From an uncultured Clostridia bacterium (GTDB taxonomy: Bacteria; Bacillota; Clostridia; Oscillospirales; Ruminococcaceae): a stretch of DNA of 64,000 nt. The notes below the pieces were generated by a model, which was not told the DNA's origin, did not search any database, and saw only the letters and a program-made list of their open reading frames with translations. The stretch covers positions 1 through 64,000 of the forward strand of contig CALZUA010000015.1 in NCBI GenBank assembly GCA_945829235.1. The letters run 5' to 3'. Shown piece by piece: positions 1-64,000 of this stretch (positions within the stretch are counted from its first letter, which is position 1; every line of letters starts with the position of its first letter). The translations under genes and the position numbers were made by a program.

Positions 1-522
<522 letters not shown>

Positions 523-538
523 TTGAAGGAGTGATTTT

Positions 539-943
539 ATGACGCCATTTAAGCTGCAAATTATCACGCCTGAGAAAAAGGTCTTTGACGGCGAAACCGA
601 GCAGGTTATCGTCCGCACGACAGTCGGTGACGTGGGAATACTTAACGGTCACGAGCCGTACTGCGCGGCGCTTGGAATAGGTCAAATGCGGATAATGATA
701 AACGGCGAGTTCCGCAGAGCGGCAACTTCGGGCGGTATCATCAAGGTATCGAAGGAAGCAACGACAATTTTGGTTCAAACGTGCGAATGGGCGGACGAAA
801 TTGACGTAGAGCGTGCTGAAGCCGCGAAGCAAGTTGCCGAGGAGCGCAAGAAAGCCGCGAAGAGCGATGCCGAGCTTATGCTCGCAGAAGCGAAGCTCTC
901 GAGAGCGCTCAACCGTATTGACACGGCAAGTTTTCTTAAATAA
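539..943 (+). CDS. atpC: F1Fo ATP synthase subunit epsilon
   Basis: Small regulatory subunit of the F1 central stalk. The 134 residues fit the family length. The N-terminal beta-sandwich is recognisable (FKLQIITPEKKVFDGE, then VGDVGILNGHEPYCAALGIG), and a C-terminal two-helix region rich in Ala, Glu and Lys (about residues 90-130) follows. The ATG at 539 is preceded by GAAGGAGTG. It is the last gene of the atp operon, since a strong terminator follows directly and the next genes run on the opposite strand. Confident. Confidence 0.97.
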   Translation: MTPFKLQIITPEKKVFDGETEQVIVRTTVGDVGILNGHEPYCAALGIGQMRIMINGEFRRAATSGGIIKVSKEATTILVQTCEWADEIDVERAEAAKQVAEERKKAAKSDAELMLAEAKLSRALNRIDTASFLK

Positions 944-948
944 CACAA

Positions 949-978
949 AAGGCGGGAGAAATTCCCGCCTTAGTTTTT
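949..978 (+). terminator. Rho-independent terminator of the atp operon
   Basis: A 9-bp perfect stem (AAGGCGGGA with TCCCGCCTT, loop GAAAT) is followed by a T-rich run. It lies 6 bases after the atpC stop and separates the atp operon from the convergent sugar operon, whose last gene ends at 994. Confidence 0.9.
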
Positions 979-993
979 TAATAAAATTCCATC

Positions 994-2010
994 TCAGAAC
1001 ACCGGTATATCAACGCCCGAAATTATCCTCTTGTCGAGCTTTTCAGCAAGCTCGGTGAGATACACATTTGAGCTTATCCTGCTTGAAATGTAGGTATCAA
1101 CGCTTGGCATAATGTTCTCGGCACTGCCGTTGTAGATGTATATATAGACATTTTTCTCCTGATAAATCTCCAGCACCTTGCTGATTTGCTCAAACATAAC
1201 ATCGGCATTCTGCGGGTCAAGCATCAGAATAAGCTGATTTTCGGTGTTGTCGAACCTTGTGCAAAATTCACCGATTATCTTCTTATACAGCGGGAACTCG
1301 TCCTGCGCGTCAACGGCAAACAGAAAATTCTCGCCGCTTCTCATTTCAACGGGAGAAGGCGCGTTCTTGATTGCACTGAAACTTGCTTCTGCTTGCGGGT
1401 AATATTTCTCGGCAAATTGTTCGGTGCTCAAAAGGAAATCGCTTCGGCGCGCGGTAATCTCCTCGGAAGTCCAGTTCCACCAGCATATTTTCAGGAGCTT
1501 TTCAATTGTTTCCTGAGGAAATCTGTATTTGATAACCTTTGCGGGATTTCCGCCCACAACCGCATAAGGCGGAACGTCCTTTGTGACAACGGAATTTGCG
1601 GCAACAACAGCACCGCTATGAATTGTCACGCCGTTCATAATCATTGCTCCGTGACCTATCCACACGTCATTTTCTATGATTATCTGCCCTTTTCTCTTGA
1701 TTTTCTTGGGCAAGGGATTGTCCTTAAACTCCGAGATGTTGCCTTGACAAACCGACATATAGTCGTGATTTACGTCAATCATAAAGATGATATCTTCCGC
1801 GAGCGAAGAATATTTTCCTATCTGGAGATTATAACAACCGCCGTTTTCCGGTAATTCCGCGTCCAGATTTAAGCCTGTTTCGACAAGCGCCTTGACGATA
1901 TAGCTGTCCTTGCCGATTGTCATCATCTTGAAGCTTTTCTCGTTAAGATTTACTCTATAATCTGCAGTTGTTGTATTCTGAAATACAGGAACAGAAAGGT
2001 TCAGGTACAT
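994..2010 (-). CDS. Hexapeptide-repeat acyltransferase (CatB/XAT-like) with extra C-terminal domain
   Basis: Probable O- or N-acetyltransferase acting on a sugar. Residues about 60-190 form a left-handed beta-helix of hexapeptide repeats, with the signature run [24 protein letters not shown] and [17 protein letters not shown], as in CatB-type xenobiotic acyltransferases. The following aromatic segment (ICWWNW) is also usual for that family. At 338 residues it is longer than simple CatB enzymes (about 210), the extra 140 or so residues being a C-terminal segment of unknown role. It overlaps the end of rfbB by 10 bases, so it is translationally coupled, and it is the last gene of the operon. 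In this context it probably acetylates a dTDP-linked or transferred deoxysugar; the substrate is not visible from sequence. Confidence 0.82.
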
Positions 2011-3050
2011 AGCTTCTCCTCCGCTTTTTTCAGGCTCTCGCCGTACATTTTGTCATAGTAATCCTTGTAATCGCCGTTAATTATGGTTTGGAGCCAGTCG
2101 TTGTTGTCAAGATACCAGCTTATGGTCTTCTCAATTCCCTCGGCAAAACGCGTTTCGGGCAACCAGCCAAGCTCCTCGTGAATTTTTGTCGCGTCAATTG
2201 CATAGCGCATATCGTGTCCCTTGCGGTCGGTTACATAAGTAATCAGGCTTTCGGGCTTGCCGAGCTTTTCGCAAATCAGCTTAACGATATCGATATTTCT
2301 CATTTCGTTGTGTCCGCCGATATTGTAAATCTCGCCGACAGTGCCGTTGTGAACAATAAGGTCAATTGCACGGCAGTGGTCCTCGACATACAGCCAGTCG
2401 CGCACGTTCAACCCTTTTCCGTAAACGGGGAGCGGCTTGTCGGCAAGCGCGTTGACAATCATAAGCGGAATGAGCTTTTCGGGGAATTGATACGGGCCGT
2501 AGTTGTTTGAACAGCGTGAAATTGTTGCGGGAAGTCCGAATGTGCGGACATAAGCTCCGACAAGCAAGTCCGCGCTTGCTTTTGAAGCGGAATAGGGGCT
2601 TGACGTGCGAATGGGCGTAGTTTCGGTGAAGAGCAAATCCGGTCTGTCGAGCGGCAAATCCCCGTAAACCTCGTCGGTTGACACCTGATGAAACCGCTTT
2701 GCTCCGTATTTCAAACACGCGTCCATCATAACCTGAGTGCCGATAATATTTGTCCTGAGAAAAATCTCGGGGTTCTCAATCGAGCGGTCAACATGACTTT
2801 CAGCCGCAAAATTTATCACAATCTCGGGCTTTTCCCGCTCAAAAACCTCGCAAACGGCTTTTTTGTCCGTGATATCCGTTTTATAAAACGCGAAACGCGG
2901 ATTTTCCGCCGCCGTTTTGAGGGAAGAAAAATTCCCCGCGTATGTAAGGCTGTCAAGGCAAACAATTCTGTAATCGCTATGCTTTTCGAGCATATAATAG
3001 ACGAAATTTGTGCCGATAAATCCCGCGCCGCCGGTTATCAAAACAGTCAT
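2001..3050 (-). CDS. rfbB: dTDP-glucose 4,6-dehydratase
   Basis: Converts dTDP-glucose to dTDP-4-keto-6-deoxyglucose, the second step of the dTDP-rhamnose and deoxysugar pathway. It is an extended short-chain dehydrogenase of 349 residues (normal length) with an N-terminal NAD-binding glycine motif ([10 protein letters not shown]), the STDEVYGDL segment, and the catalytic YxxxK in [11 protein letters not shown]. The [18 protein letters not shown] and [14 protein letters not shown] stretches are diagnostic for RfbB/RmlB. Start ATG overlaps the stop of rfbA (ATGA), indicating coupled translation. Cytoplasmic. Confident. Confidence 0.97.
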
Positions 3051-3925
3051 TTTGTTTCCTCCGAAAGTGAAATTAGATATTTGCCGTAATCAGTCATTTT
3101 CAATTCCTCTCCTCTTTCACGGAGAGCCTCAGTTGAAATAAAATTCATTCGCCACGCAATTTCTTCGATACAAGAAACATAAAATCCCTGCATATCCTGA
3201 ACAGTCTGAACAAATTCAGACGCTTTGAGCATTCCTCTGGGAGAGCCTGTGTCAAGCCAAGCCATTCCACGTCCCATTAAAGTTACATTCAGCATACCTT
3301 TTTCCAGATATACACGATTTACATCGGTTATTTCAATTTCACCTCTGGGCGAAGGTTTTATTTCATGAGCGATTTTAACAACCTCGTTGTCGTAGAAGTA
3401 CAATCCCGGAACAGCATAATTTGATTTGGGATTTGCCGGTTTTTCTTCAAGTGAGATAACTCGGTTGTTTTCATCAAATTCAACTACGCCAAATTCTCTT
3501 GGATTTGCAACAGGGTAACCGAATATAACCGCGCCGCCGTTATCGGCTTTGCATTTTGCTTCAGCAAGAATGTTGGAGAACGATTGACCGTAAAATACAT
3601 TATCTCCAAGCACCAGACAAACGCTGTCCTGACCTACAAAATCTGCTCCGAGAATAAATGCGTCGGCAAGTCCACGCGGTTTTTCCTGTACTTTATATTC
3701 TATTCTAAGACCGAGTTTTGAGCCGTCCCCGAACAGTCTTTCATAGTTTGGGGTGTCCTCGGGAGTGGAAATAATCAAAATCTCCCTTATATTTGCCAGC
3801 ATAAGCACTGACAGCGGATAATATATCAGCGGTTTGTCATAAATTGGGAGAAGCTGTTTTGATACAGCTATGGTGCTGGGGTAAAGACGAGTTCCCTTTC
3901 CGCCTGCAAGAATAATGCCTTTCAT
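3047..3925 (-). CDS. rfbA: Glucose-1-phosphate thymidylyltransferase
   Basis: Forms dTDP-glucose from dTTP and glucose-1-phosphate, the entry step for dTDP-deoxysugars. The 292-residue length and the motifs are those of RmlA: the nucleotide-binding [11 protein letters not shown] near the N-terminus, [26 protein letters not shown], and the late [18 protein letters not shown]. Start ATG at 3925 has upstream GTGAGGT as ribosome site. It lies 13 bases after the epimerase gene and overlaps rfbB by 4 bases. Confident. Confidence 0.97.
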
Positions 3926-3938
3926 TTTTTTACCTCAC

Positions 3939-4859
3939 TTAATTCCAATTCAAAGTTTTAACCCATTGAGCTGTTTTCAGAATACTTTCTCTGAAATCTG
4001 CTTTACATTCAAAGCCTGTGTCGTTGTAAAGAGCGTTTATATCAATTTTATTGTAGTTTATTCCAGAAGGGACATCGGGATATTCTCCGAAAAGCAAGGG
4101 ACAGTCGGGGTTAAGAATTGAAGCGATTTCTTCAATAATTGCTCGGAAGGTTTTAAAATTCCTGTGACCGATGTAATAGCTTTTCATATTAACGCCGGAT
4201 TTTCCAATAGCCAGAAAAGCATCTACGATGTCGGATATGTACACCATATCGTACAAGTCCTTTCCCTCAATCAGTTTCACGGGTTTGTTGTTAATCAAGC
4301 TGTTTATAACAACATTCGGGAGCATTTTTGAACGATTGTTTTCTCCGTAAGCCATTGCAATTCTTCCGCAACAAAAGTCTATTGAATTATAATAGGCAAG
4401 AGTTTTTCCAATAGCCTCGCTGATTTGCTTTGCGCTTGAATAAATATAGGTATATCTCGGCTCAAAGTAGTCCAGACCGATATAAGAGTCCATTTCATAC
4501 TCATTTACGGAGCCTGCCATTACAAACCTGCGGCACTCGGATTTGACAGCCGCCATAAGTGCATCGCACGAATGTTTTGCATTGTCGAGTTGCAATGAAT
4601 AATTCTTGAATGCATCGCCGCACACGCCCTGCCAAGCGAAATGATAAAATACATCTGCGCCATGCGGGAGCATATCGGAAAGCTCGTTATATTTGGTAAA
4701 ATCGGCAATTATTGGGTGAAAGTTTTCGTTTTCAGCAAGCTCTTCCAAAAGTTTTGGACTGATGTCAATGCCCCAAACCTCGATATCTTCATCAAGAAGC
4801 CGCTTTGCAACAGCTTTTCCGATAAACCCACCGACGCCCGTAACAATTGCCTTTTTCAT
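3939..4859 (-). CDS. NAD(P)-dependent sugar epimerase/dehydratase (extended SDR)
   Basis: Extended short-chain dehydrogenase/reductase, 306 residues from ATG 4859. That start was chosen over an upstream in-frame start because GGAGG sits just before it and the protein then begins directly with the Rossmann strand (KKAIVTGVGGFIGKAVAKRL). A catalytic YxxxK-type segment is present (YIYSSAKQISEAIG), plus the RIAMAYGENN and DLYDMVYISDIVDAF regions usual in nucleotide-sugar epimerases. It lies between rfbC and rfbA. No separate rfbD (dTDP-4-ketorhamnose reductase) is present, so this enzyme may be the 4-keto reductase or epimerase that sets the final sugar. That role is inference from position. Confidence 0.85.
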   Translation of the reverse strand: MKKAIVTGVGGFIGKAVAKRLLDEDIEVWGIDISPKLLEELAENENFHPIIADFTKYNELSDMLPHGADVFYHFAWQGVCGDAFKNYSLQLDNAKHSCDALMAAVKSECRRFVMAGSVNEYEMDSYIGLDYFEPRYTYIYSSAKQISEAIGKTLAYYNSIDFCCGRIAMAYGENNRSKMLPNVVINSLINNKPVKLIEGKDLYDMVYISDIVDAFLAIGKSGVNMKSYYIGHRNFKTFRAIIEEIASILNPDCPLLFGEYPDVPSGINYNKIDINALYNDTGFECKADFRESILKTAQWVKTLNWN

Positions 4860-4875
4860 AACAGATATCCTCCGT

Positions 4876-5439
4876 TTAAAAATCCACGTCGCTGTCGGCG
4901 AGCCGCGGCGCTTTGTTGTCCTTTTCGGAAACGATGGGGCAGTCTGTTCCCCAGTCAATGCCGATTTCGGGGTCGTTCCAGATTATGGAGCGATCAAATT
5001 CGGGATAATACAGCTCATCGGTTTTGTACTGAACCTCGCAGTTGTCCTCAAGCGTTATAAACGCGTGCCCGAACCCCGCGGGGATAAGAAACTGCCTGCG
5101 GTTTTCCTCTGACAACTCCACGCTCACCCATTTTTTAAAGGTCGGCGAATTTCTTCTCAAATCAACCGCATAATCCATTATTCTTCCTCTTGTACAGCGC
5201 ACAAGCTTGGTCTGCGGCTTGGGGTTGTTTTGGAAATGAATACCGCGGATAATTCCCTTTTGCTTTGACAGGCTGTGGTTGTCCTGAACGAAAACGATAT
5301 CGATACCCGCTTCCTTCATCGTTCGCAACGAGTATGTTTCGCAGAACCAGCCGCGGTTATCTTCAAAATATCTTGGTTCAAGGAGCTTCAGACCTTTAAT
5401 CTCAAGCTCGGTTATTTTCAGTTTCTCCACAAAAGCCAC
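4876..5439 (-). CDS. rfbC: dTDP-4-dehydrorhamnose 3,5-epimerase
   Basis: Epimerises C3 and C5 of dTDP-4-keto-6-deoxyglucose. The 187-residue cupin-fold enzyme shows the family landmarks: LLEPRYFEDNRGWFCETY, QDNHSLSKQKGIIRGIHFQ with the catalytic His, the TRGRIMDYAVDLRRNSPTFKKW-type core, and IPAGFGHAFITLED. It lies in the sugar operon with close spacing on both sides (16 and 11 bases). Together with rfbA and rfbB it gives three of the four dTDP-rhamnose enzymes. Confident. Confidence 0.96.
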   Translation of the reverse strand: MAFVEKLKITELEIKGLKLLEPRYFEDNRGWFCETYSLRTMKEAGIDIVFVQDNHSLSKQKGIIRGIHFQNNPKPQTKLVRCTRGRIMDYAVDLRRNSPTFKKWVSVELSEENRRQFLIPAGFGHAFITLEDNCEVQYKTDELYYPEFDRSIIWNDPEIGIDWGTDCPIVSEKDNKAPRLADSDVDF

Positions 5440-5450
5440 TCCCCTATAAA

Positions 5451-6347
5451 TTATTGAACAACAATTGCAATACTGAGCAAATCGCCTATCGAAATCGGAA
5501 CCAGTCCGTGTTCGTTGCAGAACTCGTCAACCGCTCTGTCTGCGTCAAAGTTGTGGTTATAATAATCGTGAACCATAATTACTCCGCCCTTTTTCATCTT
5601 GGGGTAGAAAAACTCAAGTCCCGCTTTTATCGGCGCATACAGGTCGAAGTCAAGGTTTACCAAAACGAACTCCCCATCAACCCCCTCGGCTGTTTCGGGA
5701 AAATAACCCTTTCTCACCTCAGCATTTTCGGGGAAAGGCAGTTTCCCAAGCACCAGCTCAACCGAGGTATTTGCATAGTGGTCATATTTTTGCTTTCCCG
5801 ATAATTCGAGGACTTTTCTTACCTTAATATCATTTTCATAGTCACGTTCATCAAAACCCTCGAATGTATCAAAAAGATAGAGCTTGCTTTCGGGATAAGC
5901 CGCGTTAATTATCTTGGAGAAATCCCCGCGGAAAACGCCGCCCTCTGCAACATCGCCGGAAATTCCCTTTTTGCGTTGCATTTGTGCAACGTTAAACACG
6001 AATTTTTCTCTTGCGCGGTTTATGTAATCCATACTACCTCGTTCAATTTTGCTTTCGGGAACATTGTATTTTTGGGTAAGATTATTATACATAAGCTCGA
6101 GATGGAGCGGCGACAGAATGAAAACCTTGTCAAATTCCGCGTCGGCAATCTTCTCCTGCGGAATAACCTTGTGACCGAAATAGCCGTTTTCTTGCAGCTT
6201 AATTGTCGTATCTGCGAAAACCACATTTCCGCATTTATTCAAAAGCTCCTCCGTCGAAACCTCGGGCAAGTCCTTCCCGAGAATAATTTCGCACGCATAT
6301 CTCACAAGCTCCTCGCAAGAGCAAGGGTAAAAAATATAGTTCGCCAT
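5451..6347 (-). CDS. TylF/MycF-like O-methyltransferase
   Basis: SAM-dependent methyltransferase of the macrocin O-methyltransferase (TylF/MycF) type, which methylates hydroxyls of deoxysugars. The N-terminal 115 or so residues are a separate segment of unknown function with an early CSCEELVRYACE stretch. The methyltransferase domain follows, with GDVAEGGVFRGDFSKII (SAM-binding region), YLFDTFEGFDERD, and the late DFDLYAPIKAGLEFFYPKM and IMVHDYYNH with the metal-binding Asp/His usual for this family. Its place in a dTDP-deoxysugar operon fits sugar O-methylation. Length 298 is slightly longer than TylF (about 250) because of the N-terminal extension. Substrate unknown. Confidence 0.85.
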   Translation of the reverse strand: MANYIFYPCSCEELVRYACEIILGKDLPEVSTEELLNKCGNVVFADTTIKLQENGYFGHKVIPQEKIADAEFDKVFILSPLHLELMYNNLTQKYNVPESKIERGSMDYINRAREKFVFNVAQMQRKKGISGDVAEGGVFRGDFSKIINAAYPESKLYLFDTFEGFDERDYENDIKVRKVLELSGKQKYDHYANTSVELVLGKLPFPENAEVRKGYFPETAEGVDGEFVLVNLDFDLYAPIKAGLEFFYPKMKKGGVIMVHDYYNHNFDADRAVDEFCNEHGLVPISIGDLLSIAIVVQ

Positions 6348-6369
6348 AATTTTCTCCTTTAAACAAAGC

Positions 6370-7890
6370 TTATTTTGTCACCTTAATCCAGTATCTGTCC
6401 GCGCAGACCTTGTTCAGCAGGTTGCTTGCCGGAACGTCCTGCGAACCAGCCGAGTCTATCAACAGCTTCAAAAATTCGTAGGTATCCGAATTAACGCCGT
6501 TTGCCTGTGCCGTTAAAACCGAAATCTTAGTTATCCCGACATCGGCAAGGCTTTTTGCAAGCTGTTCCACGGTAAACGCTCTTGCCTCGGTGTACGACTG
6601 CATCGGAAATCCCAGAATGTTCATAACAGCGTTAACATCGTACACATTTTTCAGCGGGAAAAACATCTGCCCGTTCTGTTTGAGAAGAGAAAAAGCGTCT
6701 TTAACAGCCGAAATCGGCTCGGCGTATTCGTTGACATTTTTCCCGAAAATAATGTAATCAAAGCTGTTTTCGCTGTAATAATTCCTCAGGTAATCAATCC
6801 TATCGCAGGAAACCTCATCGCAGACGGTTTTGAGGTCGGCGTAGTATTTTCCGTCCTGCGAAAAAGCACGGACATTTGGCTCGGTTATGCCGAATTTTCT
6901 GATAATGTTTTTCACGTCAAGAACAGGCGTTCCCGCATAAACGTCAATTCCGAGAACACCGACGTTTTTCGCATCGGCAGGTGCCGCAACGCCGTCGCTG
7001 ATATACGGGAAAACAAAGTGGTTTACATCGTCCCACGCGTCAACGCCGAGATATTTGTTCCGGAAACTGGTTTTTCCGAGCATTATGGTTTTCTGGATTT
7101 GCTCGGCGGTTCTGTTTTCGGTCACGCTGTAATCGTGATTGTGGCACACGACAACATCTCCCGCAAGAACCGATTTATATCCCGCGCGCCTTACCCTGAA
7201 CGCGATATCGTCATCAACAAAATCGTGAACGTAGCCCATATCAAGGCACGGCCAGCCGATTGTCAGCAGACATTCCTTGGTGAGGAGAGTCGCGGTTGTA
7301 ATCAAGCGCAGACGCTCGTGCCATTTTGCGGGGTCGGGCTTGTTGAACTGTGCCGCTTTTCTCTGAAAATCGTCCAAATCCGAGAAGCGGATTTGCGGGT
7401 CTTGCAGATTGCTCACGTTTGTGCTCATTGCGGCAATCATACCGATTTTTTTGTCTGCCTTAACCGCTCGGAGCATATTGTCAAGCCAATTCTCCGTAAC
7501 AATCATATCGTTGTTCAGCAAAACAAAATTCTCGGCGATTGCGTTCAAATCCACAAAATACATTGAAGCGGCAAGGCTTACGGTTTTGGTCAGGTGAATT
7601 ATACGCACCTTTTCATACTCGATGGATTTCAGATATTCAAGAGTATCGTCGGTTGAGCCGTTGTCAATCAAAATCAGGTCAAAATCCACGTTTTTCGTGT
7701 ACCTGAGGATACTTTCAACGCAGTCCTTGGTTTTCTGAAGCCTGTTCAGAGCAACAACCACGATTGTCACCTCGGAAATATGATTGCACCTGTCAAACCC
7801 CGCGGCGAGCTGTTCTCTTACCTTGAGGAGATTTTCGGTTTCCTCGGGACGTTCCATTTTATCCGTGTTTATTTCAACAACATTGTTCAT
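6370..7890 (-). CDS. Family 2 glycosyltransferase with C-terminal domain
   Basis: Cytoplasmic GT-A fold glycosyltransferase. Residues about 40-280 carry the GT2 pattern: TIVVVALNRLQKTKDCVES, FDLILIDNGSTDDTLEYL, and a DxD-like NND in FVLLNNDMIVTENW, then the acceptor-side PCLDMGYVHDFVDDDIAFR. The C-terminal 200 residues look like a second Rossmann-type fold, with acidic and aromatic stretches (FDYIIFGKNVNEYAEP, LLKQNGQMFFPLKN) resembling a degenerate methyltransferase; this is inference. It lies between the TylF-like methyltransferase (22 bases) and the first TPR glycosyltransferase (11 bases), in the operon downstream of flagellin, so flagellin glycosylation is a plausible role. Confidence 0.85.
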   Translation of the reverse strand: MNNVVEINTDKMERPEETENLLKVREQLAAGFDRCNHISEVTIVVVALNRLQKTKDCVESILRYTKNVDFDLILIDNGSTDDTLEYLKSIEYEKVRIIHLTKTVSLAASMYFVDLNAIAENFVLLNNDMIVTENWLDNMLRAVKADKKIGMIAAMSTNVSNLQDPQIRFSDLDDFQRKAAQFNKPDPAKWHERLRLITTATLLTKECLLTIGWPCLDMGYVHDFVDDDIAFRVRRAGYKSVLAGDVVVCHNHDYSVTENRTAEQIQKTIMLGKTSFRNKYLGVDAWDDVNHFVFPYISDGVAAPADAKNVGVLGIDVYAGTPVLDVKNIIRKFGITEPNVRAFSQDGKYYADLKTVCDEVSCDRIDYLRNYYSENSFDYIIFGKNVNEYAEPISAVKDAFSLLKQNGQMFFPLKNVYDVNAVMNILGFPMQSYTEARAFTVEQLAKSLADVGITKISVLTAQANGVNSDTYEFLKLLIDSAGSQDVPASNLLNKVCADRYWIKVTK

Positions 7891-7901
7891 AAAATACCGC
7901 C

Positions 7902-9959
7902 TTACTGATTATTTATTGCTTGTTCAAGCTCTGCTGTTTCGCTGTCGTTCGGCATAATTTTCTTGTACTCCGCGAGAAGTTGTCCTGCCTGTTCGAGTTC
8001 ACCGTTTGAAATAAGCATACGAATGTTTCTCTTAAACTCAGCGGCAAGCGCTTCCATTTCATTTGCGGGCTGAGTTTTTTGTTGAATTTTATTGCTCATA
8101 GCGAGAACAAACGGCTTTGCTGAGGGATATTGCCGAACAAGTGCCGTGAGCGCGTTCAGGCAATCCTTGAAATTCCCCTGTGCCTTTTCGTTCACCGCTT
8201 CTGCGCCCATAACCGCTCCGAAAAGCTGTCCGGAAAGCTCGTCTGCACCGAGATTATTCACCTCGCAAATCGTAAGCCCCGTCATTCCCCAGAGCGAGAA
8301 CAACGCTTCGATATCGCGATTTTCCTGCAAAGCGTGTTCCATTGCCGCTTCGGTCAAGTTCAACAAACCATTCAAGCCGCTCGCCGAAATATTCTCAATC
8401 GGATAATTCTCCAAAACCTCGTAAAAATCCTCGAAAGCGTCGCTGTTGAAATTCACGGAGGACTTGAAATTGTAATTTCCAATCGCCGTAATCAGCGAAA
8501 TATCCTGCTTTTCGGAAAGCAAATAATACAAAATCTCGTAGTACTTGCAAAGCCCGTTTTCGGTGAGCTTTTTGGCTTTTTCAAGGCAGTTTCCGCTTGC
8601 GAAATGTTCTTTAACGGTATCGAGCAATCTTGCGAAATCCGGCTCGTTCTTGACGATTTTCCTGAACAAATCGTTGACCTCGGGCGAGGTGTTTCCAAGC
8701 TCAGCTTCTCTTCGCATAAACATACGCAAAAGCCGCTTTGCCTCATCGCCGAGCTGATTGTAGAGCGCCTGCGTGCGGCGATAGTTTCTGGTTTGGCGCA
8801 TAATCTCGAAATCCGCGTTGAGTTTTTCGTTGAAGTTGTCATCTCTGACATAATAAGTCAGAATATCGGCTTTTTTCAGATATTCAGCCGCGGCTTCGTA
8901 TTCCTTCTCTTCCATACAGGTTGAAACAAAAATGAAAACAGCGGCGTTGATATGCCCTTTTATTGCAACCTTCAGCGGGTTAAACAGCACATCGTTTGAA
9001 AAAAGCTTTCCGCTTTCAATGTCGTCATAAAGCGCGAAAAATTTCTTGAATTCTTCGGTTGATTCCTTGTTTTTGCCAAGATTTTTATAGCAAATTGCTC
9101 TGTAAAGAGCAACATCGGCGTCCGTCATAAGATGCCCGTCCGCGCGGATTGTCTGCGTTTCCTTAAAATAATTTTCGCTTTCGTCAAGGGCTTTTTGCCA
9201 CTGCATGGTTTTGTAGTAGTGGTAGATTAACTCGTTATACACAGCCGCTTGAACAAACTCATTGCCCTCGGGACATTCAAGTCCCTGCTGAGAATACTCA
9301 CGTCTTTTATCTTCACTGTCAAGAGCAAAGGTCTGCGCAAGCTGAAGGTAAAGCAGTTTAGACGGAGTTTCGGTTTCGAGCCTTTTTAAAAGCAACTCGG
9401 AGTTTCTCTTGTACTTTTTTTCCTTTACTTCCTTGTTATTGTAAAGGTATCCGTAATGCCCGCAAACATCTCTCAGCCCTTTTATGGGATACAAACACGG
9501 ACGCATAGCCTCGTGAACGCAACCGACAAATTTCATTCCCGGTTCAAGACAAAACAGTCTTGAAACAACAAACGAACCGAAAATGCTGTAATCCTCGGAG
9601 TTTGTGTAGTTTTTTATGGTATAGCTTGCGGCTTTATAGGATTTGTACATTCCCGAATTGAAAAAGGAAATTATATCATCGCAGGATTCAAAAATCTCAT
9701 CTGCATCGAGGAACATATACCACTCGCCCTTTGCTCTTTCAACGGTGGAGTTACGCGCGGCGGCGAAGTCGTTTATCCATTCAAAATAGAACACATTGTC
9801 GGTGTATTTTTTGGCAATTTCAACAGTATTGTCCGTCGAGCCGGTATCCGCGATGATAAGCTCGCTGTCAACATTATCAAGAATTGGCTTTAACGCCGAA
9901 AGACACCTGTCAATGTATTGCTCCTCATTTTTGACAATCATTCCGATTGATAAAACCAT
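7902..9959 (-). CDS. Family 2 glycosyltransferase with TPR-like C-terminal region (copy A)
   Basis: Large glycosyltransferase of 685 residues. Residues 1-230 are a GT2 domain (SIGMIVKNEEQYIDRCLSAL, ELIIADTGSTDNTVEIAKKY, and the DxD metal site in WYMFLDADEIF). The rest is all-helical with TPR-like repeats and a conserved late block (TSPEVNDLFRKIVKNEP, then AMEHALQENRDIEALFSLWG). Similar GT2-TPR proteins are found next to flagellin or surface-protein genes in Firmicutes. It is a tandem paralogue of the next gene upstream (9971-12037): N- and C-terminal parts are nearly identical while the middle has diverged. A role in flagellin glycosylation is inferred from position. Confidence 0.88.
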   Translation of the reverse strand: MVLSIGMIVKNEEQYIDRCLSALKPILDNVDSELIIADTGSTDNTVEIAKKYTDNVFYFEWINDFAAARNSTVERAKGEWYMFLDADEIFESCDDIISFFNSGMYKSYKAASYTIKNYTNSEDYSIFGSFVVSRLFCLEPGMKFVGCVHEAMRPCLYPIKGLRDVCGHYGYLYNNKEVKEKKYKRNSELLLKRLETETPSKLLYLQLAQTFALDSEDKRREYSQQGLECPEGNEFVQAAVYNELIYHYYKTMQWQKALDESENYFKETQTIRADGHLMTDADVALYRAICYKNLGKNKESTEEFKKFFALYDDIESGKLFSNDVLFNPLKVAIKGHINAAVFIFVSTCMEEKEYEAAAEYLKKADILTYYVRDDNFNEKLNADFEIMRQTRNYRRTQALYNQLGDEAKRLLRMFMRREAELGNTSPEVNDLFRKIVKNEPDFARLLDTVKEHFASGNCLEKAKKLTENGLCKYYEILYYLLSEKQDISLITAIGNYNFKSSVNFNSDAFEDFYEVLENYPIENISASGLNGLLNLTEAAMEHALQENRDIEALFSLWGMTGLTICEVNNLGADELSGQLFGAVMGAEAVNEKAQGNFKDCLNALTALVRQYPSAKPFVLAMSNKIQQKTQPANEMEALAAEFKRNIRMLISNGELEQAGQLLAEYKKIMPNDSETAELEQAINNQ

Positions 9960-9970
9960 TTTTATTCTCC

Positions 9971-12037
9971 TTAATAAGCCGAATTATTTTCGATAGCTTT
10001 TCTCAGCGCTTCTATATCCAAATCCCCCGGCATAATTTTTTCATATTCCGCGAGAAGCTGACTGGCTTGATTGAGTTCGCCGCCCGAAATAAGCATACGG
10101 ATATTTCTCTTAAACTCAGCGGCAAGCGCTTCCATTTCGCTGACGGGCTGAGTTTTTTGTTGAATTTTGTTGCTCATTGCAAGCACGAACGGCTTTGCGG
10201 CGGGATATTGCCGAACAAGTGCAGTGAGCGCGTTCAGACAGTCCTTGAAATTACCTTGCGCCTTTTCGTTCACCGCTTCTGCACCCATAACCGCACCGAA
10301 AAGCTGTCCCGAAAGCTCGTCCGCACCGAGATTTCGCGCCTCGCAAATCACAAGCCCCGTCATTCCCCAAAGCGAGAACAGCGCCTCGATATCGCGATTT
10401 TTCTGCAAAGCGTGTTCCATTGCCGCTTCGGTCAAGTTCAACAAACCTTCCAAGCCGCCCGCCGAAACATTCTCAACCGGATAATTCTCCACAACCTCGT
10501 AAAAATCCCCGAAAGCGTCACAACAAAAGTTAACGGCTGAGCTGAAATTGTAATTCTCAATCGCCGTAATCAGCGAAATATCCTGCTTTTCCGCAAGCAG
10601 ATAATACAAAATCTCGTTGTACTTGCAAAGCCCGTCCTCAGTGAGCTTTCGCGCTTTTTCAAGGCAGTTCCCGCTTGCGAAATGCTCTTTAACGGTATCG
10701 AGCAGTTTCGCGAAATCCGGCTCGTTTTTCACGATTTTCCTGAACAAATCGTTGACCTCGGGCGAGGTGTTCCCGAACTCGGCTTCCTGCCGCATAAACA
10801 GGTGAAGAAGCGCTCTGCCGTTTTCGTCAAGCTGATTGTAGAGCGCCTGAGTGCGGCGGTAATTCCCCGTGCCGCGCATAATCGTAAAATCCTGCCGAAG
10901 CTTTGTGACAAGATTTTCATCGTTGACGTAATATTCCCGAATACTCGTGTCCTTGAGATAATCCGCCGCTTTTTCAAACTTCCCCGCATTTACGCAAGTG
11001 CAAATAAATGAAAACAGCGTCGGGTAAAAATACGGCTTTACGGCGGCTTTGAGCGGATTTATATACAAATCGCCCGTTGTCAGCTTACCCGATTCTATCT
11101 TCTTGTAAACTCTGTAATAATCCTCATACGCGTCAATCATTTCCTCATTTCGGTTAAGATTGCTCAGCGCGAGTGTTTTGAAATAATACACATCTGCGTC
11201 GGTGCAGACGTCCCCTTTTCTCATCGGCTCGGTGACTTCAAAATACTCTCTGCAAAGCTCCAGAACCTTTTCAAAGTCCCGTTTCTCGGCAAAATGCGCG
11301 ATTTTCTCATCGTAAAGGCAAACGAGGATTACCGATTTATCTTTCAGCGCAAGCTCAATTCCCAAATCCGCATATTTCAGCATTTCACTTTCGCTGACAA
11401 CTGAAAATAAAGAGGTCAGTTCGAGATAAAGCTGAGCTGAGGGCTTTTCGGTTTCGAGGCGGCTTAGAAGAAGCTGCGCGTTTCGTTCAATCTTTTTTCT
11501 TTGCGACTCCGCAGTTTCATACAAATAACCGTAGTGGTCTGCGATAACATCAAGCCGTTTAACTGCGGAAGCGGCTAAATTTATTCTTTCGTGAACGGCA
11601 TTTATAAACTTTATTCCCGGCTCGCGTTTTCTGAATCTTGTTGCGATAAAATCCGTGAACATATTCATATTTTTCACATGACCGTAATTCCTTATCGTAT
11701 AACCCGCGGCAGAGTAGGCTTTATACTCGCCCGAGCGGAAAAATCTGATTATCCCGTCGCAGGACTGAAAAATCTCGTCCGCGTCTATGTAGAGAAACCA
11801 CTCGCCCTGTGCCTTTTCAAGAGTGGCGTTTCTTGCGGCGGAGAAATCGTTTATCCATTCAAAGTAAAATACATTATCCGTATATTTTTTCGCGATTTCT
11901 ACTGTTCTGTCGGTAGAACCCGTATCTGCGATTATCAATTCGCTTTCAACACTTTCGAGAATCGGCTTTAACGCCGAAAGGCACCTGTCAAGATATTTTT
12001 CCTCGTTTTTAACAATCATTCCAATTGACAGAACCAT
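9971..12037 (-). CDS. Family 2 glycosyltransferase with TPR-like C-terminal region (copy B)
   Basis: Tandem paralogue of the 7902-9959 gene. Start ATG 12037 was chosen because AAAGGAGAG precedes it and because the protein then begins, like copy A, with MVLSIGMIVKNEE; the longer frame would run into the flagellin terminator. That gives 688 residues. The GT2 domain has ELIIADTGSTDRTVEIAKKY and the DxD site in WFLYIDADEIF. The last 300 or so residues match copy A almost position by position, whereas residues about 150-370 differ strongly, suggesting duplication with divergence of the central part. First gene of the sugar operon, located just downstream of the flagellin terminator. Confidence 0.88.
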   Translation of the reverse strand: MVLSIGMIVKNEEKYLDRCLSALKPILESVESELIIADTGSTDRTVEIAKKYTDNVFYFEWINDFSAARNATLEKAQGEWFLYIDADEIFQSCDGIIRFFRSGEYKAYSAAGYTIRNYGHVKNMNMFTDFIATRFRKREPGIKFINAVHERINLAASAVKRLDVIADHYGYLYETAESQRKKIERNAQLLLSRLETEKPSAQLYLELTSLFSVVSESEMLKYADLGIELALKDKSVILVCLYDEKIAHFAEKRDFEKVLELCREYFEVTEPMRKGDVCTDADVYYFKTLALSNLNRNEEMIDAYEDYYRVYKKIESGKLTTGDLYINPLKAAVKPYFYPTLFSFICTCVNAGKFEKAADYLKDTSIREYYVNDENLVTKLRQDFTIMRGTGNYRRTQALYNQLDENGRALLHLFMRQEAEFGNTSPEVNDLFRKIVKNEPDFAKLLDTVKEHFASGNCLEKARKLTEDGLCKYNEILYYLLAEKQDISLITAIENYNFSSAVNFCCDAFGDFYEVVENYPVENVSAGGLEGLLNLTEAAMEHALQKNRDIEALFSLWGMTGLVICEARNLGADELSGQLFGAVMGAEAVNEKAQGNFKDCLNALTALVRQYPAAKPFVLAMSNKIQQKTQPVSEMEALAAEFKRNIRMLISGGELNQASQLLAEYEKIMPGDLDIEALRKAIENNSAY

Positions 12038-12061
12038 AAATTCTCTCCTTTTCTTATTTAA

Positions 12062-12088
12062 CAAAACCCCCCGCCGCGAGGCGGGGGG
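12062..12088 (-). terminator. Rho-independent terminator of the flagellin gene
   Basis: A 9-bp GC-only stem (CCCCCCGCC with GGCGGGGGG, 4-base loop) at 12067-12088 is followed on the minus strand by TTTTG. A second small hairpin (GCCGC with GCGGC, 12114-12128) precedes it. It lies between the flagellin stop and the ribosome site of the glycosyltransferase at 12037, so the sugar operon must rely on read-through or its own promoter. Confidence 0.85.
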
Positions 12089-12147
12089 AAACACATTCCT
12101 GCTTTTTTGTTAAGCCGCGTTAAGCGGCGGTTGGCAATTCGTAAGAA

Positions 12148-13686
12148 TTAGCCGAGGAGCTGCAGAATGGACTGCGGCTGCTGATTTGCCTGAGCGAGCA
12201 TGGACTGAGCTGCCTGCTGGAGAATGTTGAACTTGGTGTAGTTCATCATTTCGCTTGCCATATCGGTGTCGCGAATGTTGGACTCAGCCTCAGTCAGGTT
12301 CTCGTTGTTGGTAGTCAGGTTAGTGATCTTGTGCTCAAGTCTGTTCTGGATTGCACCGAAGGTAGCGCGAACCATAGAGGTCTTGTTGATAGCGTTATCG
12401 ATCTGGTCGATAGCGTAGTTTGCGTCCTCGGGAGTAGCCAGAGTGAGCTGGTCGGTACCAAGACCGCGAGCGGAGATATCCATATCAGCGTTCAGGCTGC
12501 CGATACCGTTGGTCTGATACTCGAATGTGAACTCAACAGCGTCCTTAGAGCGTGCGCCTGCCTGCAGCGTGATTGTGGAAGCGTAAGTAAGGTTACGACG
12601 TCCGTTATCGAATGCGTCCGGAACCGATACATCGCCAGCAGTGTCGCCATTGAATTTAGACAAATCATAAGTCAACTTAATACCGAGTGTACCATTGGGC
12701 GCCTTCTTGTCGCCGCTGGTGTCTGCTGCAACAGCAAGACCTTCTTTGCTGATTACATCAAGAAGATTTGTCGCAGCACCGTCCTTAGTGTACCAATTGC
12801 CGCCTACAGCTGTACCGGTTGTTGCGTAATAGTCAACACCGTTGTAGGTTACTTTCCAATCAGCGGTAATAGTTCCACCACCTGTGCTACCAATGTACAT
12901 CTTCTGATTAGGATCAAGGGTCTTGAAGTCGATCTGAGCGCTGACTTCGAGAGTACCTTGAGAAATTGTACCATCAGCGCTGCAGGAAACTGCAGTACCG
13001 GAAGTAATTGTAGTACCGGTAAAGCCATCGATAGTAATAGCCTGACCTGCTTTAATATTACCTGCTGTGTTTGTAGAAAGCTCAGTACCGTTTACGGTTA
13101 CGCTCTTCATTTTGCCGTAATCAGTGCCTTCCTTGTATACGTTACCGGAAGCCTTGGTCTTGAGTGCAGAATAAAGAATATCCTGAGTGTTGGGAGCTGC
13201 TTCGGTTTCGCCGATGTCTGCGGGAGTTACAGTCTTCTTAGCCTGAGTGCCGTCAGCCATAATGCCGCCGTTCAGAGCAACACGGCCGTTGAAATCGGTA
13301 TCAGCGATCTGATTCAATTCGTCGTTGAGCTGCTTGAACTCGAGCTCGATAGCGTCACGGTCAGTAGCGTTATCGTAAGTGCCGTTTGCGGACTCGGAAG
13401 CAAGTTCCTTCATTCTCTGAAGAATGGAGTGGGTTTCCTGAGCTGCGCCCTCAAAAGTCTGGATCATGTTGATGCCGTCCTGAGAGTTGCGGATAGCCTG
13501 GTTGATACCCTTGATCTGGGATCTCATCTTCTCGGAAATTGCCAAACCTGCTGCGTCATCGCCTGCGCGATTGATTCTGTAGCCGGAAGAAAGCTTTTCA
13601 GAAGACTTCTTCATGCCTGCTACGTTTGCGTTCAACTTGTTGTAAGAGTTGATCGCGTTCATGTTGTGCTGTACTACCATTCCCAT
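12148..13686 (-). CDS. fliC: Flagellin
   Basis: Structural subunit of the flagellar filament, secreted through the flagellar export apparatus. The start is ATG 13686 (AAGGAGG upstream), giving 512 residues. The conserved N-terminal D0/D1 part (MVVQHNMNAINSYNKLN, KLSSGYRINRAGDDAAGLAI, GINMIQTFEGAAQET) and C-terminal part (NLTEAESNIRDTDMASEM, then an Ala/Gln-rich end closing in LQLLG) flank a variable central region of about 270 residues rich in Thr, Gly and Ala, the surface-exposed part and the likely site of modification. A sigma-28 promoter lies 124 bases upstream, with a lysine methylase gene divergent and glycosyltransferases downstream. Confident. Confidence 0.97.
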   Translation of the reverse strand: MGMVVQHNMNAINSYNKLNANVAGMKKSSEKLSSGYRINRAGDDAAGLAISEKMRSQIKGINQAIRNSQDGINMIQTFEGAAQETHSILQRMKELASESANGTYDNATDRDAIELEFKQLNDELNQIADTDFNGRVALNGGIMADGTQAKKTVTPADIGETEAAPNTQDILYSALKTKASGNVYKEGTDYGKMKSVTVNGTELSTNTAGNIKAGQAITIDGFTGTTITSGTAVSCSADGTISQGTLEVSAQIDFKTLDPNQKMYIGSTGGGTITADWKVTYNGVDYYATTGTAVGGNWYTKDGAATNLLDVISKEGLAVAADTSGDKKAPNGTLGIKLTYDLSKFNGDTAGDVSVPDAFDNGRRNLTYASTITLQAGARSKDAVEFTFEYQTNGIGSLNADMDISARGLGTDQLTLATPEDANYAIDQIDNAINKTSMVRATFGAIQNRLEHKITNLTTNNENLTEAESNIRDTDMASEMMNYTKFNILQQAAQSMLAQANQQPQSILQLLG

Positions 13687-13809
13687 AGTAATATCCTCCT
13701 TGAAAAAAATTGTTTTTACCCCGTGTGGAATCATTCCGAGGGGCTTTTTGATGGTGTGTTCCCTTTGTCGACTTTAGGAATTATCAGCTTCTCAGCTGTC
13801 ACATCTATT

Positions 13810-13836
13810 ATATCGGCGGCTTTTTCCAAAACTTTA
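13810..13836 (-). promoter_or_regulatory. Sigma-28 (FliA/SigD) promoter of flagellin
   Basis: Reading the minus strand: TAAA (13836-13833), 15 bases, then GCCGATAT (13817-13810). This is the sigma-28 consensus TAAA-N15-GCCGATAA with one mismatch. It sits about 120 bases upstream of the flagellin start, leaving an untranslated leader of over 100 bases. Confidence 0.9.
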
Positions 13837-13884
13837 GCGTTTTTTTAAAATTTTTTTGAATTTTTTTATTCACGGTATAACTTG

Positions 13885-13913
13885 TTGAAATTTCACGGCT
13901 GTTATGGTATAAT
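13885..13913 (+). promoter_or_regulatory. Sigma-A promoter of fliB
   Basis: TTGAAA (13885-13890), 17-base spacer, TATAAT (13908-13913). It drives the divergent flagellin methylase gene and lies back to back with the sigma-28 promoter of flagellin, 49 bases apart. Confidence 0.85.
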
Positions 13914-13955
13914 ACATTATAAGATAATGCAAAATTTACCGTGAGCAGGAAAATT

Positions 13956-15110
13956 ATGAAAATGACGCAGCTGCAGCTGAAAATTTTCTCGGAGTTCAGA
14001 TGTATCGGCGGAAGCTGCCCTGAGAGCTGCTGTGAGCGCTGGGGCGATATAAACTGGTATGAAGATGAAATTGAACGCATAAAAAATCACGATTGCTCAC
14101 CCGAGCTGAAGGAGCTGATAAACAAGAGCTTCACCCAAAAGCCCGACGGGAATTATACAATCAGGGAAGTCAACGGGCGGTGTCCTTTTCTCGATGAACG
14201 GAATTTCTGCCGTATTCAGCTCGAAATGGGCCACGAAAACCTCAGCTTCACCTGTCAGAGCTATCCGAGAAGAAATACATATAATAATGGTATAGTTATG
14301 GAAAGGCTTGCGTGCTCGTGCGTGGGAGTTCTGGATATGCTTTTCAACGACCGCGACGCGGCAAAGCTGGTTATGAAAGAAATGCACAAGGATTTGGAGA
14401 AGGCGAGCGTTGCCGAGTCAAGCAAGAATTTTGTTGACAATCCCGAGCTGAAATACCGCAACGAGATTTTCAAGCTGCTTTACGACGTGATTTACGACGA
14501 TTCATACAGCGCGGAAACGGGAGTTGTTCTCGGCGCGCTTGCCGTTCAGAAAATCTCGCAGTTCGCGGAAAACGGACAGGCAGAGCGTATCCCCGAGGTG
14601 ATAAAAGCGATTAAGCCACAGCTTCGCAACAAGGCGCAAATTGAAACTCTCGAACGCGTTCAGCCGAACTATTCTCTCAAATATGCGCTCGTCGAGGACA
14701 TTCTTTCCGAGTATATCAACCTGAACGAACTTTATTATAAGGACAATTCTTCGGGTGTTGAAAAATACGCCGAGGGAAGCAAAAAATTCGCGGAGGTTTT
14801 TGCGGGCAGGGAGTACGCGATGCGAAACTTGTTTTTGAACCTGCTGATGGATATAAATATGCCGAGCTTCTCAAAGTCGTACACGCTTTACGAGAACTAT
14901 TGCTATTATGTTTTCTGCGCATCTGCGTTCAAGTATTTCGCCGCAGTAACGGGCTTTTCGGGCGGAAATATCGAGGAGAGCTTCAAGAAAATCGTTGCTC
15001 TTATCAGCAGGCACTACTGCCACAACGAAAATACCATCGCGCGCGTTCTTGCAAAAATGAAGCAACTCAACTGCACTTCTCCCGCTTATCTCGCTTCTCT
15101 TATAAAGTAA
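13956..15110 (+). CDS. fliB: Flagellin lysine-N-methylase (copy 1)
   Basis: Methylates lysines on flagellin. The FliB family signature is clear: a Cys-rich N-terminus (C16, C21, C25 and C26 in RCIGGSCPESCCERW), a second cluster in GRCPFLDERNFCRIQ, and CQSYPRRNTYNNG. These cysteines are thought to hold an iron-sulfur cluster (family knowledge). ATG 13956 was preferred over GTG 13941 because AGGA lies at proper spacing only before the former; 384 residues. It is transcribed divergently from flagellin. A paralogue lies at 29209-30420. Confident on family, good on substrate because of the flagellin neighbour. Confidence 0.92.
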   Translation: MKMTQLQLKIFSEFRCIGGSCPESCCERWGDINWYEDEIERIKNHDCSPELKELINKSFTQKPDGNYTIREVNGRCPFLDERNFCRIQLEMGHENLSFTCQSYPRRNTYNNGIVMERLACSCVGVLDMLFNDRDAAKLVMKEMHKDLEKASVAESSKNFVDNPELKYRNEIFKLLYDVIYDDSYSAETGVVLGALAVQKISQFAENGQAERIPEVIKAIKPQLRNKAQIETLERVQPNYSLKYALVEDILSEYINLNELYYKDNSSGVEKYAEGSKKFAEVFAGREYAMRNLFLNLLMDINMPSFSKSYTLYENYCYYVFCASAFKYFAAVTGFSGGNIEESFKKIVALISRHYCHNENTIARVLAKMKQLNCTSPAYLASLIK

Positions 15111-15113
15111 AAT

Positions 15114-15143
15114 AATTCCCCTCTTATTTTTGAGGGGAATTTC
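15114..15143 (+). terminator. Terminator after fliB
   Basis: A 10-bp stem (AATTCCCCTC with GAGGGGAATT, 8-base T-rich loop) starts 3 bases after the fliB stop. The T tract after it is short and interrupted, so strength is uncertain. Confidence 0.65.
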
Positions 15144-15164
15144 TGCAATTTGAGAAAAAATATG

Positions 15165-15193
15165 TTGCATTTTGCGCCGCTTTGTGCTATAAT
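15165..15193 (+). promoter_or_regulatory. Sigma-A promoter of lysC
   Basis: TTGCAT (15165-15170), 17 bases, TATAAT (15188-15193), 34 bases before the lysC start. No lysine riboswitch or T-box would fit in the remaining short leader. Confidence 0.85.
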
Positions 15194-15227
15194 AATACAT
15201 AAGTTTATTTTAAAGTGAGGTATTTTT

Positions 15228-16553
15228 ATGAGCAAGGTTGTTAAGTTCGGCGGAAGCTCGCTTGCGGACGCGGGACAGTTTCAGAAGGTCGCCAAGATTA
15301 TCAAAAGCGATGAGGAGCGCTGTTATGTTGTTCCGAGCGCGCCCGGAAAGCGCTTTTCCGATGATACAAAGGTTACGGATTTGCTGTATCAGTGCTACGA
15401 GAGAGTGCTCACAGGCGAGGATTTCGCAAAGGCTTTCAAGCCCGTGAGAGAGCGCTTTGACGGCATTATCAAGGATTTGGCGCTCGATTTGTCGCTCGAG
15501 GACGAGTACGTCAAAATCGGAAAGGATTTCCGCGAGGGCGCAAACCGTGACTACGCGGCTTCGCGCGGCGAATATCTGAACGGAATTATTCTCGCGAAGT
15601 ATCTCGGATATGAGTTTGTTGACGCGGCAAATGGCATTTTCTTCGACCACGACGGCAAGTTTGACGCAGACGTCACAAACGCTTGCCTCGGCGCTATTCT
15701 CGAGAGAAAACCGAGAGCTGTTATTCCGGGATTTTACGGCGCAATGCCCGACGGCTCGATTAAGACTTTTTCGCGCGGCGGTTCGGATTTCACGGGTTCG
15801 GTTGTCGCAAAGGCTGTCGGCGCGTCGCTTTACGAGAACTGGACGGACGTTTCGGGATTTCTGGTTGCTGACCCGAGAATTGTCAAGAACCCCGAGGGAA
15901 TCGGCGTAATCACCTACTCCGAGCTTCGCGAGCTTTCCTATATGGGCGCGGGCGTTCTGCACGAGGACGCGATTTTCCCTGTAAGAAGCGCGAATATTCC
16001 TATCAATATCAAGAACACAAACGCTCCCGAGGACGCAGGAACGCTGATTGTTCCGAACGCGGACGACAAGCCCTCAAAGTATCTCATCACCGGTATCGCG
16101 GGCAAGAAGAATTTCTCGGCGATTTCGATTGAAAAGGACAGAATGAACTCCAGCAAGGGCTTTATGAGAAGACTTTTGCAGGTTCTCGAGAACCACGCGA
16201 TTTTCCCCGAGCATATGCCCACGGGAATTGACACGGTGAGCGTTGTCGTAAACTCGCACGAGCTTGACGGACAGCGCGAAAAGCTTGCCGAGCGCATTAA
16301 AGAGGTTGTTCGTCCCGACCATTTCGAGATTATCGACGGTCTTTCGCTGATTGCTGTCGTTGGTCGCGGAATGAAGTCGGCAAAGGGCACGGCAACGCGC
16401 GTTTTCGCGGCACTTTCTCACGCTGACATCAACATCAGAATGATTGACCAGGGTTCTTCCGAGCTGAACATTATCGTTGGTATTGATGACGCTGATTTTG
16501 AAAAGGCAATTCAGGTTATCTATGATATGTTTATCCTCAGCGAACAGGAATAA
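15228..16553 (+). CDS. lysC: Aspartate kinase
   Basis: Phosphorylates L-aspartate, the first step to lysine, threonine, methionine and diaminopimelate. The amino acid kinase domain opens with VVKFGGSSLADAGQF and contains FSRGGSDFTGSVVA and ENWTDVSGFLVADPRIV, conserved in aspartokinases. The C-terminal 130 or so residues hold two ACT domains (SIEKDRMNSSKGFMRRLLQV and LIAVVGRGMKSAKGTATRVF), suggesting feedback control by an amino acid. Length 441 matches monofunctional aspartokinases. Monocistronic promoter upstream; the NYN gene follows 12 bases later and is probably cotranscribed. Confident. Confidence 0.96.
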   Translation: MSKVVKFGGSSLADAGQFQKVAKIIKSDEERCYVVPSAPGKRFSDDTKVTDLLYQCYERVLTGEDFAKAFKPVRERFDGIIKDLALDLSLEDEYVKIGKDFREGANRDYAASRGEYLNGIILAKYLGYEFVDAANGIFFDHDGKFDADVTNACLGAILERKPRAVIPGFYGAMPDGSIKTFSRGGSDFTGSVVAKAVGASLYENWTDVSGFLVADPRIVKNPEGIGVITYSELRELSYMGAGVLHEDAIFPVRSANIPINIKNTNAPEDAGTLIVPNADDKPSKYLITGIAGKKNFSAISIEKDRMNSSKGFMRRLLQVLENHAIFPEHMPTGIDTVSVVVNSHELDGQREKLAERIKEVVRPDHFEIIDGLSLIAVVGRGMKSAKGTATRVFAALSHADINIRMIDQGSSELNIIVGIDDADFEKAIQVIYDMFILSEQE

Positions 16554-16565
16554 CGGGAGAATTTT

Positions 16566-18326
16566 ATGAACGAAGATAAAAAGCTTGCCCTTTTGATTGA
16601 CAGCGACAATGTTTCCGCGAAATACGCTCCGTTTATTCTTCAGGAAGCGGCAAAGTACGGTGAGCTGACCTACAAGAGAGTATACGGCGACTGGGAAAAG
16701 GGCGGCAACGGCTGGCATTACCCCGCGCTCAACAACTCGATTTTGCCGGTACAGCAGATGAATTACATCGCGGGCAAGAACTGCACGGATTTTTCGATGA
16801 TAATTGACGCGATGGATATTTTGTACACGGGAAACGTTGACGGATTTGTTCTTGTGACGAGCGACAGCGACTTCACGCGGCTTGCAATCAGGCTTCGCGA
16901 GGCGGGAAAGCTGGTTGTCGGTATCGGCGAGGTGAAAACGCCTCTGCCCTTCACGGCGAGCTGTCACCATTTCAGCTACCTCAACCAAGTCTGCGAGCCG
17001 AACGCGAATTACGATGAAAAAGCGCTTCGCAAAGCGGTTCTCGACTATGCTTCGGATAATGATGACGGTCGGCTTGATTTGGCGAAAATCTCGGCTTATC
17101 TCACGTCAAAATTCGGCAATATCGACTATGACGCGTTTGGCTTCAAGCGTTTCTCCAACTTTATCGACAGCTTCTCGGAGCTTCGCCGTAGCAACACCTT
17201 TGTCACCCTGAAAAAGAACTCGGCGAAGGCTGTTGAGGAGCGCAAACCCGCGCCGCAAAGCGAACCGTCCGCGTCTGAGCTGGTTTCGGTTATTACCGAG
17301 TACCTCGAGCGTAAGCACGGTCGTGATGATTTGTCGCAGCTTGAAAAGTTCGTGACGGGCGTGTTCGGGAAGGTGGATTACTCGCGGTTCGGTTCAAAGC
17401 GTTTCGCGCGGTTTATCGACAGCCAGCCCGAGTTTGTCCGCAGAAACAGTATGGTTGTTCTCGCGGAAACCGCCGAAAAAACCGAGCCGGAAAAGCCCGC
17501 TTCTGCGGTAACTCTCGAGGCGTTTTCCGAGGACGTTTTGAAATACGCGGGCGAGAATATGCCAAACGGCGGAAATCTCGGTCAGCTCAACAACCTCCTC
17601 ATCGAGAAATACGGCAAAAACTATGTCGCGGAGCTTGGCTTTGATGATTTCGCCAAGGCAATTCTGTCGGTAACGCAGGTTAAGGTAGCGAAAAACCACG
17701 TTTTCTCAAAGGGCGATGAAGCCGCGGCTGTTACCGAGGAGAAAGCGATTGAGGTTAAACAACCCGCGAAAAAGCAACCCGCCGATAAGAAATCCGAGAA
17801 AAAGTTGCCCGAGAAACAACTCGAGGTTAAACAGCCCGAGAAACAACTCGAGAAACAGCCCGAGCAGGCTGAAACCTCTCCCGAAAAAACCAGAAAGCAA
17901 AAGCCCGAAAAGCTCGAGCTGAACACGGTAAAGCGCGAGGTTCAGATGCAGACAGCGCAGAGCGAAAAGGGAGTGACGCTCCCAGCGCTTGGTAAGCTGT
18001 TGAAGGAGAAATTTGGCGAGAATTATCTCAAGGAGCTTGGAATTGGCTCGGTGAAGAAGCTGATTTCGGGTGTTGCGGGTGTGAAAATCAGCGGAAATTA
18101 CGCGAAGATGAGCAAGGAGTTTGTCGAGCGCACAGAGCAGATTGAACAGCTTGTCCGCGATTTTGTCGAGAACAGCAAAAAGCCCAGCGTAAAGGCGCTT
18201 TCTACGCATATCAAGAAGAATTTCGAGGATTTCGATTTCACGGATTACGGCTACGCGAGATTTTCCGATTTTATCAACGCGATTGACGGAGTTCGCGCAG
18301 ACGGCTATTATGTTGAAAAAGAGTAA
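16566..18326 (+). CDS. NYN-domain (LabA-like) nuclease with five LOTUS/OST-HTH repeats
   Basis: Predicted RNA-processing or RNA-silencing protein of 586 residues. Residues 7-140 are a NYN/PIN-like nuclease domain, with LLIDSDN (D12, D14), the internal TDFSMIIDAMD (D75, D81, D84) and VTSDSDF (D100, D102) supplying a full acidic set. Winged-helix LOTUS/OST-HTH modules follow at about 152-217, 237-300, 319-380, 455-515 and 524-586, recognisable by the repeated pattern FGxxDYxxFGxKRFxxFI. Between modules 3 and 4 there is a low-complexity Lys/Pro/Glu/Gln linker (about 391-450) with internal repeats of KQPEKQLE. Known bacterial relatives have one or two LOTUS modules. Located behind lysC, without functional link. 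Confidence 0.85.
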   Translation: MNEDKKLALLIDSDNVSAKYAPFILQEAAKYGELTYKRVYGDWEKGGNGWHYPALNNSILPVQQMNYIAGKNCTDFSMIIDAMDILYTGNVDGFVLVTSDSDFTRLAIRLREAGKLVVGIGEVKTPLPFTASCHHFSYLNQVCEPNANYDEKALRKAVLDYASDNDDGRLDLAKISAYLTSKFGNIDYDAFGFKRFSNFIDSFSELRRSNTFVTLKKNSAKAVEERKPAPQSEPSASELVSVITEYLERKHGRDDLSQLEKFVTGVFGKVDYSRFGSKRFARFIDSQPEFVRRNSMVVLAETAEKTEPEKPASAVTLEAFSEDVLKYAGENMPNGGNLGQLNNLLIEKYGKNYVAELGFDDFAKAILSVTQVKVAKNHVFSKGDEAAAVTEEKAIEVKQPAKKQPADKKSEKKLPEKQLEVKQPEKQLEKQPEQAETSPEKTRKQKPEKLELNTVKREVQMQTAQSEKGVTLPALGKLLKEKFGENYLKELGIGSVKKLISGVAGVKISGNYAKMSKEFVERTEQIEQLVRDFVENSKKPSVKALSTHIKKNFEDFDFTDYGYARFSDFINAIDGVRADGYYVEKE

Positions 18327-18343
18327 TTCGCAGGTGATTGGAT

Positions 18344-19270
18344 TTGAAAAAAGAGGTTATCTTCAGTCTTTCGGGACTGTACCGCGATGATTTTCGCGTC
18401 ACGGGCTATCGTTTCGGCAGCGGCGAACCGAGCTGCTGCATAATCGGCGCAATCCGCGGTGACGAGGTTCAGCAGCTTTATATCTGCGGTCAGCTTGTAA
18501 AGGCGCTTCGGGAGCTTGAAAAGAACGGCGGAATTGCCGAGGGGCGGGAAATTCTCGTCATTCCCTCGATGAACAATTACAGTATGAACATCAGCCGCCG
18601 TTTTTGGTGCCTCGACAACACCGACATCAACCGGCAATTCCCCGGTGACGCGGGCGGCGAAACCACCGAGCGTGTTGCTTCGGCGGTTTTCGAGGAAATC
18701 CGGAAATACCCGTATTGCGTGCAGTTCCCGTCGTTCTATATTCCGGGAATTTTCGCGCCGCACGTCCGTATGATGAAAACGGAGGCGCAGAACGAGGACT
18801 TGGCGGAGCTTTTCGGGTTGCCGTTTGTCGTGCTGAGAGAGCCGACTGCGATGGACAAGTCCACTCTGAATTTCAGCCTGCAAGGTGTTGGCACGGCGGC
18901 ATTTTCGGTGTACACGGAAACGCGTGAAACCATCGATGAAATTTCCGCGGAAATCGGTGTTGAAGCGGTGTTGCGGTTCTTGTCGAAAACGGGCGTTATT
19001 AAAAGCGATGTTCGCGAGGGAGTTGCGGCAAAGGTTGTCGATGAAAGCGAGCTTGTGAACGTCAAGAGTGAGGACGCGGGCATTTACCGCGAAATCGTTA
19101 AGGTCGGAAGCGCGGTCAAAAAGGGCGATGTTCTCGCGCGGATTTTGCACCCGTACGAGGGCGAGGTTATCCGCGAGGTGAAAGCGCCCGAGGACGGAAT
19201 TGTGTTCTTCGCGCGCCACAAATCCATTATCTGTCAACATTCGCTTGTGTTTAAAATTGTCAAGAAATAA
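18344..19270 (+). CDS. Succinylglutamate desuccinylase/aspartoacylase-like protein, zinc ligands missing
   Basis: The fold of the AstE/AspA branch of M14 metallopeptidases is recognisable: the glycine motif CIIGAIRGDEVQQ, the DINRQFPG signature at 94-101, and a C-terminal beta-barrel with EDGIVFFARH. The metal site is changed. The usual HGxE is RGDE (R38 in place of His, E41 kept), and the usual DLH segment is VQFPS (126-130), so two of three zinc ligands appear absent. It may be a non-catalytic relative. TTG 18344 was chosen as start because AGGTGA lies 6 bases upstream; an earlier in-frame TTG (18338) would touch the ribosome site. 308 residues. Confidence 0.75.
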   Translation: MKKEVIFSLSGLYRDDFRVTGYRFGSGEPSCCIIGAIRGDEVQQLYICGQLVKALRELEKNGGIAEGREILVIPSMNNYSMNISRRFWCLDNTDINRQFPGDAGGETTERVASAVFEEIRKYPYCVQFPSFYIPGIFAPHVRMMKTEAQNEDLAELFGLPFVVLREPTAMDKSTLNFSLQGVGTAAFSVYTETRETIDEISAEIGVEAVLRFLSKTGVIKSDVREGVAAKVVDESELVNVKSEDAGIYREIVKVGSAVKKGDVLARILHPYEGEVIREVKAPEDGIVFFARHKSIICQHSLVFKIVKK

Positions 19271-19274
19271 AAAT

Positions 19275-19304
19275 TCCCGAGAGTTTTTGCTCTCGGGATT
19301 TTGT
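19275..19304. terminator. Bidirectional terminator between convergent genes
   Basis: A 9-bp stem (TCCCGAGAG with CTCTCGGGA, loop TTTTTG) has T-rich sequence on the right and A-rich sequence on the left, so it can stop both the aspartoacylase-like gene and the opposing gene at 19305. Confidence 0.88.
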
Positions 19305-19784
19305 TTACTCTAAATCAAACAGCTTGTCCTGATAATCCTTCACGAAATATCGGATATTTTTCCTGCCCTTTTGAATGACGGTGTGACCTTCTTGCTCCAG
19401 CTTTTCCTTTTGTGCAAGCGCACCGCCGGGGTATTTCTCGTTCAGCTCACCATTTGCTTTGAGCGTTCTCCAGTAAGGAGTTTCGTTATCGGAACGCTGA
19501 TAGCTTGCCCACGCGGCGATTGACACGAAAATTCCCGCGGTAATCGGCTCGGTGAAATCCGCGCCCGACTGCTTCGCGAAAAGCTCGCGGATTGCGCCGA
19601 CTGTCGTGACCTTACCAAACGGAATTTTCTTCATCACGGTATCGTAATCAATCGGCGGCGCAAAATACATTCGATTTCCGCCGTATTTTTCGATACTCGC
19701 CGTATCGGTTATGGTCTGAATTTTCGGCATATCCTTGCTGTCGCGGAGCATTGCGTTAAAATCCTTCTTTTCCTCGTTAGCCAT
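19305..19784 (-). CDS. MGMT-family / alkyltransferase-like DNA-binding protein
   Basis: Small 159-residue protein with the helix-turn-helix DNA-binding fold of O6-methylguanine methyltransferases. The stretch IPFGKVTTVGAIRELFAKQSG matches the start of the fold. The alkyl-acceptor motif PCHRV is absent and replaced by TPYWRTL, as in alkyltransferase-like (ATL) proteins and related regulators, and the final wing LAQKEKLEQEGH is present. It therefore probably recognises modified DNA without repairing it itself. The N-terminal 40 residues are an extension. Own promoter upstream (19803-19831). Neighbours give no clue. Confidence 0.8.
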   Translation of the reverse strand: MANEEKKDFNAMLRDSKDMPKIQTITDTASIEKYGGNRMYFAPPIDYDTVMKKIPFGKVTTVGAIRELFAKQSGADFTEPITAGIFVSIAAWASYQRSDNETPYWRTLKANGELNEKYPGGALAQKEKLEQEGHTVIQKGRKNIRYFVKDYQDKLFDLE

Positions 19785-19802
19785 ATTAACACCTCCGAGT
19801 GT

Positions 19803-19831
19803 ATTATAACGCTGATTATATTATAATGCAA
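19803..19831 (-). promoter_or_regulatory. Sigma-A promoter of the ATL-like gene
   Basis: On the minus strand TTGCAT (19831-19826), 17 bases, TATAAT (19808-19803). It lies 19 bases before the start codon, leaving a very short leader that includes GGAGGTG. Confidence 0.8.
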
Positions 19832-19849
19832 TGAGGCTGTTTGAAAAAA

Positions 19850-20230
19850 TCAGTTTTTCACGGTGCAGGAGTACGCTTCAACCAGCTTTTCTTCGACAGC
19901 CGTAAGGTTCTTGTCCTTAACCGCTTCAAAACCCGCTTCGCGGAGGTCGGGGAGAGTGCCTTCGATGATGCCGCGGATTTTCTGCTCAAACTCAGCGTTG
20001 TCGCTTGCCATATAGCAGTCCTTGTCCTTTTCAAGCCAATCGAACACCGGAATATCACGCATTTTCTTGGCAAGCCGCTTGGATTTAAGACCGAGCGTGT
20101 TGATGTGAACGGTATCGAAATCCTTGTCCTTGGTGTCCGTGGTGAAAGGGACACCGACATTTGTGAGTGCTCGTTTTTGGTGGAGAATAGCGCGCCCCCA
20201 GCCCCGATACCTTGATTAAATTCAGCCCCT
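19850..20230 (-). pseudogene. Small unrecognised gene, apparently frameshifted and without a normal start codon
   Basis: A coherent coding stretch of about 102 codons on the minus strand ends at 19850. It runs from NVGVPFTTDTKDKDFD through GLKSKRLAKKMRDIPVFDW to YSCTVKN, but its first ATG is only at 20062. Upstream, the plausible continuation is in another frame: NQGIGAGGALFSTKNEHSQ, ending near 20161. One extra A in the CACAAATG run at about 20160 would join them. The upstream part has GGAGGGG at about 20225 and a good promoter (20288-20316), yet no ATG, GTG or TTG at the expected place. So either the gene is decaying, or base errors are present. No family recognised. Confidence 0.5.
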
Positions 20231-20287
20231 CCGAATATAACGGACCTTCTTTTTATGTACCGCTCTTTAACTATGCAACTAAAATAT

Positions 20288-20316
20288 ATTATACGTCATT
20301 ACAAGAAAAAAGTCAA
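20288..20316 (-). promoter_or_regulatory. Sigma-A promoter upstream of the frameshifted small gene
   Basis: On the minus strand TTGACT (20316-20311), 17 bases, TATAAT (20293-20288). It lies just after the lysozyme terminator, so it can only serve the small gene ending at 19850. Confidence 0.85.
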
Positions 20317-20331
20317 GTGGAGAAACAGCCG

Positions 20332-20367
20332 AAAAAAGCCTATACCCGCGCGGATATAGGCTTTTTT
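20332..20367 (-). terminator. Rho-independent terminator of the lysozyme gene
   Basis: A 12-bp stem, with arms AAAAAAGCCTAT and ATAGGCTTTTTT around a GC-rich inner palindrome, starts 13 bases after the stop codon at 20380. The A-rich and T-rich flanks make it functional on both strands. Confidence 0.9.
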
Positions 20368-20379
20368 CGTTTTGTTTGG

Positions 20380-21834
20380 TTAATCGAACCGGTCGAGATT
20401 GTTGTAGCCGCCCTCGCGGATAATTTTCGCGTAATCCTTGAAGGAAACGTTCAGGTCAACATCTACGTCAATTCCCGAAACTTTTCCCTTGCACGAGTAC
20501 TGCCACATACCGTATGTACCGTTGTAGGACGGCTTCGGGACATTCCAGTGTGCAACCCAAACCTCGCAGTCAAGCGTGCTCATATCCATATAATCCTCAA
20601 ACCACTTTGCGTAGGAGTAAATCATCGGGTAGTATCCCGCGTTGCGGATTTCCTCGATGAACACCTTCGCGATTTCGTTTTTCAGCTCTTTGTCAAGCTT
20701 TACCTGAGAATTATCCTCAAAGTCCAGAACAACGGGATAGGTTATCTTGTAAGGCGAAATGGTTTCAATGAAGTGCTTTGCTTCGGCTCTTGCTTCCTCA
20801 ACCGTCAAGGCGTAGCAGTAGTGATAAACGCCGACATCAATGCCGACCTTTGCCGCTTCGGTTATGTTGTACTCAAAGGTTTTGTCAACCTTAGCTCCGG
20901 ATAAGGACGAGCGAATCATCGCAAACTTAATTCCCGCGTTTTTGACCTTGCGCCAGTTTATCGCTTCCTGCCACTCGGAAACATCGATGCCCTTAATTCC
21001 CTTGTTGCGCAAATCCTCCTCAATATCACCCTCGGACTCCTGCCTGTAATCGATAATCCGTGAGGATTTTGATGTTGAAAGAACAGAGTCTGCACCTCTG
21101 TAAAATTTAACGGTTTTTTCGAGAACCAACGTGCCGCTGTTCACATACTCTCCGATAAGCGAGAACAATCCGTTCATTGTTGCTTTTCCGCTGAGAGTGG
21201 CGGACAATTTTCCTTTCAAAAGCAACTTTGCATTTTCGTAATTGGTGATATTGCCTGTCAAGATAGTTTCCGAGCTTGGCGAAAAGGTGATTGTACCGAG
21301 GTTTGTGATATTGCCGGAGCGGAAGATGTTTGTCGCACCGCTTATTACCGCAGAGCTTTTTGCGTGGTTTACAAAATCCCCCGAAAACTTAACGGTTGCA
21401 CTGCTCGTGGAAACAATCGAGCCGTAGTTTGCGAGAGCTGATGTATCCTTGAAGTTAACCATTCCCGAAACGGTCAGGCGGGCTCTCGGTTCAATAATCA
21501 TTTTCCCGCAAAAATAAAGCTTTGCGTCCGCGTAAACCTGTAGATTTGCGCCCTCGCACAAAATGAGCGTGCTGGACTGCGGGAAAGTAACGGTTGCGTC
21601 TTTGGGAATTTTGACTGTGCTGTCTATGTAGTAGTTGGTGTTTTCTGCGGGCTTGTCCGCCGCGTTCCACTTGACAAACTGCGTCTTGTCAATCGGTGTG
21701 TACTCTTCCGCGTAGATGTCGAGCACGTTTTCGGTTTTCGGAGAGTCGCCGACTTGCGCGAACGCCGAAAATGCCGTTGTAAGAGAAATTGCCGCCGCGA
21801 CAAACAACGCTGCCGCTTTTTTGAGAATTTTCAT
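20380..21834 (-). CDS. Secreted GH25 lysozyme (muramidase) with N-terminal beta-repeat region
   Basis: Exported cell-wall hydrolase, 484 residues from ATG 21834 (AGGGGG upstream). A signal peptide is clear (MKILKKAAALFVAAAISLTT, cleavage near AFA-QVG). Residues about 80-270 consist of short repeated strands alternating hydrophobic and polar residues (TVKFSGDFVNHAKSSAVIS, TILTGNITNYENAKLLLKG), probably a beta-solenoid for binding or spacing. The C-terminal 200 residues are the GH25 catalytic domain: GIKGIDVSEWQ with the first catalytic Asp, AMIRSSLSG, GVYHYCYA, and VVLDFED with the catalytic Glu/Asp pair. Single-gene unit with promoter and terminator. Confidence 0.9.
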   Translation of the reverse strand: MKILKKAAALFVAAAISLTTAFSAFAQVGDSPKTENVLDIYAEEYTPIDKTQFVKWNAADKPAENTNYYIDSTVKIPKDATVTFPQSSTLILCEGANLQVYADAKLYFCGKMIIEPRARLTVSGMVNFKDTSALANYGSIVSTSSATVKFSGDFVNHAKSSAVISGATNIFRSGNITNLGTITFSPSSETILTGNITNYENAKLLLKGKLSATLSGKATMNGLFSLIGEYVNSGTLVLEKTVKFYRGADSVLSTSKSSRIIDYRQESEGDIEEDLRNKGIKGIDVSEWQEAINWRKVKNAGIKFAMIRSSLSGAKVDKTFEYNITEAAKVGIDVGVYHYCYALTVEEARAEAKHFIETISPYKITYPVVLDFEDNSQVKLDKELKNEIAKVFIEEIRNAGYYPMIYSYAKWFEDYMDMSTLDCEVWVAHWNVPKPSYNGTYGMWQYSCKGKVSGIDVDVDLNVSFKDYAKIIREGGYNNLDRFD

Positions 21835-21881
21835 TATGTACCCCCTTATGTAAAAATGCCAAAAATTTTCTCTATACTTAT

Positions 21882-21910
21882 ATTCTCTCATATTTTTATC
21901 AATTTGTCAA
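21882..21910 (-). promoter_or_regulatory. Probable promoter of the lysozyme gene
   Basis: On the minus strand TTGACA (21910-21905), 17 bases, GAGAAT (21887-21882). The -35 box is perfect, the -10 box weak, so activity may need a partner or an alternative -10 hexamer nearby. Confidence 0.5.
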
Positions 21911-22084
21911 ATGTTTTTTGAAAAAAATTTGTGGAAATTTTCGGCAAATTCACAAATGTGCAATAAGTTCTGCGAAAAAGCTAACTCGAGCGGTGTTTTC
22001 GGGCAAATTTTGTTGAAAGGAACACGCTTTGCTTGAATTTTCGGTTGGCTTGTGCGCGTGAATCTTGGTTTCTGCGAAACCTTG

Positions 22085-22181
22085 GCATTTTCGCCGGCAT
22101 CGAACCGGCGAAAATGCGCGGGTGAAGCCACGCCCCATTGTTTGAGGGGTTTACAAATTTGTTAGGCGTGGCTTCACCCGC
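22085..22181 (-). repeat. Structured 97-nt repeat unit (locus 1, unit 1)
   Basis: Two adjacent perfect hairpins with no base between them. Written on the plus strand, the first has a 13-bp stem (GCATTTTCGCCGG, 22085-22097) and the 7-base loop CATCGAA. The second has a 17-bp stem (GCGGGTGAAGCCACGCC, 22118-22134, pairing with 22165-22181) around a 30-base loop starting CCATTG and ending TTGTTA. On the minus strand, which is the sense strand of the gene just upstream (M23 protein), the small loop reads TTCGATG. Confidence 0.9.
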
Positions 22182-22227
22182 TCTTTTGCAGAGTTTTACC
22201 GTTGGGCTGGCTTTGCGAAGGGTGCGG

Positions 22228-22324
22228 GCGATTTTTCGGGCATCGAACCCGAAAAATCGCGCGGGTGCAGTCACGCCTCATTGATTGCGAAAAACACGGG
22301 TTTGTTAGGCGTGACTGCACCCGC
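22228..22324 (-). repeat. Structured 97-nt repeat unit (locus 1, unit 2)
   Basis: Same architecture and exact length as unit 1, but with different stem bases: 13-bp stem GCGATTTTTCGGG with loop CATCGAA (22241-22247), then a 17-bp stem GCGGGTGCAGTCACGCC (22261-22277, pairing with 22308-22324) around a 30-base loop. Forty-six bases separate it from unit 1. Confidence 0.9.
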
Positions 22325-22370
22325 GGTTTGAGCCGAGTTTTACCGTTTTGCTTGCTTTGCAAAAAATTAT

Positions 22371-22410
22371 CCCCTGCATTTTTCGGTATCGAACCGAAAA
22401 ATGCTCGGGG
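22371..22410 (-). repeat. Related single hairpin (locus 1)
   Basis: Stem GCATTTTTCGG with CCGAAAAATGC (11 bp) and loop TATCGAA, lengthened by CCCC with GGGG outside a small bulge. It repeats the small hairpin of the 97-nt units but lacks the second hairpin. A near copy lies at 43274-43313. Confidence 0.85.
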
Positions 22411-22437
22411 AGGTTGTTCTTGTTGAATTTTGATTTG

Positions 22438-22545
22438 GCGCTTCGCGCAGAGTGGTCGCTTCGCTCTAGTGTGGGGCTTCGCCCCACGCCCCACAAGCCT
22501 TTTGAAAAAGGCTTGACCGAAAACTTTTGTGCGCTTCGCGGTGCA
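22438..22545 (-). repeat. GCGAAGCG-rich module (locus 1)
   Basis: Contains several copies of GCTTCGC/GCGAAGC, an internal palindrome (AAGCCTTTTTG-type stem around 22495-22515), a GGGGCTTCGCCCC hairpin and the terminal motif CGCTTCGCGGTGC. The same module, with a different internal hairpin, occurs at 43342-43470 and, inverted, at 41266-41367. It starts 55 bases after the M23 gene's stop codon. The intergenic stretch 21835-22600 contains only the lysozyme promoter and this composite repeat. Confidence 0.8.
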
Positions 22546-22600
22546 CGAAACCCGCTTTTCAATTACTCCAAAAAACGTTTCTCGGTACTGACGGGGGAGA

Positions 22601-23329
22601 TTAGCCGCCGTTCTTGTCGATAACGCTCATCGGGTCAATCCACTTGCCGTTTTCTTTTACAGCAAAGTGCAGGTGCGGCTTTTGGAGGATTTCGGACTGA
22701 TTTGTGTCGGAGGTCTTGCCGATGATTTCGCCCTGCTTGACCTGCTGTCCCGCCTTTACGTTCAGCTCCTTGGCAAGCCCGCAGTAATGCGCTTCCAAGC
22801 CGTTTGTCTGCTCAATCGTCACGCATACTCCCATAAGCGCATCGTCGCGGATTTCCTTGACAACGCCCTCGGACATAGACTTGACATCAGTTCCCAGCTC
22901 GCAGAGGATATCAACGCCGTCGTGGGTTTTCCACACGCCGAGCGTTTCCGATTTCACCAGCTCGCCGTTTGAAAACGGCTTGTCGATTTCGCCCTCAACC
23001 GGGAGGATATTTCCCGCTTTAATTGTCACGGGGCGGTTTACCGGCTCAGCATCGGAGGACTCGGGCTTTTGCACTTTTTCAGCCGATGACGAGGAACTGC
23101 TTTCTTTGGGAACTCCCGAAACATCGTTGTTTACAGGTATGTCGCTGTCGCTTTTTGACGAGGAAAAGCTCCAAAGGCTTTCGGGGGACGAGCTTGTCGG
23201 AACAAGCCTTCTCGTTGTGCTCCCGTAAACCGCCACGAGCGATGCCGCAACCGCCGTTAATCCTATCGCAGACGCGATTGCGATACTTTTCGCGTTTTTA
23301 CCGTCATTGTTTTGCCTTCTGTTTTTCAT
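22601..23329 (-). CDS. Membrane-anchored M23 (LytM) peptidase, SpoIIQ-like
   Basis: A 242-residue protein with a short basic start (MKNRRQNNDGKNAKS), one transmembrane helix (about residues 15-36), a Ser-rich linker and a LytM/M23 domain from about 125 to the end. The zinc motifs are kept: THDGVD (HxxxD) and HLHFAV (HxH). Size and layout resemble clostridial SpoIIQ, the forespore protein of the engulfment channel, but no sporulation neighbour is visible, so a general cell-wall endopeptidase is possible. Start ATG 23329 has AAAGGAATG upstream. Divergent from the EAL-HDOD gene. Confidence 0.82.
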   Translation of the reverse strand: MKNRRQNNDGKNAKSIAIASAIGLTAVAASLVAVYGSTTRRLVPTSSSPESLWSFSSSKSDSDIPVNNDVSGVPKESSSSSSAEKVQKPESSDAEPVNRPVTIKAGNILPVEGEIDKPFSNGELVKSETLGVWKTHDGVDILCELGTDVKSMSEGVVKEIRDDALMGVCVTIEQTNGLEAHYCGLAKELNVKAGQQVKQGEIIGKTSDTNQSEILQKPHLHFAVKENGKWIDPMSVIDKNGG

Positions 23330-23493
23330 TTGACCATTCCTTTCGTTAGGTAAAGTTGGAAATTATTTACATTAACCGTCCAAGCTCCCTTGAACCTGAT
23401 TGTAGTTTTGCCGCTTTTTTGGCAAATATTCACATAAAAAATTGCCGAAAAGCACCGATTTAATACATTTCAAAAAATCTGCAAAAAATAGTC

Positions 23494-23522
23494 TTGAAAA
23501 AATGTTGAAAAAGTTGTATAAT
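23494..23522 (+). promoter_or_regulatory. Sigma-A promoter of the EAL-HDOD gene
   Basis: TTGAAA (23494-23499), 17 bases, TATAAT (23517-23522). Transcription should begin about 23529, only 8 bases before an in-frame ATG at 23537, which argues for the TTG at 23555 as the true start. Confidence 0.85.
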
Positions 23523-23554
23523 AAATCTGTATATAAATGTCGGGAGGGATAAAT

Positions 23555-24754
23555 TTGGACGCTTACATAGCGCGCCTGCCTGTTTTTGATGTTGCGGGGA
23601 ACGTTTTTGCATACAGCCTGCCTTATCGTGCCGAAGAAAACGGCTCGTTTGAATACGTTGCGCCGGGTTCGGAGGAAACGAACAAGCTGTTTGATTTTGA
23701 CGTTCGCCGTCTTGTCGGGAAATCGCGCGCCTTTATATATTTTTCCGATGAAATGCTTCGTGCGCGCCTGCCGCTGTTGTTTTCACGCGATATTCTAACT
23801 GTTGTCGTTCACGCAAATCAGCTCGAGGACGCGGGAATTATGAACATTTGCCGCGATTTGAAGGAACGCGGGTTTATGCTGGCGCTCGAGGATTTCGAGT
23901 ACAGCAAGGCTTATGATGAAATTTTCAGATTTGTCGATGTTGTTGAAATAGATTTCAAAAAGACAACCAAGGCTATCGAGGAAACCGCTTACGTTTGCCG
24001 TTACGCGAACAAGCTGATGCTTGCGGTTAACATCGAAACGCGCGATGAATACGAGTACGCGAAAAGGCTCGGCTGTACGTTTATGCAGGGCTTTTATTTC
24101 GCGAAACCCGAGCTTGACCTCGAAAACGGCTTTCAGCCGCTCCCTGCGAGCATTGCACAGACGATGCAGATTTTGTCGCAAAAGGACGCGGAAATCGAGG
24201 AGGTTGTAAACGCGCTGTCGGTTGACTCGGCGGTCTGCCAGCGGCTTTTGCGGCTGATAAACTCGGTTTACTTTGGCTTTACGACAAAAATTTCTTCGAT
24301 AAATCAGGCGATTGTCGTGCTGGGACTGGACTATCTGCGCGAGTGGATTTACCTTATGGCAATGCAGAAGCTCCTCAACAACGACTCCCCCGAGGCAACA
24401 AAAATGTCGCTTCTTATGGCGAAATTCTGCCGGAAAATCGCGCTTATGATACCCGAGGGCGCAAAAAAGCCCGAGTCGTTCTATCTTATGGGACTGCTCT
24501 CGATGGTTGTTTTCAGCGGCGAAAGCGTGCTGGTAAAGGCTCTGGACGAGTTCCCGCTCACGTTCGACATCAAAAAGGGACTGCTCCGCAAGGGCGGACT
24601 TTACAGCGATGTTTTCGAGATGGCGTTCAGCTATCTTCTTGCGGATTGGGAGAAATTCGAGGAAATCGCCTCTATGTATAATATCGGTATGAAGGAAATC
24701 TCGGAGGATTTCGCCGAGTGTGCCGAAGAGGTTGAACAGGCTCAGATGAATTGA
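23555..24754 (+). CDS. Degenerate EAL plus HDOD signalling protein (YuxH-like)
   Basis: Cytoplasmic signalling protein, 399 residues. TTG 23555 was chosen as start because GGGAGGG sits 6 bases upstream, whereas the ATG at 23537 would overlap that site and nearly touch the transcription start. N-terminal 190 residues follow the EAL fold (ARLPVFDVAGNVFAYSLPYR, MLALEDFEY, VDVVEIDFKK), but the catalytic ExLxR is SLPYR without the Glu, so c-di-GMP hydrolysis is unlikely. The HDOD domain follows (about 195-375: VCQRLLRLINSVYFGF, SINQAIVVLGLDYLREWIYL). Such proteins occur in motility and c-di-GMP control. An FkbM methyltransferase gene follows 7 bases later. Confidence 0.87.
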   Translation: MDAYIARLPVFDVAGNVFAYSLPYRAEENGSFEYVAPGSEETNKLFDFDVRRLVGKSRAFIYFSDEMLRARLPLLFSRDILTVVVHANQLEDAGIMNICRDLKERGFMLALEDFEYSKAYDEIFRFVDVVEIDFKKTTKAIEETAYVCRYANKLMLAVNIETRDEYEYAKRLGCTFMQGFYFAKPELDLENGFQPLPASIAQTMQILSQKDAEIEEVVNALSVDSAVCQRLLRLINSVYFGFTTKISSINQAIVVLGLDYLREWIYLMAMQKLLNNDSPEATKMSLLMAKFCRKIALMIPEGAKKPESFYLMGLLSMVVFSGESVLVKALDEFPLTFDIKKGLLRKGGLYSDVFEMAFSYLLADWEKFEEIASMYNIGMKEISEDFAECAEEVEQAQMN

Positions 24755-24761
24755 GGGTAAA

Positions 24762-25856
24762 ATGGCTTTTTTTCTTGATGAAATAAACGAATGTCTTTGG
24801 GACAGGCTCAAAACCACGGGCAAAAAAATCGTGCTCTACGGAATGGGCGACGGCGCGGAGAAGATAAAGGCAGTGCTCGATGAAAAGGAAATCCCGCTTT
24901 CCGATATTATGGCGAGCGACGAATTTGTGCGCGGACACAGCTTTATGGGTATACGCGTGAAAACGCTCGCGGAAATCGAGGAATTGTACGGCGATGATTT
25001 TATAATTCTCGTGTGCTTTGGAACGCAAATTCCCGAGGTTATGGAGAAAATCTCGTACATATCGCGACAGCACGAGCTTTACGCGCCGAATGTTCCCGTT
25101 GTGGGAGAGGGACTTTTTGACCTTGACTACGCGAGAGCGCACCGTGACGAGCTGGAAAAGGTTTACAAACTTCTTGCCGACGAGCAGTCGAAAAAGGTGT
25201 TCGAGAACGTAATCCGCTATAAACTCAGCGGAAAGCTTGATTATCTCACGGCGGTTGAAACGCCGTCCGAGGAAAAGTTTGACCTGCTGAAAATCGGCAC
25301 GGAGGAGATTTACGTTGATTTGGGCGCGTATGACGGCGACACGGTTATCGAGTTTCTGAATGAAACCTCGCTTCAGTTCACGAAAATCTACGCAATGGAG
25401 CCGGACGTGAAAAATTACCGCAAGCTGAAACGGCGGCTTTATATGATAGGCTCGGCGCTTCTCGAGGCGTACAACTGCGGCACTTGGGACGAGGACACGT
25501 CTGTTGTGTTCAACCTGCGCTCGGGGAGAAGCAGTAAAGCTGTTCCCGACAAAAACGCTTCGCTTAACCCCGCGCGTTTTCGCGAGGTGAAAATGCTCAA
25601 GGTTGACACGCTTTTGCAAGGTCAGCCTGTTACATATCTTAAAATGGACGTTGAGGGCGCGGAGGAAAAGGCGCTTTTCGGCGCACGGGAAACCATCGCG
25701 AATTTCTCGCCGAAGCTCAACATCGCGCTCTATCACAGGAACGAGGATATGTTCAAAATCCCGCTTCTGGTTAATTCGATGCAGAAAAAATACAAGCTGT
25801 ATATGCGGCATCACCCGTACTTCCCCGATTGGGACACAAATCTCTATGCGCTTTGA
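24762..25856 (+). CDS. FkbM family methyltransferase
   Basis: SAM-dependent methyltransferase of 364 residues. The N-terminal part (about 20-105) is a Rossmann-like segment (KKIVLYGMGDGAEKIKAVL, FIILVCFGTQIPEVMEKI). The FkbM domain begins near residue 185 with EIYVDLGAYDGDTVIEFL (SAM-binding motif I), then KIYAMEPDVKNYRKL, VDTLLQGQPVTYLKMDVEGAE and the late SPKLNIALYHR, all typical of FkbM. Substrate unknown, commonly a sugar or polysaccharide hydroxyl. It probably shares a transcript with the EAL-HDOD gene upstream (7-base gap) and the unknown protein downstream (16-base gap). Confidence 0.88.
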   Translation: MAFFLDEINECLWDRLKTTGKKIVLYGMGDGAEKIKAVLDEKEIPLSDIMASDEFVRGHSFMGIRVKTLAEIEELYGDDFIILVCFGTQIPEVMEKISYISRQHELYAPNVPVVGEGLFDLDYARAHRDELEKVYKLLADEQSKKVFENVIRYKLSGKLDYLTAVETPSEEKFDLLKIGTEEIYVDLGAYDGDTVIEFLNETSLQFTKIYAMEPDVKNYRKLKRRLYMIGSALLEAYNCGTWDEDTSVVFNLRSGRSSKAVPDKNASLNPARFREVKMLKVDTLLQGQPVTYLKMDVEGAEEKALFGARETIANFSPKLNIALYHRNEDMFKIPLLVNSMQKKYKLYMRHHPYFPDWDTNLYAL

Positions 25857-25872
25857 CAGAAAGAGGCTGTAA

Positions 25873-26655
25873 ATGAAAATCGTTATCGGAATTATCCTCA
25901 TTGTTTTGATTATGGCAGGAATTGGGCTTTACGTTGTGTTTATGCTAAACGCGCACGACCTTGTGTACTGCGGCGATATAAAGGGTGAAAACGGCTCGCA
26001 GTGCTATGTGACGAGGGTTTATACGGCGGATTTGAACGCGAATGAAACGCTCTCGCAGATTGTCACGGCGATGAACGAAAAGGAAACCGGAAACCTCACT
26101 GCCGAGGAAATGACCACAATTCTCGCGACCTATCAGAACGTAATCTACGCGCCCGTTTTCACGCTCAATCTCGAGCAGGAGGACAACCGCACGTTCGTGT
26201 TATCGGGGAGCGTTTTCAACGGTCTTGACGGTGAAGGAAACCCCACCGAGCCGGATTTCCGCTACAAAAACCTCACGCTCACGGCGGGCATCGCAAACGG
26301 CAAGGTTCTCGCCGCGCAGAATGTCTACTCAAAGGACGTAAACGAGGACGGACAGTACGAGTTCAAGGCGCGGAACAATGTTGTTGACCCCGTTTTGCTT
26401 GACGGAAACGCGGGAGCGGCTTTCTCGTTCACCGACTGCGACTCGTTCAGGCTGGTTTTCACGGGAGTTGAAGATGTTCCCGCGACAATAAAGCTCGCGT
26501 TCACCTACGATGTTGACGCGCAGAATCCGCTGAATTTCACCAGCATCAGAGGCGGCGCGCTCGGACTGACGCTCACGGAATCGTATGACGAAATGGGCAG
26601 ATTAAAGCCCGCGGTTACGCTTGAAAAGGTGTACACCGTCAAAATAGAGGGGTAA
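25873..26655 (+). CDS. Unrecognised membrane-anchored protein
   Basis: No family recognised. The 260 residues open with one strongly hydrophobic helix (residues 2-25, MKIVIGIILIVLIMAGIGLY) and the remainder is predicted extracytoplasmic and beta-rich, with few positively charged clusters and a regular pattern of short strands (FVLSGSVFNGLDG, TLTAGIANGKVLAAQNVYS). It resembles an uncharacterised single-pass exported protein. Start ATG follows AAGAGGCTGTAA. Last gene of the group beginning at 23555; bases 26656-26813 after it contain the start region of the patatin gene. Confidence 0.7.
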   Translation: MKIVIGIILIVLIMAGIGLYVVFMLNAHDLVYCGDIKGENGSQCYVTRVYTADLNANETLSQIVTAMNEKETGNLTAEEMTTILATYQNVIYAPVFTLNLEQEDNRTFVLSGSVFNGLDGEGNPTEPDFRYKNLTLTAGIANGKVLAAQNVYSKDVNEDGQYEFKARNNVVDPVLLDGNAGAAFSFTDCDSFRLVFTGVEDVPATIKLAFTYDVDAQNPLNFTSIRGGALGLTLTESYDEMGRLKPAVTLEKVYTVKIEG

Positions 26656-26813
26656 ATTGTGGACAATTTTTGTCGGAAATCCACGAAACGTTTTGCCCGC
26701 AAACGCGAAAAAGTTAATAAAAAGTTTAAGTTTGTATGATATCATAATCATGGAGCAGAAAAATGCCCCGTGATTTTTTGTAGGCAAAAGTAGTTTTGGA
26801 AAAGGTGATTTCG

Positions 26814-27674
26814 ATGAAAACAGGACTTATTTTGGAAGGCGGCGCGGTTAGAGGAATTTTCACCGCGGGTGTGCTTGACCGCCTTATGGAGGAAGGAATA
26901 AATTTCCCGTATGTAATCGGAGTATCTGCGGGCGGCGGAAACGCGATGAGCTACGTTTCCTGTCAGGTGGGGAGAACCTGCCGAATGATAAATGTTCCGC
27001 GAAACGAGTCGTATTACGGGTTCAGGCAGTTTTTAGGCTCGGGAAAAATCATAAATCTTGACAAAATGGCTTATGAATATCCGTATAAGCAGTTCCCGTT
27101 TGATTTTGATACATATTATAACAGCGGGATTGAAACGGAATACGTCTGCACCTGCCTTGAAACGGGGAAAGCTGAGTATTTCTCGGAGTATGAGGACAAC
27201 GAGCGCCTGCTGACGATTGCCAAGGCGACCTGCTCCGTGCCGATGCTCTGCGCGCCGGTTGAGCTTGACGGGAAGCATTACCTTGACGGAAGCATCGCGG
27301 ACAGTATCCCGATTGAACACGCGCTGGAAATGGGTTGTGACAAGCTTGTGATTATCCTCACGAAGCCGGGAAGCGCAACTCCCCCGACCGATTATTCCAA
27401 GTTCAAAAAGGTTATCAACTCGATGTACAAGAAATACCCGAATTTCGTGGAGGCTTGTATGACGCGTGTTGAGCGTTATCAGGAAACCGTGAAGCTGATG
27501 AACAAGCTCGAGGAGGAGGGCAGAGCGTTTGTATTCCGCCCGTCGCTCCCCGCGATTTCAAAGTTCGAGAAGAACAGCGAGAAGATTATGGAGAGCTATC
27601 ACGACGGCTATTCACAGGCGGACGAGAAAATTCTCGACCTTGTTGAATGGACAAAGACAGCGCTTGTAAGTTAA
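26814..27674 (+). CDS. Patatin-like phospholipase (RssA type)
   Basis: Predicted cytoplasmic or membrane-associated lipid acyl hydrolase of 286 residues. The serine-aspartate dyad is intact: oxyanion segment EGGAVRGIFTAG at 8-19, nucleophile S38 in GVSAG, and D158 in LDGSIADSIP. A bacterial RssA/YlbK-type tail follows with the ERYQETVKLMNKLEEEG stretch. Start ATG 26814 was chosen over an in-frame TTG 18 bases earlier because AAAGGTGA lies upstream at correct spacing. Stands alone; a convergent ECF sigma operon follows after a shared terminator. Confidence 0.9.
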   Translation: MKTGLILEGGAVRGIFTAGVLDRLMEEGINFPYVIGVSAGGGNAMSYVSCQVGRTCRMINVPRNESYYGFRQFLGSGKIINLDKMAYEYPYKQFPFDFDTYYNSGIETEYVCTCLETGKAEYFSEYEDNERLLTIAKATCSVPMLCAPVELDGKHYLDGSIADSIPIEHALEMGCDKLVIILTKPGSATPPTDYSKFKKVINSMYKKYPNFVEACMTRVERYQETVKLMNKLEEEGRAFVFRPSLPAISKFEKNSEKIMESYHDGYSQADEKILDLVEWTKTALVS

Positions 27675-27681
27675 AAAAATC

Positions 27682-27716
27682 AGGTCTGCGATTGATTTCG
27701 CAGACCTTTTCTTTTA
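27682..27716. terminator. Terminator between patatin and anti-sigma genes
   Basis: A 9-bp stem (AGGTCTGCG with CGCAGACCT, 8-base loop) followed by TTTTCTTTT on the plus strand and preceded by an A run. It serves the patatin gene and probably the convergent gene ending at 27714. Confidence 0.85.
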
Positions 27717-28553
27717 ATTGTAGGTTAAAACAGGACCGTCAAGCTCGTTTACAACTGGATTTTCATTCTGTTCGTTCTCGTTAATAAACACCTTGATTGC
27801 CGTGAGTACGTTTTTCATACTGTTGCTCTGAAGCGTAATCTGCGTTTCGCCGACTTCGAAAACCGCCCGTATCTCGCCGCCGTCCCTGAAAAAAGTGACT
27901 TCGGTTCCCGCGAAATCCTCGGTTTCGTAGTCCTTTGCGGGAACCCATTTTGACTGCTTTCTGAACAGCGCGAGAACCGTGTCCCCCGAAAACTCATATT
28001 CCACGAAATTCCCGTCATAAACAAGCCTGTCGTCGCATTTCTGCAAAACAAGCTCATCATACTTCGCGGTGCAGTTCAAAATTAGTTTTTCCGGTGCGAA
28101 AAGGTCAATTCCGTAGTACTTTGACGCTTCCTCGGGGGTGAGCTTTTCTTCTTTGTTTATCGCCGGCAGATTGCCGATTTTTTCAAGGTCATCGGGCGCG
28201 GAGTTGAATTCGATATCTCTGCTTGCTGTCGAATGTGAATTGCTGTCGGTTTCGGCAGGCTCGGAATTTTCGTAGATGTAAGAGATATTCCCGCTCTCGT
28301 CCATTGTCGCGCCGATTGTGTTGCTGACTTTTGTTGTTGAACCGTCACCATCGCCCGCGCCGCCCGCGATAATTCCGCTTTCCACGGGAATTTTATTGTT
28401 GAATTGATTAAACGTGACTGCTCCCACAACAGCCGCTGCCGTACACACGGGAACTGTCGTTCTCAAAACAACCGTGCGGCGTTTTTTCTGCGCGGCTTCG
28501 TTCTCGTGAACCCGCTTCAGCACGCTTCTTGTCATTTCCTCATAAGTCTTCAT
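27714..28553 (-). CDS. Probable anti-sigma factor, single-pass membrane protein
   Basis: The 279-residue protein has a basic cytoplasmic N-terminus (MKTYEEMTRSVLKRVHENEA, then KKRR), one transmembrane helix (about residues 27-48), a Ser/Gly/Asp-rich extracytoplasmic linker and a C-terminal domain of unknown fold. Its start overlaps the end of the ECF sigma gene by 14 bases, the usual arrangement for a sigma factor and the membrane protein that holds it. No zinc-binding anti-sigma motif is seen, so the assignment rests on genomic pairing and topology, as for DUF4179-like anti-sigma proteins. Confidence 0.7.
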   Translation of the reverse strand: MKTYEEMTRSVLKRVHENEAAQKKRRTVVLRTTVPVCTAAAVVGAVTFNQFNNKIPVESGIIAGGAGDGDGSTTKVSNTIGATMDESGNISYIYENSEPAETDSNSHSTASRDIEFNSAPDDLEKIGNLPAINKEEKLTPEEASKYYGIDLFAPEKLILNCTAKYDELVLQKCDDRLVYDGNFVEYEFSGDTVLALFRKQSKWVPAKDYETEDFAGTEVTFFRDGGEIRAVFEVGETQITLQSNSMKNVLTAIKVFINENEQNENPVVNELDGPVLTYN

Positions 28554-29097
28554 AAGTAAAACCTTCTTTCTCCAATTCAGCCCTCAGAGCCTGTCGAGCG
28601 CGATAGGCAAGCGTTTCCGCCGCGTGAGCGGTTTTCTTCATCACCGCCGCGGCTTCTCTCGCGGAAAAATCCTCGAAATAAATCAGCCAAAGCACCTGCC
28701 GCTGTTCATCCTTGAGCTTTGACATCGCCTTGTAAACAGCTTTTTTGCGCTCCTCGCGAAGAAAACTTTCCTCGAGATTTTTCTCATCATCGGAAATTTC
28801 CCCGCACTCATCGAACCCAATATTCTGCCGCCGTTTTTCCCGCCTGAGATAGTCAAGCGCGGCGTTTCTTCCGAACGAGTACAGGAAAGTGCGGAATTTT
28901 GAGTTCCCGTGAAAACGCGGTTTTTTGGTAAAAAGTTTAACGAAAGCGTCCTCGCAAATCTCCTCGGCGGCGTTCAAATCTCGCACAAAGCTGTTTATGT
29001 AGAGGATTAGACCGTCCCTGAAATCACGGATTATCTCGCCGACTGCTGTTTCATCGCCGTCAAGATAACGCGCGTAAGCACTTTCCCCGCTGTCCAT
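28540..29097 (-). CDS. ECF-type RNA polymerase sigma factor
   Basis: Sigma-70 family factor of the extracytoplasmic-function group, 185 residues from ATG 29097 (GAAGGTGAG upstream; the alternative TTG 18 bases earlier overlaps that site). Sigma region 2 is seen at about 15-85 (VRDLNAAEEICEDAFVKLF, FRTFLYSFGRNAALDYLRRE) and region 4 at about 125-180 (LKDEQRQVLWLIYFEDFSAREAAAVM helix-turn-helix). Overlaps the putative anti-sigma gene downstream. The signal and regulon are not visible. Confidence 0.92.
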   Translation of the reverse strand: MDSGESAYARYLDGDETAVGEIIRDFRDGLILYINSFVRDLNAAEEICEDAFVKLFTKKPRFHGNSKFRTFLYSFGRNAALDYLRREKRRQNIGFDECGEISDDEKNLEESFLREERKKAVYKAMSKLKDEQRQVLWLIYFEDFSAREAAAVMKKTAHAAETLAYRARQALRAELEKEGFTYEDL

Positions 29098-29178
29098 CGG
29101 CTCACCTTCTTTCAAAACTTAAAAGAAAAATCGATTTTTGCTTTCACTTATTAGACGTCCGAAAACTAAAAACCTCAC

Positions 29179-29210
29179 AAAAAATCCGTGGTTTTCCCAC
29201 GGACTTTTTT
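29179..29210 (-). terminator. Terminator of the guaB-fliB2 transcript
   Basis: A 7-bp stem (TCCGTGG with CCACGGA) inside longer A- and T-rich arms (AAAAAA and TTTTTT). It lies directly at the stop codon of the second fliB gene and can act on both strands. Confidence 0.85.
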
Positions 29211-30420
29211 ATATCGATTGAATTGTGCTCTTGAAATGATTTCGCTCAAGAAACGCGAGAATTTTCTCGGCGGCGTTTTTGTTGTGAGCGGTCGTTCGGT
29301 CAAGCTCGGAGAGCCGCTCGAGAACAAGCTTCGCGTTTCCGTCAACCGCGCAAGCCGTTGCGAGTAATTTCGCAAGTGAAACCGCCGCGCCGTAAACCAA
29401 GAAATTCTCGAAAATCCCGCGCTCCGTGAGGTAAAACGGCATTTTCAGCTCGAACAGCAAATTTTTCGCGAGATTTCGGAAAAAATACTCCCGTCCCGCC
29501 AAAATCTCGGCAAGCCGCTTTTCGCCCTCGGCGAATTTTTGCTCATCAAATTTCCCGTCAATAAACAGCGTTTCAATGCTCTCCCGCCCGAAAATCTCCG
29601 AAAAAAGCTCAGCCGCGAGCGGTTTCTCCATAAACACGCGCTCAGCAAAAAAATCTGTTTGGTCAAGCCGCTCTGCAAGCCGTTCGAGAGCCTCGGGAAG
29701 CTTGTTTTCGTTCACCTCGGAAAGCGTTTTCGCCGCCGCCGCACCGATTGCGAGATTTGTTTCAATTCCCGCGGATTTCTCGGAAATTATGTCGAAAAAC
29801 AGCCCGAAAAGCTCGTTTCGGTGAGCAAGCGCAGGATTTTTCGCGAAATCCGCTTCGCTCTCGCAGGAAACCGCCTTGAATTCAACCGTGTTTCCGCGCA
29901 CTTGAACGGTTAGCAGATTGATTTCGAGCGCGTTTTCATCGGTGAACAAAATCCGCAAAACCTCGGGACAGCTCGTGAAACAGCCCCGCGTTAGCACCGA
30001 ATTGTTGAACACGGAAACTCTCGGGTAAACCGCGCAGGTTGCCGACAAAATTTCCTCGCCAAACTGCATTTGAAGCGAGCAAAGCCCGTTCTCCGAAAGG
30101 AACGGGCAAGCCGAATTGATTAAGTTTATATTCCAAACTGTTTGCTCAGGATACAGTCCCCTGTCGGCAACGTCCGCGCCGGCTTTTTCGGCTGTATTGC
30201 AAGCCGCTTGTTCGGTACAGAGCGGATTTTGCTCTTGAACAAACGCGGCGCTGATTTTCACGCGCAGTTCCTCGGGCATTTCCCGCGAAACAAGCCGCTC
30301 GTGCTCCTCGTTTGTCCACATAACCCGCCCCCAGCGCCCGCAGCAGTTCTGCGGACACGCCGAGCCCGTGCACTTAAACTCGCCGAAATATTTCGGCTCA
30401 ATGATGTTGTAAAATCCCAT
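29209..30420 (-). CDS. FliB-like protein lysine methylase (copy 2)
   Basis: Paralogue of the flagellin methylase at 13956. The Cys signature is the same (C17, C22, C26, C27 in KCTGSACPQNCCGRWG; then ACPFLSENGLCSLQ and SATCAVYPRV), and a further Cys pair occurs in GCFTSCPEV. It is 403 residues, with an insertion of about 25 residues after the first Cys block. The start ATG abuts the guaB stop codon directly (TAA then ATG) with no clear ribosome site, implying translational coupling to guaB. It is far from flagellin, so another substrate is possible. Confidence 0.85.
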   Translation of the reverse strand: MGFYNIIEPKYFGEFKCTGSACPQNCCGRWGRVMWTNEEHERLVSREMPEELRVKISAAFVQEQNPLCTEQAACNTAEKAGADVADRGLYPEQTVWNINLINSACPFLSENGLCSLQMQFGEEILSATCAVYPRVSVFNNSVLTRGCFTSCPEVLRILFTDENALEINLLTVQVRGNTVEFKAVSCESEADFAKNPALAHRNELFGLFFDIISEKSAGIETNLAIGAAAAKTLSEVNENKLPEALERLAERLDQTDFFAERVFMEKPLAAELFSEIFGRESIETLFIDGKFDEQKFAEGEKRLAEILAGREYFFRNLAKNLLFELKMPFYLTERGIFENFLVYGAAVSLAKLLATACAVDGNAKLVLERLSELDRTTAHNKNAAEKILAFLERNHFKSTIQSI

Positions 30421-31911
<1,491 letters not shown>

Positions 31912-31941
31912 TCATCATTTTCATTTGCGTATATTGTTATT

Positions 31942-31970
31942 ATTATACACCACAAATCAAAATTTTTCAA
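31942..31970 (-). promoter_or_regulatory. Sigma-A promoter of guaB
   Basis: On the minus strand TTGAAA (31970-31965), 17 bases, TATAAT (31947-31942), 48 bases before the start. No purine riboswitch fits the short leader. Confidence 0.87.
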
Positions 31971-32075
31971 GCGGGAAATCAAAGAAAATTATACAAATAT
32001 CTTTCAATTTTTTTAACAGGTTTATGACATTTTAACGCACTTGTTAAAAATTCGGTGAAAATGGGCTTCAGGCTC

Positions 32076-32104
32076 TTGACTAAATCACAAAATTATTATA
32101 AAAT
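32076..32104 (+). promoter_or_regulatory. Sigma-A promoter of the rpe-rnf-like operon
   Basis: TTGACT (32076-32081), 17 bases, TAAAAT (32099-32104), 44 bases before the rpe start codon. An overlapping TATAAA at 32097 would give a 15-base spacer and is less likely. Confidence 0.8.
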
Positions 32105-32148
32105 ATAAGTGTATGTGTTGAATACTAAACAAAAGAGGTTGGAGAAAA

Positions 32149-32811
32149 ATGAACGGAAGAGAAACTATAGTTTCGGCGTCGCTTCTTGCGTGCAATCTGG
32201 CGAACTTCGAGAGCGAAATCAGACGGTGCGAGAGAGCGGGCGTTGACTGGATACATTTTGACGTTATGGACGGGCATTTCGTGGAGCAAATCACCTACGG
32301 TGCGCCCGTGCTGAAATTTGTGCGGAGCGTTACGCAGAAATTGCTTGACGTTCACCTTATGGTTGAAAATCCGCAGAGCCAAATCAAGTTTTTCGCGGAC
32401 GCGGGCGCTGATTTGATTACAATTCACCTCGAAAGCAAAGGCGATATCTCGGGCTGTCTGCGGGAAATCCGCTCGCAGGGGAAAAAATCCGCGCTTGCCA
32501 TAAAGCCGGCAACCCCCGTTGAGGCGGTTTTCGATTATATCCCGCTTTGCGATATGATTTTGGTGATGACGGTTGAACCGGGCTACGGCGGACAGGGCTT
32601 TATCTATGATATGCTCCCGAAGCTCAAGGTTTTGCGCGAGTACGCCGACAACAACGGCTTTGAGAAGCTAGATATTCAGGTTGACGGCGGAATTAACGAA
32701 AAAACAGGCTTTTCCGCGGTTAATGCGGGAGCAAACGTTCTCGTTGCGGGAACGGGACTTTTTAAAGCGCCCGATATGAAATCGGTCTGCGAGGCGCTGA
32801 AAGGAAACTGA
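32149..32811 (+). CDS. rpe: Ribulose-phosphate 3-epimerase
   Basis: TIM-barrel epimerase of the pentose phosphate pathway, 220 residues (normal). Diagnostic segments: SASLLACNLANFESEIRRC, WIHFDVMDGHFV with catalytic Asp/His, DVHLMVENP, LVMTVEPGYGGQGF, and IQVDGGINEKT. The start ATG is preceded by AGAGGTTGGAG. The first of the Rnf-like genes starts 4 bases after its stop, so rpe is cotranscribed with a membrane module with which it has no obvious metabolic link. A relative acting on another pentulose phosphate cannot be excluded. Confidence 0.92.
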   Translation: MNGRETIVSASLLACNLANFESEIRRCERAGVDWIHFDVMDGHFVEQITYGAPVLKFVRSVTQKLLDVHLMVENPQSQIKFFADAGADLITIHLESKGDISGCLREIRSQGKKSALAIKPATPVEAVFDYIPLCDMILVMTVEPGYGGQGFIYDMLPKLKVLREYADNNGFEKLDIQVDGGINEKTGFSAVNAGANVLVAGTGLFKAPDMKSVCEALKGN

Positions 32812-32814
32812 TTG

Positions 32815-33939
32815 ATGACGAAGAATATTGCTCGCGAACCGGACAAGGTTTATTTCGAGCGTATGGTTATAATGGCGATGCTTCTGGTGCCCGCCGCGTT
32901 TTTACAGGGAATACGCGCGGTTTTGGTGTGCGTGATGAGCGTTGTGTGCTGTATGATTGTGGACGCGCTCTGTTGCCTCATCAGAAAAATCCGCTACAAC
33001 ATAAAGGACGCCGCCGTGCCGTTTTGGGGCTTGGCGGCGGGAATGATGATGCCCGTGAGCGTGCCCGTGGGGCTGATTATCCTGTCCTCGGTATTGTGCG
33101 TGGTTATCGGAAAGCACCTTTTCGGCGCTTCGGACAACATCATCTTCTCTCCCCCTGCGATTTCCACGGCGTTTCTCATAATCTGTTATCCCGCAGAAAT
33201 GCTCTATGCACCGAAATACGGCGAGATTTACCCCGTTTTCGCGGAATTTGAGGGCGCTCTCACCCGTTCAACCGAGTACTCGCTCAAGCTCGGAAACGTC
33301 CCCGCAAAAGGCGTTCTCGACACGCTTATGGGGTTTGTGACGGGGAGTATCGGCACGGTTTATATGCTGGTTATACTTGTGTGCGGAATATGCCTTGTGC
33401 TTCGCCGTACAAACAGCTTTGCCGCGGTTATGTCAACGCTTGTTGCATCGGCAGTTCTCGCGTTTTTCTTCCCGAGAGCGGATTTCGGTGAGGGCGGCGG
33501 TTGGAGCTCGGTTTTCTACGAATTTTCATCGGGCTATCTGCTTTTCGGAACGGTTTTCCTTGCCGCAGAGCCGTACAACGTCCCGCAGAAGCTTATGGGA
33601 AAAATCCTCTACGGCGCAACGCTCGGCTATATAACGATGATGTTCCGTTATTTCGGGCAAACCGAGGGTAGCTTTTTGTTCGCGCTGTTGGTTACGGGCG
33701 CGCTCGGGAGTAGCTTTGACCGACTTGTCGATAACCTCGTTTACTGGAAGAAAACCTACGTCAACTCCTTCGAGAAATCCAAGACAACGGTTCAGAGCGG
33801 CGGCGTAAAGCTGACGGACACGCAGGAAATTGTCATACCCGAAAAGTACAAATACAACACCCCGCCGATTGACGGCGAGATAAAAAAGCACCGCAGAAGA
33901 AAGAAGAAGGAGGACGACCGAAATGACGGCGGAAAATAA
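32815..33939 (+). CDS. RnfD/NqrB-like membrane protein
   Basis: Polytopic membrane protein of 375 residues with 8-10 hydrophobic helices, related to RnfD, the flavin-carrying membrane subunit of the Rnf ferredoxin:NAD oxidoreductase. Matching regions are FWGLAAGMMMPVSVP, KHLFGASDNIIFSPPAIS, TGSIGTVYMLVI and YLLFGTVFLAAEPYNVP. The usual FMN attachment motif with Thr (S-x-A-T-P-L) corresponds to TRSTEYS here: a Thr is kept but the surroundings differ. The C-terminal 50 residues are a charged cytoplasmic tail. Overlaps the next gene by 17 bases. No rnfB, rnfC or rnfG is present nearby. Confidence 0.78.
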   Translation: MTKNIAREPDKVYFERMVIMAMLLVPAAFLQGIRAVLVCVMSVVCCMIVDALCCLIRKIRYNIKDAAVPFWGLAAGMMMPVSVPVGLIILSSVLCVVIGKHLFGASDNIIFSPPAISTAFLIICYPAEMLYAPKYGEIYPVFAEFEGALTRSTEYSLKLGNVPAKGVLDTLMGFVTGSIGTVYMLVILVCGICLVLRRTNSFAAVMSTLVASAVLAFFFPRADFGEGGGWSSVFYEFSSGYLLFGTVFLAAEPYNVPQKLMGKILYGATLGYITMMFRYFGQTEGSFLFALLVTGALGSSFDRLVDNLVYWKKTYVNSFEKSKTTVQSGGVKLTDTQEIVIPEKYKYNTPPIDGEIKKHRRRKKKEDDRNDGGK

Positions 33940-34543
33940 GAAAAGTCACATAAACGCCGACGGTCTGTTCCGGCAGAACATCGTCCTTATGAGCGGGCTG
34001 GTCACTGCGCCGATTATTGTCGCGGCGACAACCTTACAGCGCGCGCTGGTGCTCACGCTGAGCTTTTTTGCGATTTCTTACTTCTCGATACTGATTTGCA
34101 GGTTTATTCCGCGAAAAATTGTGTATACTGTAAGAATATTACTCTACACAATTGTCGCGGCGGCACTGTTTATACCGACGGTAATCGGTCTGCGGTATCT
34201 GTTCCCCGACACCACAAAAGAGGTTATGCTGTATATCGAGCTGACTGTCGTAAACTCGCTTATTCTCGCGAAAACCGAGAGCCGCTTTTACCTCGAACCT
34301 TACGGTAGAATGGCGGTTGACGTGCTGATTTACATCGCGGGCTACGCAATGGCGGCGTTTGCGGCGGGCTTTGTGAGAGAAATTCTGTCCTACGGCACAG
34401 TCTTCGGATTTCACGTCTGCGAACCGATTGTGCCCTCGGCAAAATCTCCGTTCTTCGGGTTTATACTCGTGGGAATTTTCGCGGCGCTTTGCAGAGCGGC
34501 GGCAGGCAGGCGCGTTTCTTCACGAAAGGAGCGCGGGAAATGA
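33923..34543 (+). CDS. RnfE/NqrD-like membrane protein lacking the cluster cysteines
   Basis: Six-helix membrane protein of 206 residues that aligns with RnfE (RsxE) over its whole length: QNIVLMSGLVTAPIIVAAT in place of NNSALVQLLGLCPLLAVT, YIELTVVNSLILAKTESR in place of IPLIVTNCIVVGRAEA, then GFVREILSYGTVFG and a final SPFFGFILVG. The two cysteines that in RnfE/NqrD help hold the membrane [2Fe-2S] cluster are Ala and Ser here. Start ATG has AAGGAGG; its end overlaps the RnfA-like gene by 4 bases (ATGA). Confidence 0.78.
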   Translation: MTAENKKSHINADGLFRQNIVLMSGLVTAPIIVAATTLQRALVLTLSFFAISYFSILICRFIPRKIVYTVRILLYTIVAAALFIPTVIGLRYLFPDTTKEVMLYIELTVVNSLILAKTESRFYLEPYGRMAVDVLIYIAGYAMAAFAAGFVREILSYGTVFGFHVCEPIVPSAKSPFFGFILVGIFAALCRAAAGRRVSSRKERGK

Positions 34544-35136
34544 GCAACGTTTTTGCAAGAATTGTCAGCCTCGCGATGATTTCGGTGTTCACGCAGAACG
34601 CGATTTTCGACAGGGCTTTCGGCGCAAATGTCGCGATTTACGCTTCGCGAAAGGACGCGCACGTTGTCGGCTTCTCCATCGCAATCACCATTATGACAAC
34701 CCTCGCGAGCATTATCTCGTATCAGTTTGACGGGCTGTTGCTCCCGTTGCCTTACGGCGATTTGCTTATGCCGCTGGTTTATGTGGGGATAATCAGTCTG
34801 CTTTATGTAATCGGGCTGTTGATTTTGTGGAAAGGCTTCCCGAAAACGTTCTACAAGGTCAAAAAGTACGCGCACCTCGCGATTTTCAACTGTGCGGTTT
34901 TCGGCGCGCTTTTCCTGAACTCAACCTTCGGAAAAGGCTTCGCGGGATACGTTGGCTACGGCTTCGGCACGGGCATCGGCTTTTTCTTCGCGTGCTTTTT
35001 GCTAAATATCGCAAACGACCGTCTGTCAAGCGAAAAAATCCCGAAGATTTTCCGCGGCTATCCGATAATGATGATTTACATCGGAATTTTATCTCTCGCT
35101 TTTAACGTTTTGGTTGGTTATACAGCCGATTTCTGA
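34540..35136 (+). CDS. RnfA/NqrE-like membrane protein with one cluster cysteine replaced
   Basis: Six-helix membrane protein of 198 residues, aligned with RnfA (RsxA): FTQNAIFDRAFGANVAIYAS in place of VNNFVLVKFLGLCPFMGVS, LASIISY, LAIFNCAVFGALFLN (second Cys kept), IPKIFRGYPIMMIYIGILSLAF. The first cluster Cys is replaced by Asn. The start was set at ATG 34540, where the ATGA overlap with the upstream gene and GAAAGGAG give a good site. Third and last of the Rnf-like set; followed 28 bases later by a putative glycoside hydrolase. Confidence 0.8.
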   Translation: MSNVFARIVSLAMISVFTQNAIFDRAFGANVAIYASRKDAHVVGFSIAITIMTTLASIISYQFDGLLLPLPYGDLLMPLVYVGIISLLYVIGLLILWKGFPKTFYKVKKYAHLAIFNCAVFGALFLNSTFGKGFAGYVGYGFGTGIGFFFACFLLNIANDRLSSEKIPKIFRGYPIMMIYIGILSLAFNVLVGYTADF

Positions 35137-35164
35137 TATTTTCAACAAAGGGGGTCCGGGCGCA

Positions 35165-36361
35165 TTGAAAAACAAAAAAACTAACATCAAAATCAAACGA
35201 AGCAAGGTCAATCTCTACAGCAAACGTAAAAACAAACGAAAACAGGTCATCACGATTGTCATAACGGTTGTGGCGGCGTGTGCGCTCGGCGTTCTCGGAT
35301 TTGGGCTGGGAAAGCCGCTTGTTGAGTTTTTCAACAGCCGAAACAATAGTACCGGTTCCTCGGAATCCGCGTGGACTCCCCCGTCAAGCGAGGAGGTTTC
35401 CTCGGAAAGCGTTATCCCGAGTTCCTCGGAGGAAAGCTCGGAGGTTCCCGTTGAACCCGTTCGGAAAATGACCGATGTGTACTTCCTCCCCGATGACGCG
35501 GCGTTAAGCTCGGCTTCGCTCAACAGCGCGCTTGCGGCGGCAAAGGCGGCGGGTGTGGAAACGGTTGCCGTTACGCTGAAGAACGACACGGGCAATTTCC
35601 TCTACAAGAGCGAAATCAAGGGCTTGGACACTCACAATATCATCACCGGCACTCTCACCGCCGAGCAAATCTGCAAGGCGATAACGGACGCGGGCTTTAT
35701 CCCCGCGGCGAAGATAAGCACGCTGAAAGACCGTCTTTGCGGCTACAAGGACGCGACAGACGGCGGTTATCGCATAACGGGGAGCGGCTACACCTGGCAC
35801 GATGACCGCGAGGAAAAGGGCGGCAAGCCGTGGCTGTCGCCGTTCAAGTCGCAGACCTTGCAGTTTATGGGTGAAATTACGGCTGAGCTTTCTGCGGCTG
35901 GCTTCAAAAACATTATCGCCGTGAACACAATGTACCCGAAATTCCACAAGGAGGACATCTCAACCTACCTCTCCGACCTCCCGCTCTCGGACAACAAATC
36001 GCGTCAGGACGCACTTTGGAACGTTGTTGAGTCAGCGAAAGCCGGTGCCGAGAGGAACGGTGCGGAGCTTTGGATTGAGGTTGCGGGTGAAAATGTTGTT
36101 GCACAAAACCGATTGTGTACGGACGCGGAGCTTTGCGGGAGCGCGGACAAGCTCGCGGAAGTCAAGCTGATTGTGGACTACACGCCGACTGCTTCCGCTT
36201 CCGAAGCTTACACACTCGCCAAAACCTTTGCCGAGAAGCTGAAAACGGCTCTCGGTGACGCGGAATTTTATGTGGTTATCAAGGGCGGCTATTCGGAGGC
36301 GGCACTTTCGGATATCAAAAAGGCGTTCTCGGAAACCAAAATTGCGGTTTTCGGACAATAA
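35165..36361 (+). CDS. Membrane-anchored putative glycoside hydrolase (DUF4015-like)
   Basis: A 398-residue protein starting at TTG 35165 (AAAGGGGG upstream; an earlier in-frame TTG lies inside the rnfA-like gene). Basic N-terminus (KNKKTNIKIKRSKVN), one transmembrane helix (about 30-52), a Ser/Glu/Pro-rich linker (about 60-100), then a TIM-barrel-like domain: DVYFLPDDAAL, GVETVAVTLKNDTGNFLY, GFIPAAKISTLKDR, and GYTWHDDREEKGGKPWLSP. This resembles the putative glycosyl-hydrolase GHL/DUF4015 proteins on the outside of Gram-positive cells. It may be cotranscribed with the Rnf-like genes. Catalytic residues could not be assigned. Confidence 0.65.
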   Translation: MKNKKTNIKIKRSKVNLYSKRKNKRKQVITIVITVVAACALGVLGFGLGKPLVEFFNSRNNSTGSSESAWTPPSSEEVSSESVIPSSSEESSEVPVEPVRKMTDVYFLPDDAALSSASLNSALAAAKAAGVETVAVTLKNDTGNFLYKSEIKGLDTHNIITGTLTAEQICKAITDAGFIPAAKISTLKDRLCGYKDATDGGYRITGSGYTWHDDREEKGGKPWLSPFKSQTLQFMGEITAELSAAGFKNIIAVNTMYPKFHKEDISTYLSDLPLSDNKSRQDALWNVVESAKAGAERNGAELWIEVAGENVVAQNRLCTDAELCGSADKLAEVKLIVDYTPTASASEAYTLAKTFAEKLKTALGDAEFYVVIKGGYSEAALSDIKKAFSETKIAVFGQ

Positions 36362-36377
36362 CTTTCCCGTAAACCAC

Positions 36378-36406
36378 TTGATTTTTCAAGAAACAAGGTG
36401 TATAAT
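36378..36406 (+). promoter_or_regulatory. Sigma-A promoter of yajC
   Basis: TTGATT (36378-36383), 17 bases, TATAAT (36401-36406), 55 bases before the yajC start. Confidence 0.87.
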
Positions 36407-36461
36407 ATAAAAGTTGTACACTTTATGTATAAAAACACAAAACAGATACGGAGGACAAAAA

Positions 36462-36866
36462 ATGAATTTACTCAATTTGATTTCCAGTTCAAGCCAGCAG
36501 CAGGCGGCTGCTGCGGGCTCGCAGTGGGCGTCTATGCTTATGATGATTTTGCCGCTTGTGCTGATGGTAGCAATTTTCTATTTCCTTATTCTGCGCCCCG
36601 AGAAGAAGCGCAACAAGGAAATGCAGCAAATGCTCAACAACATTCAGGTTGCCGACGAGGTTGTCACAACCGGAGGCATTATCGGGCGCGTTCTGTCGGT
36701 TAAGGAGGATACTGTTCTCATCGAAACCGGAAGCGACCGCACCAAAATCCGCGTGCTCAAGACGGCGATTGCCAGAAACAACACTCACCACGAGTCCGCA
36801 ACCACTGAGGTTGAAACCGCAAAGGCTTCCAAGGACAAGAAGAGCGGCAAGAACGAAATCAAGTAA
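36462..36866 (+). CDS. yajC: Preprotein translocase subunit YajC
   Basis: Accessory subunit of the SecDF-YajC complex, 134 residues. One transmembrane helix (about 24-44) is followed by the family signature FYFLILRPEKKRNKEMQQML and the VADEVVTTGGIIGRV, VLIETGSDRTKIRVLKTAI beta region. Start ATG 36462 was chosen because ACGGAGG precedes it. The C-terminal end is a Lys/Ser-rich tail. Its stop overlaps the start of the TetR gene by one base (TAATG). secD and secF are not adjacent. Confidence 0.94.
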   Translation: MNLLNLISSSSQQQAAAAGSQWASMLMMILPLVLMVAIFYFLILRPEKKRNKEMQQMLNNIQVADEVVTTGGIIGRVLSVKEDTVLIETGSDRTKIRVLKTAIARNNTHHESATTEVETAKASKDKKSGKNEIK

Positions 36867-37450
36867 TGCCGAAAACCGATTTACGGGTTGTCAAGACGCG
36901 CGCGAATATCAGAAACGTGCTTGTCGAGATTATGTCCGAGAAACCCATTTCGAGCATTACCGTTTCGGAGGTCTGCGAGCTTGCAAGGATTAACCGAAAA
37001 ACCTTTTACCGTCATTACCGCACCGTCGGCGATGTTCTCGAGGAGCTTGAAAACGACTTTCTCAAGGAGTTTTCCGAGCACCTTCAAAGCGGGAGCTTGC
37101 TGAATATCGGCGCGGTTGTGCGCGGCGTGAGCGATACCGTGAAGCTTCACAAGGATTTTTTCGCAAAGCTTATGCGGCATAACCCCGAGATTTTTACAAG
37201 CGGCAGAATGAAGCTTGCTCTGCGCAGGGCAATTTCCGCCGCTCTGCGAAATATCGGCGCGGGAAACACCGAGCCGGAGCTTAACGCAATCTCGGAGTTT
37301 ATCGTTTCGGGCGTGCTTTCGGTGTACGCGTCGTGGTTCAGCAACGGTTGCCGCGAGGATATTGACGCGCTCGCGGAAATTTCCGTCAAAACTGCCGTGA
37401 GGGGCTTGTCGGCGTTTGTGCCCGAGAGAAGGCTCTTGGCGGAGAAGTAA
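36866..37450 (+). CDS. TetR/AcrR family transcriptional regulator
   Basis: A 194-residue repressor-type protein. The N-terminal helix-turn-helix is clear: RVVKTRANIRNVLVEIMSEK, then ISSITVSEVCELARINRKTFYRHY, the characteristic TetR recognition helix with FYRHY. The C-terminal ligand-binding region is all-helical (FFAKLMRHNPEIFTSGRMK). This variant resembles the DhaS/TetR_C_33 type. Start overlaps the yajC stop. It could control the following bioY and AEC transporter genes (14-base gap), but no operator was identified. Confidence 0.88.
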   Translation: MPKTDLRVVKTRANIRNVLVEIMSEKPISSITVSEVCELARINRKTFYRHYRTVGDVLEELENDFLKEFSEHLQSGSLLNIGAVVRGVSDTVKLHKDFFAKLMRHNPEIFTSGRMKLALRRAISAALRNIGAGNTEPELNAISEFIVSGVLSVYASWFSNGCREDIDALAEISVKTAVRGLSAFVPERRLLAEK

Positions 37451-37464
37451 AAAGAAGTGATATT

Positions 37465-38019
37465 GTGAAAGAGAATAAATTTTTCACGGTGAACAATATG
37501 GTGTTCATCGCGCTTTTTGCGGCGATAATCTGCATAATGGCGCCGTTTTCGATTGCTGTCGGTGCAATCCCGATTTCACTCGGTACTTTCGCGATTTACC
37601 TAGCGGGCGGTTTCCTCGGGAGCAAAAAGGGCGCGGCGGCGGTTTGCGTGTACATTATGCTGGGCGCGGTTGGACTGCCCGTGTTCACGGGATTTTCGGG
37701 CGGTTTCGCAAAACTGCTCGGAGTGACGGGCGGCTACATAATCGGCTTTATACCGCTAGTTATATTAACGGGAATTTTTGCCGAGCGTAATAAAAAGCTG
37801 ATGCCCGTGGGAATGGTTTTCGGAACTCTTGCGTGCTATATCTTCGGCACCGCTTGGTTTATGATTTCAACGGGAAGCGAGCTTGCTCCCGCGCTTATGA
37901 GCTGCGTTGTGCCGTTTCTTATCGGTGACGCGATTAAGATTGCCGCGGCAACGGCGATTTGTATTCCGCTCAAGTCAAGAGTGGACAAAATTTTGGCATA
38001 TAAAAGGAAAAATCAATGA
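37465..38019 (+). CDS. bioY: BioY-type biotin transporter substrate-binding subunit
   Basis: ECF transporter S component for biotin, 184 residues, six helices. The BioY hallmarks are present: LFAAIICIMAPFSI, AIPISLGTFAIYLAGGFLG, YIMLGAVGLPVFTGFSGG and GGYIIGFIPL. GTG start at 37465 with AAAGAAGTGA upstream. No ATPase or EcfT gene nearby, so it probably uses a shared energising module or works alone. Overlaps the AEC carrier gene by 4 bases (ATGA). Confidence 0.92.
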   Translation: MKENKFFTVNNMVFIALFAAIICIMAPFSIAVGAIPISLGTFAIYLAGGFLGSKKGAAAVCVYIMLGAVGLPVFTGFSGGFAKLLGVTGGYIIGFIPLVILTGIFAERNKKLMPVGMVFGTLACYIFGTAWFMISTGSELAPALMSCVVPFLIGDAIKIAAATAICIPLKSRVDKILAYKRKNQ

Positions 38020-38960
38020 ACTCTGCGCTGATTACAGCATTTCAAGCCGGTGTAATGCTGATTTTGCTGTTTTTCGGGTACTTTTTGTACAAGAAAAATT
38101 TTCTTGACGACAACTCGTCAAAACGGCTGTCGAACATTACTATTTCAATAATCAGCCCGATTGTCATTTTCAACGCTTATCAGACAGATTTTAACCCCGA
38201 GCTGCTCAAAGGACTTTTGACGGCGCTTGCGCTTGCGTTTGCGTCACAGGCGTTGTCCGTGCTTGCGGCTCGGCTTATTGTGCGCAAAACGCACAAGGAT
38301 TTCGAGGTTGAGCGCTTTGCAATCGGCTATTCAAACTGCGCGTTTATGGGAATTCCGCTTGCCGAGGCAACCTGCGGCTCGGAGGGCGTGTTCTACCTCA
38401 CGGCTTATATCACCGCGTTCAATGTTTTTATGTGGACGCACGGTGTTGTGATGATGAGCGGGAAAAAGCTCTCGGGAAAAGGACTGGTGAAAATTGTGCT
38501 CTCGCCGGCGATGCTGAGCATAATTCTCGGGCTTGTCTGCTTTTTCACGGGATTTCGCGTTCCTGAAATCATACAGCAACCGCTCAACTACCTCGGTGCG
38601 CTCAACACTCCGCTTGCGATGATAGTTTCGGGCGCAACGATTGCCATGGCGGGAATTAAGAGTTGTTTCACGAAAAAGCGCGTGTACTTTTTGCAGGCGT
38701 TTCGGCTGTTGCTTTTGCCGGCGGTAATTGCAACGGGCTACGCTCTTGCAAGGCATTTCGGCGCAAACGCAACCGCTGTCGGCTCAATCCTAGTCGCGGC
38801 GGCGGCACCCACGGCTTCTGCGGCGATTATGTTCTCGCACAAGTTCGGCAAAAACGCCGAATACGCGTCAAACCATTTTGCCGTTTCCACGATTTTAAGT
38901 ATGGCGACAATGCCGCTTATTCTCGCGTTTTACGAGTTGGTGTGCGGTTGGATTTCGTGA
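38016..38960 (+). CDS. AEC (auxin efflux carrier) family transporter
   Basis: Integral membrane permease of 314 residues with about ten helices, in the usual two five-helix halves. Family features: the first-half FLYKKNFLDDNSSKRLSNIT followed by ISPIVIFNAYQTDF, the central GYSNCAFMGIPLAEATCG, and second-half LNTPLAMIVSGATIA and AAPTASAAIMFSHKFG. Substrates of bacterial relatives include malate and malonate; not predictable here. Translationally coupled to bioY. Last gene of the yajC transcript. Confidence 0.88.
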   Translation: MNSALITAFQAGVMLILLFFGYFLYKKNFLDDNSSKRLSNITISIISPIVIFNAYQTDFNPELLKGLLTALALAFASQALSVLAARLIVRKTHKDFEVERFAIGYSNCAFMGIPLAEATCGSEGVFYLTAYITAFNVFMWTHGVVMMSGKKLSGKGLVKIVLSPAMLSIILGLVCFFTGFRVPEIIQQPLNYLGALNTPLAMIVSGATIAMAGIKSCFTKKRVYFLQAFRLLLLPAVIATGYALARHFGANATAVGSILVAAAAPTASAAIMFSHKFGKNAEYASNHFAVSTILSMATMPLILAFYELVCGWIS

Positions 38961-39002
38961 AAATGCACAAAAAATCGCCTTGTAGTTTGTACACTATAAT
39001 TG

Positions 39003-39031
39003 TTGCAAATTTCCAAAAAAAATGGTATAAT
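39003..39031 (+). promoter_or_regulatory. Sigma-A promoter of a putative small RNA
   Basis: TTGCAA (39003-39008), 17 bases, TATAAT (39026-39031). No reading frame follows; a hairpin-rich stretch and a strong terminator do (39162-39195). Confidence 0.85.
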
Positions 39032-39037
39032 TTATAT

Positions 39038-39195
39038 GTTACAAATTGACAAGATAGTATTTAGGCTAAAAAGCCTGTATACTTCTTAATATATTTTCCC
39101 CAATTATTTTCAGCCGATAAACTGTTTTCCCCAAACAGTCGGCAACCTTAATTTGATTTAACCGCAGACACCCCCTTGTCTGCGGGATTTTTTTG
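39038..39195 (+). ncRNA. Putative small RNA of about 160 nt upstream of htpG
   Basis: Between a consensus promoter and a strong terminator, with no credible coding frame. Three hairpins can be drawn: AGTAT-tt-AGGCT pairing with AGCCT-g-ATACT (39056-39083); GCCGA and CTGTTT pairing with AAACAG and TCGGC (39113-39143, a TAAA bulge, loop TCCCC-like); and the terminator stem. Between them is a single-stranded A/T- and C-rich stretch. It does not match the 6S, SRP, tmRNA or RNase P signatures that I know. It could also be a leader ending in an attenuator, but htpG has its own promoter downstream. Confidence 0.6.
39162..39195 (+). terminator. Terminator of the putative small RNA
   Basis: An 8-bp GC-rich stem (CCGCAGAC with GTCTGCGG) followed by GATTTTTTT. 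It ends 41 bases before the -35 box of htpG. Confidence 0.9.
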
Positions 39196-39235
39196 CCTTT
39201 TTGTGAAAATCTCGCGAAAATTTCTTCCAAAACAC

Positions 39236-39263
39236 TTGACTTTTCAGAAAATAGTTGTATAAT
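39236..39263 (+). promoter_or_regulatory. Sigma-A promoter of htpG
   Basis: TTGACT (39236-39241), 16 bases, TATAAT (39258-39263), immediately followed by the CIRCE operator so that a bound repressor would cover the transcription start. Confidence 0.88.
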
Positions 39264-39267
39264 ATAG

Positions 39268-39294
39268 TTAGCACTCTATTAGATAGAGTGCTAA
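39268..39294 (+). promoter_or_regulatory. CIRCE operator (HrcA binding site)
   Basis: Perfect inverted repeat TTAGCACTC, 9 bases, GAGTGCTAA, identical to the CIRCE consensus. It lies 5 bases after the -10 box of htpG, so HtpG is expected to be repressed by HrcA and induced by heat. Confidence 0.97.
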
Positions 39295-39340
39295 ATCAAG
39301 CATATGTTGCATTGATTTAAATATTTAGGAGATGATTTAA

Positions 39341-41236
39341 ATGGCAGAGAAAAAGGAATTTAAAGCGGAGTCCAAACGCTTGCTGGAGATGATGATAAAC
39401 TCCATTTATACGCATAAGGAAATCTTTTTGCGCGAGCTTATTTCAAACGCTTCGGACGCGATGGATAAGCTGTACTTCAAGTCAATGGAGGAAAATCTCG
39501 GGCTGACGCGCTCGGATATGCAGATTACGATTGCCGTTGACAAGGGCGCGCGCACGCTCACGATTTCCGATAACGGTATCGGTATGACCAAGGACGAGCT
39601 TGAAAACAACCTCGGCACAATCGCGCAGAGCGGCTCGTTCGAGTTCAAGCGCGACAATGAAAAAACCGAAGATGTTGACGTTATCGGGCAGTTTGGTGTG
39701 GGATTTTACTCGGCGTTTATGGTTGCCAAAAAGGTTACCGTAATCTCCAAGGCTTACGGCGCGGACAAGGCTTATATGTGGCAGAGCGTCGGCGCGGATG
39801 GCTATTCTATCGAGGACGCCGAAAAGGACGCAAACGGCACGGTTATCACCCTTGAAATCAAGGACAACGCTGACGAGGAGAACTATGACGAGTTCCTCAC
39901 ACCCTATAAAATCAAGGAGCTTGTCAAGAAATATTCCGATTATATCCGCTATCCGATTAAAATGGACGTTGAGCACGAAAAGCTCAAGGAAGGCACCGGC
40001 GTTGACGGAAAAGAACCCGAGTATGAAAAGGAAATTGTTACCGAAACTCTCAACTCTATGGTTCCTATCTGGAAAAAGTCCAAGACCGAGCTGAAAGACG
40101 AGGACTACAACCAGTTCTACAAGGACAAATTCTACGATTACACCGACCCGCTGCTCCACATTCACACAAAAACCGAGGGCACGGCAACCTATTCCGCGCT
40201 GCTTTACATTCCGCAAAACGCGCCCTACGACTATTACTCCAAGAACTACGAAAAGGGCTTGCAGCTCTATTCGAGCGGCGTTATGATTATGGAGAAATGC
40301 GCGGATTTGCTCCCCGATTATTTCAGCTTTGTCAAAGGTCTTGTGGACAGCGAGGATTTGTCGCTTAACATTTCCCGTGAAATGCTCCAGCACGACAGAC
40401 AGCTGAAAATTATCGCAAAGAGCATCGAAAAGTCGATTAAGAACGAGCTGAAAAAGTTGCTCAAAAACGAGCGCGAGAAGTACGAGAAGTTCTTTGAAAC
40501 GTTTGGCTCGCAGATTAAGTACGGCATCTACGAGGCTTACGGAATGAACAAGGACGAGCTTCAGGATTTGTTGCTGTTCAAGACCTCAAACGGCGGCACG
40601 ACAACGCTCGAGGAGTACGTTTCGCGTATGAAAGAGGACCAGAAGTTCATCTATTTCGCGAGCGGAAGTAGCGTTACCCGTATCGAGAGCCTGCCGCAGA
40701 CCGAACAGGTTCGCGACAAGGGCTACGAAATTCTGTACCTCACGGACCACGTTGACGAATTCTGTCTGCAAATGATGCACGACTTTGACGGCAAGGAGTA
40801 TAAGTCGGTTTCCGCGGACGACTTGGGGCTTGATACACCCGAGGAGAAAGAGGAAATCAAGAAGGCTGAGGAAGACAACAAGTCGCTGTTCGAGTTTATG
40901 ACCGAGAAGCTTGGCGGAAAGGTTAAGGCGGTTAAGCTGTCGCAGCGCTTGAAGAGTCACCCTGTGTGCATTACCAGCGAGGGTATGCTGTCGGTTGAGA
41001 TGGAGAAGGTACTGTCGGCGATGCCTAACGGCGAGGGGGCAAAGGCGGAGAAAATTCTCGAGATTAACCCGAACCATGCTATTTTCGGCAAGCTCAAGGA
41101 GCTGTACGAGAGCGATAAGGAGAAGGCGGCGGATTACGCGGATATTTTGTATAATCAGGCGCTACTGATTGAGGGAATGCCGATTGAGAATCCTGTTGAG
41201 TTCTCGAACAAGGTTTGTGAGCTGTTGGCGAAGTAA
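39341..41236 (+). CDS. htpG: Chaperone HtpG (Hsp90)
   Basis: Cytoplasmic Hsp90 chaperone of 631 residues. The GHKL ATPase domain is complete: [31 protein letters not shown] and [11 protein letters not shown]. The middle domain shows [37 protein letters not shown], and the C-terminal dimerisation region follows ([16 protein letters not shown]). Start ATG preceded by TTAGGAGATG. Controlled by the CIRCE element upstream. Confident. Confidence 0.98.
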
Positions 41237-41265
41237 GGCGGTAAATCTCGCAAAGTGGTATTTGA

Positions 41266-41367
41266 GCACCGCGAAGCGAAAAAAGTCTTTTTGGAGGTTT
41301 GGAACCTTTTTCTTCAGAAAAAGGTTCCAAGACTAGAGCGAAGCGACAATACTGAAGGCGAAGCCGC
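41266..41367 (+). repeat. GCGAAGCG-rich module (locus 3, inverted relative to the other two)
   Basis: Begins GCACCGCGAAGCG 29 bases after the htpG stop, contains the perfect hairpin GGAACCTTTTT / AAAAAGGTTCC and then AGAGCGAAGCGAC and GGCGAAGCC. It is the counterpart of 22438-22545 and 43342-43470 read on the other strand, but with a different internal hairpin sequence. The rest of 41368-41655 holds no gene; terminators lie at its end. Confidence 0.75.
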
Positions 41368-41570
41368 AAAAATCCAAAAAAAGAACGCTTTCGCTTTGTA
41401 TAAATTAACGAGGAAACTTGTACATCAGTTTCGCAACCATTGCCAAATTTTTTTGCGGACGCAAAAAAATTAGCAAATCCCACCGAACAAACTTCCAATT
41501 AACAGAAAAATTCACCGTGCGTTCAGCCAAACCCACAAACCCAATTCCACAAATTCAGATTAAACAACAA

Positions 41571-41599
41571 AACTCGGAGCGAAAAGCCCCGAGTTTTTT
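41571..41599 (+). terminator. Terminator of the htpG transcript
   Basis: Stem AACTCGG with CCGAGTT, 11-base loop, followed by TTTTT. About 335 bases after the htpG stop; the transcript would contain the locus 3 repeat module in its 3' untranslated region. Confidence 0.8.
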
Positions 41600-41604
41600 A
41601 TTAC

Positions 41605-41637
41605 ACAAAAAAGCAGGCTCGTAAAGAACCTGCTTTT
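41605..41637 (-). terminator. Terminator of the rpsF-ssb-rpsR operon
   Basis: A 9-bp stem (AAAAGCAGG with CCTGCTTTT, 11-base loop) 18 bases after the rpsR stop; on the minus strand it ends in a T run. Confidence 0.87.
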
Positions 41638-41655
41638 GTTTTGCTTTGTTGACAA

Positions 41656-41904
41656 TTAGTCAGCAGAATAAGGAATAAGAGCAACCTGTCTAGCTCTCTT
41701 GATTGCCTTAGTAAGCTCTCTCTGGTGATAAGCACAGCAACCCGTAACTCTGCAAGGCAGAATCTTGGAGCGCTCAGTCATAAACTTCTTGAGCTTGGCA
41801 ATGTCCTTATAATCAATGAACTCTGTTCTGTCCGAGCAAAACTGGCAAACCTTTTTGCGGCTGCGCTTTGCTGCGTGAACAGGTCTTTCGGTCTTTTCAG
41901 CCAT
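41656..41904 (-). CDS. rpsR: 30S ribosomal protein S18
   Basis: Small-subunit ribosomal protein of 82 residues. The core [41 protein letters not shown] and [19 protein letters not shown] is typical. The four cysteines (CQFC, then C and CC further on) mark the zinc-binding form. Last gene of rpsF-ssb-rpsR; GGAGG before the start. Confident. Confidence 0.98.
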
Positions 41905-41947
41905 GGTATTAACCTCCTGTTTAGATTTCGATTAGTTCACAATTTTC

Positions 41948-42421
41948 TCAGAATGGATAAGCGTCACTATCGGCAGAGGAGAAATCCGCGGCAGGAGAAT
42001 TATTCTCCGACGGAGCAGAATGTGAGCCGCTCTCGGGAGGGGGCGTTCCGTAACCGGGGTCGCCGCTCGAGTAGTAGCTTCCCGAACCGCCGTTTCCGGT
42101 CTTTTCGCCCGTAAAGCAAACCTGGTCAGCAACTATTTCCGTAACATTTACGTTCTGTCCGTCTTTGTTGGTGTATTGACGTGTCTGAAGCTCGCCTTCA
42201 ACCAAAACCATATTTCCCTTCTTGAAATAGCGGGAAACAAATTCACCGGTCTGACGCCATGCGACAATGTTGAAGAAATCAGCCTTCTTTTCTTCGCCCT
42301 TAGTCTGAAATCTTCTGTCAACAGCGATGCTGAAAGTACACACGCTTACTCCCGAAGGAGTGGTCTTAAGCTCAGGATCACGCGTAAGTCTGCCCATTAA
42401 AATAACTCTGTTAAAAGCCAT
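41948..42421 (-). CDS. ssb: Single-stranded DNA-binding protein
   Basis: OB-fold protein needed for replication, repair and recombination. The 157 residues start MAFNRVILMGRLTRDPELKTT, with FFNIVAWRQTGEFVSRYFKKG, LVEGELQTRQYTNKDGQ. A flexible Gly/Ser/Pro tail ends in DSDAYPF, close to the conserved acidic DDDIPF tip that recruits partners. Lies between rpsF and rpsR, the standard order. Confident. Confidence 0.98.
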   Translation of the reverse strand: MAFNRVILMGRLTRDPELKTTPSGVSVCTFSIAVDRRFQTKGEEKKADFFNIVAWRQTGEFVSRYFKKGNMVLVEGELQTRQYTNKDGQNVNVTEIVADQVCFTGEKTGNGGSGSYYSSGDPGYGTPPPESGSHSAPSENNSPAADFSSADSDAYPF

Positions 42422-42447
42422 AATTTACACCTCCGCCAAATATCCGA

Positions 42448-42744
42448 TTACTTTCTAAGAACAACCATTGAGCGAAGAACGCCATCGGTAATGCTGATTA
42501 CGCGCTCCAGCTCTGCGGGGAAATCGGGCTTGCTCTCGAAATTATAGAGAACATAGTAGCCCTCGCTCTCGTAGTTGATTTCGTAAGCGAGCTTTCTCTT
42601 GCCCCACTCGTCAACACCCTCGAGAGTTCCGTTGTTCTTGATAAGATCGGAGAACTTGCTGATGAGAGCCTTAACCTGCTCCTCATCGTTCGTCTTTACA
42701 GAAAGAACAACCATTGCCTCGTACTTGGAATCAAGCTTTGCCAT
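42448..42744 (-). CDS. rpsF: 30S ribosomal protein S6
   Basis: 98 residues, normal length. YEAMVVLSVKTNDEEQVKALI, VDEWGKRKLAYEINYESEGYYVLYNF and the final RVISITDGVLRSMVVLRK are diagnostic. Ribosome site AAGGAGGTG. First gene of the operon, with a perfect promoter 83 bases upstream. The leader contains a CACGG/CCGTG hairpin and a GGATATATATCC palindrome; S6:S18-binding leaders are known in Firmicutes, but I could not confirm that motif here. Confident on the gene. Confidence 0.98.
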   Translation of the reverse strand: MAKLDSKYEAMVVLSVKTNDEEQVKALISKFSDLIKNNGTLEGVDEWGKRKLAYEINYESEGYYVLYNFESKPDFPAELERVISITDGVLRSMVVLRK

Positions 42745-42826
42745 TTATTTGCACCTCCTTATGGATATATATCCCACGGTCCTTCCGTGAGAAAGGGGTT
42801 ATTCGCTTTCAGCGATTAACTTTATC

Positions 42827-42855
42827 ATTATAACAGATTTTTTTGGGCTTGTCAA
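42827..42855 (-). promoter_or_regulatory. Sigma-A promoter of rpsF-ssb-rpsR
   Basis: On the minus strand TTGACA (42855-42850), 17 bases, TATAAT (42832-42827): a perfect consensus promoter, as expected for ribosomal protein genes. Confidence 0.95.
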
Positions 42856-43004
42856 GAGGTTTTTCGATATTTTTGGGAAAATTTTCTCTTTTAGCGTTTT
42901 GGTGAACGCACGGCTGTTTATACGGCTTTTGTCGAACAACTCGAAATTTGCTTTAACCATTAGTCCTATGTTGCGTTCATTAGCGGGGGTTCTGCGAAAC
43001 CCTA

Positions 43005-43101
43005 GCGATTTCGGCGGCATCGAACCGCCGAAATCGCGCGGGTGAAGCCACGCCCCATTGTAAGAGAGAATTTCGGGTTCGTTAGGCGTGGCTTCACCCG
43101 C
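43005..43101 (-). repeat. Structured 97-nt repeat unit (locus 2, unit 1)
   Basis: 13-bp stem GCGATTTCGGCGG with loop CATCGAA, directly followed by the 17-bp stem GCGGGTGAAGCCACGCC (43038-43054 with 43085-43101) around a 30-base loop. Its small stem differs from the unit at 22085 at several positions, each matched by a change on the other arm. Confidence 0.9.
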
Positions 43102-43130
43102 CTGTTAAGATAAGTTTTCGAAAGGTGCAG

Positions 43131-43227
43131 GCGATTTTTCGGGCATCGAACCCGAAAAATCGCGCGGGTGCAGTCACGCTCCATTGATTGCGAAAAGCAC
43201 GGTTTTATAAAGCGTGACTGCACCCGC
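43131..43227 (-). repeat. Structured 97-nt repeat unit (locus 2, unit 2)
   Basis: Same plan. The 17-bp stem here ends GTCACGCT and AGCGTGAC (43164-43180 with 43211-43227), whereas the unit at 22228 has GTCACGCC and GGCGTGAC: a C-G to T-A compensatory pair. 30-base loop as in the other three units. Confidence 0.9.
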
Positions 43228-43273
43228 GGTTTGAGCCGAGTTTTACCGTTTCGCTTGCTTTGCAAAAAATTAT

Positions 43274-43313
43274 CCCCTGCATTTTTCGGTATTGAACCGA
43301 AAAATGCTCGGGG
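43274..43313 (-). repeat. Related single hairpin (locus 2)
   Basis: Stem GCATTTTTCGG with CCGAAAAATGC and loop TATTGAA, one base different from the copy at 22371, with the same outer CCCC/GGGG pairing. Confidence 0.85.
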
Positions 43314-43341
43314 AGGTTGTTCGTATTGATTTTTTATTTTG

Positions 43342-43470
43342 GCGCTTCGCGCAGAGTGGTCGCTTCGCTCCAGTGCCTCCGGCGGCTTAAACCCTTTTTC
43401 TGAAGAAAAAGGTTAAGGAAACCGAAGGTTTCACTAGAATTCCAAAAAGACTTTAGGCGCTTCGCGGTGC
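43342..43470 (-). repeat. GCGAAGCG-rich module (locus 2)
   Basis: Starts GCGCTTCGCGCAGAGTGG, contains a CCTTTTTC/GAAAAAGG-type hairpin around 43390-43415, a TTTTTGGAATTC-like segment on the minus strand and ends CGCTTCGCGGTGC, 21 bases from the glgP stop. The intergenic stretch 42745-43491 holds the rpsF promoter and this composite repeat only. Confidence 0.8.
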
Positions 43471-43491
43471 ATGATTACAGCTTTGCGAAAA

Positions 43492-45852
43492 TTACGCGTT
43501 CGGCTCAATCTTCCAGATATCCTTCGCGTAGCCCTCAATCGTTCTATCCGAGCTGAACTTGCCCGCAGAGCACATATTTATCATCGATTTCTTGATAAAC
43601 TCATCGTGATTGAACTTGTAGTCAGCGTTCGCCTTGAGTTTAGCCTGAACGTAATTCTCAAGGTCGCCGAGAACGTAATAGTGGTCAGGCTTGTGCCAAG
43701 AAGCACCGTCCAAAAGCGAGTAGTACAACTCCCTGAACGAGCCGTTTCCGCCGTCCGAGAACGTCCCATCGATAAGCGTGTTCAGCACTCTCGCAACCCT
43801 CGTATTCTCGGAGTAAATCTTTCTCGGGTCATAGTTCGGCATAATCTGTGCCAAATCCTCAACTCTCGCGCCGAAAATGTAGTTGTTCTCCTCGCCTGCT
43901 TCCTGCGCGATTTCAACGTTTGCGCCGTCATAAGTGCCGAGCGTCATTGTGCCGTTGAGCATAAACTTCATATTGCCCGTACCCGAAGCCTCGGTGCCTG
44001 CCGTAGAAATCTGCTCGGAAATATCCGCGGCAACAACCAGCTTCTCCGCGTATGATACATTATAATTCTGTACGAAAACAACCTTGATTGCCCCGTTAAG
44101 CGACAGGTCGTTGTTGACAAGATTTGCGATTTCGTTGATGAACTTGATGATTGCCTTTGCTCTCGCGTAGCCGGGAGCGGATTTTGCACCGAAAATAAAG
44201 GTTGTCGGAGCAAAATTCTCGCGGGCAATCGAGCCGTCCTTCAAGCCAAAGTAAATGTACAATATCGAGAACGCGTTCAAAAGCTGGCGCTTGTACTCGT
44301 GCAGGCGCTTTATCTGGATATCGAACAGGCTGTCCGCGTCGATATTTTCGCCCTCGTGAGCGGCGATATATTCCGCGAGAGCTTTCTTGTTTTCGCTCTT
44401 AATCGTGCTGAAACGGTCACGGATTGCCTTATCATCGCAGAACGGGCGCAGATTTTTGAGCTGAGCGAGGTCGGTGAGCCAGCTTTCGTTTCCGAGAAGC
44501 TCGGTTATCATCGAAGCGAGCTTCGGGTTGCACAAAGCAAGCCAGCGGCGCGGAGTTATGCCGTTGGTTTCGTTGAGGAAGCGCTCGGGGAACATCTCGT
44601 ACCAGTCCGAAAGAGCGTCCTTTTTGAGAATTTCGGTGTGGATTTCGGCAACGCCGTTGACGTGCGAGGAGCAGTAAATCGCCATTCTCGCCATGTGAAC
44701 CATTCCGCCCGACACAATCTGCATTGTTTCGATTTTTTCTCTCGAAATGCCCTTGCGGTACATATCGGAAATAAACGCTTCGTTTATGCGGAGAATTATT
44801 GCGTAAACCTCGGGCACAAGCTCCTCGACGATATCGCTCGACCATTTTTCTAGAGCTTCTGCCATTATCGTGTGGTTGGTGTAGTTGAACGTGTTTTTCG
44901 CGATTTCAAGCGCTTCTTCAAACTCGCAGCCGCGCCCGATAAGATTGCGGATAAGCTCGGGAATTGCGATAACGGGGTGCGTATCGTTGAGCTGAATTGC
45001 GTTGAACTCGGCGAAATTGCTGAGCGGTCTGCCTGCCGCGAGGTGCTTTCTAATCAAATCCTCGACAGAAGCCGCGCTGAAGAAATACTCCTGCTTCAGT
45101 CTGAGCAACTTTCCGGGGCGTGCGTCATCGTTCGGATAAAGCGTCTTGGAGATGTTCTCGGCTTCAATTTCACCGCGCGCCGCGCCGAAATAATCCTGTT
45201 TGTTGAACGCGTCAAAATCAAACGCGTTTATCGGCTCGCACTGCCACAATCTCAATGTACAAGCGTAATCGTTGCGGTAACCGAAAATCGGCATATCGTA
45301 AGGCACTGCCTTAACATCGCCGCTTGCAAAATGCACGATAACCGCTTCGTCCTCAACGCGTCTGCTCCACGGGTCGCCCTGTGCTGTCCAGTCATCGGCG
45401 TATTCGCGCTGGAAGCCGTCCTCGATTGTCTGCTTGAACAGACCATATTTATATCGTATACCATAGCCGGTGAGCGGGAGCTTCAAGGTTGCCGCGCTGT
45501 CGAGGAAGCAAGCGGCAAGACGTCCCAGACCGCCGTTTCCGAGAGCCGCGTCCTCGATTTCCTCAAGCTCCGAGAGCGAGTCGCCCGCTTCCTTGAGCAA
45601 CTCCTCGGCATAGTCGGCAAGTCCGAGGCATAAGATGTTGTTATACACAGCGCGCCCCACGAGGAACTCCATCGACAGGTAGCCCGCGCGTCTGCCGCTC
45701 GGCGCGGAGCAGTTCATCATCGGCACCGCTTGCCGCATAATCGCCTTTCCGAGCGCGTTGTGCAACTGCGCGGGTGTACAGCGCTTGCCTTCAACGCGGG
45801 TATCGCGCATAATGTCCTCAAAATCGTTTTTCAGCAAAGTCTTATCAATCAT
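43492..45852 (-). CDS. glgP: Glycogen phosphorylase
   Basis: PLP-dependent alpha-glucan phosphorylase releasing glucose-1-phosphate from glycogen, 786 residues. The N-terminal YLSMEFLVGRAVYNNILCLG, LGNGGLGRLAACFLDS and GYGIRYKYGLFKQ are typical. The C-terminal part has NETNGITPRRWLALCNPKL, IQVKRLHEYKRQ-like (IKRLHEYKRQLLNA), and the PLP-lysine region TEASGTGNMKFMLNG. The N-terminal 25 residues are short compared with E. coli enzymes, usual for Firmicutes. Own promoter (45907-45935). A repeat locus lies in its 3' flank. Confident. Confidence 0.97.
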   Translation of the reverse strand: MIDKTLLKNDFEDIMRDTRVEGKRCTPAQLHNALGKAIMRQAVPMMNCSAPSGRRAGYLSMEFLVGRAVYNNILCLGLADYAEELLKEAGDSLSELEEIEDAALGNGGLGRLAACFLDSAATLKLPLTGYGIRYKYGLFKQTIEDGFQREYADDWTAQGDPWSRRVEDEAVIVHFASGDVKAVPYDMPIFGYRNDYACTLRLWQCEPINAFDFDAFNKQDYFGAARGEIEAENISKTLYPNDDARPGKLLRLKQEYFFSAASVEDLIRKHLAAGRPLSNFAEFNAIQLNDTHPVIAIPELIRNLIGRGCEFEEALEIAKNTFNYTNHTIMAEALEKWSSDIVEELVPEVYAIILRINEAFISDMYRKGISREKIETMQIVSGGMVHMARMAIYCSSHVNGVAEIHTEILKKDALSDWYEMFPERFLNETNGITPRRWLALCNPKLASMITELLGNESWLTDLAQLKNLRPFCDDKAIRDRFSTIKSENKKALAEYIAAHEGENIDADSLFDIQIKRLHEYKRQLLNAFSILYIYFGLKDGSIARENFAPTTFIFGAKSAPGYARAKAIIKFINEIANLVNNDLSLNGAIKVVFVQNYNVSYAEKLVVAADISEQISTAGTEASGTGNMKFMLNGTMTLGTYDGANVEIAQEAGEENNYIFGARVEDLAQIMPNYDPRKIYSENTRVARVLNTLIDGTFSDGGNGSFRELYYSLLDGASWHKPDHYYVLGDLENYVQAKLKANADYKFNHDEFIKKSMINMCSAGKFSSDRTIEGYAKDIWKIEPNA

Positions 45853-45906
45853 ATTTTTTCTCCTTACTTTTGTACATCAAGAGTTGTTTCGCTTATACTC
45901 TTACTT

Positions 45907-45935
45907 ATTTTACCATATTGTTCCGATAAAATCAA
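45907..45935 (-). promoter_or_regulatory. Sigma-A promoter of glgP
   Basis: On the minus strand TTGATT (45935-45930), 17 bases, TAAAAT (45912-45907), 54 bases before the start codon. Confidence 0.8.
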
Positions 45936-46074
45936 GCGGGAGCGCCAAAAAAACTTGTAATAAAAGGAAATTTTACGTCAAAGTTTAACAGAATTGATTA
46001 TTTTTGGTTAAATTGCACATAAGCGCGTGTTGAAATTCTACACGAAAAAATTGCAAATAAGCTGTTGTCGGTGC

Positions 46075-46103
46075 TTGAAAAAAACGAACAATTATGTTAT
46101 AAT
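46075..46103 (+). promoter_or_regulatory. Sigma-A promoter of the type IV pilus operon
   Basis: TTGAAA (46075-46080), 17 bases, TATAAT (46098-46103). Transcription should begin near 46110, giving a leader of about 240 bases before the pilC start codon. Confidence 0.88.
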
Positions 46104-46112
46104 TGTGTTAAG

Positions 46113-46241
46113 TAAGCGACTATGGGTTTAGTGCGCCCTTTTTCGGAAACTGTCGGTATTATTCCCGCGGGATTTCGCGCAGAGTAATATTTTCGGCATT
46201 TTTCATCGGAAATCGATGCTCTAAACCAAGCCGGTCGCTTA
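46113..46241 (+). promoter_or_regulatory. Structured leader, candidate riboswitch aptamer, upstream of pilC
   Basis: Starting at the first transcribed bases, an 8-bp stem TAAGCGAC/GTCGCTTA (46113-46120, 46234-46241) encloses a 7-bp stem GGTTTAG/CTAAACC (46125-46131, 46221-46227). Inside are two arms: one closed by CGGAAA/TTTTCG and continued by TATTA/TAATA and CGCG/CGCG (46144-46195), and one hairpin CATCG-GAAAT-CGATG (46204-46218). This is a three-way junction. Downstream, ACTTCCG (46250-46256) can pair with the ribosome site CGGAGGT (46337-46343). I do not recognise a c-di-GMP-I, c-di-GMP-II or other known class. The pairings are drawn by hand. Confidence 0.55.
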
Positions 46242-46349
46242 AAGAGGGAACTTCCGATTTCACTCGGGAAACAGGAAATTTCACGGTTTTCGGTTTTCGG
46301 GAAACTTGGGGTTGCCAAAGAATATTTTTGCGGAAACGGAGGTTTTCAG

Positions 46350-47543
46350 GTGAATAAATTCTCTTATGTCGCCACCGACGTCAATGGTAAAACCACACGC
46401 GGTAATGAGATGGCGGAGGATTTCAGGGATCTTCAGCAAAAGCTCAGAGAGAAAAATCTTTACGTTACAAGCTATCGTGACCTCGGCTCAGGTACGGTTG
46501 ACGTAAAGTACAAGTTCAAGACCAAGGAGGTTTCCTTCATCAGCCGTCAGCTCGGCTCGATGACTTCGGCAGGTCTTTCGCTTGTAAGAGCACTCTACAT
46601 TCTTCAGGAACAGCAGGAAAACAAAAAGGCAAAGGCGGTTCTCCTCGATATCTACGAGGAGGTTCAGAAAGGTAAGTCCTTCTCGGACGTTCTGAAGTCA
46701 AAGCCCGGCGTGTTCCCGGATATGTTCGTCAGCCTTGTGGCTGCCGGCGAGGCTTCGGGTACTCTCGACCAGATGCTCAACCGTCTGTCGGACCACTACG
46801 CAAACGCCAACAAAACCGCTAACAAGGCTAAGAGCGCAATGGTTTACCCGATGATTTTGCTCGTGCTGTTGCTCGCGGTTATCGTGCTCCTGTTCACGCA
46901 GGTTCTGCCTATGTTTGCGAGTATGATGAGCGAGGAGGATATGACTCCCCTTTCAAAGGCTCTTTTGGCATTCTCCGGCTCGCTGATTAACCAGTGGTAT
47001 GTCTACATAATCGTTATCGTCGGTATCGTTGTCACGGTTTTCATTATGAGAAGAACGCCCTCAACCAGACGAAAAATGGACGAACTCCTCCTCAAAATCC
47101 CCAAGGTCGGAAAGCTCGTTGCAACCATGTACACCGGTACCTTCGCAAGAAATATGGCGAACCTCTACGGCGCAGGCTTGCAGATGGTTGAGTGTATCGA
47201 AAAGTCCATCGCCGCTGTCAACAATATGTACGTTCACGACAAGTTCAAGGAAGTTGTTAACGACATCAAGCTCGGCGAGAGTATGTCAAAGGCAATCGAA
47301 AAAACCGGCATCTTCGAGGGTATGTTCACGTCGATTATCTACGTCGGCGAGGAATCCGGTACTCTCGACACTATCCTTTCAAAGAGTGCGGACTACTACG
47401 ATGAAGAAGCAGACTCCGCAGTTACAAAGCTCGTAGGTCTTATGGAACCTCTTATGATTATCCTTATGGGTATCGCAATCGGTTTGTTCCTTGCGGGTAT
47501 GTTCCCGATGCTCTACGGCGGAATGACAAAGGTTGGTCAGTAA
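46350..47543 (+). CDS. pilC: Type IV pilus inner-membrane platform protein PilC (GspF family)
   Basis: Membrane platform that links the pilus ATPases to the growing pilus, 397 residues. Two homologous GspF domains are visible: the first with EVSFISRQLGSMTSAGLSLVRAL and FVSLVAAGEASGTLDQML, the second with GTFARNMANLYGAGLQMVECIE and TSIIYVGEESGTLDTIL, each followed by transmembrane helices (about 165-190, 212-233, 365-390). GTG start at 46350, 6 bases after GGAGG. First gene of the pilus operon, behind a long structured leader. Confident. Confidence 0.95.
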   Translation: MNKFSYVATDVNGKTTRGNEMAEDFRDLQQKLREKNLYVTSYRDLGSGTVDVKYKFKTKEVSFISRQLGSMTSAGLSLVRALYILQEQQENKKAKAVLLDIYEEVQKGKSFSDVLKSKPGVFPDMFVSLVAAGEASGTLDQMLNRLSDHYANANKTANKAKSAMVYPMILLVLLLAVIVLLFTQVLPMFASMMSEEDMTPLSKALLAFSGSLINQWYVYIIVIVGIVVTVFIMRRTPSTRRKMDELLLKIPKVGKLVATMYTGTFARNMANLYGAGLQMVECIEKSIAAVNNMYVHDKFKEVVNDIKLGESMSKAIEKTGIFEGMFTSIIYVGEESGTLDTILSKSADYYDEEADSAVTKLVGLMEPLMIILMGIAIGLFLAGMFPMLYGGMTKVGQ

Positions 47544-47593
47544 TTCGTAAACGGATTATTCAATACTATAAATAATAAGTATGAGGTGAAGAT

Positions 47594-49204
47594 ATGCTTT
47601 CAATAGATATTACAGATAGGCAAATAAAGCTCGTCAGAGGTATTCACAGCGGAAGCAAAATCAGAGTTCAGGACGCTGATATGCGCGAGCTGTCCATGGG
47701 AATGGTTTCCAACGGTTACATCACAGACGTTCCGATGGTTGCCGCAGAGCTCAACGACATCATCAAGCAGAAGGACATCAAGGAGAAGGAAGCGGTTGTT
47801 TCCATCACGTCCAGTGCTATTGTTTACAAGGAAATGCTTGTTGCAAAGCCCAAGAATATGAAAAATCCGGCTATCATCGAGGCGATGATTCAGTCGAATA
47901 TGAACATTTCCAGCGACTACAACATATCCTTTACTATAGCAGGCGAAACCGAGGACGAGGAAAAGAACAAGATGCTGAAAGTCATAGCGTCTGCCTGCCC
48001 TCAGCGTCTGGTTGACGGCTATGTAAGACTGTTCTCGCACATCGGTTTGCAGTTGAAGGGCGTGTACATCTCCAACAACTCCGTTACCCGCCTTATCGTC
48101 AACACCCCCAAAATGGCGGACAGAATGCCGATGCTTCTTATCCAGATTGATAAGAACTTCCTCAATATGAACCTGTATGAGGATAATCAGATTGTATTCT
48201 CCCGTTTCTTCAACGTTGACCCCAACGACTACGACAACGCGCCCGACTACGTTACCCGCGCGGTTTACGACAACCTGTTCAGAATGATGCAGTTCATCAA
48301 GAGCCGCAAGGGTGCAAAGCCGCTTCAGGAAATTCTGTTCTACGGTGAAATCGACAGCTTTATCGAAATCACAAACGCGATTTCTTCGTTCAACGTTCCG
48401 ACGAATATGCTGTCGTTGCCCTCGTCTGTTTCCACAACCGCGCAGTTCGACTTCGCTAAATTCGCGAACGCTATCGGCGCTCTCTACCGCAGAAACAAAG
48501 AGCTTGAGCACATCAACCTCCTCGAGGCTACCTCGGCAAAGGGCTCTACCGCAGGCAACTCGTTCCTGCTGGCAGTTGCGGGAGTTGTTGTCGGTTCAAT
48601 CGCGCTGGTTGCGGGTGCTTGCGTTATCATTAACATCATCAACAACGGCAAGCTGAACGAAATCAACGAAATTCAGACAAAAATCGACAGCCCCGCCCTT
48701 CAGAACGATATGAAGATTGTTGACGAGCGCGAGGGTATGCTCAGCGGCTTCCAGAGCTACAACAATACCGTTAAAGGCACGGTTGATTTGTTCAACTACC
48801 AGCCTAAGGTTCAGTCCGTTGTTTACAACAAGGCAACCGAACCTATCAAGAAAATTCTTACCGGAGATGAGGAGCTTAAGGTTACCGCTTTTGAAGTAAC
48901 CGGCTATTCCGTAAAGCTCTCGTTTATGGGACTTTCGCACGGCGATCCTTCGTCCGTTCCTTCGAGATACGCAGAGTTCTTGGCAGAAAAGATTCTCAAT
49001 AAGTATGGAGAGCCTTTCTTCAACAAGGTTATCTACAAAGGCTTTGAGAAGGAAAACATTACCGAATGGAATACATACGCTTATCTGCAGAGCGAAGGCA
49101 AAACGTCTTTTGATACGGTATTTTCATTCGATATCGAAATGGAGCTTCAGATGGGTAGCGATGAGGCAAACGCAAAGCTTCCCGATTCTGAAAGCAATAA
49201 GTAA
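47594..49204 (+). CDS. PilM-PilN fusion, type IV pilus assembly
   Basis: 536 residues combining two alignment-complex proteins normally encoded separately. Residues 1-310 follow the actin-like PilM fold (MLSIDITDRQIKLVRGIHSG, then VAAELNDIIKQKDIKEKEAV, MLLIQIDKNFLNMNLYEDNQ). A transmembrane helix at about 321-345 (LLAVAGVVVGSIALVAGACV) is followed by a short coiled-coil and a PilN-like periplasmic-type domain (residues 350-530). Separate pilN is absent; pilO follows. Start ATG with GAGGTGAAG upstream. The fusion is inferred from topology and position because sequence similarity to PilN is weak. Confidence 0.8.
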   Translation: MLSIDITDRQIKLVRGIHSGSKIRVQDADMRELSMGMVSNGYITDVPMVAAELNDIIKQKDIKEKEAVVSITSSAIVYKEMLVAKPKNMKNPAIIEAMIQSNMNISSDYNISFTIAGETEDEEKNKMLKVIASACPQRLVDGYVRLFSHIGLQLKGVYISNNSVTRLIVNTPKMADRMPMLLIQIDKNFLNMNLYEDNQIVFSRFFNVDPNDYDNAPDYVTRAVYDNLFRMMQFIKSRKGAKPLQEILFYGEIDSFIEITNAISSFNVPTNMLSLPSSVSTTAQFDFAKFANAIGALYRRNKELEHINLLEATSAKGSTAGNSFLLAVAGVVVGSIALVAGACVIINIINNGKLNEINEIQTKIDSPALQNDMKIVDEREGMLSGFQSYNNTVKGTVDLFNYQPKVQSVVYNKATEPIKKILTGDEELKVTAFEVTGYSVKLSFMGLSHGDPSSVPSRYAEFLAEKILNKYGEPFFNKVIYKGFEKENITEWNTYAYLQSEGKTSFDTVFSFDIEMELQMGSDEANAKLPDSESNK

Positions 49205-49221
49205 GGGGAGGCTGGCGAATA

Positions 49222-50145
49222 ATGAAACTTAGTAAACAGGAACGTATCGCAACAATCGTTATTCTTATACTTGTAATTCTCGGTGTGGGTATTTTCGTTT
49301 TCATTAAGCCTGCATTTGAAGGGCTTGGTGCAACGCAGAAAAATCTCGAGAACAAACAGGCTGAGTATAACGCTGATGTCGAAAAGGCAGGAAGAAAAGC
49401 AGGTCTTAGAACCCAAATCGAAGAGGCTTACTCAGAAGGCGAACATTTGGCTGATATGTTCTTCCCCGAACTCGCTTCCTATGAAACTGACGAGGCTATG
49501 AGAGCGTTCCTCGCGCAGTGCAAGGCAAATGTTGTTGTTGAAGCGCTTGAGGTTGAAGAACCCACAACATCTGTTCTTTCACCTTATTTCAGCATAAGCG
49601 AGGAAGTTGTTTATGAGCTGAAGTCCTACGCAACACAAGGCGCAGATCCTGATGAGGCAGAGGCAAGAAGAATGTCGCGCCTTACCGAGCTTCAGACCGC
49701 TCTCGGAAACGCTCAGACTATCGGCGCAAGCACCGTTAAATTCACCGTTTCGGCTATCGACCGCGAAGAGTTGCTCAAATTTGCCGATGAAGTAAACAAC
49801 TACATCGTTAAGGAAAACGGCAAGGATACCAGAAAGGCAATTATGCTTAATGGTATGGCGTTTAAGTGCCCCGAGATTGAAAAGGAGTACGAAGCAAAGG
49901 TTGAGGAAATCAACTCCGAGGCAGAAAAGGTCGGAAAAGAGGCTCTCGAAAGAGAAACCGGCAAGAAGCCCGACGGCGATAAGGCAACCTCTTCTAACCC
50001 CGATGGCGAAACCTCCGATAAGGAAGGTAAGGTTGATGTCAACGAGTGCATCTACAAGGTTGAAACTTCTATCACCTTCTTCAGCATCGAGCGTATGCAG
50101 AACCCCAAGGCACAGCTCGACAAGCAGGACGGTGTAACCGCTTAA
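49222..50145 (+). CDS. PilO-like type IV pilus assembly protein
   Basis: 307 residues with a short cytoplasmic start, one transmembrane helix (about 10-32, IATIVILILVILGVGIFVFI) and a coiled-coil (about 35-75, KNLENKQAEYNADVEKAGRK), then an alpha/beta domain and a charged, Lys/Glu-rich tail. Position directly after the PilM-PilN fusion and the topology fit PilO, which pairs with PilN to align the pilus machine. The C-terminal 60 residues are a low-complexity acidic/basic extension not usual for PilO. Function is assigned by position and topology. Confidence 0.72.
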   Translation: MKLSKQERIATIVILILVILGVGIFVFIKPAFEGLGATQKNLENKQAEYNADVEKAGRKAGLRTQIEEAYSEGEHLADMFFPELASYETDEAMRAFLAQCKANVVVEALEVEEPTTSVLSPYFSISEEVVYELKSYATQGADPDEAEARRMSRLTELQTALGNAQTIGASTVKFTVSAIDREELLKFADEVNNYIVKENGKDTRKAIMLNGMAFKCPEIEKEYEAKVEEINSEAEKVGKEALERETGKKPDGDKATSSNPDGETSDKEGKVDVNECIYKVETSITFFSIERMQNPKAQLDKQDGVTA

Positions 50146-50184
50146 ATCTTGACAATGGCTTATTTTTGAGCAAAGGAGGATACA

Positions 50185-52548
50185 ATGGTACATTCACTGA
50201 GAAAGTACCTGAGCAATCGCGGAAGCGCGTTGTTTATGGTCATAAGTACAATGACAGCGCTGATGATTACATGTATGGCGATGTATTTTGCCGTCGTGTC
50301 GTCCAGATCCGCGCAGATGGCTGTTTTTAACCAACAACAATCGTATCAGACCGCTCGTTCAACGTCCGAGATTATTATGGACGGACTTAAGAATGGTACT
50401 CTCAATACCGAAGACGGCAAAGGTCTTCGTGATTTGCTGGTAAGTGCTGATATGAATATCGGCGATGTCATCACCACCAACGGCAACGGCTTCGCAAGCC
50501 TTAACCCTACTTCAACCGGTGCTGACGACGATGACCTCGGCGCGGCTTATGATGTAAAAATTACTCGTCTTAATGACGAGCTGGTTGACGGCGAATCGAA
50601 CTATACCTTCGATATCGCGGTTACGGCTTCCGTAAACGGCAACAGAGAGGTTATTCACACAATCGTTCACGTCATTCCCCCCAAGACCGAACCCCTCGAT
50701 AACGCACCTTCGCAGGTGTTCGCGGCAACGGGCTACGCCGATCAGGATACATATCTCGACGGCGGTAAATTTATGACGGATATGTTTATCGATACCGAGA
50801 ACGCTGTCGTTAACGCATATCCCGGTATGAACGATGAGTTCTTCGGCAACCTCACTGCGGGCGGTTCGCTTCAGGTAAACGGTTATCTCATTCCGAACCC
50901 CGATAAGTATGTTGAATGGTTTATCAGAAACAAGCTCTACGAGTCACCCGACAAGAACTTTACTCTTAATTTCTCCGGCACCGCGCCGAGAAGCAGAGTA
51001 TTTGTCGGCGGCGACCTCGATATGGGCGAAAGCTGGGGCGGTATCAAGAATGCCGATGTTTATGTAAACGGCAATTTCTATTACGGTCAGTCCAACTTTA
51101 GCAACTGCCGAGTTTTCGTTCACGGAAACGTGTACGTTAGAACGACCTACAGAGATCTCAGCGCATTTCCGATTTACTGCGATGGAAATGTTATTGAAAT
51201 CAACGGCGGAACAAAGCAGGGTAGCATCAAGGGCACTTGGGAAGCAAACGACAGCCTCCCGACAGGTGCGCTTACTCGTCACGAGGCTATGTCCATTCTT
51301 GACGAAAAAACCGCAACCTGCACGTTCTACAAGTGGGAAATCAACGACAAATATCCCACGGTTAGAAGATGGGACGAAAAGTCGAAAACCTGGAAGGACA
51401 CCGGAGAACCCGACCCGACTTATGTTCCCGAGCTTAATAAATCGCTCAGCTCTTACAATCTGAAGACAATCCACTGGGACGCAAGTACCTATCCGTTTAC
51501 CCTGCACTCCACTGAAACAATCACCTACGGTTCTGTGGCTGACGGAAAGGGTTGCGTAATCAAGGATACCACGTTTAACAGAGGTAACGGCGGTATCAAC
51601 GACTTCACGCTGATTATCGACACGGGCGATGACCCCGACAACGTTTATACAATACGAGTTCTCGCGAACCGCGATATGAACGGCGATGGCAAGAACGAAA
51701 CGTTCAGCTGGTTCCCGGAGAATGCAGTAGACGGTACAGACCGCTTTAAGATTCTTGTTAAGGGTAGAGGCTCTGTTGTCATTGACGTTCCTGAGGGCGT
51801 TACTTATCAGGATATGCACCGTATGCAGGTATCTCACTACAACTGGTGGGTTCTCGCCGGCGGTACAATAACGGATAACAACGGTGAAAAGATTTATTCC
51901 CGCGTGGAATATAAGGATGATTTGGCGAAGTTCGTTCACACGGAGTGCGGCGGTGCAAGTGACGAGTGCTCTTATACCGAGGTTAGCTCCGATAAGGATT
52001 GCGCGATTTGCGGCGAAAAGAAAAAAGCTGTAACCTGCTCGCGTCACGAGTACACCTTCTACTACTGCCCGAAATGTGAAAAGTCCCTCAAGGACAACGA
52101 TTTCTGCGGTCAGTGCCTGAACCGCGTCGGAAGACAGGAAATCGACAAGTATCTCCAAAGTCACTCCGATATTGCGGGAAGAATGGAAAAGGACTCCAGC
52201 AACAAGCTGGTTTATCCGACAGTCAATATCTTCCTCGTATCCGTAGAGGAGAGTGCTGATATCCGTCTGTCGATAACTAAAACCGGCGATACAATCATTC
52301 AAAACGCGTTCTTTGGATTTATTTACGCTCCTTACATGACCTTTAAGGGTTATGGTTCAAACTCAGGCGGCGGCTATATTCGTTTCTTCGGCGGCGCAAC
52401 GGTTTCCGACTTCATCTTCCAAGACTCGATGTCGTTTGTAACCTGCTGGCCCGAAAAGATTCCCGATGACCTGATGAGCCCGACAAGCAAAGCACAAAAG
52501 CTCTCGGGTGCAAATAAGAGCTGGAAGATTTCTCTCGGAAGCTATTAA
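50185..52548 (+). CDS. Large PilX-like minor pilin with zinc-ribbon-like cysteine cluster
   Basis: 787 residues. N-terminus RGSALFMVISTMTALMITC is a hydrophobic helix preceded by basic residues, as in PilX-type minor pilins that lack the usual Phe at the cleavage site. A middle region (residues 170-400) is beta-rich with repeated FxGxxxxxG strands (VFVGGDLDMGESWGG, VYVNGNFYYGQ, VFVHGNVYVR). Residues about 587-645 contain many cysteines in CxxC spacing (CAICGEKK, CPKCEKS, CGQCLNR), like tandem zinc ribbons. Second half ends with a beta region (SISFVTCW-like). Located between pilO and the other minor pilins, so probably part of a pilus-tip complex. Confidence 0.75.
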   Translation: MVHSLRKYLSNRGSALFMVISTMTALMITCMAMYFAVVSSRSAQMAVFNQQQSYQTARSTSEIIMDGLKNGTLNTEDGKGLRDLLVSADMNIGDVITTNGNGFASLNPTSTGADDDDLGAAYDVKITRLNDELVDGESNYTFDIAVTASVNGNREVIHTIVHVIPPKTEPLDNAPSQVFAATGYADQDTYLDGGKFMTDMFIDTENAVVNAYPGMNDEFFGNLTAGGSLQVNGYLIPNPDKYVEWFIRNKLYESPDKNFTLNFSGTAPRSRVFVGGDLDMGESWGGIKNADVYVNGNFYYGQSNFSNCRVFVHGNVYVRTTYRDLSAFPIYCDGNVIEINGGTKQGSIKGTWEANDSLPTGALTRHEAMSILDEKTATCTFYKWEINDKYPTVRRWDEKSKTWKDTGEPDPTYVPELNKSLSSYNLKTIHWDASTYPFTLHSTETITYGSVADGKGCVIKDTTFNRGNGGINDFTLIIDTGDDPDNVYTIRVLANRDMNGDGKNETFSWFPENAVDGTDRFKILVKGRGSVVIDVPEGVTYQDMHRMQVSHYNWWVLAGGTITDNNGEKIYSRVEYKDDLAKFVHTECGGASDECSYTEVSSDKDCAICGEKKKAVTCSRHEYTFYYCPKCEKSLKDNDFCGQCLNRVGRQEIDKYLQSHSDIAGRMEKDSSNKLVYPTVNIFLVSVEESADIRLSITKTGDTIIQNAFFGFIYAPYMTFKGYGSNSGGGYIRFFGGATVSDFIFQDSMSFVTCWPEKIPDDLMSPTSKAQKLSGANKSWKISLGSY

Positions 52549-52562
52549 GGAGGCGCTTTATT

Positions 52563-53705
52563 ATGATGAAAAAATTATTCTCAAAAAGAAGCGGCTTCAC
52601 GCTTGTTGAGATTGTCGTTGCTTTCGCGGTTTTCGCGATTATGGCGGCAATGATTCTCCAGATTCTCAACGTCGTTTTGTATGAGAAAAAGAGCAACGCC
52701 GCATTTGCAGAAGAGCTCCAGCAACAGGAACTTCTTATCTACAAGAACGGAAGAACCGATGCATACGAAGAGGTTGAGGGAGTTGACAATCCCGAGCTTG
52801 CATTTAATTTCGATGGTAAAGGTACCTATAAAATAAATTACCAGACAAAATTCGCCCACGGCAAGGACGAGGACGGAAATGACGTAACTTATGACGAAGG
52901 TCTTGCTTATTACGTTGGTCCCGGCTCTAACGGCTCCGGCGACGGTACACTGCCCGGCGAAGGTATCAACGGCGGCGACGCAAGCGCGGGCGCTCAGATG
53001 AGCCGTATGGACACCAGAATTACCGGCACAAGCGGCTTCTCGGAAATCAATGTCTACAAGGTTGTCAAGGATACCACTTACTCCGGTTCCGGTGTTCGCT
53101 ATTTCTTCGAGGTGAGCGCGAACGGTTCTCAAATGGATAACGAGATGGTTCCCTACGCGCAGTATAAGATGTACTTCTTTATGAAGGATAAGTATGACGA
53201 TGTCAAGAGCAACGTCACTTATACCGACTCTCTCGGAAACTCTTTCCAGAGAATGGTTCCCAAAGAAGCAAAAATCATTGACGGCGGCTATGTGAATGAC
53301 ACAAAGCTGGAATGGAATGACTCAACCTGCATTCCTTTCGACAATTATCTGAACAGCGGCGGTTACAACCCTTACGCAATCAAGATTATGAACGATAACT
53401 GCATAAGAATCGGTTCGCCTTATGTAAAAGACAACTCCGATGGCGCTGTTGTCGGCGGCGGTTTGCGCGGAGTAAGATTCAAGTCGAGCGCTTTCACCAG
53501 ATTTTACGTTGTGTTTGAGGAAGACCCTAAGCTCACAAGAGAGTCTTTCGGAGCAAATATCAAAGATCAGGGCAACGTTACGGTAACAGACAGCAAGGTT
53601 TCGTATTCTCCTGTTCCGATTCTCAACGATGACGGAACTGTGTCAGACAAGAGCTACGTCAATATTTACGGTGCGTTTGAGTATCAGACGAAAACCAAAT
53701 CCTGA
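52563..53705 (+). CDS. Prepilin-type N-terminal cleavage/methylation protein (PulJ/PilW-like)
   Basis: 380 residues with a class III signal: basic leader MMKKLFSKRSG, cleavage before FTLVEIVVAFAVFAIM, Glu at +5. A long globular domain follows, with a Gly/Asn-rich loop around residues 115-150. The length and the position between PilX-like and PilV-like genes fit a minor pilin of the tip-initiation complex. ATG at 52563 is 9 bases after GGAGG. Processed by the PilD peptidase encoded just downstream on the opposite strand. Confidence 0.85.
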   Translation: MMKKLFSKRSGFTLVEIVVAFAVFAIMAAMILQILNVVLYEKKSNAAFAEELQQQELLIYKNGRTDAYEEVEGVDNPELAFNFDGKGTYKINYQTKFAHGKDEDGNDVTYDEGLAYYVGPGSNGSGDGTLPGEGINGGDASAGAQMSRMDTRITGTSGFSEINVYKVVKDTTYSGSGVRYFFEVSANGSQMDNEMVPYAQYKMYFFMKDKYDDVKSNVTYTDSLGNSFQRMVPKEAKIIDGGYVNDTKLEWNDSTCIPFDNYLNSGGYNPYAIKIMNDNCIRIGSPYVKDNSDGAVVGGGLRGVRFKSSAFTRFYVVFEEDPKLTRESFGANIKDQGNVTVTDSKVSYSPVPILNDDGTVSDKSYVNIYGAFEYQTKTKS

Positions 53706-53725
53706 CAGCGCGGAGGTGAACAGTG

Positions 53726-54565
53726 ATGAAAAGGCTTAAACGGCTTTTGCGCCGCAAGAGGAAAAACAGCGGTTTTACGTTGGTGGAACTGGTTGTTTCC
53801 TGCGGACTGCTCGGAATTCTCATTGTTGGTGTTACCGCGTTTATCGGGCCGGTTCTGCGGTCTGCGGCTGAAAACGAGAAAAACGTTCGCGCAACGCTTC
53901 TTACTCAAACCATTGACGAATTCGTGAGCCGCAGCACAAGAGATTCCTATTATGTTGCGGTTTTCACGGACGCAAAGCGTTCTGATGCGTATGACGGCGG
54001 AGATATTGCCAAAAATGAAAATATTAAGGCAATGAAAGACTTCGTTGACAAAAACAAGGAAATTTACGAGCTTAAGTGCTTCTCGTACAGCTGGGCGGAG
54101 GATACCCAATCCCACGAATACAAGTATATGCTGATGACCGAGAAGTTCAAGAACGCGTCCACCGCGCTTGAAAATAACCCGGCTCCGGTGTTTGAGTACT
54201 GCTTCTATGACGGGCTTTTCCCGCAGATTACGGTTGAGCCGATTATGGTTAAAAAGGGTTCAGCCGATTCCTCCGATGAAGGCTCGGATTCAGGCTCCGG
54301 CTCGAAAAACGAAGTTGCCGCGGCGCTTAAGACAACCTATACCGTTTACACCAAGCAGGATATGAAGAACGAGGAATTTATCGGCGTAGGTTACACGGAA
54401 TTCTGCAACGTAAGAGTTGACAGTGATGACAACAAAACGATGAAGTTCAAGTTCTATGGCGTTACGCCTATGGACAGCGGTGAAGACCACCCGACAACCT
54501 TTATCTACTACGTTGCGAGAAGACCGAACAGATTCGATGTAACTTCTTCTTCTTCGACAACATGA
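53726..54565 (+). CDS. Prepilin-type minor pilin (PilV/GspI-like)
   Basis: 279 residues. Very basic leader (MKRLKRLLRRKRKNSG), cleavage before FTLVELVVSCGLLGILIV with Glu at +5. The rest is an extracellular alpha/beta domain, including a Ser/Asp/Gly-rich loop (SADSSDEGSDSGSG). ATG 53726 chosen (GGAGG at 53712-53716); a GTG directly before it (53723) is also possible. Last gene of the pilC-led operon, followed by a GC-rich hairpin. Confidence 0.83.
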   Translation: MKRLKRLLRRKRKNSGFTLVELVVSCGLLGILIVGVTAFIGPVLRSAAENEKNVRATLLTQTIDEFVSRSTRDSYYVAVFTDAKRSDAYDGGDIAKNENIKAMKDFVDKNKEIYELKCFSYSWAEDTQSHEYKYMLMTEKFKNASTALENNPAPVFEYCFYDGLFPQITVEPIMVKKGSADSSDEGSDSGSGSKNEVAAALKTTYTVYTKQDMKNEEFIGVGYTEFCNVRVDSDDNKTMKFKFYGVTPMDSGEDHPTTFIYYVARRPNRFDVTSSSSTT

Positions 54566-54582
54566 TTTTTTCGGCAAACAAA

Positions 54583-54605
54583 TTCGGGGCGATTTTCGCC
54601 CCGAA
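54583..54605 (+). terminator. Probable terminator of the pilC operon
   Basis: A 10-bp stem TTCGGGGCGA/TCGCCCCGAA with a 3-base loop, 17 bases after the stop codon. It lacks a long T run, so strength is uncertain. Confidence 0.55.
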
Positions 54606-54654
54606 GATTTGCTGAATTTTGCTGAATAAGATTATTCAGTGAATTTTTGAGAGC

Positions 54655-55710
54655 TTAAAACAAGCTCATGTACCAATTCATAATGAACGTACCAACCAGC
54701 CATGCGGCGGCGATACCGAGTGAAAGGAACGGCCCGAACACCATTCTGCGGGAGTATTTCACCTTTTCAACCTTGTCGCCTTTTATGTAGATTTTGAAGC
54801 CGCCTTCACGTTCATCTGTTATCTTTTCACGGAGCGCCTGCGTAAGCTCAGCCTTTTCGGGCAAGCCTTTCCAGACCTTCTCCTCGAGGAATTCCCACTC
54901 GATATCGGGATTTCCCTCGCTTATACTACCGACAATAATATCATCGTGACCGTCCATCACAAAACCGATATCACGGTCAACCTGATTTTGATACCATTTC
55001 TCGGCTATACCTTTAATAGTATGGCTGATGACGCGCTCGTCCTTTTTGTCGTGGAACTTTTTGATTGTTCCGTAAACCGCGCCGAAGAGGATACCGATAA
55101 ACAGCGCGATGAACACCTTGTACCCAAGCAAAAGCGCGGCACCGCACATAAGCTGGAGGTCGCCGCCGCCCATTCCTCCGACAAGCACCATTATGGCGAA
55201 AAGCACCAGCACGATGCCGAAAGCGATAAGCCGTTCATACCACACAATTTCGTCGGGGAACAACAGGAATGACAACCCGCCAAGCACCGCTATTGAAATA
55301 CTGCACCAGTAGGGGATTTCAAAGTGGTCGATATCGATTGCCGAAAGCACGATGAGGAGCGGGAAAAGGATTGCCGAAAAAACGAGCTTCCACACGTTTC
55401 CGTCCCAGATAAAACGGAACGCAAGGAATGACAGGCAGTAAAGGCAGGCGGTTGCCGCCTCGATAATCATATAGCGCGGAGAGATTTTGCTCTTGCAGTA
55501 GCGGCACTTTCCACGAAGGAAAATCCAGCTGAAAATCGGGAACATATCGTACCACGCAAGCCGATGACCGCAGGAAAAGCAGTGCGAGGGCTCGGTGATG
55601 ATTGACTGCTTTAGGGGAGTGCGAAGGATTACCACGTTGAGAAAGCTTCCGATGACGGAGCCTAAAACAAATGCAAGAACCGCATAAATAACGGTTTCGA
55701 TGTCGGACAT
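54655..55710 (-). CDS. pilD: Prepilin peptidase PilD with a cytoplasmic insertion
   Basis: Cleaves and N-methylates prepilins; polytopic membrane aspartyl protease. GSFLNVVILRTPL at the N-terminus, zinc site C44, C47, C69, C72 (CFSC and CRYC), catalytic D128 in SAIDIDHFEIP and D184 in GGGDLQL are all present. Between the last helices, where a short link to IPFGPFL is normal, there is a charged segment of about 100 residues (219-320, KKFHDKKDERVISH through VEKVKYSRRM), making it 351 instead of about 260. Own promoter; transcribed toward the pilin operon. Confidence 0.93.
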   Translation of the reverse strand: MSDIETVIYAVLAFVLGSVIGSFLNVVILRTPLKQSIITEPSHCFSCGHRLAWYDMFPIFSWIFLRGKCRYCKSKISPRYMIIEAATACLYCLSFLAFRFIWDGNVWKLVFSAILFPLLIVLSAIDIDHFEIPYWCSISIAVLGGLSFLLFPDEIVWYERLIAFGIVLVLFAIMVLVGGMGGGDLQLMCGAALLLGYKVFIALFIGILFGAVYGTIKKFHDKKDERVISHTIKGIAEKWYQNQVDRDIGFVMDGHDDIIVGSISEGNPDIEWEFLEEKVWKGLPEKAELTQALREKITDEREGGFKIYIKGDKVEKVKYSRRMVFGPFLSLGIAAAWLVGTFIMNWYMSLF

Positions 55711-55746
55711 AAAAATGACCGCCTCCTTATTTTAATTGATACACTT

Positions 55747-55775
55747 ATTTTACCATAAAAAAGTGTTTTTTGCAA
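55747..55775 (-). promoter_or_regulatory. Sigma-A promoter of pilD
   Basis: On the minus strand TTGCAA (55775-55770), 17 bases, TAAAAT (55752-55747), 36 bases before the start codon. Confidence 0.8.
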
Positions 55776-55833
55776 TAGGTCGCCAAGGAAAAACCGTGAA
55801 TTTTGAACACGGTTTGGTTGCCGAGGAAATTGA

Positions 55834-55871
55834 AAAAACGCCGAATATCGGTTCAGCGTTTTTCATATAAT
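55834..55871 (+). promoter_or_regulatory. Hairpin with T tail and possible -10 box upstream of pilB
   Basis: AAAAACGC and GAA pair with TTC and GCGTTTTT (55834-55863, one mismatch) and end in a T run, as in an attenuator. It overlaps a possible -10 box TATAAT at 55866-55871, whose -35 position (GAATAT) is poor. How pilB and pilT are transcribed is therefore unclear; read-through past an attenuator or an activator-dependent promoter are both possible. Confidence 0.4.
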
Positions 55872-55933
55872 AAAAGGTTACCTCAAGAAACGGTTTAGAG
55901 GTTTCCTAAAGAAATCCGAAAGGAAGAAATCAG

Positions 55934-57640
55934 ATGCCCGGACCTGTAAAAAATCTACCCATTGGAGAAATCCTGATTGAACAGGGTTTCATCAACAAAC
56001 AACAGCTCGAAGACGCGCTTGCCGCCCAGAAAAAAAGCTCCGGCAAAATGCTCGGCGATGTTATGTTGGAGATGGGGTTGGTTTCGGAGAGCCAGCTCGC
56101 TCAGGCTCTTTCTATCAGACTGAAAGTACCGTTTGTTGACCTGTCATCAATCAAGGTTGACACAAACGCGGTTTCCAAAATCTCGGAGGAGGTTGCACGA
56201 GAAAAGTGCGTTTTTGCGTTCCAGTACAAGAACAACCGACTTTTCGTCGCGACAAACGACCCCGTAAACTTCTACATATTCGAGGACCTGAAGGTTCAGA
56301 CGGGAATGGAAATCATCCCGCAGATTTCCACAAAAACGCAGATTGAAGCGGCAATCGGCAAGTTCTATTCATCGCAGGCTATGGACAGCACGATGAACGA
56401 GCTCGAAAACGAGGCGGGAAGCGGCGATATTTCCGAGGACCTCGAAAAAGCCGAGTCAGAGGGACGTGTTGATAACGCGCCTATCGTTAAGCTGGTTAAT
56501 ATGATGGTTGAGACTGCGTTCAGAAACCAAGTAACCGATATTCACATCGAGGCGTTCAAGGACAGAACGAGAATTCGTTTCAGAATGGACGGCGAGCTTG
56601 TTGAGCAGGATATGAAAATCCCGCCCTCCTTCCACAACTCGATTATCACGCGTATCAAAATTCTCGGCGGAATGAACATCGCAGAGCGCAGAATTCCGCT
56701 CGACGGACGCTTCGGTACACGAATCGACGGCGTAAACCTCGATATGCGTGTCAGCACAATCCCCTGCGTTTACGGCGAAAAGTGCGTTATCCGTTTGCTT
56801 TCGACAGCGGACGACAAAACTCGTAAAATCACCGACCTCGGTATGACGGACTACAACTACGAGATGTTCAAGCAGATTATCCGTTGCCCGAACGGCGTTA
56901 TGCTGGTTACCGGACCTACGGGTTCCGGTAAATCGACAACGCTTTACGCGACGCTCGGTGAGCTTTCTCAGCCGAACGTAAACATCGTAACGGTTGAGGA
57001 CCCTGTCGAAAAGAAAATCGATGGCGTAAACCAGTGCCAGATTAACGCAAAAGCCGGTATGACTTTTGCGGCGGCGCTTCGTTCAATCCTCCGTCAGGAC
57101 CCCGATATCATAATGGTCGGAGAAATCCGTGACGGCGAGACCGCCGATATCGCAATCCGTGCCGCAATCACGGGACACTTTGTTCTTTCAACACTGCATA
57201 CCAACGACGCTGCGACAACAATCACGCGTCTTGTTGATATGGGAGTCGCACCTTATATGGTTGCGTCTTCGCTTGTCGGAATTATTGCACAGCGACTTGT
57301 AAAGTTGCTCTGCAAATCCTGCAAGGAAACCTACACGCTCACCGACCCGAACGACCTGAAGCTGATGAACAAGAAAGAGCCGGTTCAGATTTGCAAACCG
57401 CATCAGGGCGGCTGTAAGGCTTGCCGCGGCACGGGTTACGCGGGACGAACCGCTATTCACGAAATCATCGTCGTTACGCCCGACCTCAAGGAGCTTATCT
57501 CAAAGGACGCGACTGCCGAGGAAATCGGCGAGCTCGCAAGGAAAAACGGCACGCTCCTCCTGCGCGACAACGTAACTCAGATGGTTCTCGCGGGAAGAAC
57601 GTCGATAGACGAACTTGTTAAGGCAACCTATTCCGTATAA
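55934..57640 (+). CDS. pilB: Type IV pilus extension ATPase PilB (GspE family)
   Basis: Cytoplasmic hexameric ATPase powering pilus assembly, 568 residues. N-terminal MshEN domain (LPIGEILIEQGFINKQQLEDAL), then the central GspE core: Walker A GPTGSGKSTTLYATL (about residue 328), Asp box ITIVEDPVE-like (VTVEDPVEKK), Walker B RQDPDIIMVGEIRDGETA and HFVLSTLHTNDA. A tetracysteine zinc site is kept (CKSCKETY, then CKACRGTGYAGR). Followed by pilT after 20 bases. Confident. Confidence 0.97.
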   Translation: MPGPVKNLPIGEILIEQGFINKQQLEDALAAQKKSSGKMLGDVMLEMGLVSESQLAQALSIRLKVPFVDLSSIKVDTNAVSKISEEVAREKCVFAFQYKNNRLFVATNDPVNFYIFEDLKVQTGMEIIPQISTKTQIEAAIGKFYSSQAMDSTMNELENEAGSGDISEDLEKAESEGRVDNAPIVKLVNMMVETAFRNQVTDIHIEAFKDRTRIRFRMDGELVEQDMKIPPSFHNSIITRIKILGGMNIAERRIPLDGRFGTRIDGVNLDMRVSTIPCVYGEKCVIRLLSTADDKTRKITDLGMTDYNYEMFKQIIRCPNGVMLVTGPTGSGKSTTLYATLGELSQPNVNIVTVEDPVEKKIDGVNQCQINAKAGMTFAAALRSILRQDPDIIMVGEIRDGETADIAIRAAITGHFVLSTLHTNDAATTITRLVDMGVAPYMVASSLVGIIAQRLVKLLCKSCKETYTLTDPNDLKLMNKKEPVQICKPHQGGCKACRGTGYAGRTAIHEIIVVTPDLKELISKDATAEEIGELARKNGTLLLRDNVTQMVLAGRTSIDELVKATYSV

Positions 57641-57660
57641 AACAAAAGGAGAATAAAGCA

Positions 57661-58749
57661 GTGGAAATGAATAACAACATTATGGACATTAACCGCATCC
57701 TCGATGAGGCGCGCGACCTCGGCTGTTCCGACCTTCATTTCACGGCGGGACTTCCGCCCGTTGTCAGACTTCACGGCGCAATCAGAAAGCTCTCGGGCTA
57801 TCCCGACTGCACAGAGCCGCTGATTGTTAATGTCATCAATCAAATCACCTCCATCAAGCACAAGTCACAGATTTCCAAAGGTCTTGACACGGACTTTTCT
57901 TATGTTTCATCGGCAGGCTACCGTCACAGAGTTAACGTGTATCGTCAGCGCGGCTATCACGCGGTTGCGATACGTCTTCTGCGAAACGATATCCCGACTC
58001 TTTCCGACCTCAATCTTCCGGCAACCTTGGGCGAATTTGCCCTTGCACCGCGTGGACTTGTTCTGGTAACAGGCCCTACGGGTTCCGGTAAATCGACGAC
58101 CTTGGCGGCGATGATTGACCACATCAACCGTCAGAAAAACTGCCACATCATCACGGTTGAGGACCCTATCGAGTACCTTCACACTCACAAGCAGTCTATG
58201 ATTAACCAGCGCGAAATCGGACAGGACGTTGACTCCTTCGCGGGCTCGTTGCGTGCGGCACTCCGTGAGGACCCGGACGTTATCCTCGTCGGAGAAATGC
58301 GTGACTTTGAGACGATTAACGCTGCCGTAACTGCGGCTGAAACAGGTCACTTGGTTCTTTCGACACTGCATACAACGGGTGCTGCGCCGACTATCGATCG
58401 TATCATCGACGTTTACCCGCCTCACTCGCAGGGACAAATCCGTTCACAGCTCGCAAACGCGATTGTCGGCATCATCTCGCAGACGCTCGTTCCCACGGCG
58501 GACGGCAAGGGACGCTGCGCGGCTCTTGAGGTGCTGGGAGCTACGGACGCTATCCGCGCGATGATTCGTGAGGGCAAAATCTTCCAAATTCCGACAGCTG
58601 TTGCCACGGGTAAAAAGTACGGAATGTTCACGCTCGACCAAGACCTCGCTCGTCTTGTCAGAATGGGCAAGGTTACCGATGCGGTTGCTCGGACGCGCGT
58701 TCAGGATTTGAGCGAGTACAAGCGTTATCTCGAGATGGGCGTGAATTAA
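57661..58749 (+). CDS. pilT: Type IV pilus retraction ATPase PilT
   Basis: Powers pilus retraction and thereby twitching or DNA uptake, 362 residues. LGCSDLHFTAGLPPVVRLHG at the N-terminus is typical of PilT, with Walker A GPTGSGKSTTLAAMIDHIN, VEDPIEYLH, Walker B EDPDVILVGEMRDFETI and HLVLSTLHTTGA. The AIRA motif reads ATDAIRAMIREGK. GTG start at 57661 with AAAGGAG; an ATG two codons later is also possible. Its presence predicts retractable, dynamic pili. Confident. Confidence 0.96.
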   Translation: MEMNNNIMDINRILDEARDLGCSDLHFTAGLPPVVRLHGAIRKLSGYPDCTEPLIVNVINQITSIKHKSQISKGLDTDFSYVSSAGYRHRVNVYRQRGYHAVAIRLLRNDIPTLSDLNLPATLGEFALAPRGLVLVTGPTGSGKSTTLAAMIDHINRQKNCHIITVEDPIEYLHTHKQSMINQREIGQDVDSFAGSLRAALREDPDVILVGEMRDFETINAAVTAAETGHLVLSTLHTTGAAPTIDRIIDVYPPHSQGQIRSQLANAIVGIISQTLVPTADGKGRCAALEVLGATDAIRAMIREGKIFQIPTAVATGKKYGMFTLDQDLARLVRMGKVTDAVARTRVQDLSEYKRYLEMGVN

Positions 58750-58859
58750 GTTTACATAAATTTTACATAAAATTCTTGTTAAATTGCCCAAAAACAAGCT
58801 CTCGATTTGAAAAGTTTATACGAAATTGAGCGGAAATTCAAAAATTTGCAAAAAAACAC

Positions 58860-58888
58860 TTGCAATTTCCAAGTCAATCAAGTATAAT
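58860..58888 (+). promoter_or_regulatory. Sigma-A promoter of the major pilin gene
   Basis: TTGCAA (58860-58865), 17 bases, TATAAT (58883-58888). The transcript has a leader of about 115 bases. Confidence 0.87.
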
Positions 58889-58897
58889 GTAAATACA

Positions 58898-58981
58898 AAC
58901 CGAAAGCGAAGTTGCAAACGAGAATGTAAACGTTTTCAGCGAGTCGGTTCTTAAAATGGATATAGCCCCGCCGGGGTTATA
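58898..58981 (+). promoter_or_regulatory. Structured leader of the major pilin mRNA
   Basis: Stem AACCGA/TCGGTT (58898-58903, 58944-58949) enclosing an AACG/CGTT arm, then the hairpin TATAGCCCC / GGGGTTATA (58961-58981). The hairpin is followed by an A-run and TTTTTTT before the ribosome site AGGAGG. It could stabilise the mRNA or act as an attenuator; no known class recognised. Confidence 0.4.
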
Positions 58982-59013
58982 CATAAAAAATTTTTTTACA
59001 GGAGGTCTTTACA

Positions 59014-59616
59014 ATGATAAAGAAACTTCAGGCTCTCAAAGCCAAAAAGGGCTTTACGCTCGTAGAGCTCGTTGTAGTAATCGCTATCATCGGCGTACTT
59101 GCTGCAATCCTTATTCCTACCATGATCGGCGTTGTTCAGGATGCTAACATCACTTCTGCTAACTCCACCGCTTCGCAGATCAAGACTCAGGCTACCACTT
59201 GGCTGACCAAGATGGACTCCGCTAAGAAGGGCCTCAAGCAGGGCGATACTCTTGCTGAACTTCAGTGCAAGGTAACAGGCGGCGCTTGGACAGTAGAAGG
59301 CGGCAGCGCATCTACTTTGACGTTCCAGACCGGTTCCGGCACAAATGCAGCTTGGACTGGTACAGACAAAACCTTCAACTTTGAAGCATTTATGAGCGAC
59401 GCACTCCGCGACCTCAAGAACGCTACTGTATCCATTGCTCTTAAGGACGCAGCGGTTGTAGGCGTACTCGTAGTTGACGGCGATAACGGCGCAACGCTTA
59501 CTGCATTGACCGACACTGACCTTACTGCTGGTACTTATGGCTTCACCGGCGCTAAGGCTGGTCTGATGGACGATGGTACTATCATCGGTACTTGCCCGCA
59601 GCTCCAGAAGTCTTAA
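59014..59616 (+). CDS. Type IV pilin, probably the major subunit
   Basis: 200 residues with a class III leader MIKKLQALKAKKG, cleavage before FTLVELVVVIAIIGVLAAI, Glu at +5. The body is rich in Thr, Ala and Gly, a composition like that of structural pilins. It has its own strong promoter and a structured leader, an AGGAGG ribosome site and codon use biased to highly expressed codons, which suggests that it is the main pilus subunit. A GC-rich hairpin follows the stop and could reduce read-through to the next pilin gene. Confidence 0.88.
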   Translation: MIKKLQALKAKKGFTLVELVVVIAIIGVLAAILIPTMIGVVQDANITSANSTASQIKTQATTWLTKMDSAKKGLKQGDTLAELQCKVTGGAWTVEGGSASTLTFQTGSGTNAAWTGTDKTFNFEAFMSDALRDLKNATVSIALKDAAVVGVLVVDGDNGATLTALTDTDLTAGTYGFTGAKAGLMDDGTIIGTCPQLQKS

Positions 59617-59658
59617 TTTAAGCACTTGCTGACAGCAACTAATTAACACACAAAAATT

Positions 59659-59682
59659 CCTCGGCGGTTTCGGCTGCCGAGG
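59659..59682 (+). promoter_or_regulatory. Intergenic hairpin between the first and second pilin genes
   Basis: Stem CCTCGGC/GCCGAGG with a 10-base loop, not followed by a T run. It lies 43 bases after the first pilin stop. It could protect the upstream mRNA and set the relative amount of the two pilins. Confidence 0.5.
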
Positions 59683-59712
59683 GATTGCGTGTATTTTAAT
59701 GAGGTTGGATTT

Positions 59713-60282
59713 ATGAGAAAATTCGCTCGTTTGAAAGCGAAAAAAGCGTTTACTCTCGTAGAGCTTGTTGTTGTAATCGCGATTATCGGCGTTCTGGCGG
59801 CAATTCTGATACCCACGCTTGTCGGGGCTGTCCGAAGCGCAAACGTTGCTTCTGCAAACACAACCGCAAGCGATGTGCGAACTGCCGTGAACAACTGGCT
59901 TACGAAGCAGTCTGCAAAGCATATTGATGCCAAATTAAGCGGCAGCGACGGTTCGGTTTATGTGAAGATTGTCGGTGATAACGGAGTTTACGAAGACCCC
60001 GTGTTTGTTGGTGATTTCTGGCTTGGCGATGTTGATGAAAACGAGTTGTCCGCGGACCTGAAAAAGTACATCGAGGACACGCTCGGTTACAGAAGAATGT
60101 ATTCCATCGGTTATATGGTCGATGGAAGAGTGGGTGCGCTCTATTATTTTGACGGCGGAACTGCTCCGCAGGGTGCGCCGACATTAGCTGATTTTGATCG
60201 CACGGACTTCTGGCCGGGTGAAAACGGCTATACCGCAGACGGCGATGTTATCGGAACTGCACCGATTATAATAAACGGTTGA
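59713..60282 (+). CDS. Type IV pilin-like protein (second copy)
   Basis: 189 residues from ATG 59713 (GAGG upstream; an earlier in-frame GTG at 59689 lies in the hairpin flank). Leader MRKFARLKAKKA, then FTLVELVVVIAIIGVLAAIL, nearly the same N-terminal helix as the major pilin, but a different globular domain (KHIDAKLSGSDGSVYVKIVG). Ala instead of Gly precedes the cleavage site, which is tolerated by some prepilin peptidases. Probably a minor or alternative pilin of the same operon. Confidence 0.86.
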   Translation: MRKFARLKAKKAFTLVELVVVIAIIGVLAAILIPTLVGAVRSANVASANTTASDVRTAVNNWLTKQSAKHIDAKLSGSDGSVYVKIVGDNGVYEDPVFVGDFWLGDVDENELSADLKKYIEDTLGYRRMYSIGYMVDGRVGALYYFDGGTAPQGAPTLADFDRTDFWPGENGYTADGDVIGTAPIIING

Positions 60283-60362
60283 CAGAACTTTGAGATTTCA
60301 GAGTTCTTGTTTGTGCGCATTCGCCGAGTACGCACAAACAAGGACTTTGGAAAGGAGATTTT

Positions 60363-61121
60363 ATGAGAAGATTTCTTGGGAAAAAGGGCTTTTCGTTGTT
60401 GGAACTTATTGTGGTTATCGCGATTATCGGAGTTCTGCTCGGAATGATTGTGCCGACGCTCTCCTCGCGTGACGCGAACAAAAATGAGTCGATAACTGTC
60501 GCACGCGACTTTTACTCCGCGGTACAGAACCTCTTCAGCAAATACTCCAAGTACGAGGACTACATATACTACGGTCAAAAGGACGAGGCCGCGGGCGACA
60601 AAATCATGGATTATTTCAAGCAACTCGGCGGAAATTACCCCGTGAAAAAGTATGTCGGGATTGCTATGTGCGTGAGAAAGTCGAAGATTGAATATGTGAA
60701 CGCGGTTACCGACAACAACGCATTGCTTTGCGAAATGCGGCTTTATCAGCAGTCGGGCGTTTCCGATACAACAAATTTCGAGAAGATGTTCGCGAAGGAT
60801 ATCGAGCCGCTTTTCTTACAGCGTGACGGAATTTACTACGCGTACGTCACCTTCGAGAACAACGAAGATAAGCTGAACAAACTTCCCAACACCAACACCG
60901 TCAAGGTGCTTGCAACGGGCTATTGTCCGACTGAGTTGCCGCCGTGCGGTACAGACTATGACGCTTTCAGGAACAATTACCTTTTCCTCACGGAAAACGG
61001 TATGAATGCTAACGGAGATTATCTTGGCGTTTGCTCGAGCGTTAAGGACACGGTTCTGGACGCCTATATCGGCGAGCCGAACACCTATTTCAGCTTGTAC
61101 TTTAAGCCGCTCTCGCCGTAA
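60363..61121 (+). CDS. Type IV pilin-like protein (third copy)
   Basis: 252 residues. Leader MRRFLGKKG, then FSLLELIVVIAIIGVLLGMI with Glu at +5. The globular domain is longer and aromatic, with FYSAVQNLFSKYSKYEDYIYYG. Two hairpins lie between it and the second pilin: an AGAACT/AGTTCT stem (60293-60306 region) and an 11-bp stem TTGTTTGTGCG/CGCACAAACAA (60307-60341), which may limit read-through. GGAAAGGAG before the start. Last gene of the pilin group; a terminator follows. Confidence 0.85.
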   Translation: MRRFLGKKGFSLLELIVVIAIIGVLLGMIVPTLSSRDANKNESITVARDFYSAVQNLFSKYSKYEDYIYYGQKDEAAGDKIMDYFKQLGGNYPVKKYVGIAMCVRKSKIEYVNAVTDNNALLCEMRLYQQSGVSDTTNFEKMFAKDIEPLFLQRDGIYYAYVTFENNEDKLNKLPNTNTVKVLATGYCPTELPPCGTDYDAFRNNYLFLTENGMNANGDYLGVCSSVKDTVLDAYIGEPNTYFSLYFKPLSP

Positions 61122-61154
61122 AATCTGCGACGTTCGGCACGAAAATGTATCAAC

Positions 61155-61195
61155 AAAGCCGCTTTTGACTTGATTGTCGGGAGCGGCTTTTGTTT
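61155..61195 (+). terminator. Terminator of the pilin operon
   Basis: A 9-bp stem (AAAGCCGCT/AGCGGCTTT, 18-base loop) followed by TGTTT, 34 bases after the third pilin gene. Confidence 0.75.
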
Positions 61196-61306
61196 ACGCT
61201 CGTTCACTTTGGCGGGTTTTAGGCGATTTCACCAAACTTATGTGAAAATCATTATAGATTTTTGGCAACGTTTTTTGAAAAAATTTGGAAAATGTGTAAA
61301 ATGCGC

Positions 61307-61333
61307 TAAAGAAATTTGATGGGCTGTCGATAT
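61307..61333 (+). promoter_or_regulatory. Sigma-28 promoter of the flgM operon
   Basis: TAAA (61307-61310), 15 bases, GTCGATAT (61326-61333): sigma-28 consensus with two mismatches in the -10 element (GCCGATAA). It matches the flagellin promoter at 13810 in spacing, and both start with GCTAAAG. Confidence 0.85.
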
Positions 61334-61389
61334 ATAATATGTGGGGAAAATGCGCAATTTTGCAATTTTTTGAAAAGGAGGTCGGCACT

Positions 61390-61656
61390 ATGGAGATAAA
61401 AGGCATTAACGGAATGGTTTCCGCTTACAAAACAACCAAAGCTCAAGCGCCTAAAAAACCGAGTGCCTCGGCTACTGTTAAATCGAATACCGACAGAGTG
61501 GAGTTTGGCTTTGAGGCGGCTATCGCGAACGCAAAAGCCGCTATTGCCGCTGAGGTAAAGGCTGACGCTACTCCCAAGGAGCTTGTTGAAGCAAGTGAAA
61601 CCGCCAACAACGGCGTTGACGCTGCTACGCTTGCAAGCTACATTCTTATGGGCTGA
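61390..61656 (+). CDS. flgM: Anti-sigma-28 factor FlgM
   Basis: Small 88-residue protein starting at ATG 61390 (AAAAGGAGG). N-terminal MEIKGINGMVSAYKTT, an Ala/Lys-rich middle, a segment with VEFGFEAAIANAKAAIA and the terminal VDAATLASYILMG helix, which in FlgM contacts sigma-28. Sequence similarity is low, as usual for this family; the order flgM-flgN-flgK and the sigma-28 promoter support the call. It would hold sigma-28 until the hook is finished. Confidence 0.8.
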   Translation: MEIKGINGMVSAYKTTKAQAPKKPSASATVKSNTDRVEFGFEAAIANAKAAIAAEVKADATPKELVEASETANNGVDAATLASYILMG

Positions 61657-61676
61657 TTGCCCGATGGGGTGAATTT

Positions 61677-62159
61677 ATGGATAACAGAACCGCGGACGCA
61701 CTTATTAAGTGCTTGGAAATTGAGGTCGATTTTTACCGTGAGCTTACGATTTTCCTGATGAAAAAGCACACGAAAATCCTGGCTGACGATATAAATTGGC
61801 TCACAGACTCGCTCAACGACGAGCAGGCGTATATTATGAAAAGCCGTTCCCTTGAGGAAAAAAGGCTGGCGCTGTTCCGCGGTCTTGGCATTGAGGATAA
61901 AAAGCTCTCCGAGCTTGCGGGCGAAGCTCCCGAGGAGTATCGCCCAAAAATCAATATGCTCACGGGACAGCTCGCCGAGCTTGCTACAAACATAACCGAG
62001 CTTAACTCGCAGACAACCGAGATTGTCAAGCGAAAGCTGGATAATCAGAAGGAATTCGTCAAGCGCGCGGGCATTCTTGAAAAGCCCGAGGTTTACGACA
62101 AAAACGCGGCGAAGGTTCAGGCGGGACAGTCGTCCGCGCAGGTTATCAGACAGATATAA
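61677..62159 (+). CDS. flgN: Flagellar export chaperone FlgN
   Basis: Chaperone for the hook-filament junction proteins FlgK and FlgL, 160 residues, all-helical: DALIKCLEIEVDFYRELTIFLMKK, the acidic coil LNDEQAYIMKSRSLEEKRLALF, and a C-terminal helix LNSQTTEIVKRKLDNQKEFV. Placed by gene order between flgM and flgK and by size and coiled-coil pattern (FlgN/FliT-like). 20-base gap to flgM, 12-base gap to flgK. Confidence 0.82.
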   Translation: MDNRTADALIKCLEIEVDFYRELTIFLMKKHTKILADDINWLTDSLNDEQAYIMKSRSLEEKRLALFRGLGIEDKKLSELAGEAPEEYRPKINMLTGQLAELATNITELNSQTTEIVKRKLDNQKEFVKRAGILEKPEVYDKNAAKVQAGQSSAQVIRQI

Positions 62160-62171
62160 AGGGGAGGAAAT

Positions 62172-63722
62172 ATGCGTCCTACATATTTAGGCTTTGAGGT
62201 TCAGAAAAGAACGCTCCAGCTTGCGCAGAAAAACATCGATATTGTCGGAAACAATATCTCGAATATAAACACACCGGGTTACACAAGACAGCGTGTTGAC
62301 CTGTACTCCGAGTATGTTTCGGTGAACTCAAGTTTCCGCTGGGCAAGCCCGAACAGCAATCTCTCGATGCAGGGACAGGGTGTCAACGCTTACGGCGTGA
62401 GCCAGATTCGCGATATTTACATCGACAGAAGATACCGCGAGAATGTTGCAATCGAGGCAGAGGCAGACAAGGACGTTGGTATTCTCTCCGATATTGAGGA
62501 CGTTCTCGATAACTTTGAAACAGACGGCTTGCAGTACTTCACGCAGGAGTTCTTCAATTCGCTTCAGAACTATTCGATGCAGACGCCCGACAGCAGCGAG
62601 GTTGCGACAATTGTTGTGAACACTGCGACCAACCTTTGCCGCTTGCTCAACGATTACGATAAACAGCTCTGCGAGGTTGAAATGACTTACGTCAACGAGC
62701 TTAAGGACACCGTTTCTCACATCAACAACCTCACCGAGCAGATGAACGTGCTCAATCAGCGCATTGAAAAAGAGAAAACGCATTTCAACGAGGAGTACGG
62801 TCCGAACGAGCTTTACGACGAGCTGAATATGTACATCGATGAGCTTGCCACTTACGGAAACATCGAGGTTAAAGAAAACTCAAACGGCACTTATTCCGTG
62901 AAAATGGGCGGCGTGGAGCTGGTTGACGGCGAGAAATTCAAGACAAACCGCATTCTGATGAAGGATTACGACATCTATCATCAGGCAATTCTCTTTTTCG
63001 AGAGCGGCGAGGAGCTTAATCTCGCGTCCGGTCAGCTCAAGGGCTACTACGATATGATTAACGGAAACGGCGTTTACGCGACCGGTCACCAGAACGGAAA
63101 CTACGGAATTGCTTATTTCAAGACGGCGATTGACGAGTTCGCGAGAACGCTCTCCGATGTGTTCAACAAGGCAAACGGCGGCTTCGAGGACGAGTCACGC
63201 AGAATGTTCAAGTCGGTGCCCGAGGGCTCGCTTGTTACGGCGGGAAATATCCACGTTTCGGACGAGTGGGTGCAAGACCCGACAATGATAGGTCAGGTGA
63301 GAATTCTCGACCCTGTTACCGGACAGTATCAGTACGGCTACGATGAGAAGAAGGACGAGATAACAGGCAAGGTTACGCTTCAGAACACGAACGTTATCTA
63401 CCTGATTTCTCAGCTCGAGAACTCGAATATACAGTTCGGAAACGCCCACGATTTTCAGGGCAGTTTCTACGAATATATTTCGTTCATTTCAAACCGTCTC
63501 GGTCAGACAATCCAGTACGAGACCAGCCGCTATGACACGGCGGAGGTTACGGTTGACGGACTGCTTGACGCAAGAGATGATGTTTCCGCGCCTTCGATGG
63601 ACGAGGAAGGCATAAACATGATGAATTACCAGAAATGGTACAGCGCATCGTCAAGACTTGTGACAACGCTTGACGAGTTGCTTGACAAGCTGATAAACGG
63701 CACGGGAAGAGTTGGCTTGTGA
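62172..63722 (+). CDS. flgK: Flagellar hook-associated protein 1
   Basis: Hook-filament junction protein, 516 residues. N-terminal GFEVQKRTLQLAQKNIDIVGNNISNINTPGYTRQRVD is diagnostic, with GQGVNAYGVSQIRDIYIDRRYRENV, and the C-terminal helix VSAPSMDEEGINMMNYQKWY plus SSRLVTTLDELLDKLINGTG closes the rod-like end. Start ATG follows GGGGAGG. Followed by flgL 22 bases later. Confident. Confidence 0.96.
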   Translation: MRPTYLGFEVQKRTLQLAQKNIDIVGNNISNINTPGYTRQRVDLYSEYVSVNSSFRWASPNSNLSMQGQGVNAYGVSQIRDIYIDRRYRENVAIEAEADKDVGILSDIEDVLDNFETDGLQYFTQEFFNSLQNYSMQTPDSSEVATIVVNTATNLCRLLNDYDKQLCEVEMTYVNELKDTVSHINNLTEQMNVLNQRIEKEKTHFNEEYGPNELYDELNMYIDELATYGNIEVKENSNGTYSVKMGGVELVDGEKFKTNRILMKDYDIYHQAILFFESGEELNLASGQLKGYYDMINGNGVYATGHQNGNYGIAYFKTAIDEFARTLSDVFNKANGGFEDESRRMFKSVPEGSLVTAGNIHVSDEWVQDPTMIGQVRILDPVTGQYQYGYDEKKDEITGKVTLQNTNVIYLISQLENSNIQFGNAHDFQGSFYEYISFISNRLGQTIQYETSRYDTAEVTVDGLLDARDDVSAPSMDEEGINMMNYQKWYSASSRLVTTLDELLDKLINGTGRVGL

Positions 63723-63744
63723 TAAACCGCGGAGGTAAAGGGAA

Positions 63745-64000
63745 ATGAGAGTTACAAATTCGGTTATAATGAGAGGCTTCAACCGCGACCTCAACAGAGT
63801 CGGTTCTCTCAAAAACGACACGATGCACCGCATCACGTCTACGAGAAAATTCAATAGGGCAAGCGAAGCTCCTCTTTCTGCGGCGAAGGCTCTCAACATC
63901 AGAAAAAGTCTTTATTTCTCGGCGCAGTACAAGGAAAACCTGAAGGTTGCGGACAGCTTCTACACCGAGGCTGAAACCTCGCTTTTGCAGGTTTCGGAGA
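63745..64000 (+). CDS. flgL: Flagellar hook-associated protein 3, N-terminal part (runs off the window)
   Basis: The frame opens at ATG 63745 (GGAGGTAAAG upstream) and stays open to the end of the window, giving 85 residues. MRVTNSVIMRGFNRDLNRV, ITSTRKFNRASEAPLSAAKAL and LYFSAQYKENLKVADSF follow the FlgL/flagellin-like N-terminus (compare NPxxDPxxAxxAL in other FlgL). Directly follows flgK, which is the usual order. The C-terminal part lies outside. Confidence 0.9.
   Translation, partial: MRVTNSVIMRGFNRDLNRVGSLKNDTMHRITSTRKFNRASEAPLSAAKALNIRKSLYFSAQYKENLKVADSFYTEAETSLLQVSE

Follow-up and report, generated by a model that had tools for sequence, protein, structure and literature searches.

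A slimmed second Rnf copy in gut-type Clostridia, strongly selected and stripped of nearly all its electron-carrying parts

Can the membrane core of an Rnf-type complex be kept in use after the residues that hold its cofactors have gone? The question is raised by a run of genes on the forward strand of the window, the whole 64,000-nucleotide stretch of clostridial DNA that was analysed. The first gene of the run is rpe (32149..32811, + strand; PF00834, 217.7 bits), encoding ribulose-phosphate 3-epimerase, and 3 bases separate its stop codon from the start of D' (32815..33939, +), an RnfD-like membrane protein that matches PF03116 with 158.5 bits (cut-off 27.7) and for which the matching chains among solved structures are RnfD and NqrB only. 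It is followed by the RnfE-like membrane protein E' (33923..34543, +; PF02508, 82.6 bits, cut-off 23.8), whose profile aligned to 9eri_E and 7zc6_E, and by the RnfA-like membrane protein A' (34540..35136, +; PF02508, 73.9 bits, cut-off 23.8), aligned to 9eri_A, the three ORFs overlapping in series from 32815 to 35136. The Pfam matches confirm the initial annotation, which had read the three membrane proteins as relatives of RnfD, RnfE and RnfA, and a Pfam scan of the adjacent ORFs agrees with its statement that rnfB, rnfC and rnfG are absent around them. NCBIfam scores lie well under the cut-offs (rnfD 87/207, rnfE 47/213 and rnfA 70/229 bits), the module also stays below those for nqrB, nqrD and nqrE, and neither NqrF nor an nqrABCDEF set was found among the neighbouring ORFs scanned. 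Downstream of A' lies the gene of a DUF4015 protein (35165..36361, +; PF13200, 45.2 bits, cut-off 27), its start being set at the TTG at 35165 (the mechanical ORF start is 35114). The module is flanked upstream by the divergent guaB (IMPDH; 30421..31893, − strand; PF00478), a neighbour confined to the window's close relatives (13 of the 14 loci L039-L052, L045 being cut, plus L163), and downstream by yajC (36465..36866, +; PF02699), which lies outside the module and is also found downstream in many of the loci L039-L060.

In Acetobacterium woodii Rnf the residues of the membrane [2Fe-2S] cluster are RnfA C25 and C113 together with RnfE C25 and C108 (excerpt of PMC11889175). Aligned to 9eri and to the Rnf proteins of the same genome, these positions read N, C, A and S in the window: A' has Asn in place of the first cysteine (AFGANVAI) and retains the second (IFNCAVFG), and E' has lost both (LVTAPIIV, VVNSLILA). 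Three of the four cluster cysteines are thus missing, replaced by exactly the residues first reported. The FMN motif of RnfD had likewise been described as altered, and D' indeed has LTRSTEY where VSTATPL is expected; the flavinylation motif and the riboflavin Asn are lost (GASDNIIFSPPA) and the riboflavin-site Asp is Glu. With one cluster cysteine in four left and a degraded FMN motif, the claimed loss of the cofactor sites that Rnf needs holds good. Counted by exact alignment column, 16 of 101 non-duplicate A/E sets carry all four cysteines (CCCC), 85 carry at most one and none carries two or three, and none of the 72 scored sets that cover the window with its close relatives and family has more than one. 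The FMN-Thr column is T in 16/16 canonical versus 12/85 reduced sets, where the loop alignment is uncertain, and FMN loss was judged by motif rather than by this single column because the alignment shifts between runs. No RnfB or RnfG genes lie within the reduced modules of the window's family. Judged from these sequences, the loss of transmembrane redox by D'E'A' is well supported.

A homologue search, proposed with the initial annotation, found the D-E-A order and the aligned cysteine losses throughout a large family. By score, A' is present in 84 of 119 sampled genomes of the window's family (47 of those 84 were context-checked), and the usual layout is rpe-(C')-D'-E'-A'-DUF4015, in which C' is a degraded RnfC. 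Among 68 related loci rpe is present in 66, the remaining two being cut by contig starts, and this constant position beside rpe suggests that the module was inherited vertically. In one genome (G340) the module is split between contigs, with rpe-A' on L164 and C'-D'-E' on L165; three genomes of genus g2 in the same family (G031, G095, G148) have one weak A' match each and no DUF4015 match. In a quick tree, which has long ends and weak deep branches (43), the 17 sets with rnfB, L137 included, fall on one side of a branch with a support of 95. An AU test did not reject the placement of L141 with the five canonical sets of f7 (p 0.72), and the tree so constrained surpassed the free tree by 15.6 log units. 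In genus g14 in-place conversion has turned the canonical operon into C-D-E-A-DUF4015, as judged from a ~9 kb upstream flank common to G066 and G049, and therefore the reduction occurred more than once. Many gut-type Clostridia thus carry a second, slimmed Rnf copy, and these comparisons suggest that Rnf has more than once been turned into a machine without transmembrane electron transport. The searches made of an open-licence library found no account of a reduced D-E-A Rnf module.

The module bears the marks of strong selection. Against the nearest relative (L039), dN/dS (NG86) is 0.080 for D', 0.032 for E', 0.047 for A' and 0.108 for rpe; comparison with L040, L041 and L050 gives 0.04-0.19 for D', E' and A', with dS above 1. 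Such low ratios indicate that D'E'A' is probably still in use. A pseudogene or an assembly artefact was rejected on the same ratios and on the identical layout in many genomes, including the single-contig G108 (L056) and G354 (L094). A' also shows new constraints, Arg25, Arg172 and Tyr180 each being conserved in 62 of 69 sets. Its structure model is poor (mean pLDDT 62.8).

What such a core might do is suggested by the Rnf A/E pair, which is now described as conducting ions by alternating access, with reduction of the membrane cluster as the driving force, and which contains RnfE and RnfA residues important for Na+ in A. woodii (both from excerpts of PMC11889175). In the window E' keeps the equivalents of R67, L103, V106, N107 and E115, and among 69 sets these are partly retained (R67 in 55, N107 in 51, L103 in 50, E115 in 45 and V106 in 37). 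The RnfA side has fared worse: the ion-pair partner E88 is lost in A' (Leu in 37/69), and T110 and T111 are mostly replaced (T at T110 in 9/69, F at T111 in 57/69), so that only half of the Na+ path is kept. D'E'A' could, as the initial annotation proposed, be a novel system for ion translocation or transport. The preferred reading, to which a probability of roughly 0.4 is given, is of an Rnf-derived complex that has given up transmembrane electron transport and now lets ions or a solute through a gated conduit, with a surface protein as optional partner. Transmembrane electron transfer would have been lost and the D-E-A membrane core retained; the A'/E' pair would still perform the inward/outward alternating access of Rnf around a backbone-carbonyl Na+ site, now without redox drive, and may use a gradient to move, down or along with it, either an ion (Na+ or H+) or a small solute. 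In modules that still have C' and the riboflavin site these could act as a redox gate, whereas the window type would be ungated, having lost the gate as well. The optional partner would be the DUF4015 barrel, anchored in the membrane and lying outside, perhaps on the surface vacated by RnfG.

The DUF4015 protein comprises one N-terminal helix that is likely transmembrane, a Ser/Glu-rich linker and a glycosidase-type barrel. Its profile matches the Clostridium thermocellum Cthe_0052 structure 4s1a (E 5e-27), and a Foldseek search with its AF2 model (mean pLDDT 74.9) gave Cwp19 (5oq2) as best match, with resemblance also to GH20, GH191 and PgaB. At the FDYxRFP site, defined on L148 and with an Asp and an Arg that are taken here to be catalytic in the DUF4015-type glycoside hydrolase, the window has AVNTMYP, in which the Asp is V and the Arg is missing. 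The Asp column is D in 20/80 reduced-module, 8/11 Rnf-linked and 12/23 other DUF4015 proteins, and hydrolase activity is therefore doubtful. DUF4015 reportedly comes up in a B. anthracis sporulation paper; a search of the open-licence library for it together with Rnf found no description.

These features also lend themselves to another explanation, doubtful but the best of the rivals, namely that conformational change or ion flow in D'E'A' controls the extracytoplasmic DUF4015 protein, the output being cell-wall or surface-glycan work rather than transport. FtsEX, which controls a wall hydrolase, and ExbBD, which drives TonB, would be analogues. It draws on the fold resemblances, on the presence of DUF4015 with A' in 63 of the 68 loci and after rnfB in complete canonical rnf operons of several families, and on the behaviour of g14, in which A, E and C accelerate on conversion (the reduced E is fast-evolving over its full length, dN/dS 0.44) but D and DUF4015 do not. 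Against it stands the frequent loss of the FDYxRFP Asp. Furthermore, four module-bearing genomes (G258, G260, G295 and G340; 91-98% complete) lack any DUF4015 match, on which ground obligate coupling was rejected, and G008, a complete genome of f9, carries DUF4015 next to rpe but lacks any Rnf-Nqr gene. The link to rpe and a surface glycosidase-like protein drawn in the initial annotation is borne out by the counts for both genes, but the DUF4015 part is not obligate and, since the gene is also found after canonical rnf operons, is not confined to reduced modules.

C' is present in 20 of the 68 loci and absent from 48. It keeps both CxxCxxCxxxCP (4Fe-4S) motifs in 20/20 proteins aligned from the window's family, whose Gly-rich NADH/FMN loop, GLGGAGFP, is changed to DERDG-like letters. 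The riboflavin-site Asn of the RnfD-like protein occurs in 32/32 reduced modules with C versus 22/53 without it, and the whole NxxN motif in 32/32 versus 7/53 (Fisher p 6e-17); the association is confounded by clade and is no test of coupling, because only one or two independent losses of C' lie on the tree. The retained motifs and Asn would suit a sensor or regulator in which the C'/riboflavin remnant reads the ferredoxin potential and D'E'A' is a mere anchor, the window type, which lacks both the RnfC 4Fe-4S motifs and the riboflavin Asn, being a late stage. This is unlikely, as window-type D'E'A' is strongly selected in the very absence of C'.

The genome of the window also holds a complete rnfCDGEAB operon on contig C9 (L005 6852-11971), whose RnfG is the sole FMN_bind match in the genome. 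The search for a full rnf elsewhere was therefore positive, yet this operon encodes D, E and A subunits of its own and so makes a complex separate from D'E'A'; the module first described as an orphan is a paralogue alongside it and not a remnant or partnerless fragment. Both systems appear to be present in the genome of the window and in many relatives, which would allow D'E'A' to be an accessory or dominant partner of canonical Rnf, its subunits mixing with RnfB, RnfG and RnfC from elsewhere. Such mixing is improbable given those separate subunits and the genomes that have the reduced pair alone with no canonical Rnf (G049, G006, G030 and G094; 90-98% complete), and missing partners encoded elsewhere were rejected on the same grounds. 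A decaying, functionless leftover would explain why cofactor residues are gone but is scarcely credible beside low dN/dS, open frames, recurrent gene order and newly conserved residues in many genomes.

A broader and distinctly tentative proposal is that Rnf has repeatedly been made into a redox-free machine. In some Clostridia Rnf would already have had a non-electron job with the extracytoplasmic DUF4015 protein, and the redox parts would have been lost together once electron transfer could be spared, through duplication in the window's family and in place in g14. The D-E-A core left behind may be a gradient-driven transporter or an envelope transducer, ungated in the window type but redox-gated in modules that retain C' and the riboflavin site. 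The coupling of electrons to Na+ in Rnf is a matter of debate, and the family provides natural mutants in which the cluster is gone and fold family, gene order and strong selection are kept, a probe of the core without redox. In several clostridial families the DUF4015 gene recurring after rnfB could encode an accessory to canonical Rnf. Metabolic inference from gut MAGs could also count the reduced genes as Rnf.

Among known systems, Cthe_0052 and Cwp19 resemble the DUF4015 barrel by profile (4s1a) and by fold, respectively, but the window protein is apparently membrane-anchored, lies in an Rnf-type gene run and has lost the FDYxRFP Asp and Arg. NQR/RNF-like flavinylation systems, as described in excerpts of PMC8238504, are defined by a flavinylation cluster that includes an RnfD/NqrB protein whose C-terminal domain binds NAD; the module shares with them a partial Rnf/Nqr gene set with a member of the RnfD/NqrB family, whereas D' is PF03116 only, without a C-terminal PF00175, and the FMN_bind gene is not adjacent. 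Compared with Rnf itself (rnfCDGEAB; A. woodii and C. tetanomorphum structures), the window's family lacks RnfB, RnfG, the membrane [2Fe-2S] cluster, the FMN motif of D, the NADH/FMN loop of C' and E88 of RnfA, but has homologous D, E and A, the gene order, C' in many relatives and part of the ion-path residues of E'. Na+-NQR keeps the A/E cluster (excerpt of PMC11889175) and has gained NqrF, whereas nothing was found to replace the redox parts of D'E'A'. Both, however, are Rnf-derived paralogues without rnfB (for Na+-NQR, excerpts of PMC4014512 and PMC12174285), and D'E'A' would add a further Rnf-derived lineage next to NQR, with the in-place conversion of g14 as an independent replicate.

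The window module consists of D' (32815-33939), E' (33923-34543) and A' (34540-35136), preceded by rpe (32149-32811) and followed by a DUF4015 gene (35165-36361, mechanical ORF start 35114), all on the forward strand. D' matches PF03116 and E' and A' both match PF02508 above the Pfam cut-offs, and the NCBIfam rnf and nqr models score well under theirs. Because only 3 bases separate rpe from D', and the D'-E' and E'-A' ORFs overlap, the genes from rpe through DUF4015 probably form one co-transcribed unit. Alignment to chains A and E of the solved A. woodii Rnf complex (9eri) places Asn and Cys in A' and Ala and Ser in E' at the four positions of the membrane [2Fe-2S] cluster AE1 (as named in excerpts of PMC11889175), which bears out the residue letters and coordinates of the initial annotation. 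Another contig of the same genome (C9) carries a complete rnfCDGEAB that retains all four Cys and has STAT as its flavin motif, and therefore the window set is a second, diverged copy of three Rnf subunits; the sole FMN_bind match of the genome lies in the C9 operon. Elsewhere in the window, 29209-30420 (reverse strand) encodes a protein of 403 aa whose N-terminus, CTGSACPQNCCGRWG, is rich in Cys; the gene adjoins guaB here and in three other loci (L039, L040, L052).

Cysteines were scored by exact alignment column in 104 sets, or 101 once three duplicate loci are removed. Four Cys are present in 16 of the 101 and none or one in 85, with no set retaining two or three, and the RnfD flavin motif is lost together with the cluster Cys. 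Among the 72 sets from the window, its close relatives and its family, the second A' Cys alone is kept in 45 and no Cys in 27; the other 13 reduced sets have no Cys (8), one E Cys (4) or one A Cys (1).

The module is widespread. An E' scan of named GTDB genomes retrieved 15 loci, 14 of them of the window kind (L039-L052). Within the window's family, a 15-row A' profile matches 84 of 119 genomes at 134.6 bits or more, and the module is seen in 47/47 inspected gene contexts from these 84. The next matches, at or below 131.7 bits, appear to be mostly canonical RnfA; gene context nevertheless shows the module in four of the genomes that score lower (G303, G264, G271, G342; loci L108-L111), bringing the family count to at least 88. 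Of the 68 A' loci, 13 from named MAGs and 55 from the family with possible species overlap between both sets, 66 contain rpe (the exceptions, L045 and L077, start at a contig edge), 63 contain DUF4015 (missing from L096, L097, L098 and L103, with L046 truncated) and 20 contain an RnfC-like C'. Neither rnfB nor rnfG was detected inside the modules of the named MAGs and the window's family; in L084 the rnfB profile gives a ferredoxin-type match of 27 bits some 5 kb off the module. The G340 module is split over two contigs, with rpe-A' at L164 6364-7680 and C'-D'-E' at L165 7415-10402. In two loci (L054 9493-10041, L069 3321-3914) rpe and the module are separated by an oppositely oriented gene for a MecA-type adaptor (PF05389).

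Both 4Fe-4S motifs are kept in 20/20 C' proteins of the window's family and the Gly-rich NADH/FMN loop is lost in all 20, 13 of which show a long alignment gap at the RnfC N-terminal domain. The C' of L108 (1629-3563) is 644 aa long with a charged, probably coiled-coil C-terminal extension. The riboflavin-contacting Asn of RnfD (N123 in A. woodii, excerpts of PMC11889175; Asn124 in C. tetanomorphum, excerpts of PMC9588780) is present in 32/32 reduced modules with C compared with 22/53 without, and is Ser in the window D'. As the tree shows just one or two losses of C', this association is descriptive and does not amount to a test.

Rnf was converted to the reduced form on more than one occasion. 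Genus g14 (family f7) includes G066, which encodes rnfCDGEAB-DUF4015, and four genomes (G006, G030, G094, G049) that encode C-D-E-A-DUF4015 at the corresponding chromosomal position; the upstream genes common to G066 and G049 extend over about 9 kb, the other contigs being compared over a shorter stretch. All five genomes contain exactly one Rnf-Nqr pair; in the reduced copies the AE1 Cys are all missing and the NADH loop is disrupted. Identities between G030 and G066 (A 40%, E 36%, C 45%, D 62%, DUF4015 56%, flanking gene 69%), set against those between G066 and the more distant, canonical G121 (A 77%, E 68%, C 59%, D 63%, DUF4015 31%, flanking gene 56%), indicate that A, E and C accelerated at the conversion and that D and DUF4015 did not. 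Between the reduced copies of G030 and G049, dN/dS is 0.085 for D, 0.109 for A, 0.133 for C, 0.158 for DUF4015 and 0.44 for E, which has a long low-complexity N-terminal extension. Constraining L141 (G049) to group with the canonical f7 sets gives a tree that is not rejected and that outscores the free quick tree. Long low-complexity RnfE tails occur at the N-terminus in L141 (4653-6197, 514 aa) and at the C-terminus in L144 (3875-5335, 486 aa).

Genus g45 (family f3) has one diverged Rnf-Nqr pair in 5/5 genomes examined (84-87% complete). Three loci (L137, L159, L160) retain all six genes but have lost three of the four Cys, and their RnfB is without the motif ANCGGCG (L137 RnfB, 5945-6712); L161 has no Cys, no ANCGGCG and no detected rnfG, and in L162 a single Cys remains and rnfB was not detected. 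ANCGGCG is likely the site of B8, the donor to the membrane cluster (excerpts of PMC11889175), and in L137, L159, L160 and L161 its loss coincides with that of the RnfA/RnfE cluster Cys, the RnfC motifs, and RnfG where present, being largely kept.

DUF4015 lies 3' of rnfB, adjacent to it or within about 2 kb, in canonical operons of several clostridial families (L121-L125, L135, L140, L143, L144, L151, L169, L170, L173, L175, L177, L181), and is possibly an unrecognised accessory of Rnf. Of 197 genomes in the order, 85 match its profile, and 74 of these belong to families other than the window's. The surroundings fetched for 39 of these 74 show canonical rnf then DUF4015 in 10, rnfB alone ahead of DUF4015 at the start of a contig in 2, the g45 form in 1, reduced modules in 6, rpe without Rnf in 3, and neither rnf nor rpe in view in 17, some cut by contig ends. 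Outside the order, rnf precedes DUF4015 by up to about 2 kb in 6/20 fetched loci, chosen mostly as high scorers among 70 matching genomes; all six belong to family f47. In the structure model of the window protein (mean pLDDT 74.9), a single long helix at the N-terminus is joined by a disordered linker to a barrel. The top fold matches of the barrel are Cwp19 (5oq2, TM 0.48/0.55), GH20 hexosaminidases, GH191 and PgaB, and at the sequence level the family profile hits Cthe_0052 (4s1a). As Val replaces the FDYxRFP Asp in the window protein, this protein may bind rather than cut. DUF4015 is a plausible partner of D'E'A' and is nonetheless dispensable, since four genomes of 91-98% completeness (G258, G260, G295, G340) have the module without any match to DUF4015, and G008, a single-contig f9 genome, carries DUF4015 adjoining rpe and no Rnf-Nqr gene. 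Two f9 loci (L116 5952-8916, L117 1-2698) keep DUF4015 beside rpe in genomes without an Rnf-Nqr match.

Against L039, dN/dS is 0.080 for D', 0.032 for E', 0.047 for A', 0.098 for DUF4015 and 0.108 for rpe; D', E' and A' give 0.04-0.19 against three more distant relatives. New A' residues are near-fixed (R25, R172 and Y180 each 62/69, G182 66/69), A. woodii Na+-path residues are partly kept in E' (R67 55/69, L103 50/69, V106 37/69, N107 51/69, E115 45/69), and RnfA E88, T110 and T111 are mostly not kept in A' of the 69 sets. The module is judged to be functional and not to carry electrons across the membrane, with a probability of about 0.85. The A/E pair performs alternating access in Rnf (excerpts of PMC11889175) and, most simply, A' and E' would keep this movement, which would now serve passive, gradient-coupled or partner-coupled work. 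A conduit mechanism for D'E'A' is put forward tentatively, and the rival account, that the three proteins are an envelope transducer, appears unlikely. On sequence and established mechanism it is very unlikely that the module pumps by redox drive as Rnf does, because without AE1, FMN-D, FMN-G and RnfB there is no known Rnf electron path across the membrane.

In the open-licence papers searched, no description was found of a cofactor-poor Rnf core or of a DUF4015-Rnf link. D'E'A' is classed apart from Rnf and not as a member of it. The known precedent for an Rnf-derived copy without rnfB is NQR (excerpts of PMC4014512 and PMC12174285), which however remained a redox pump.
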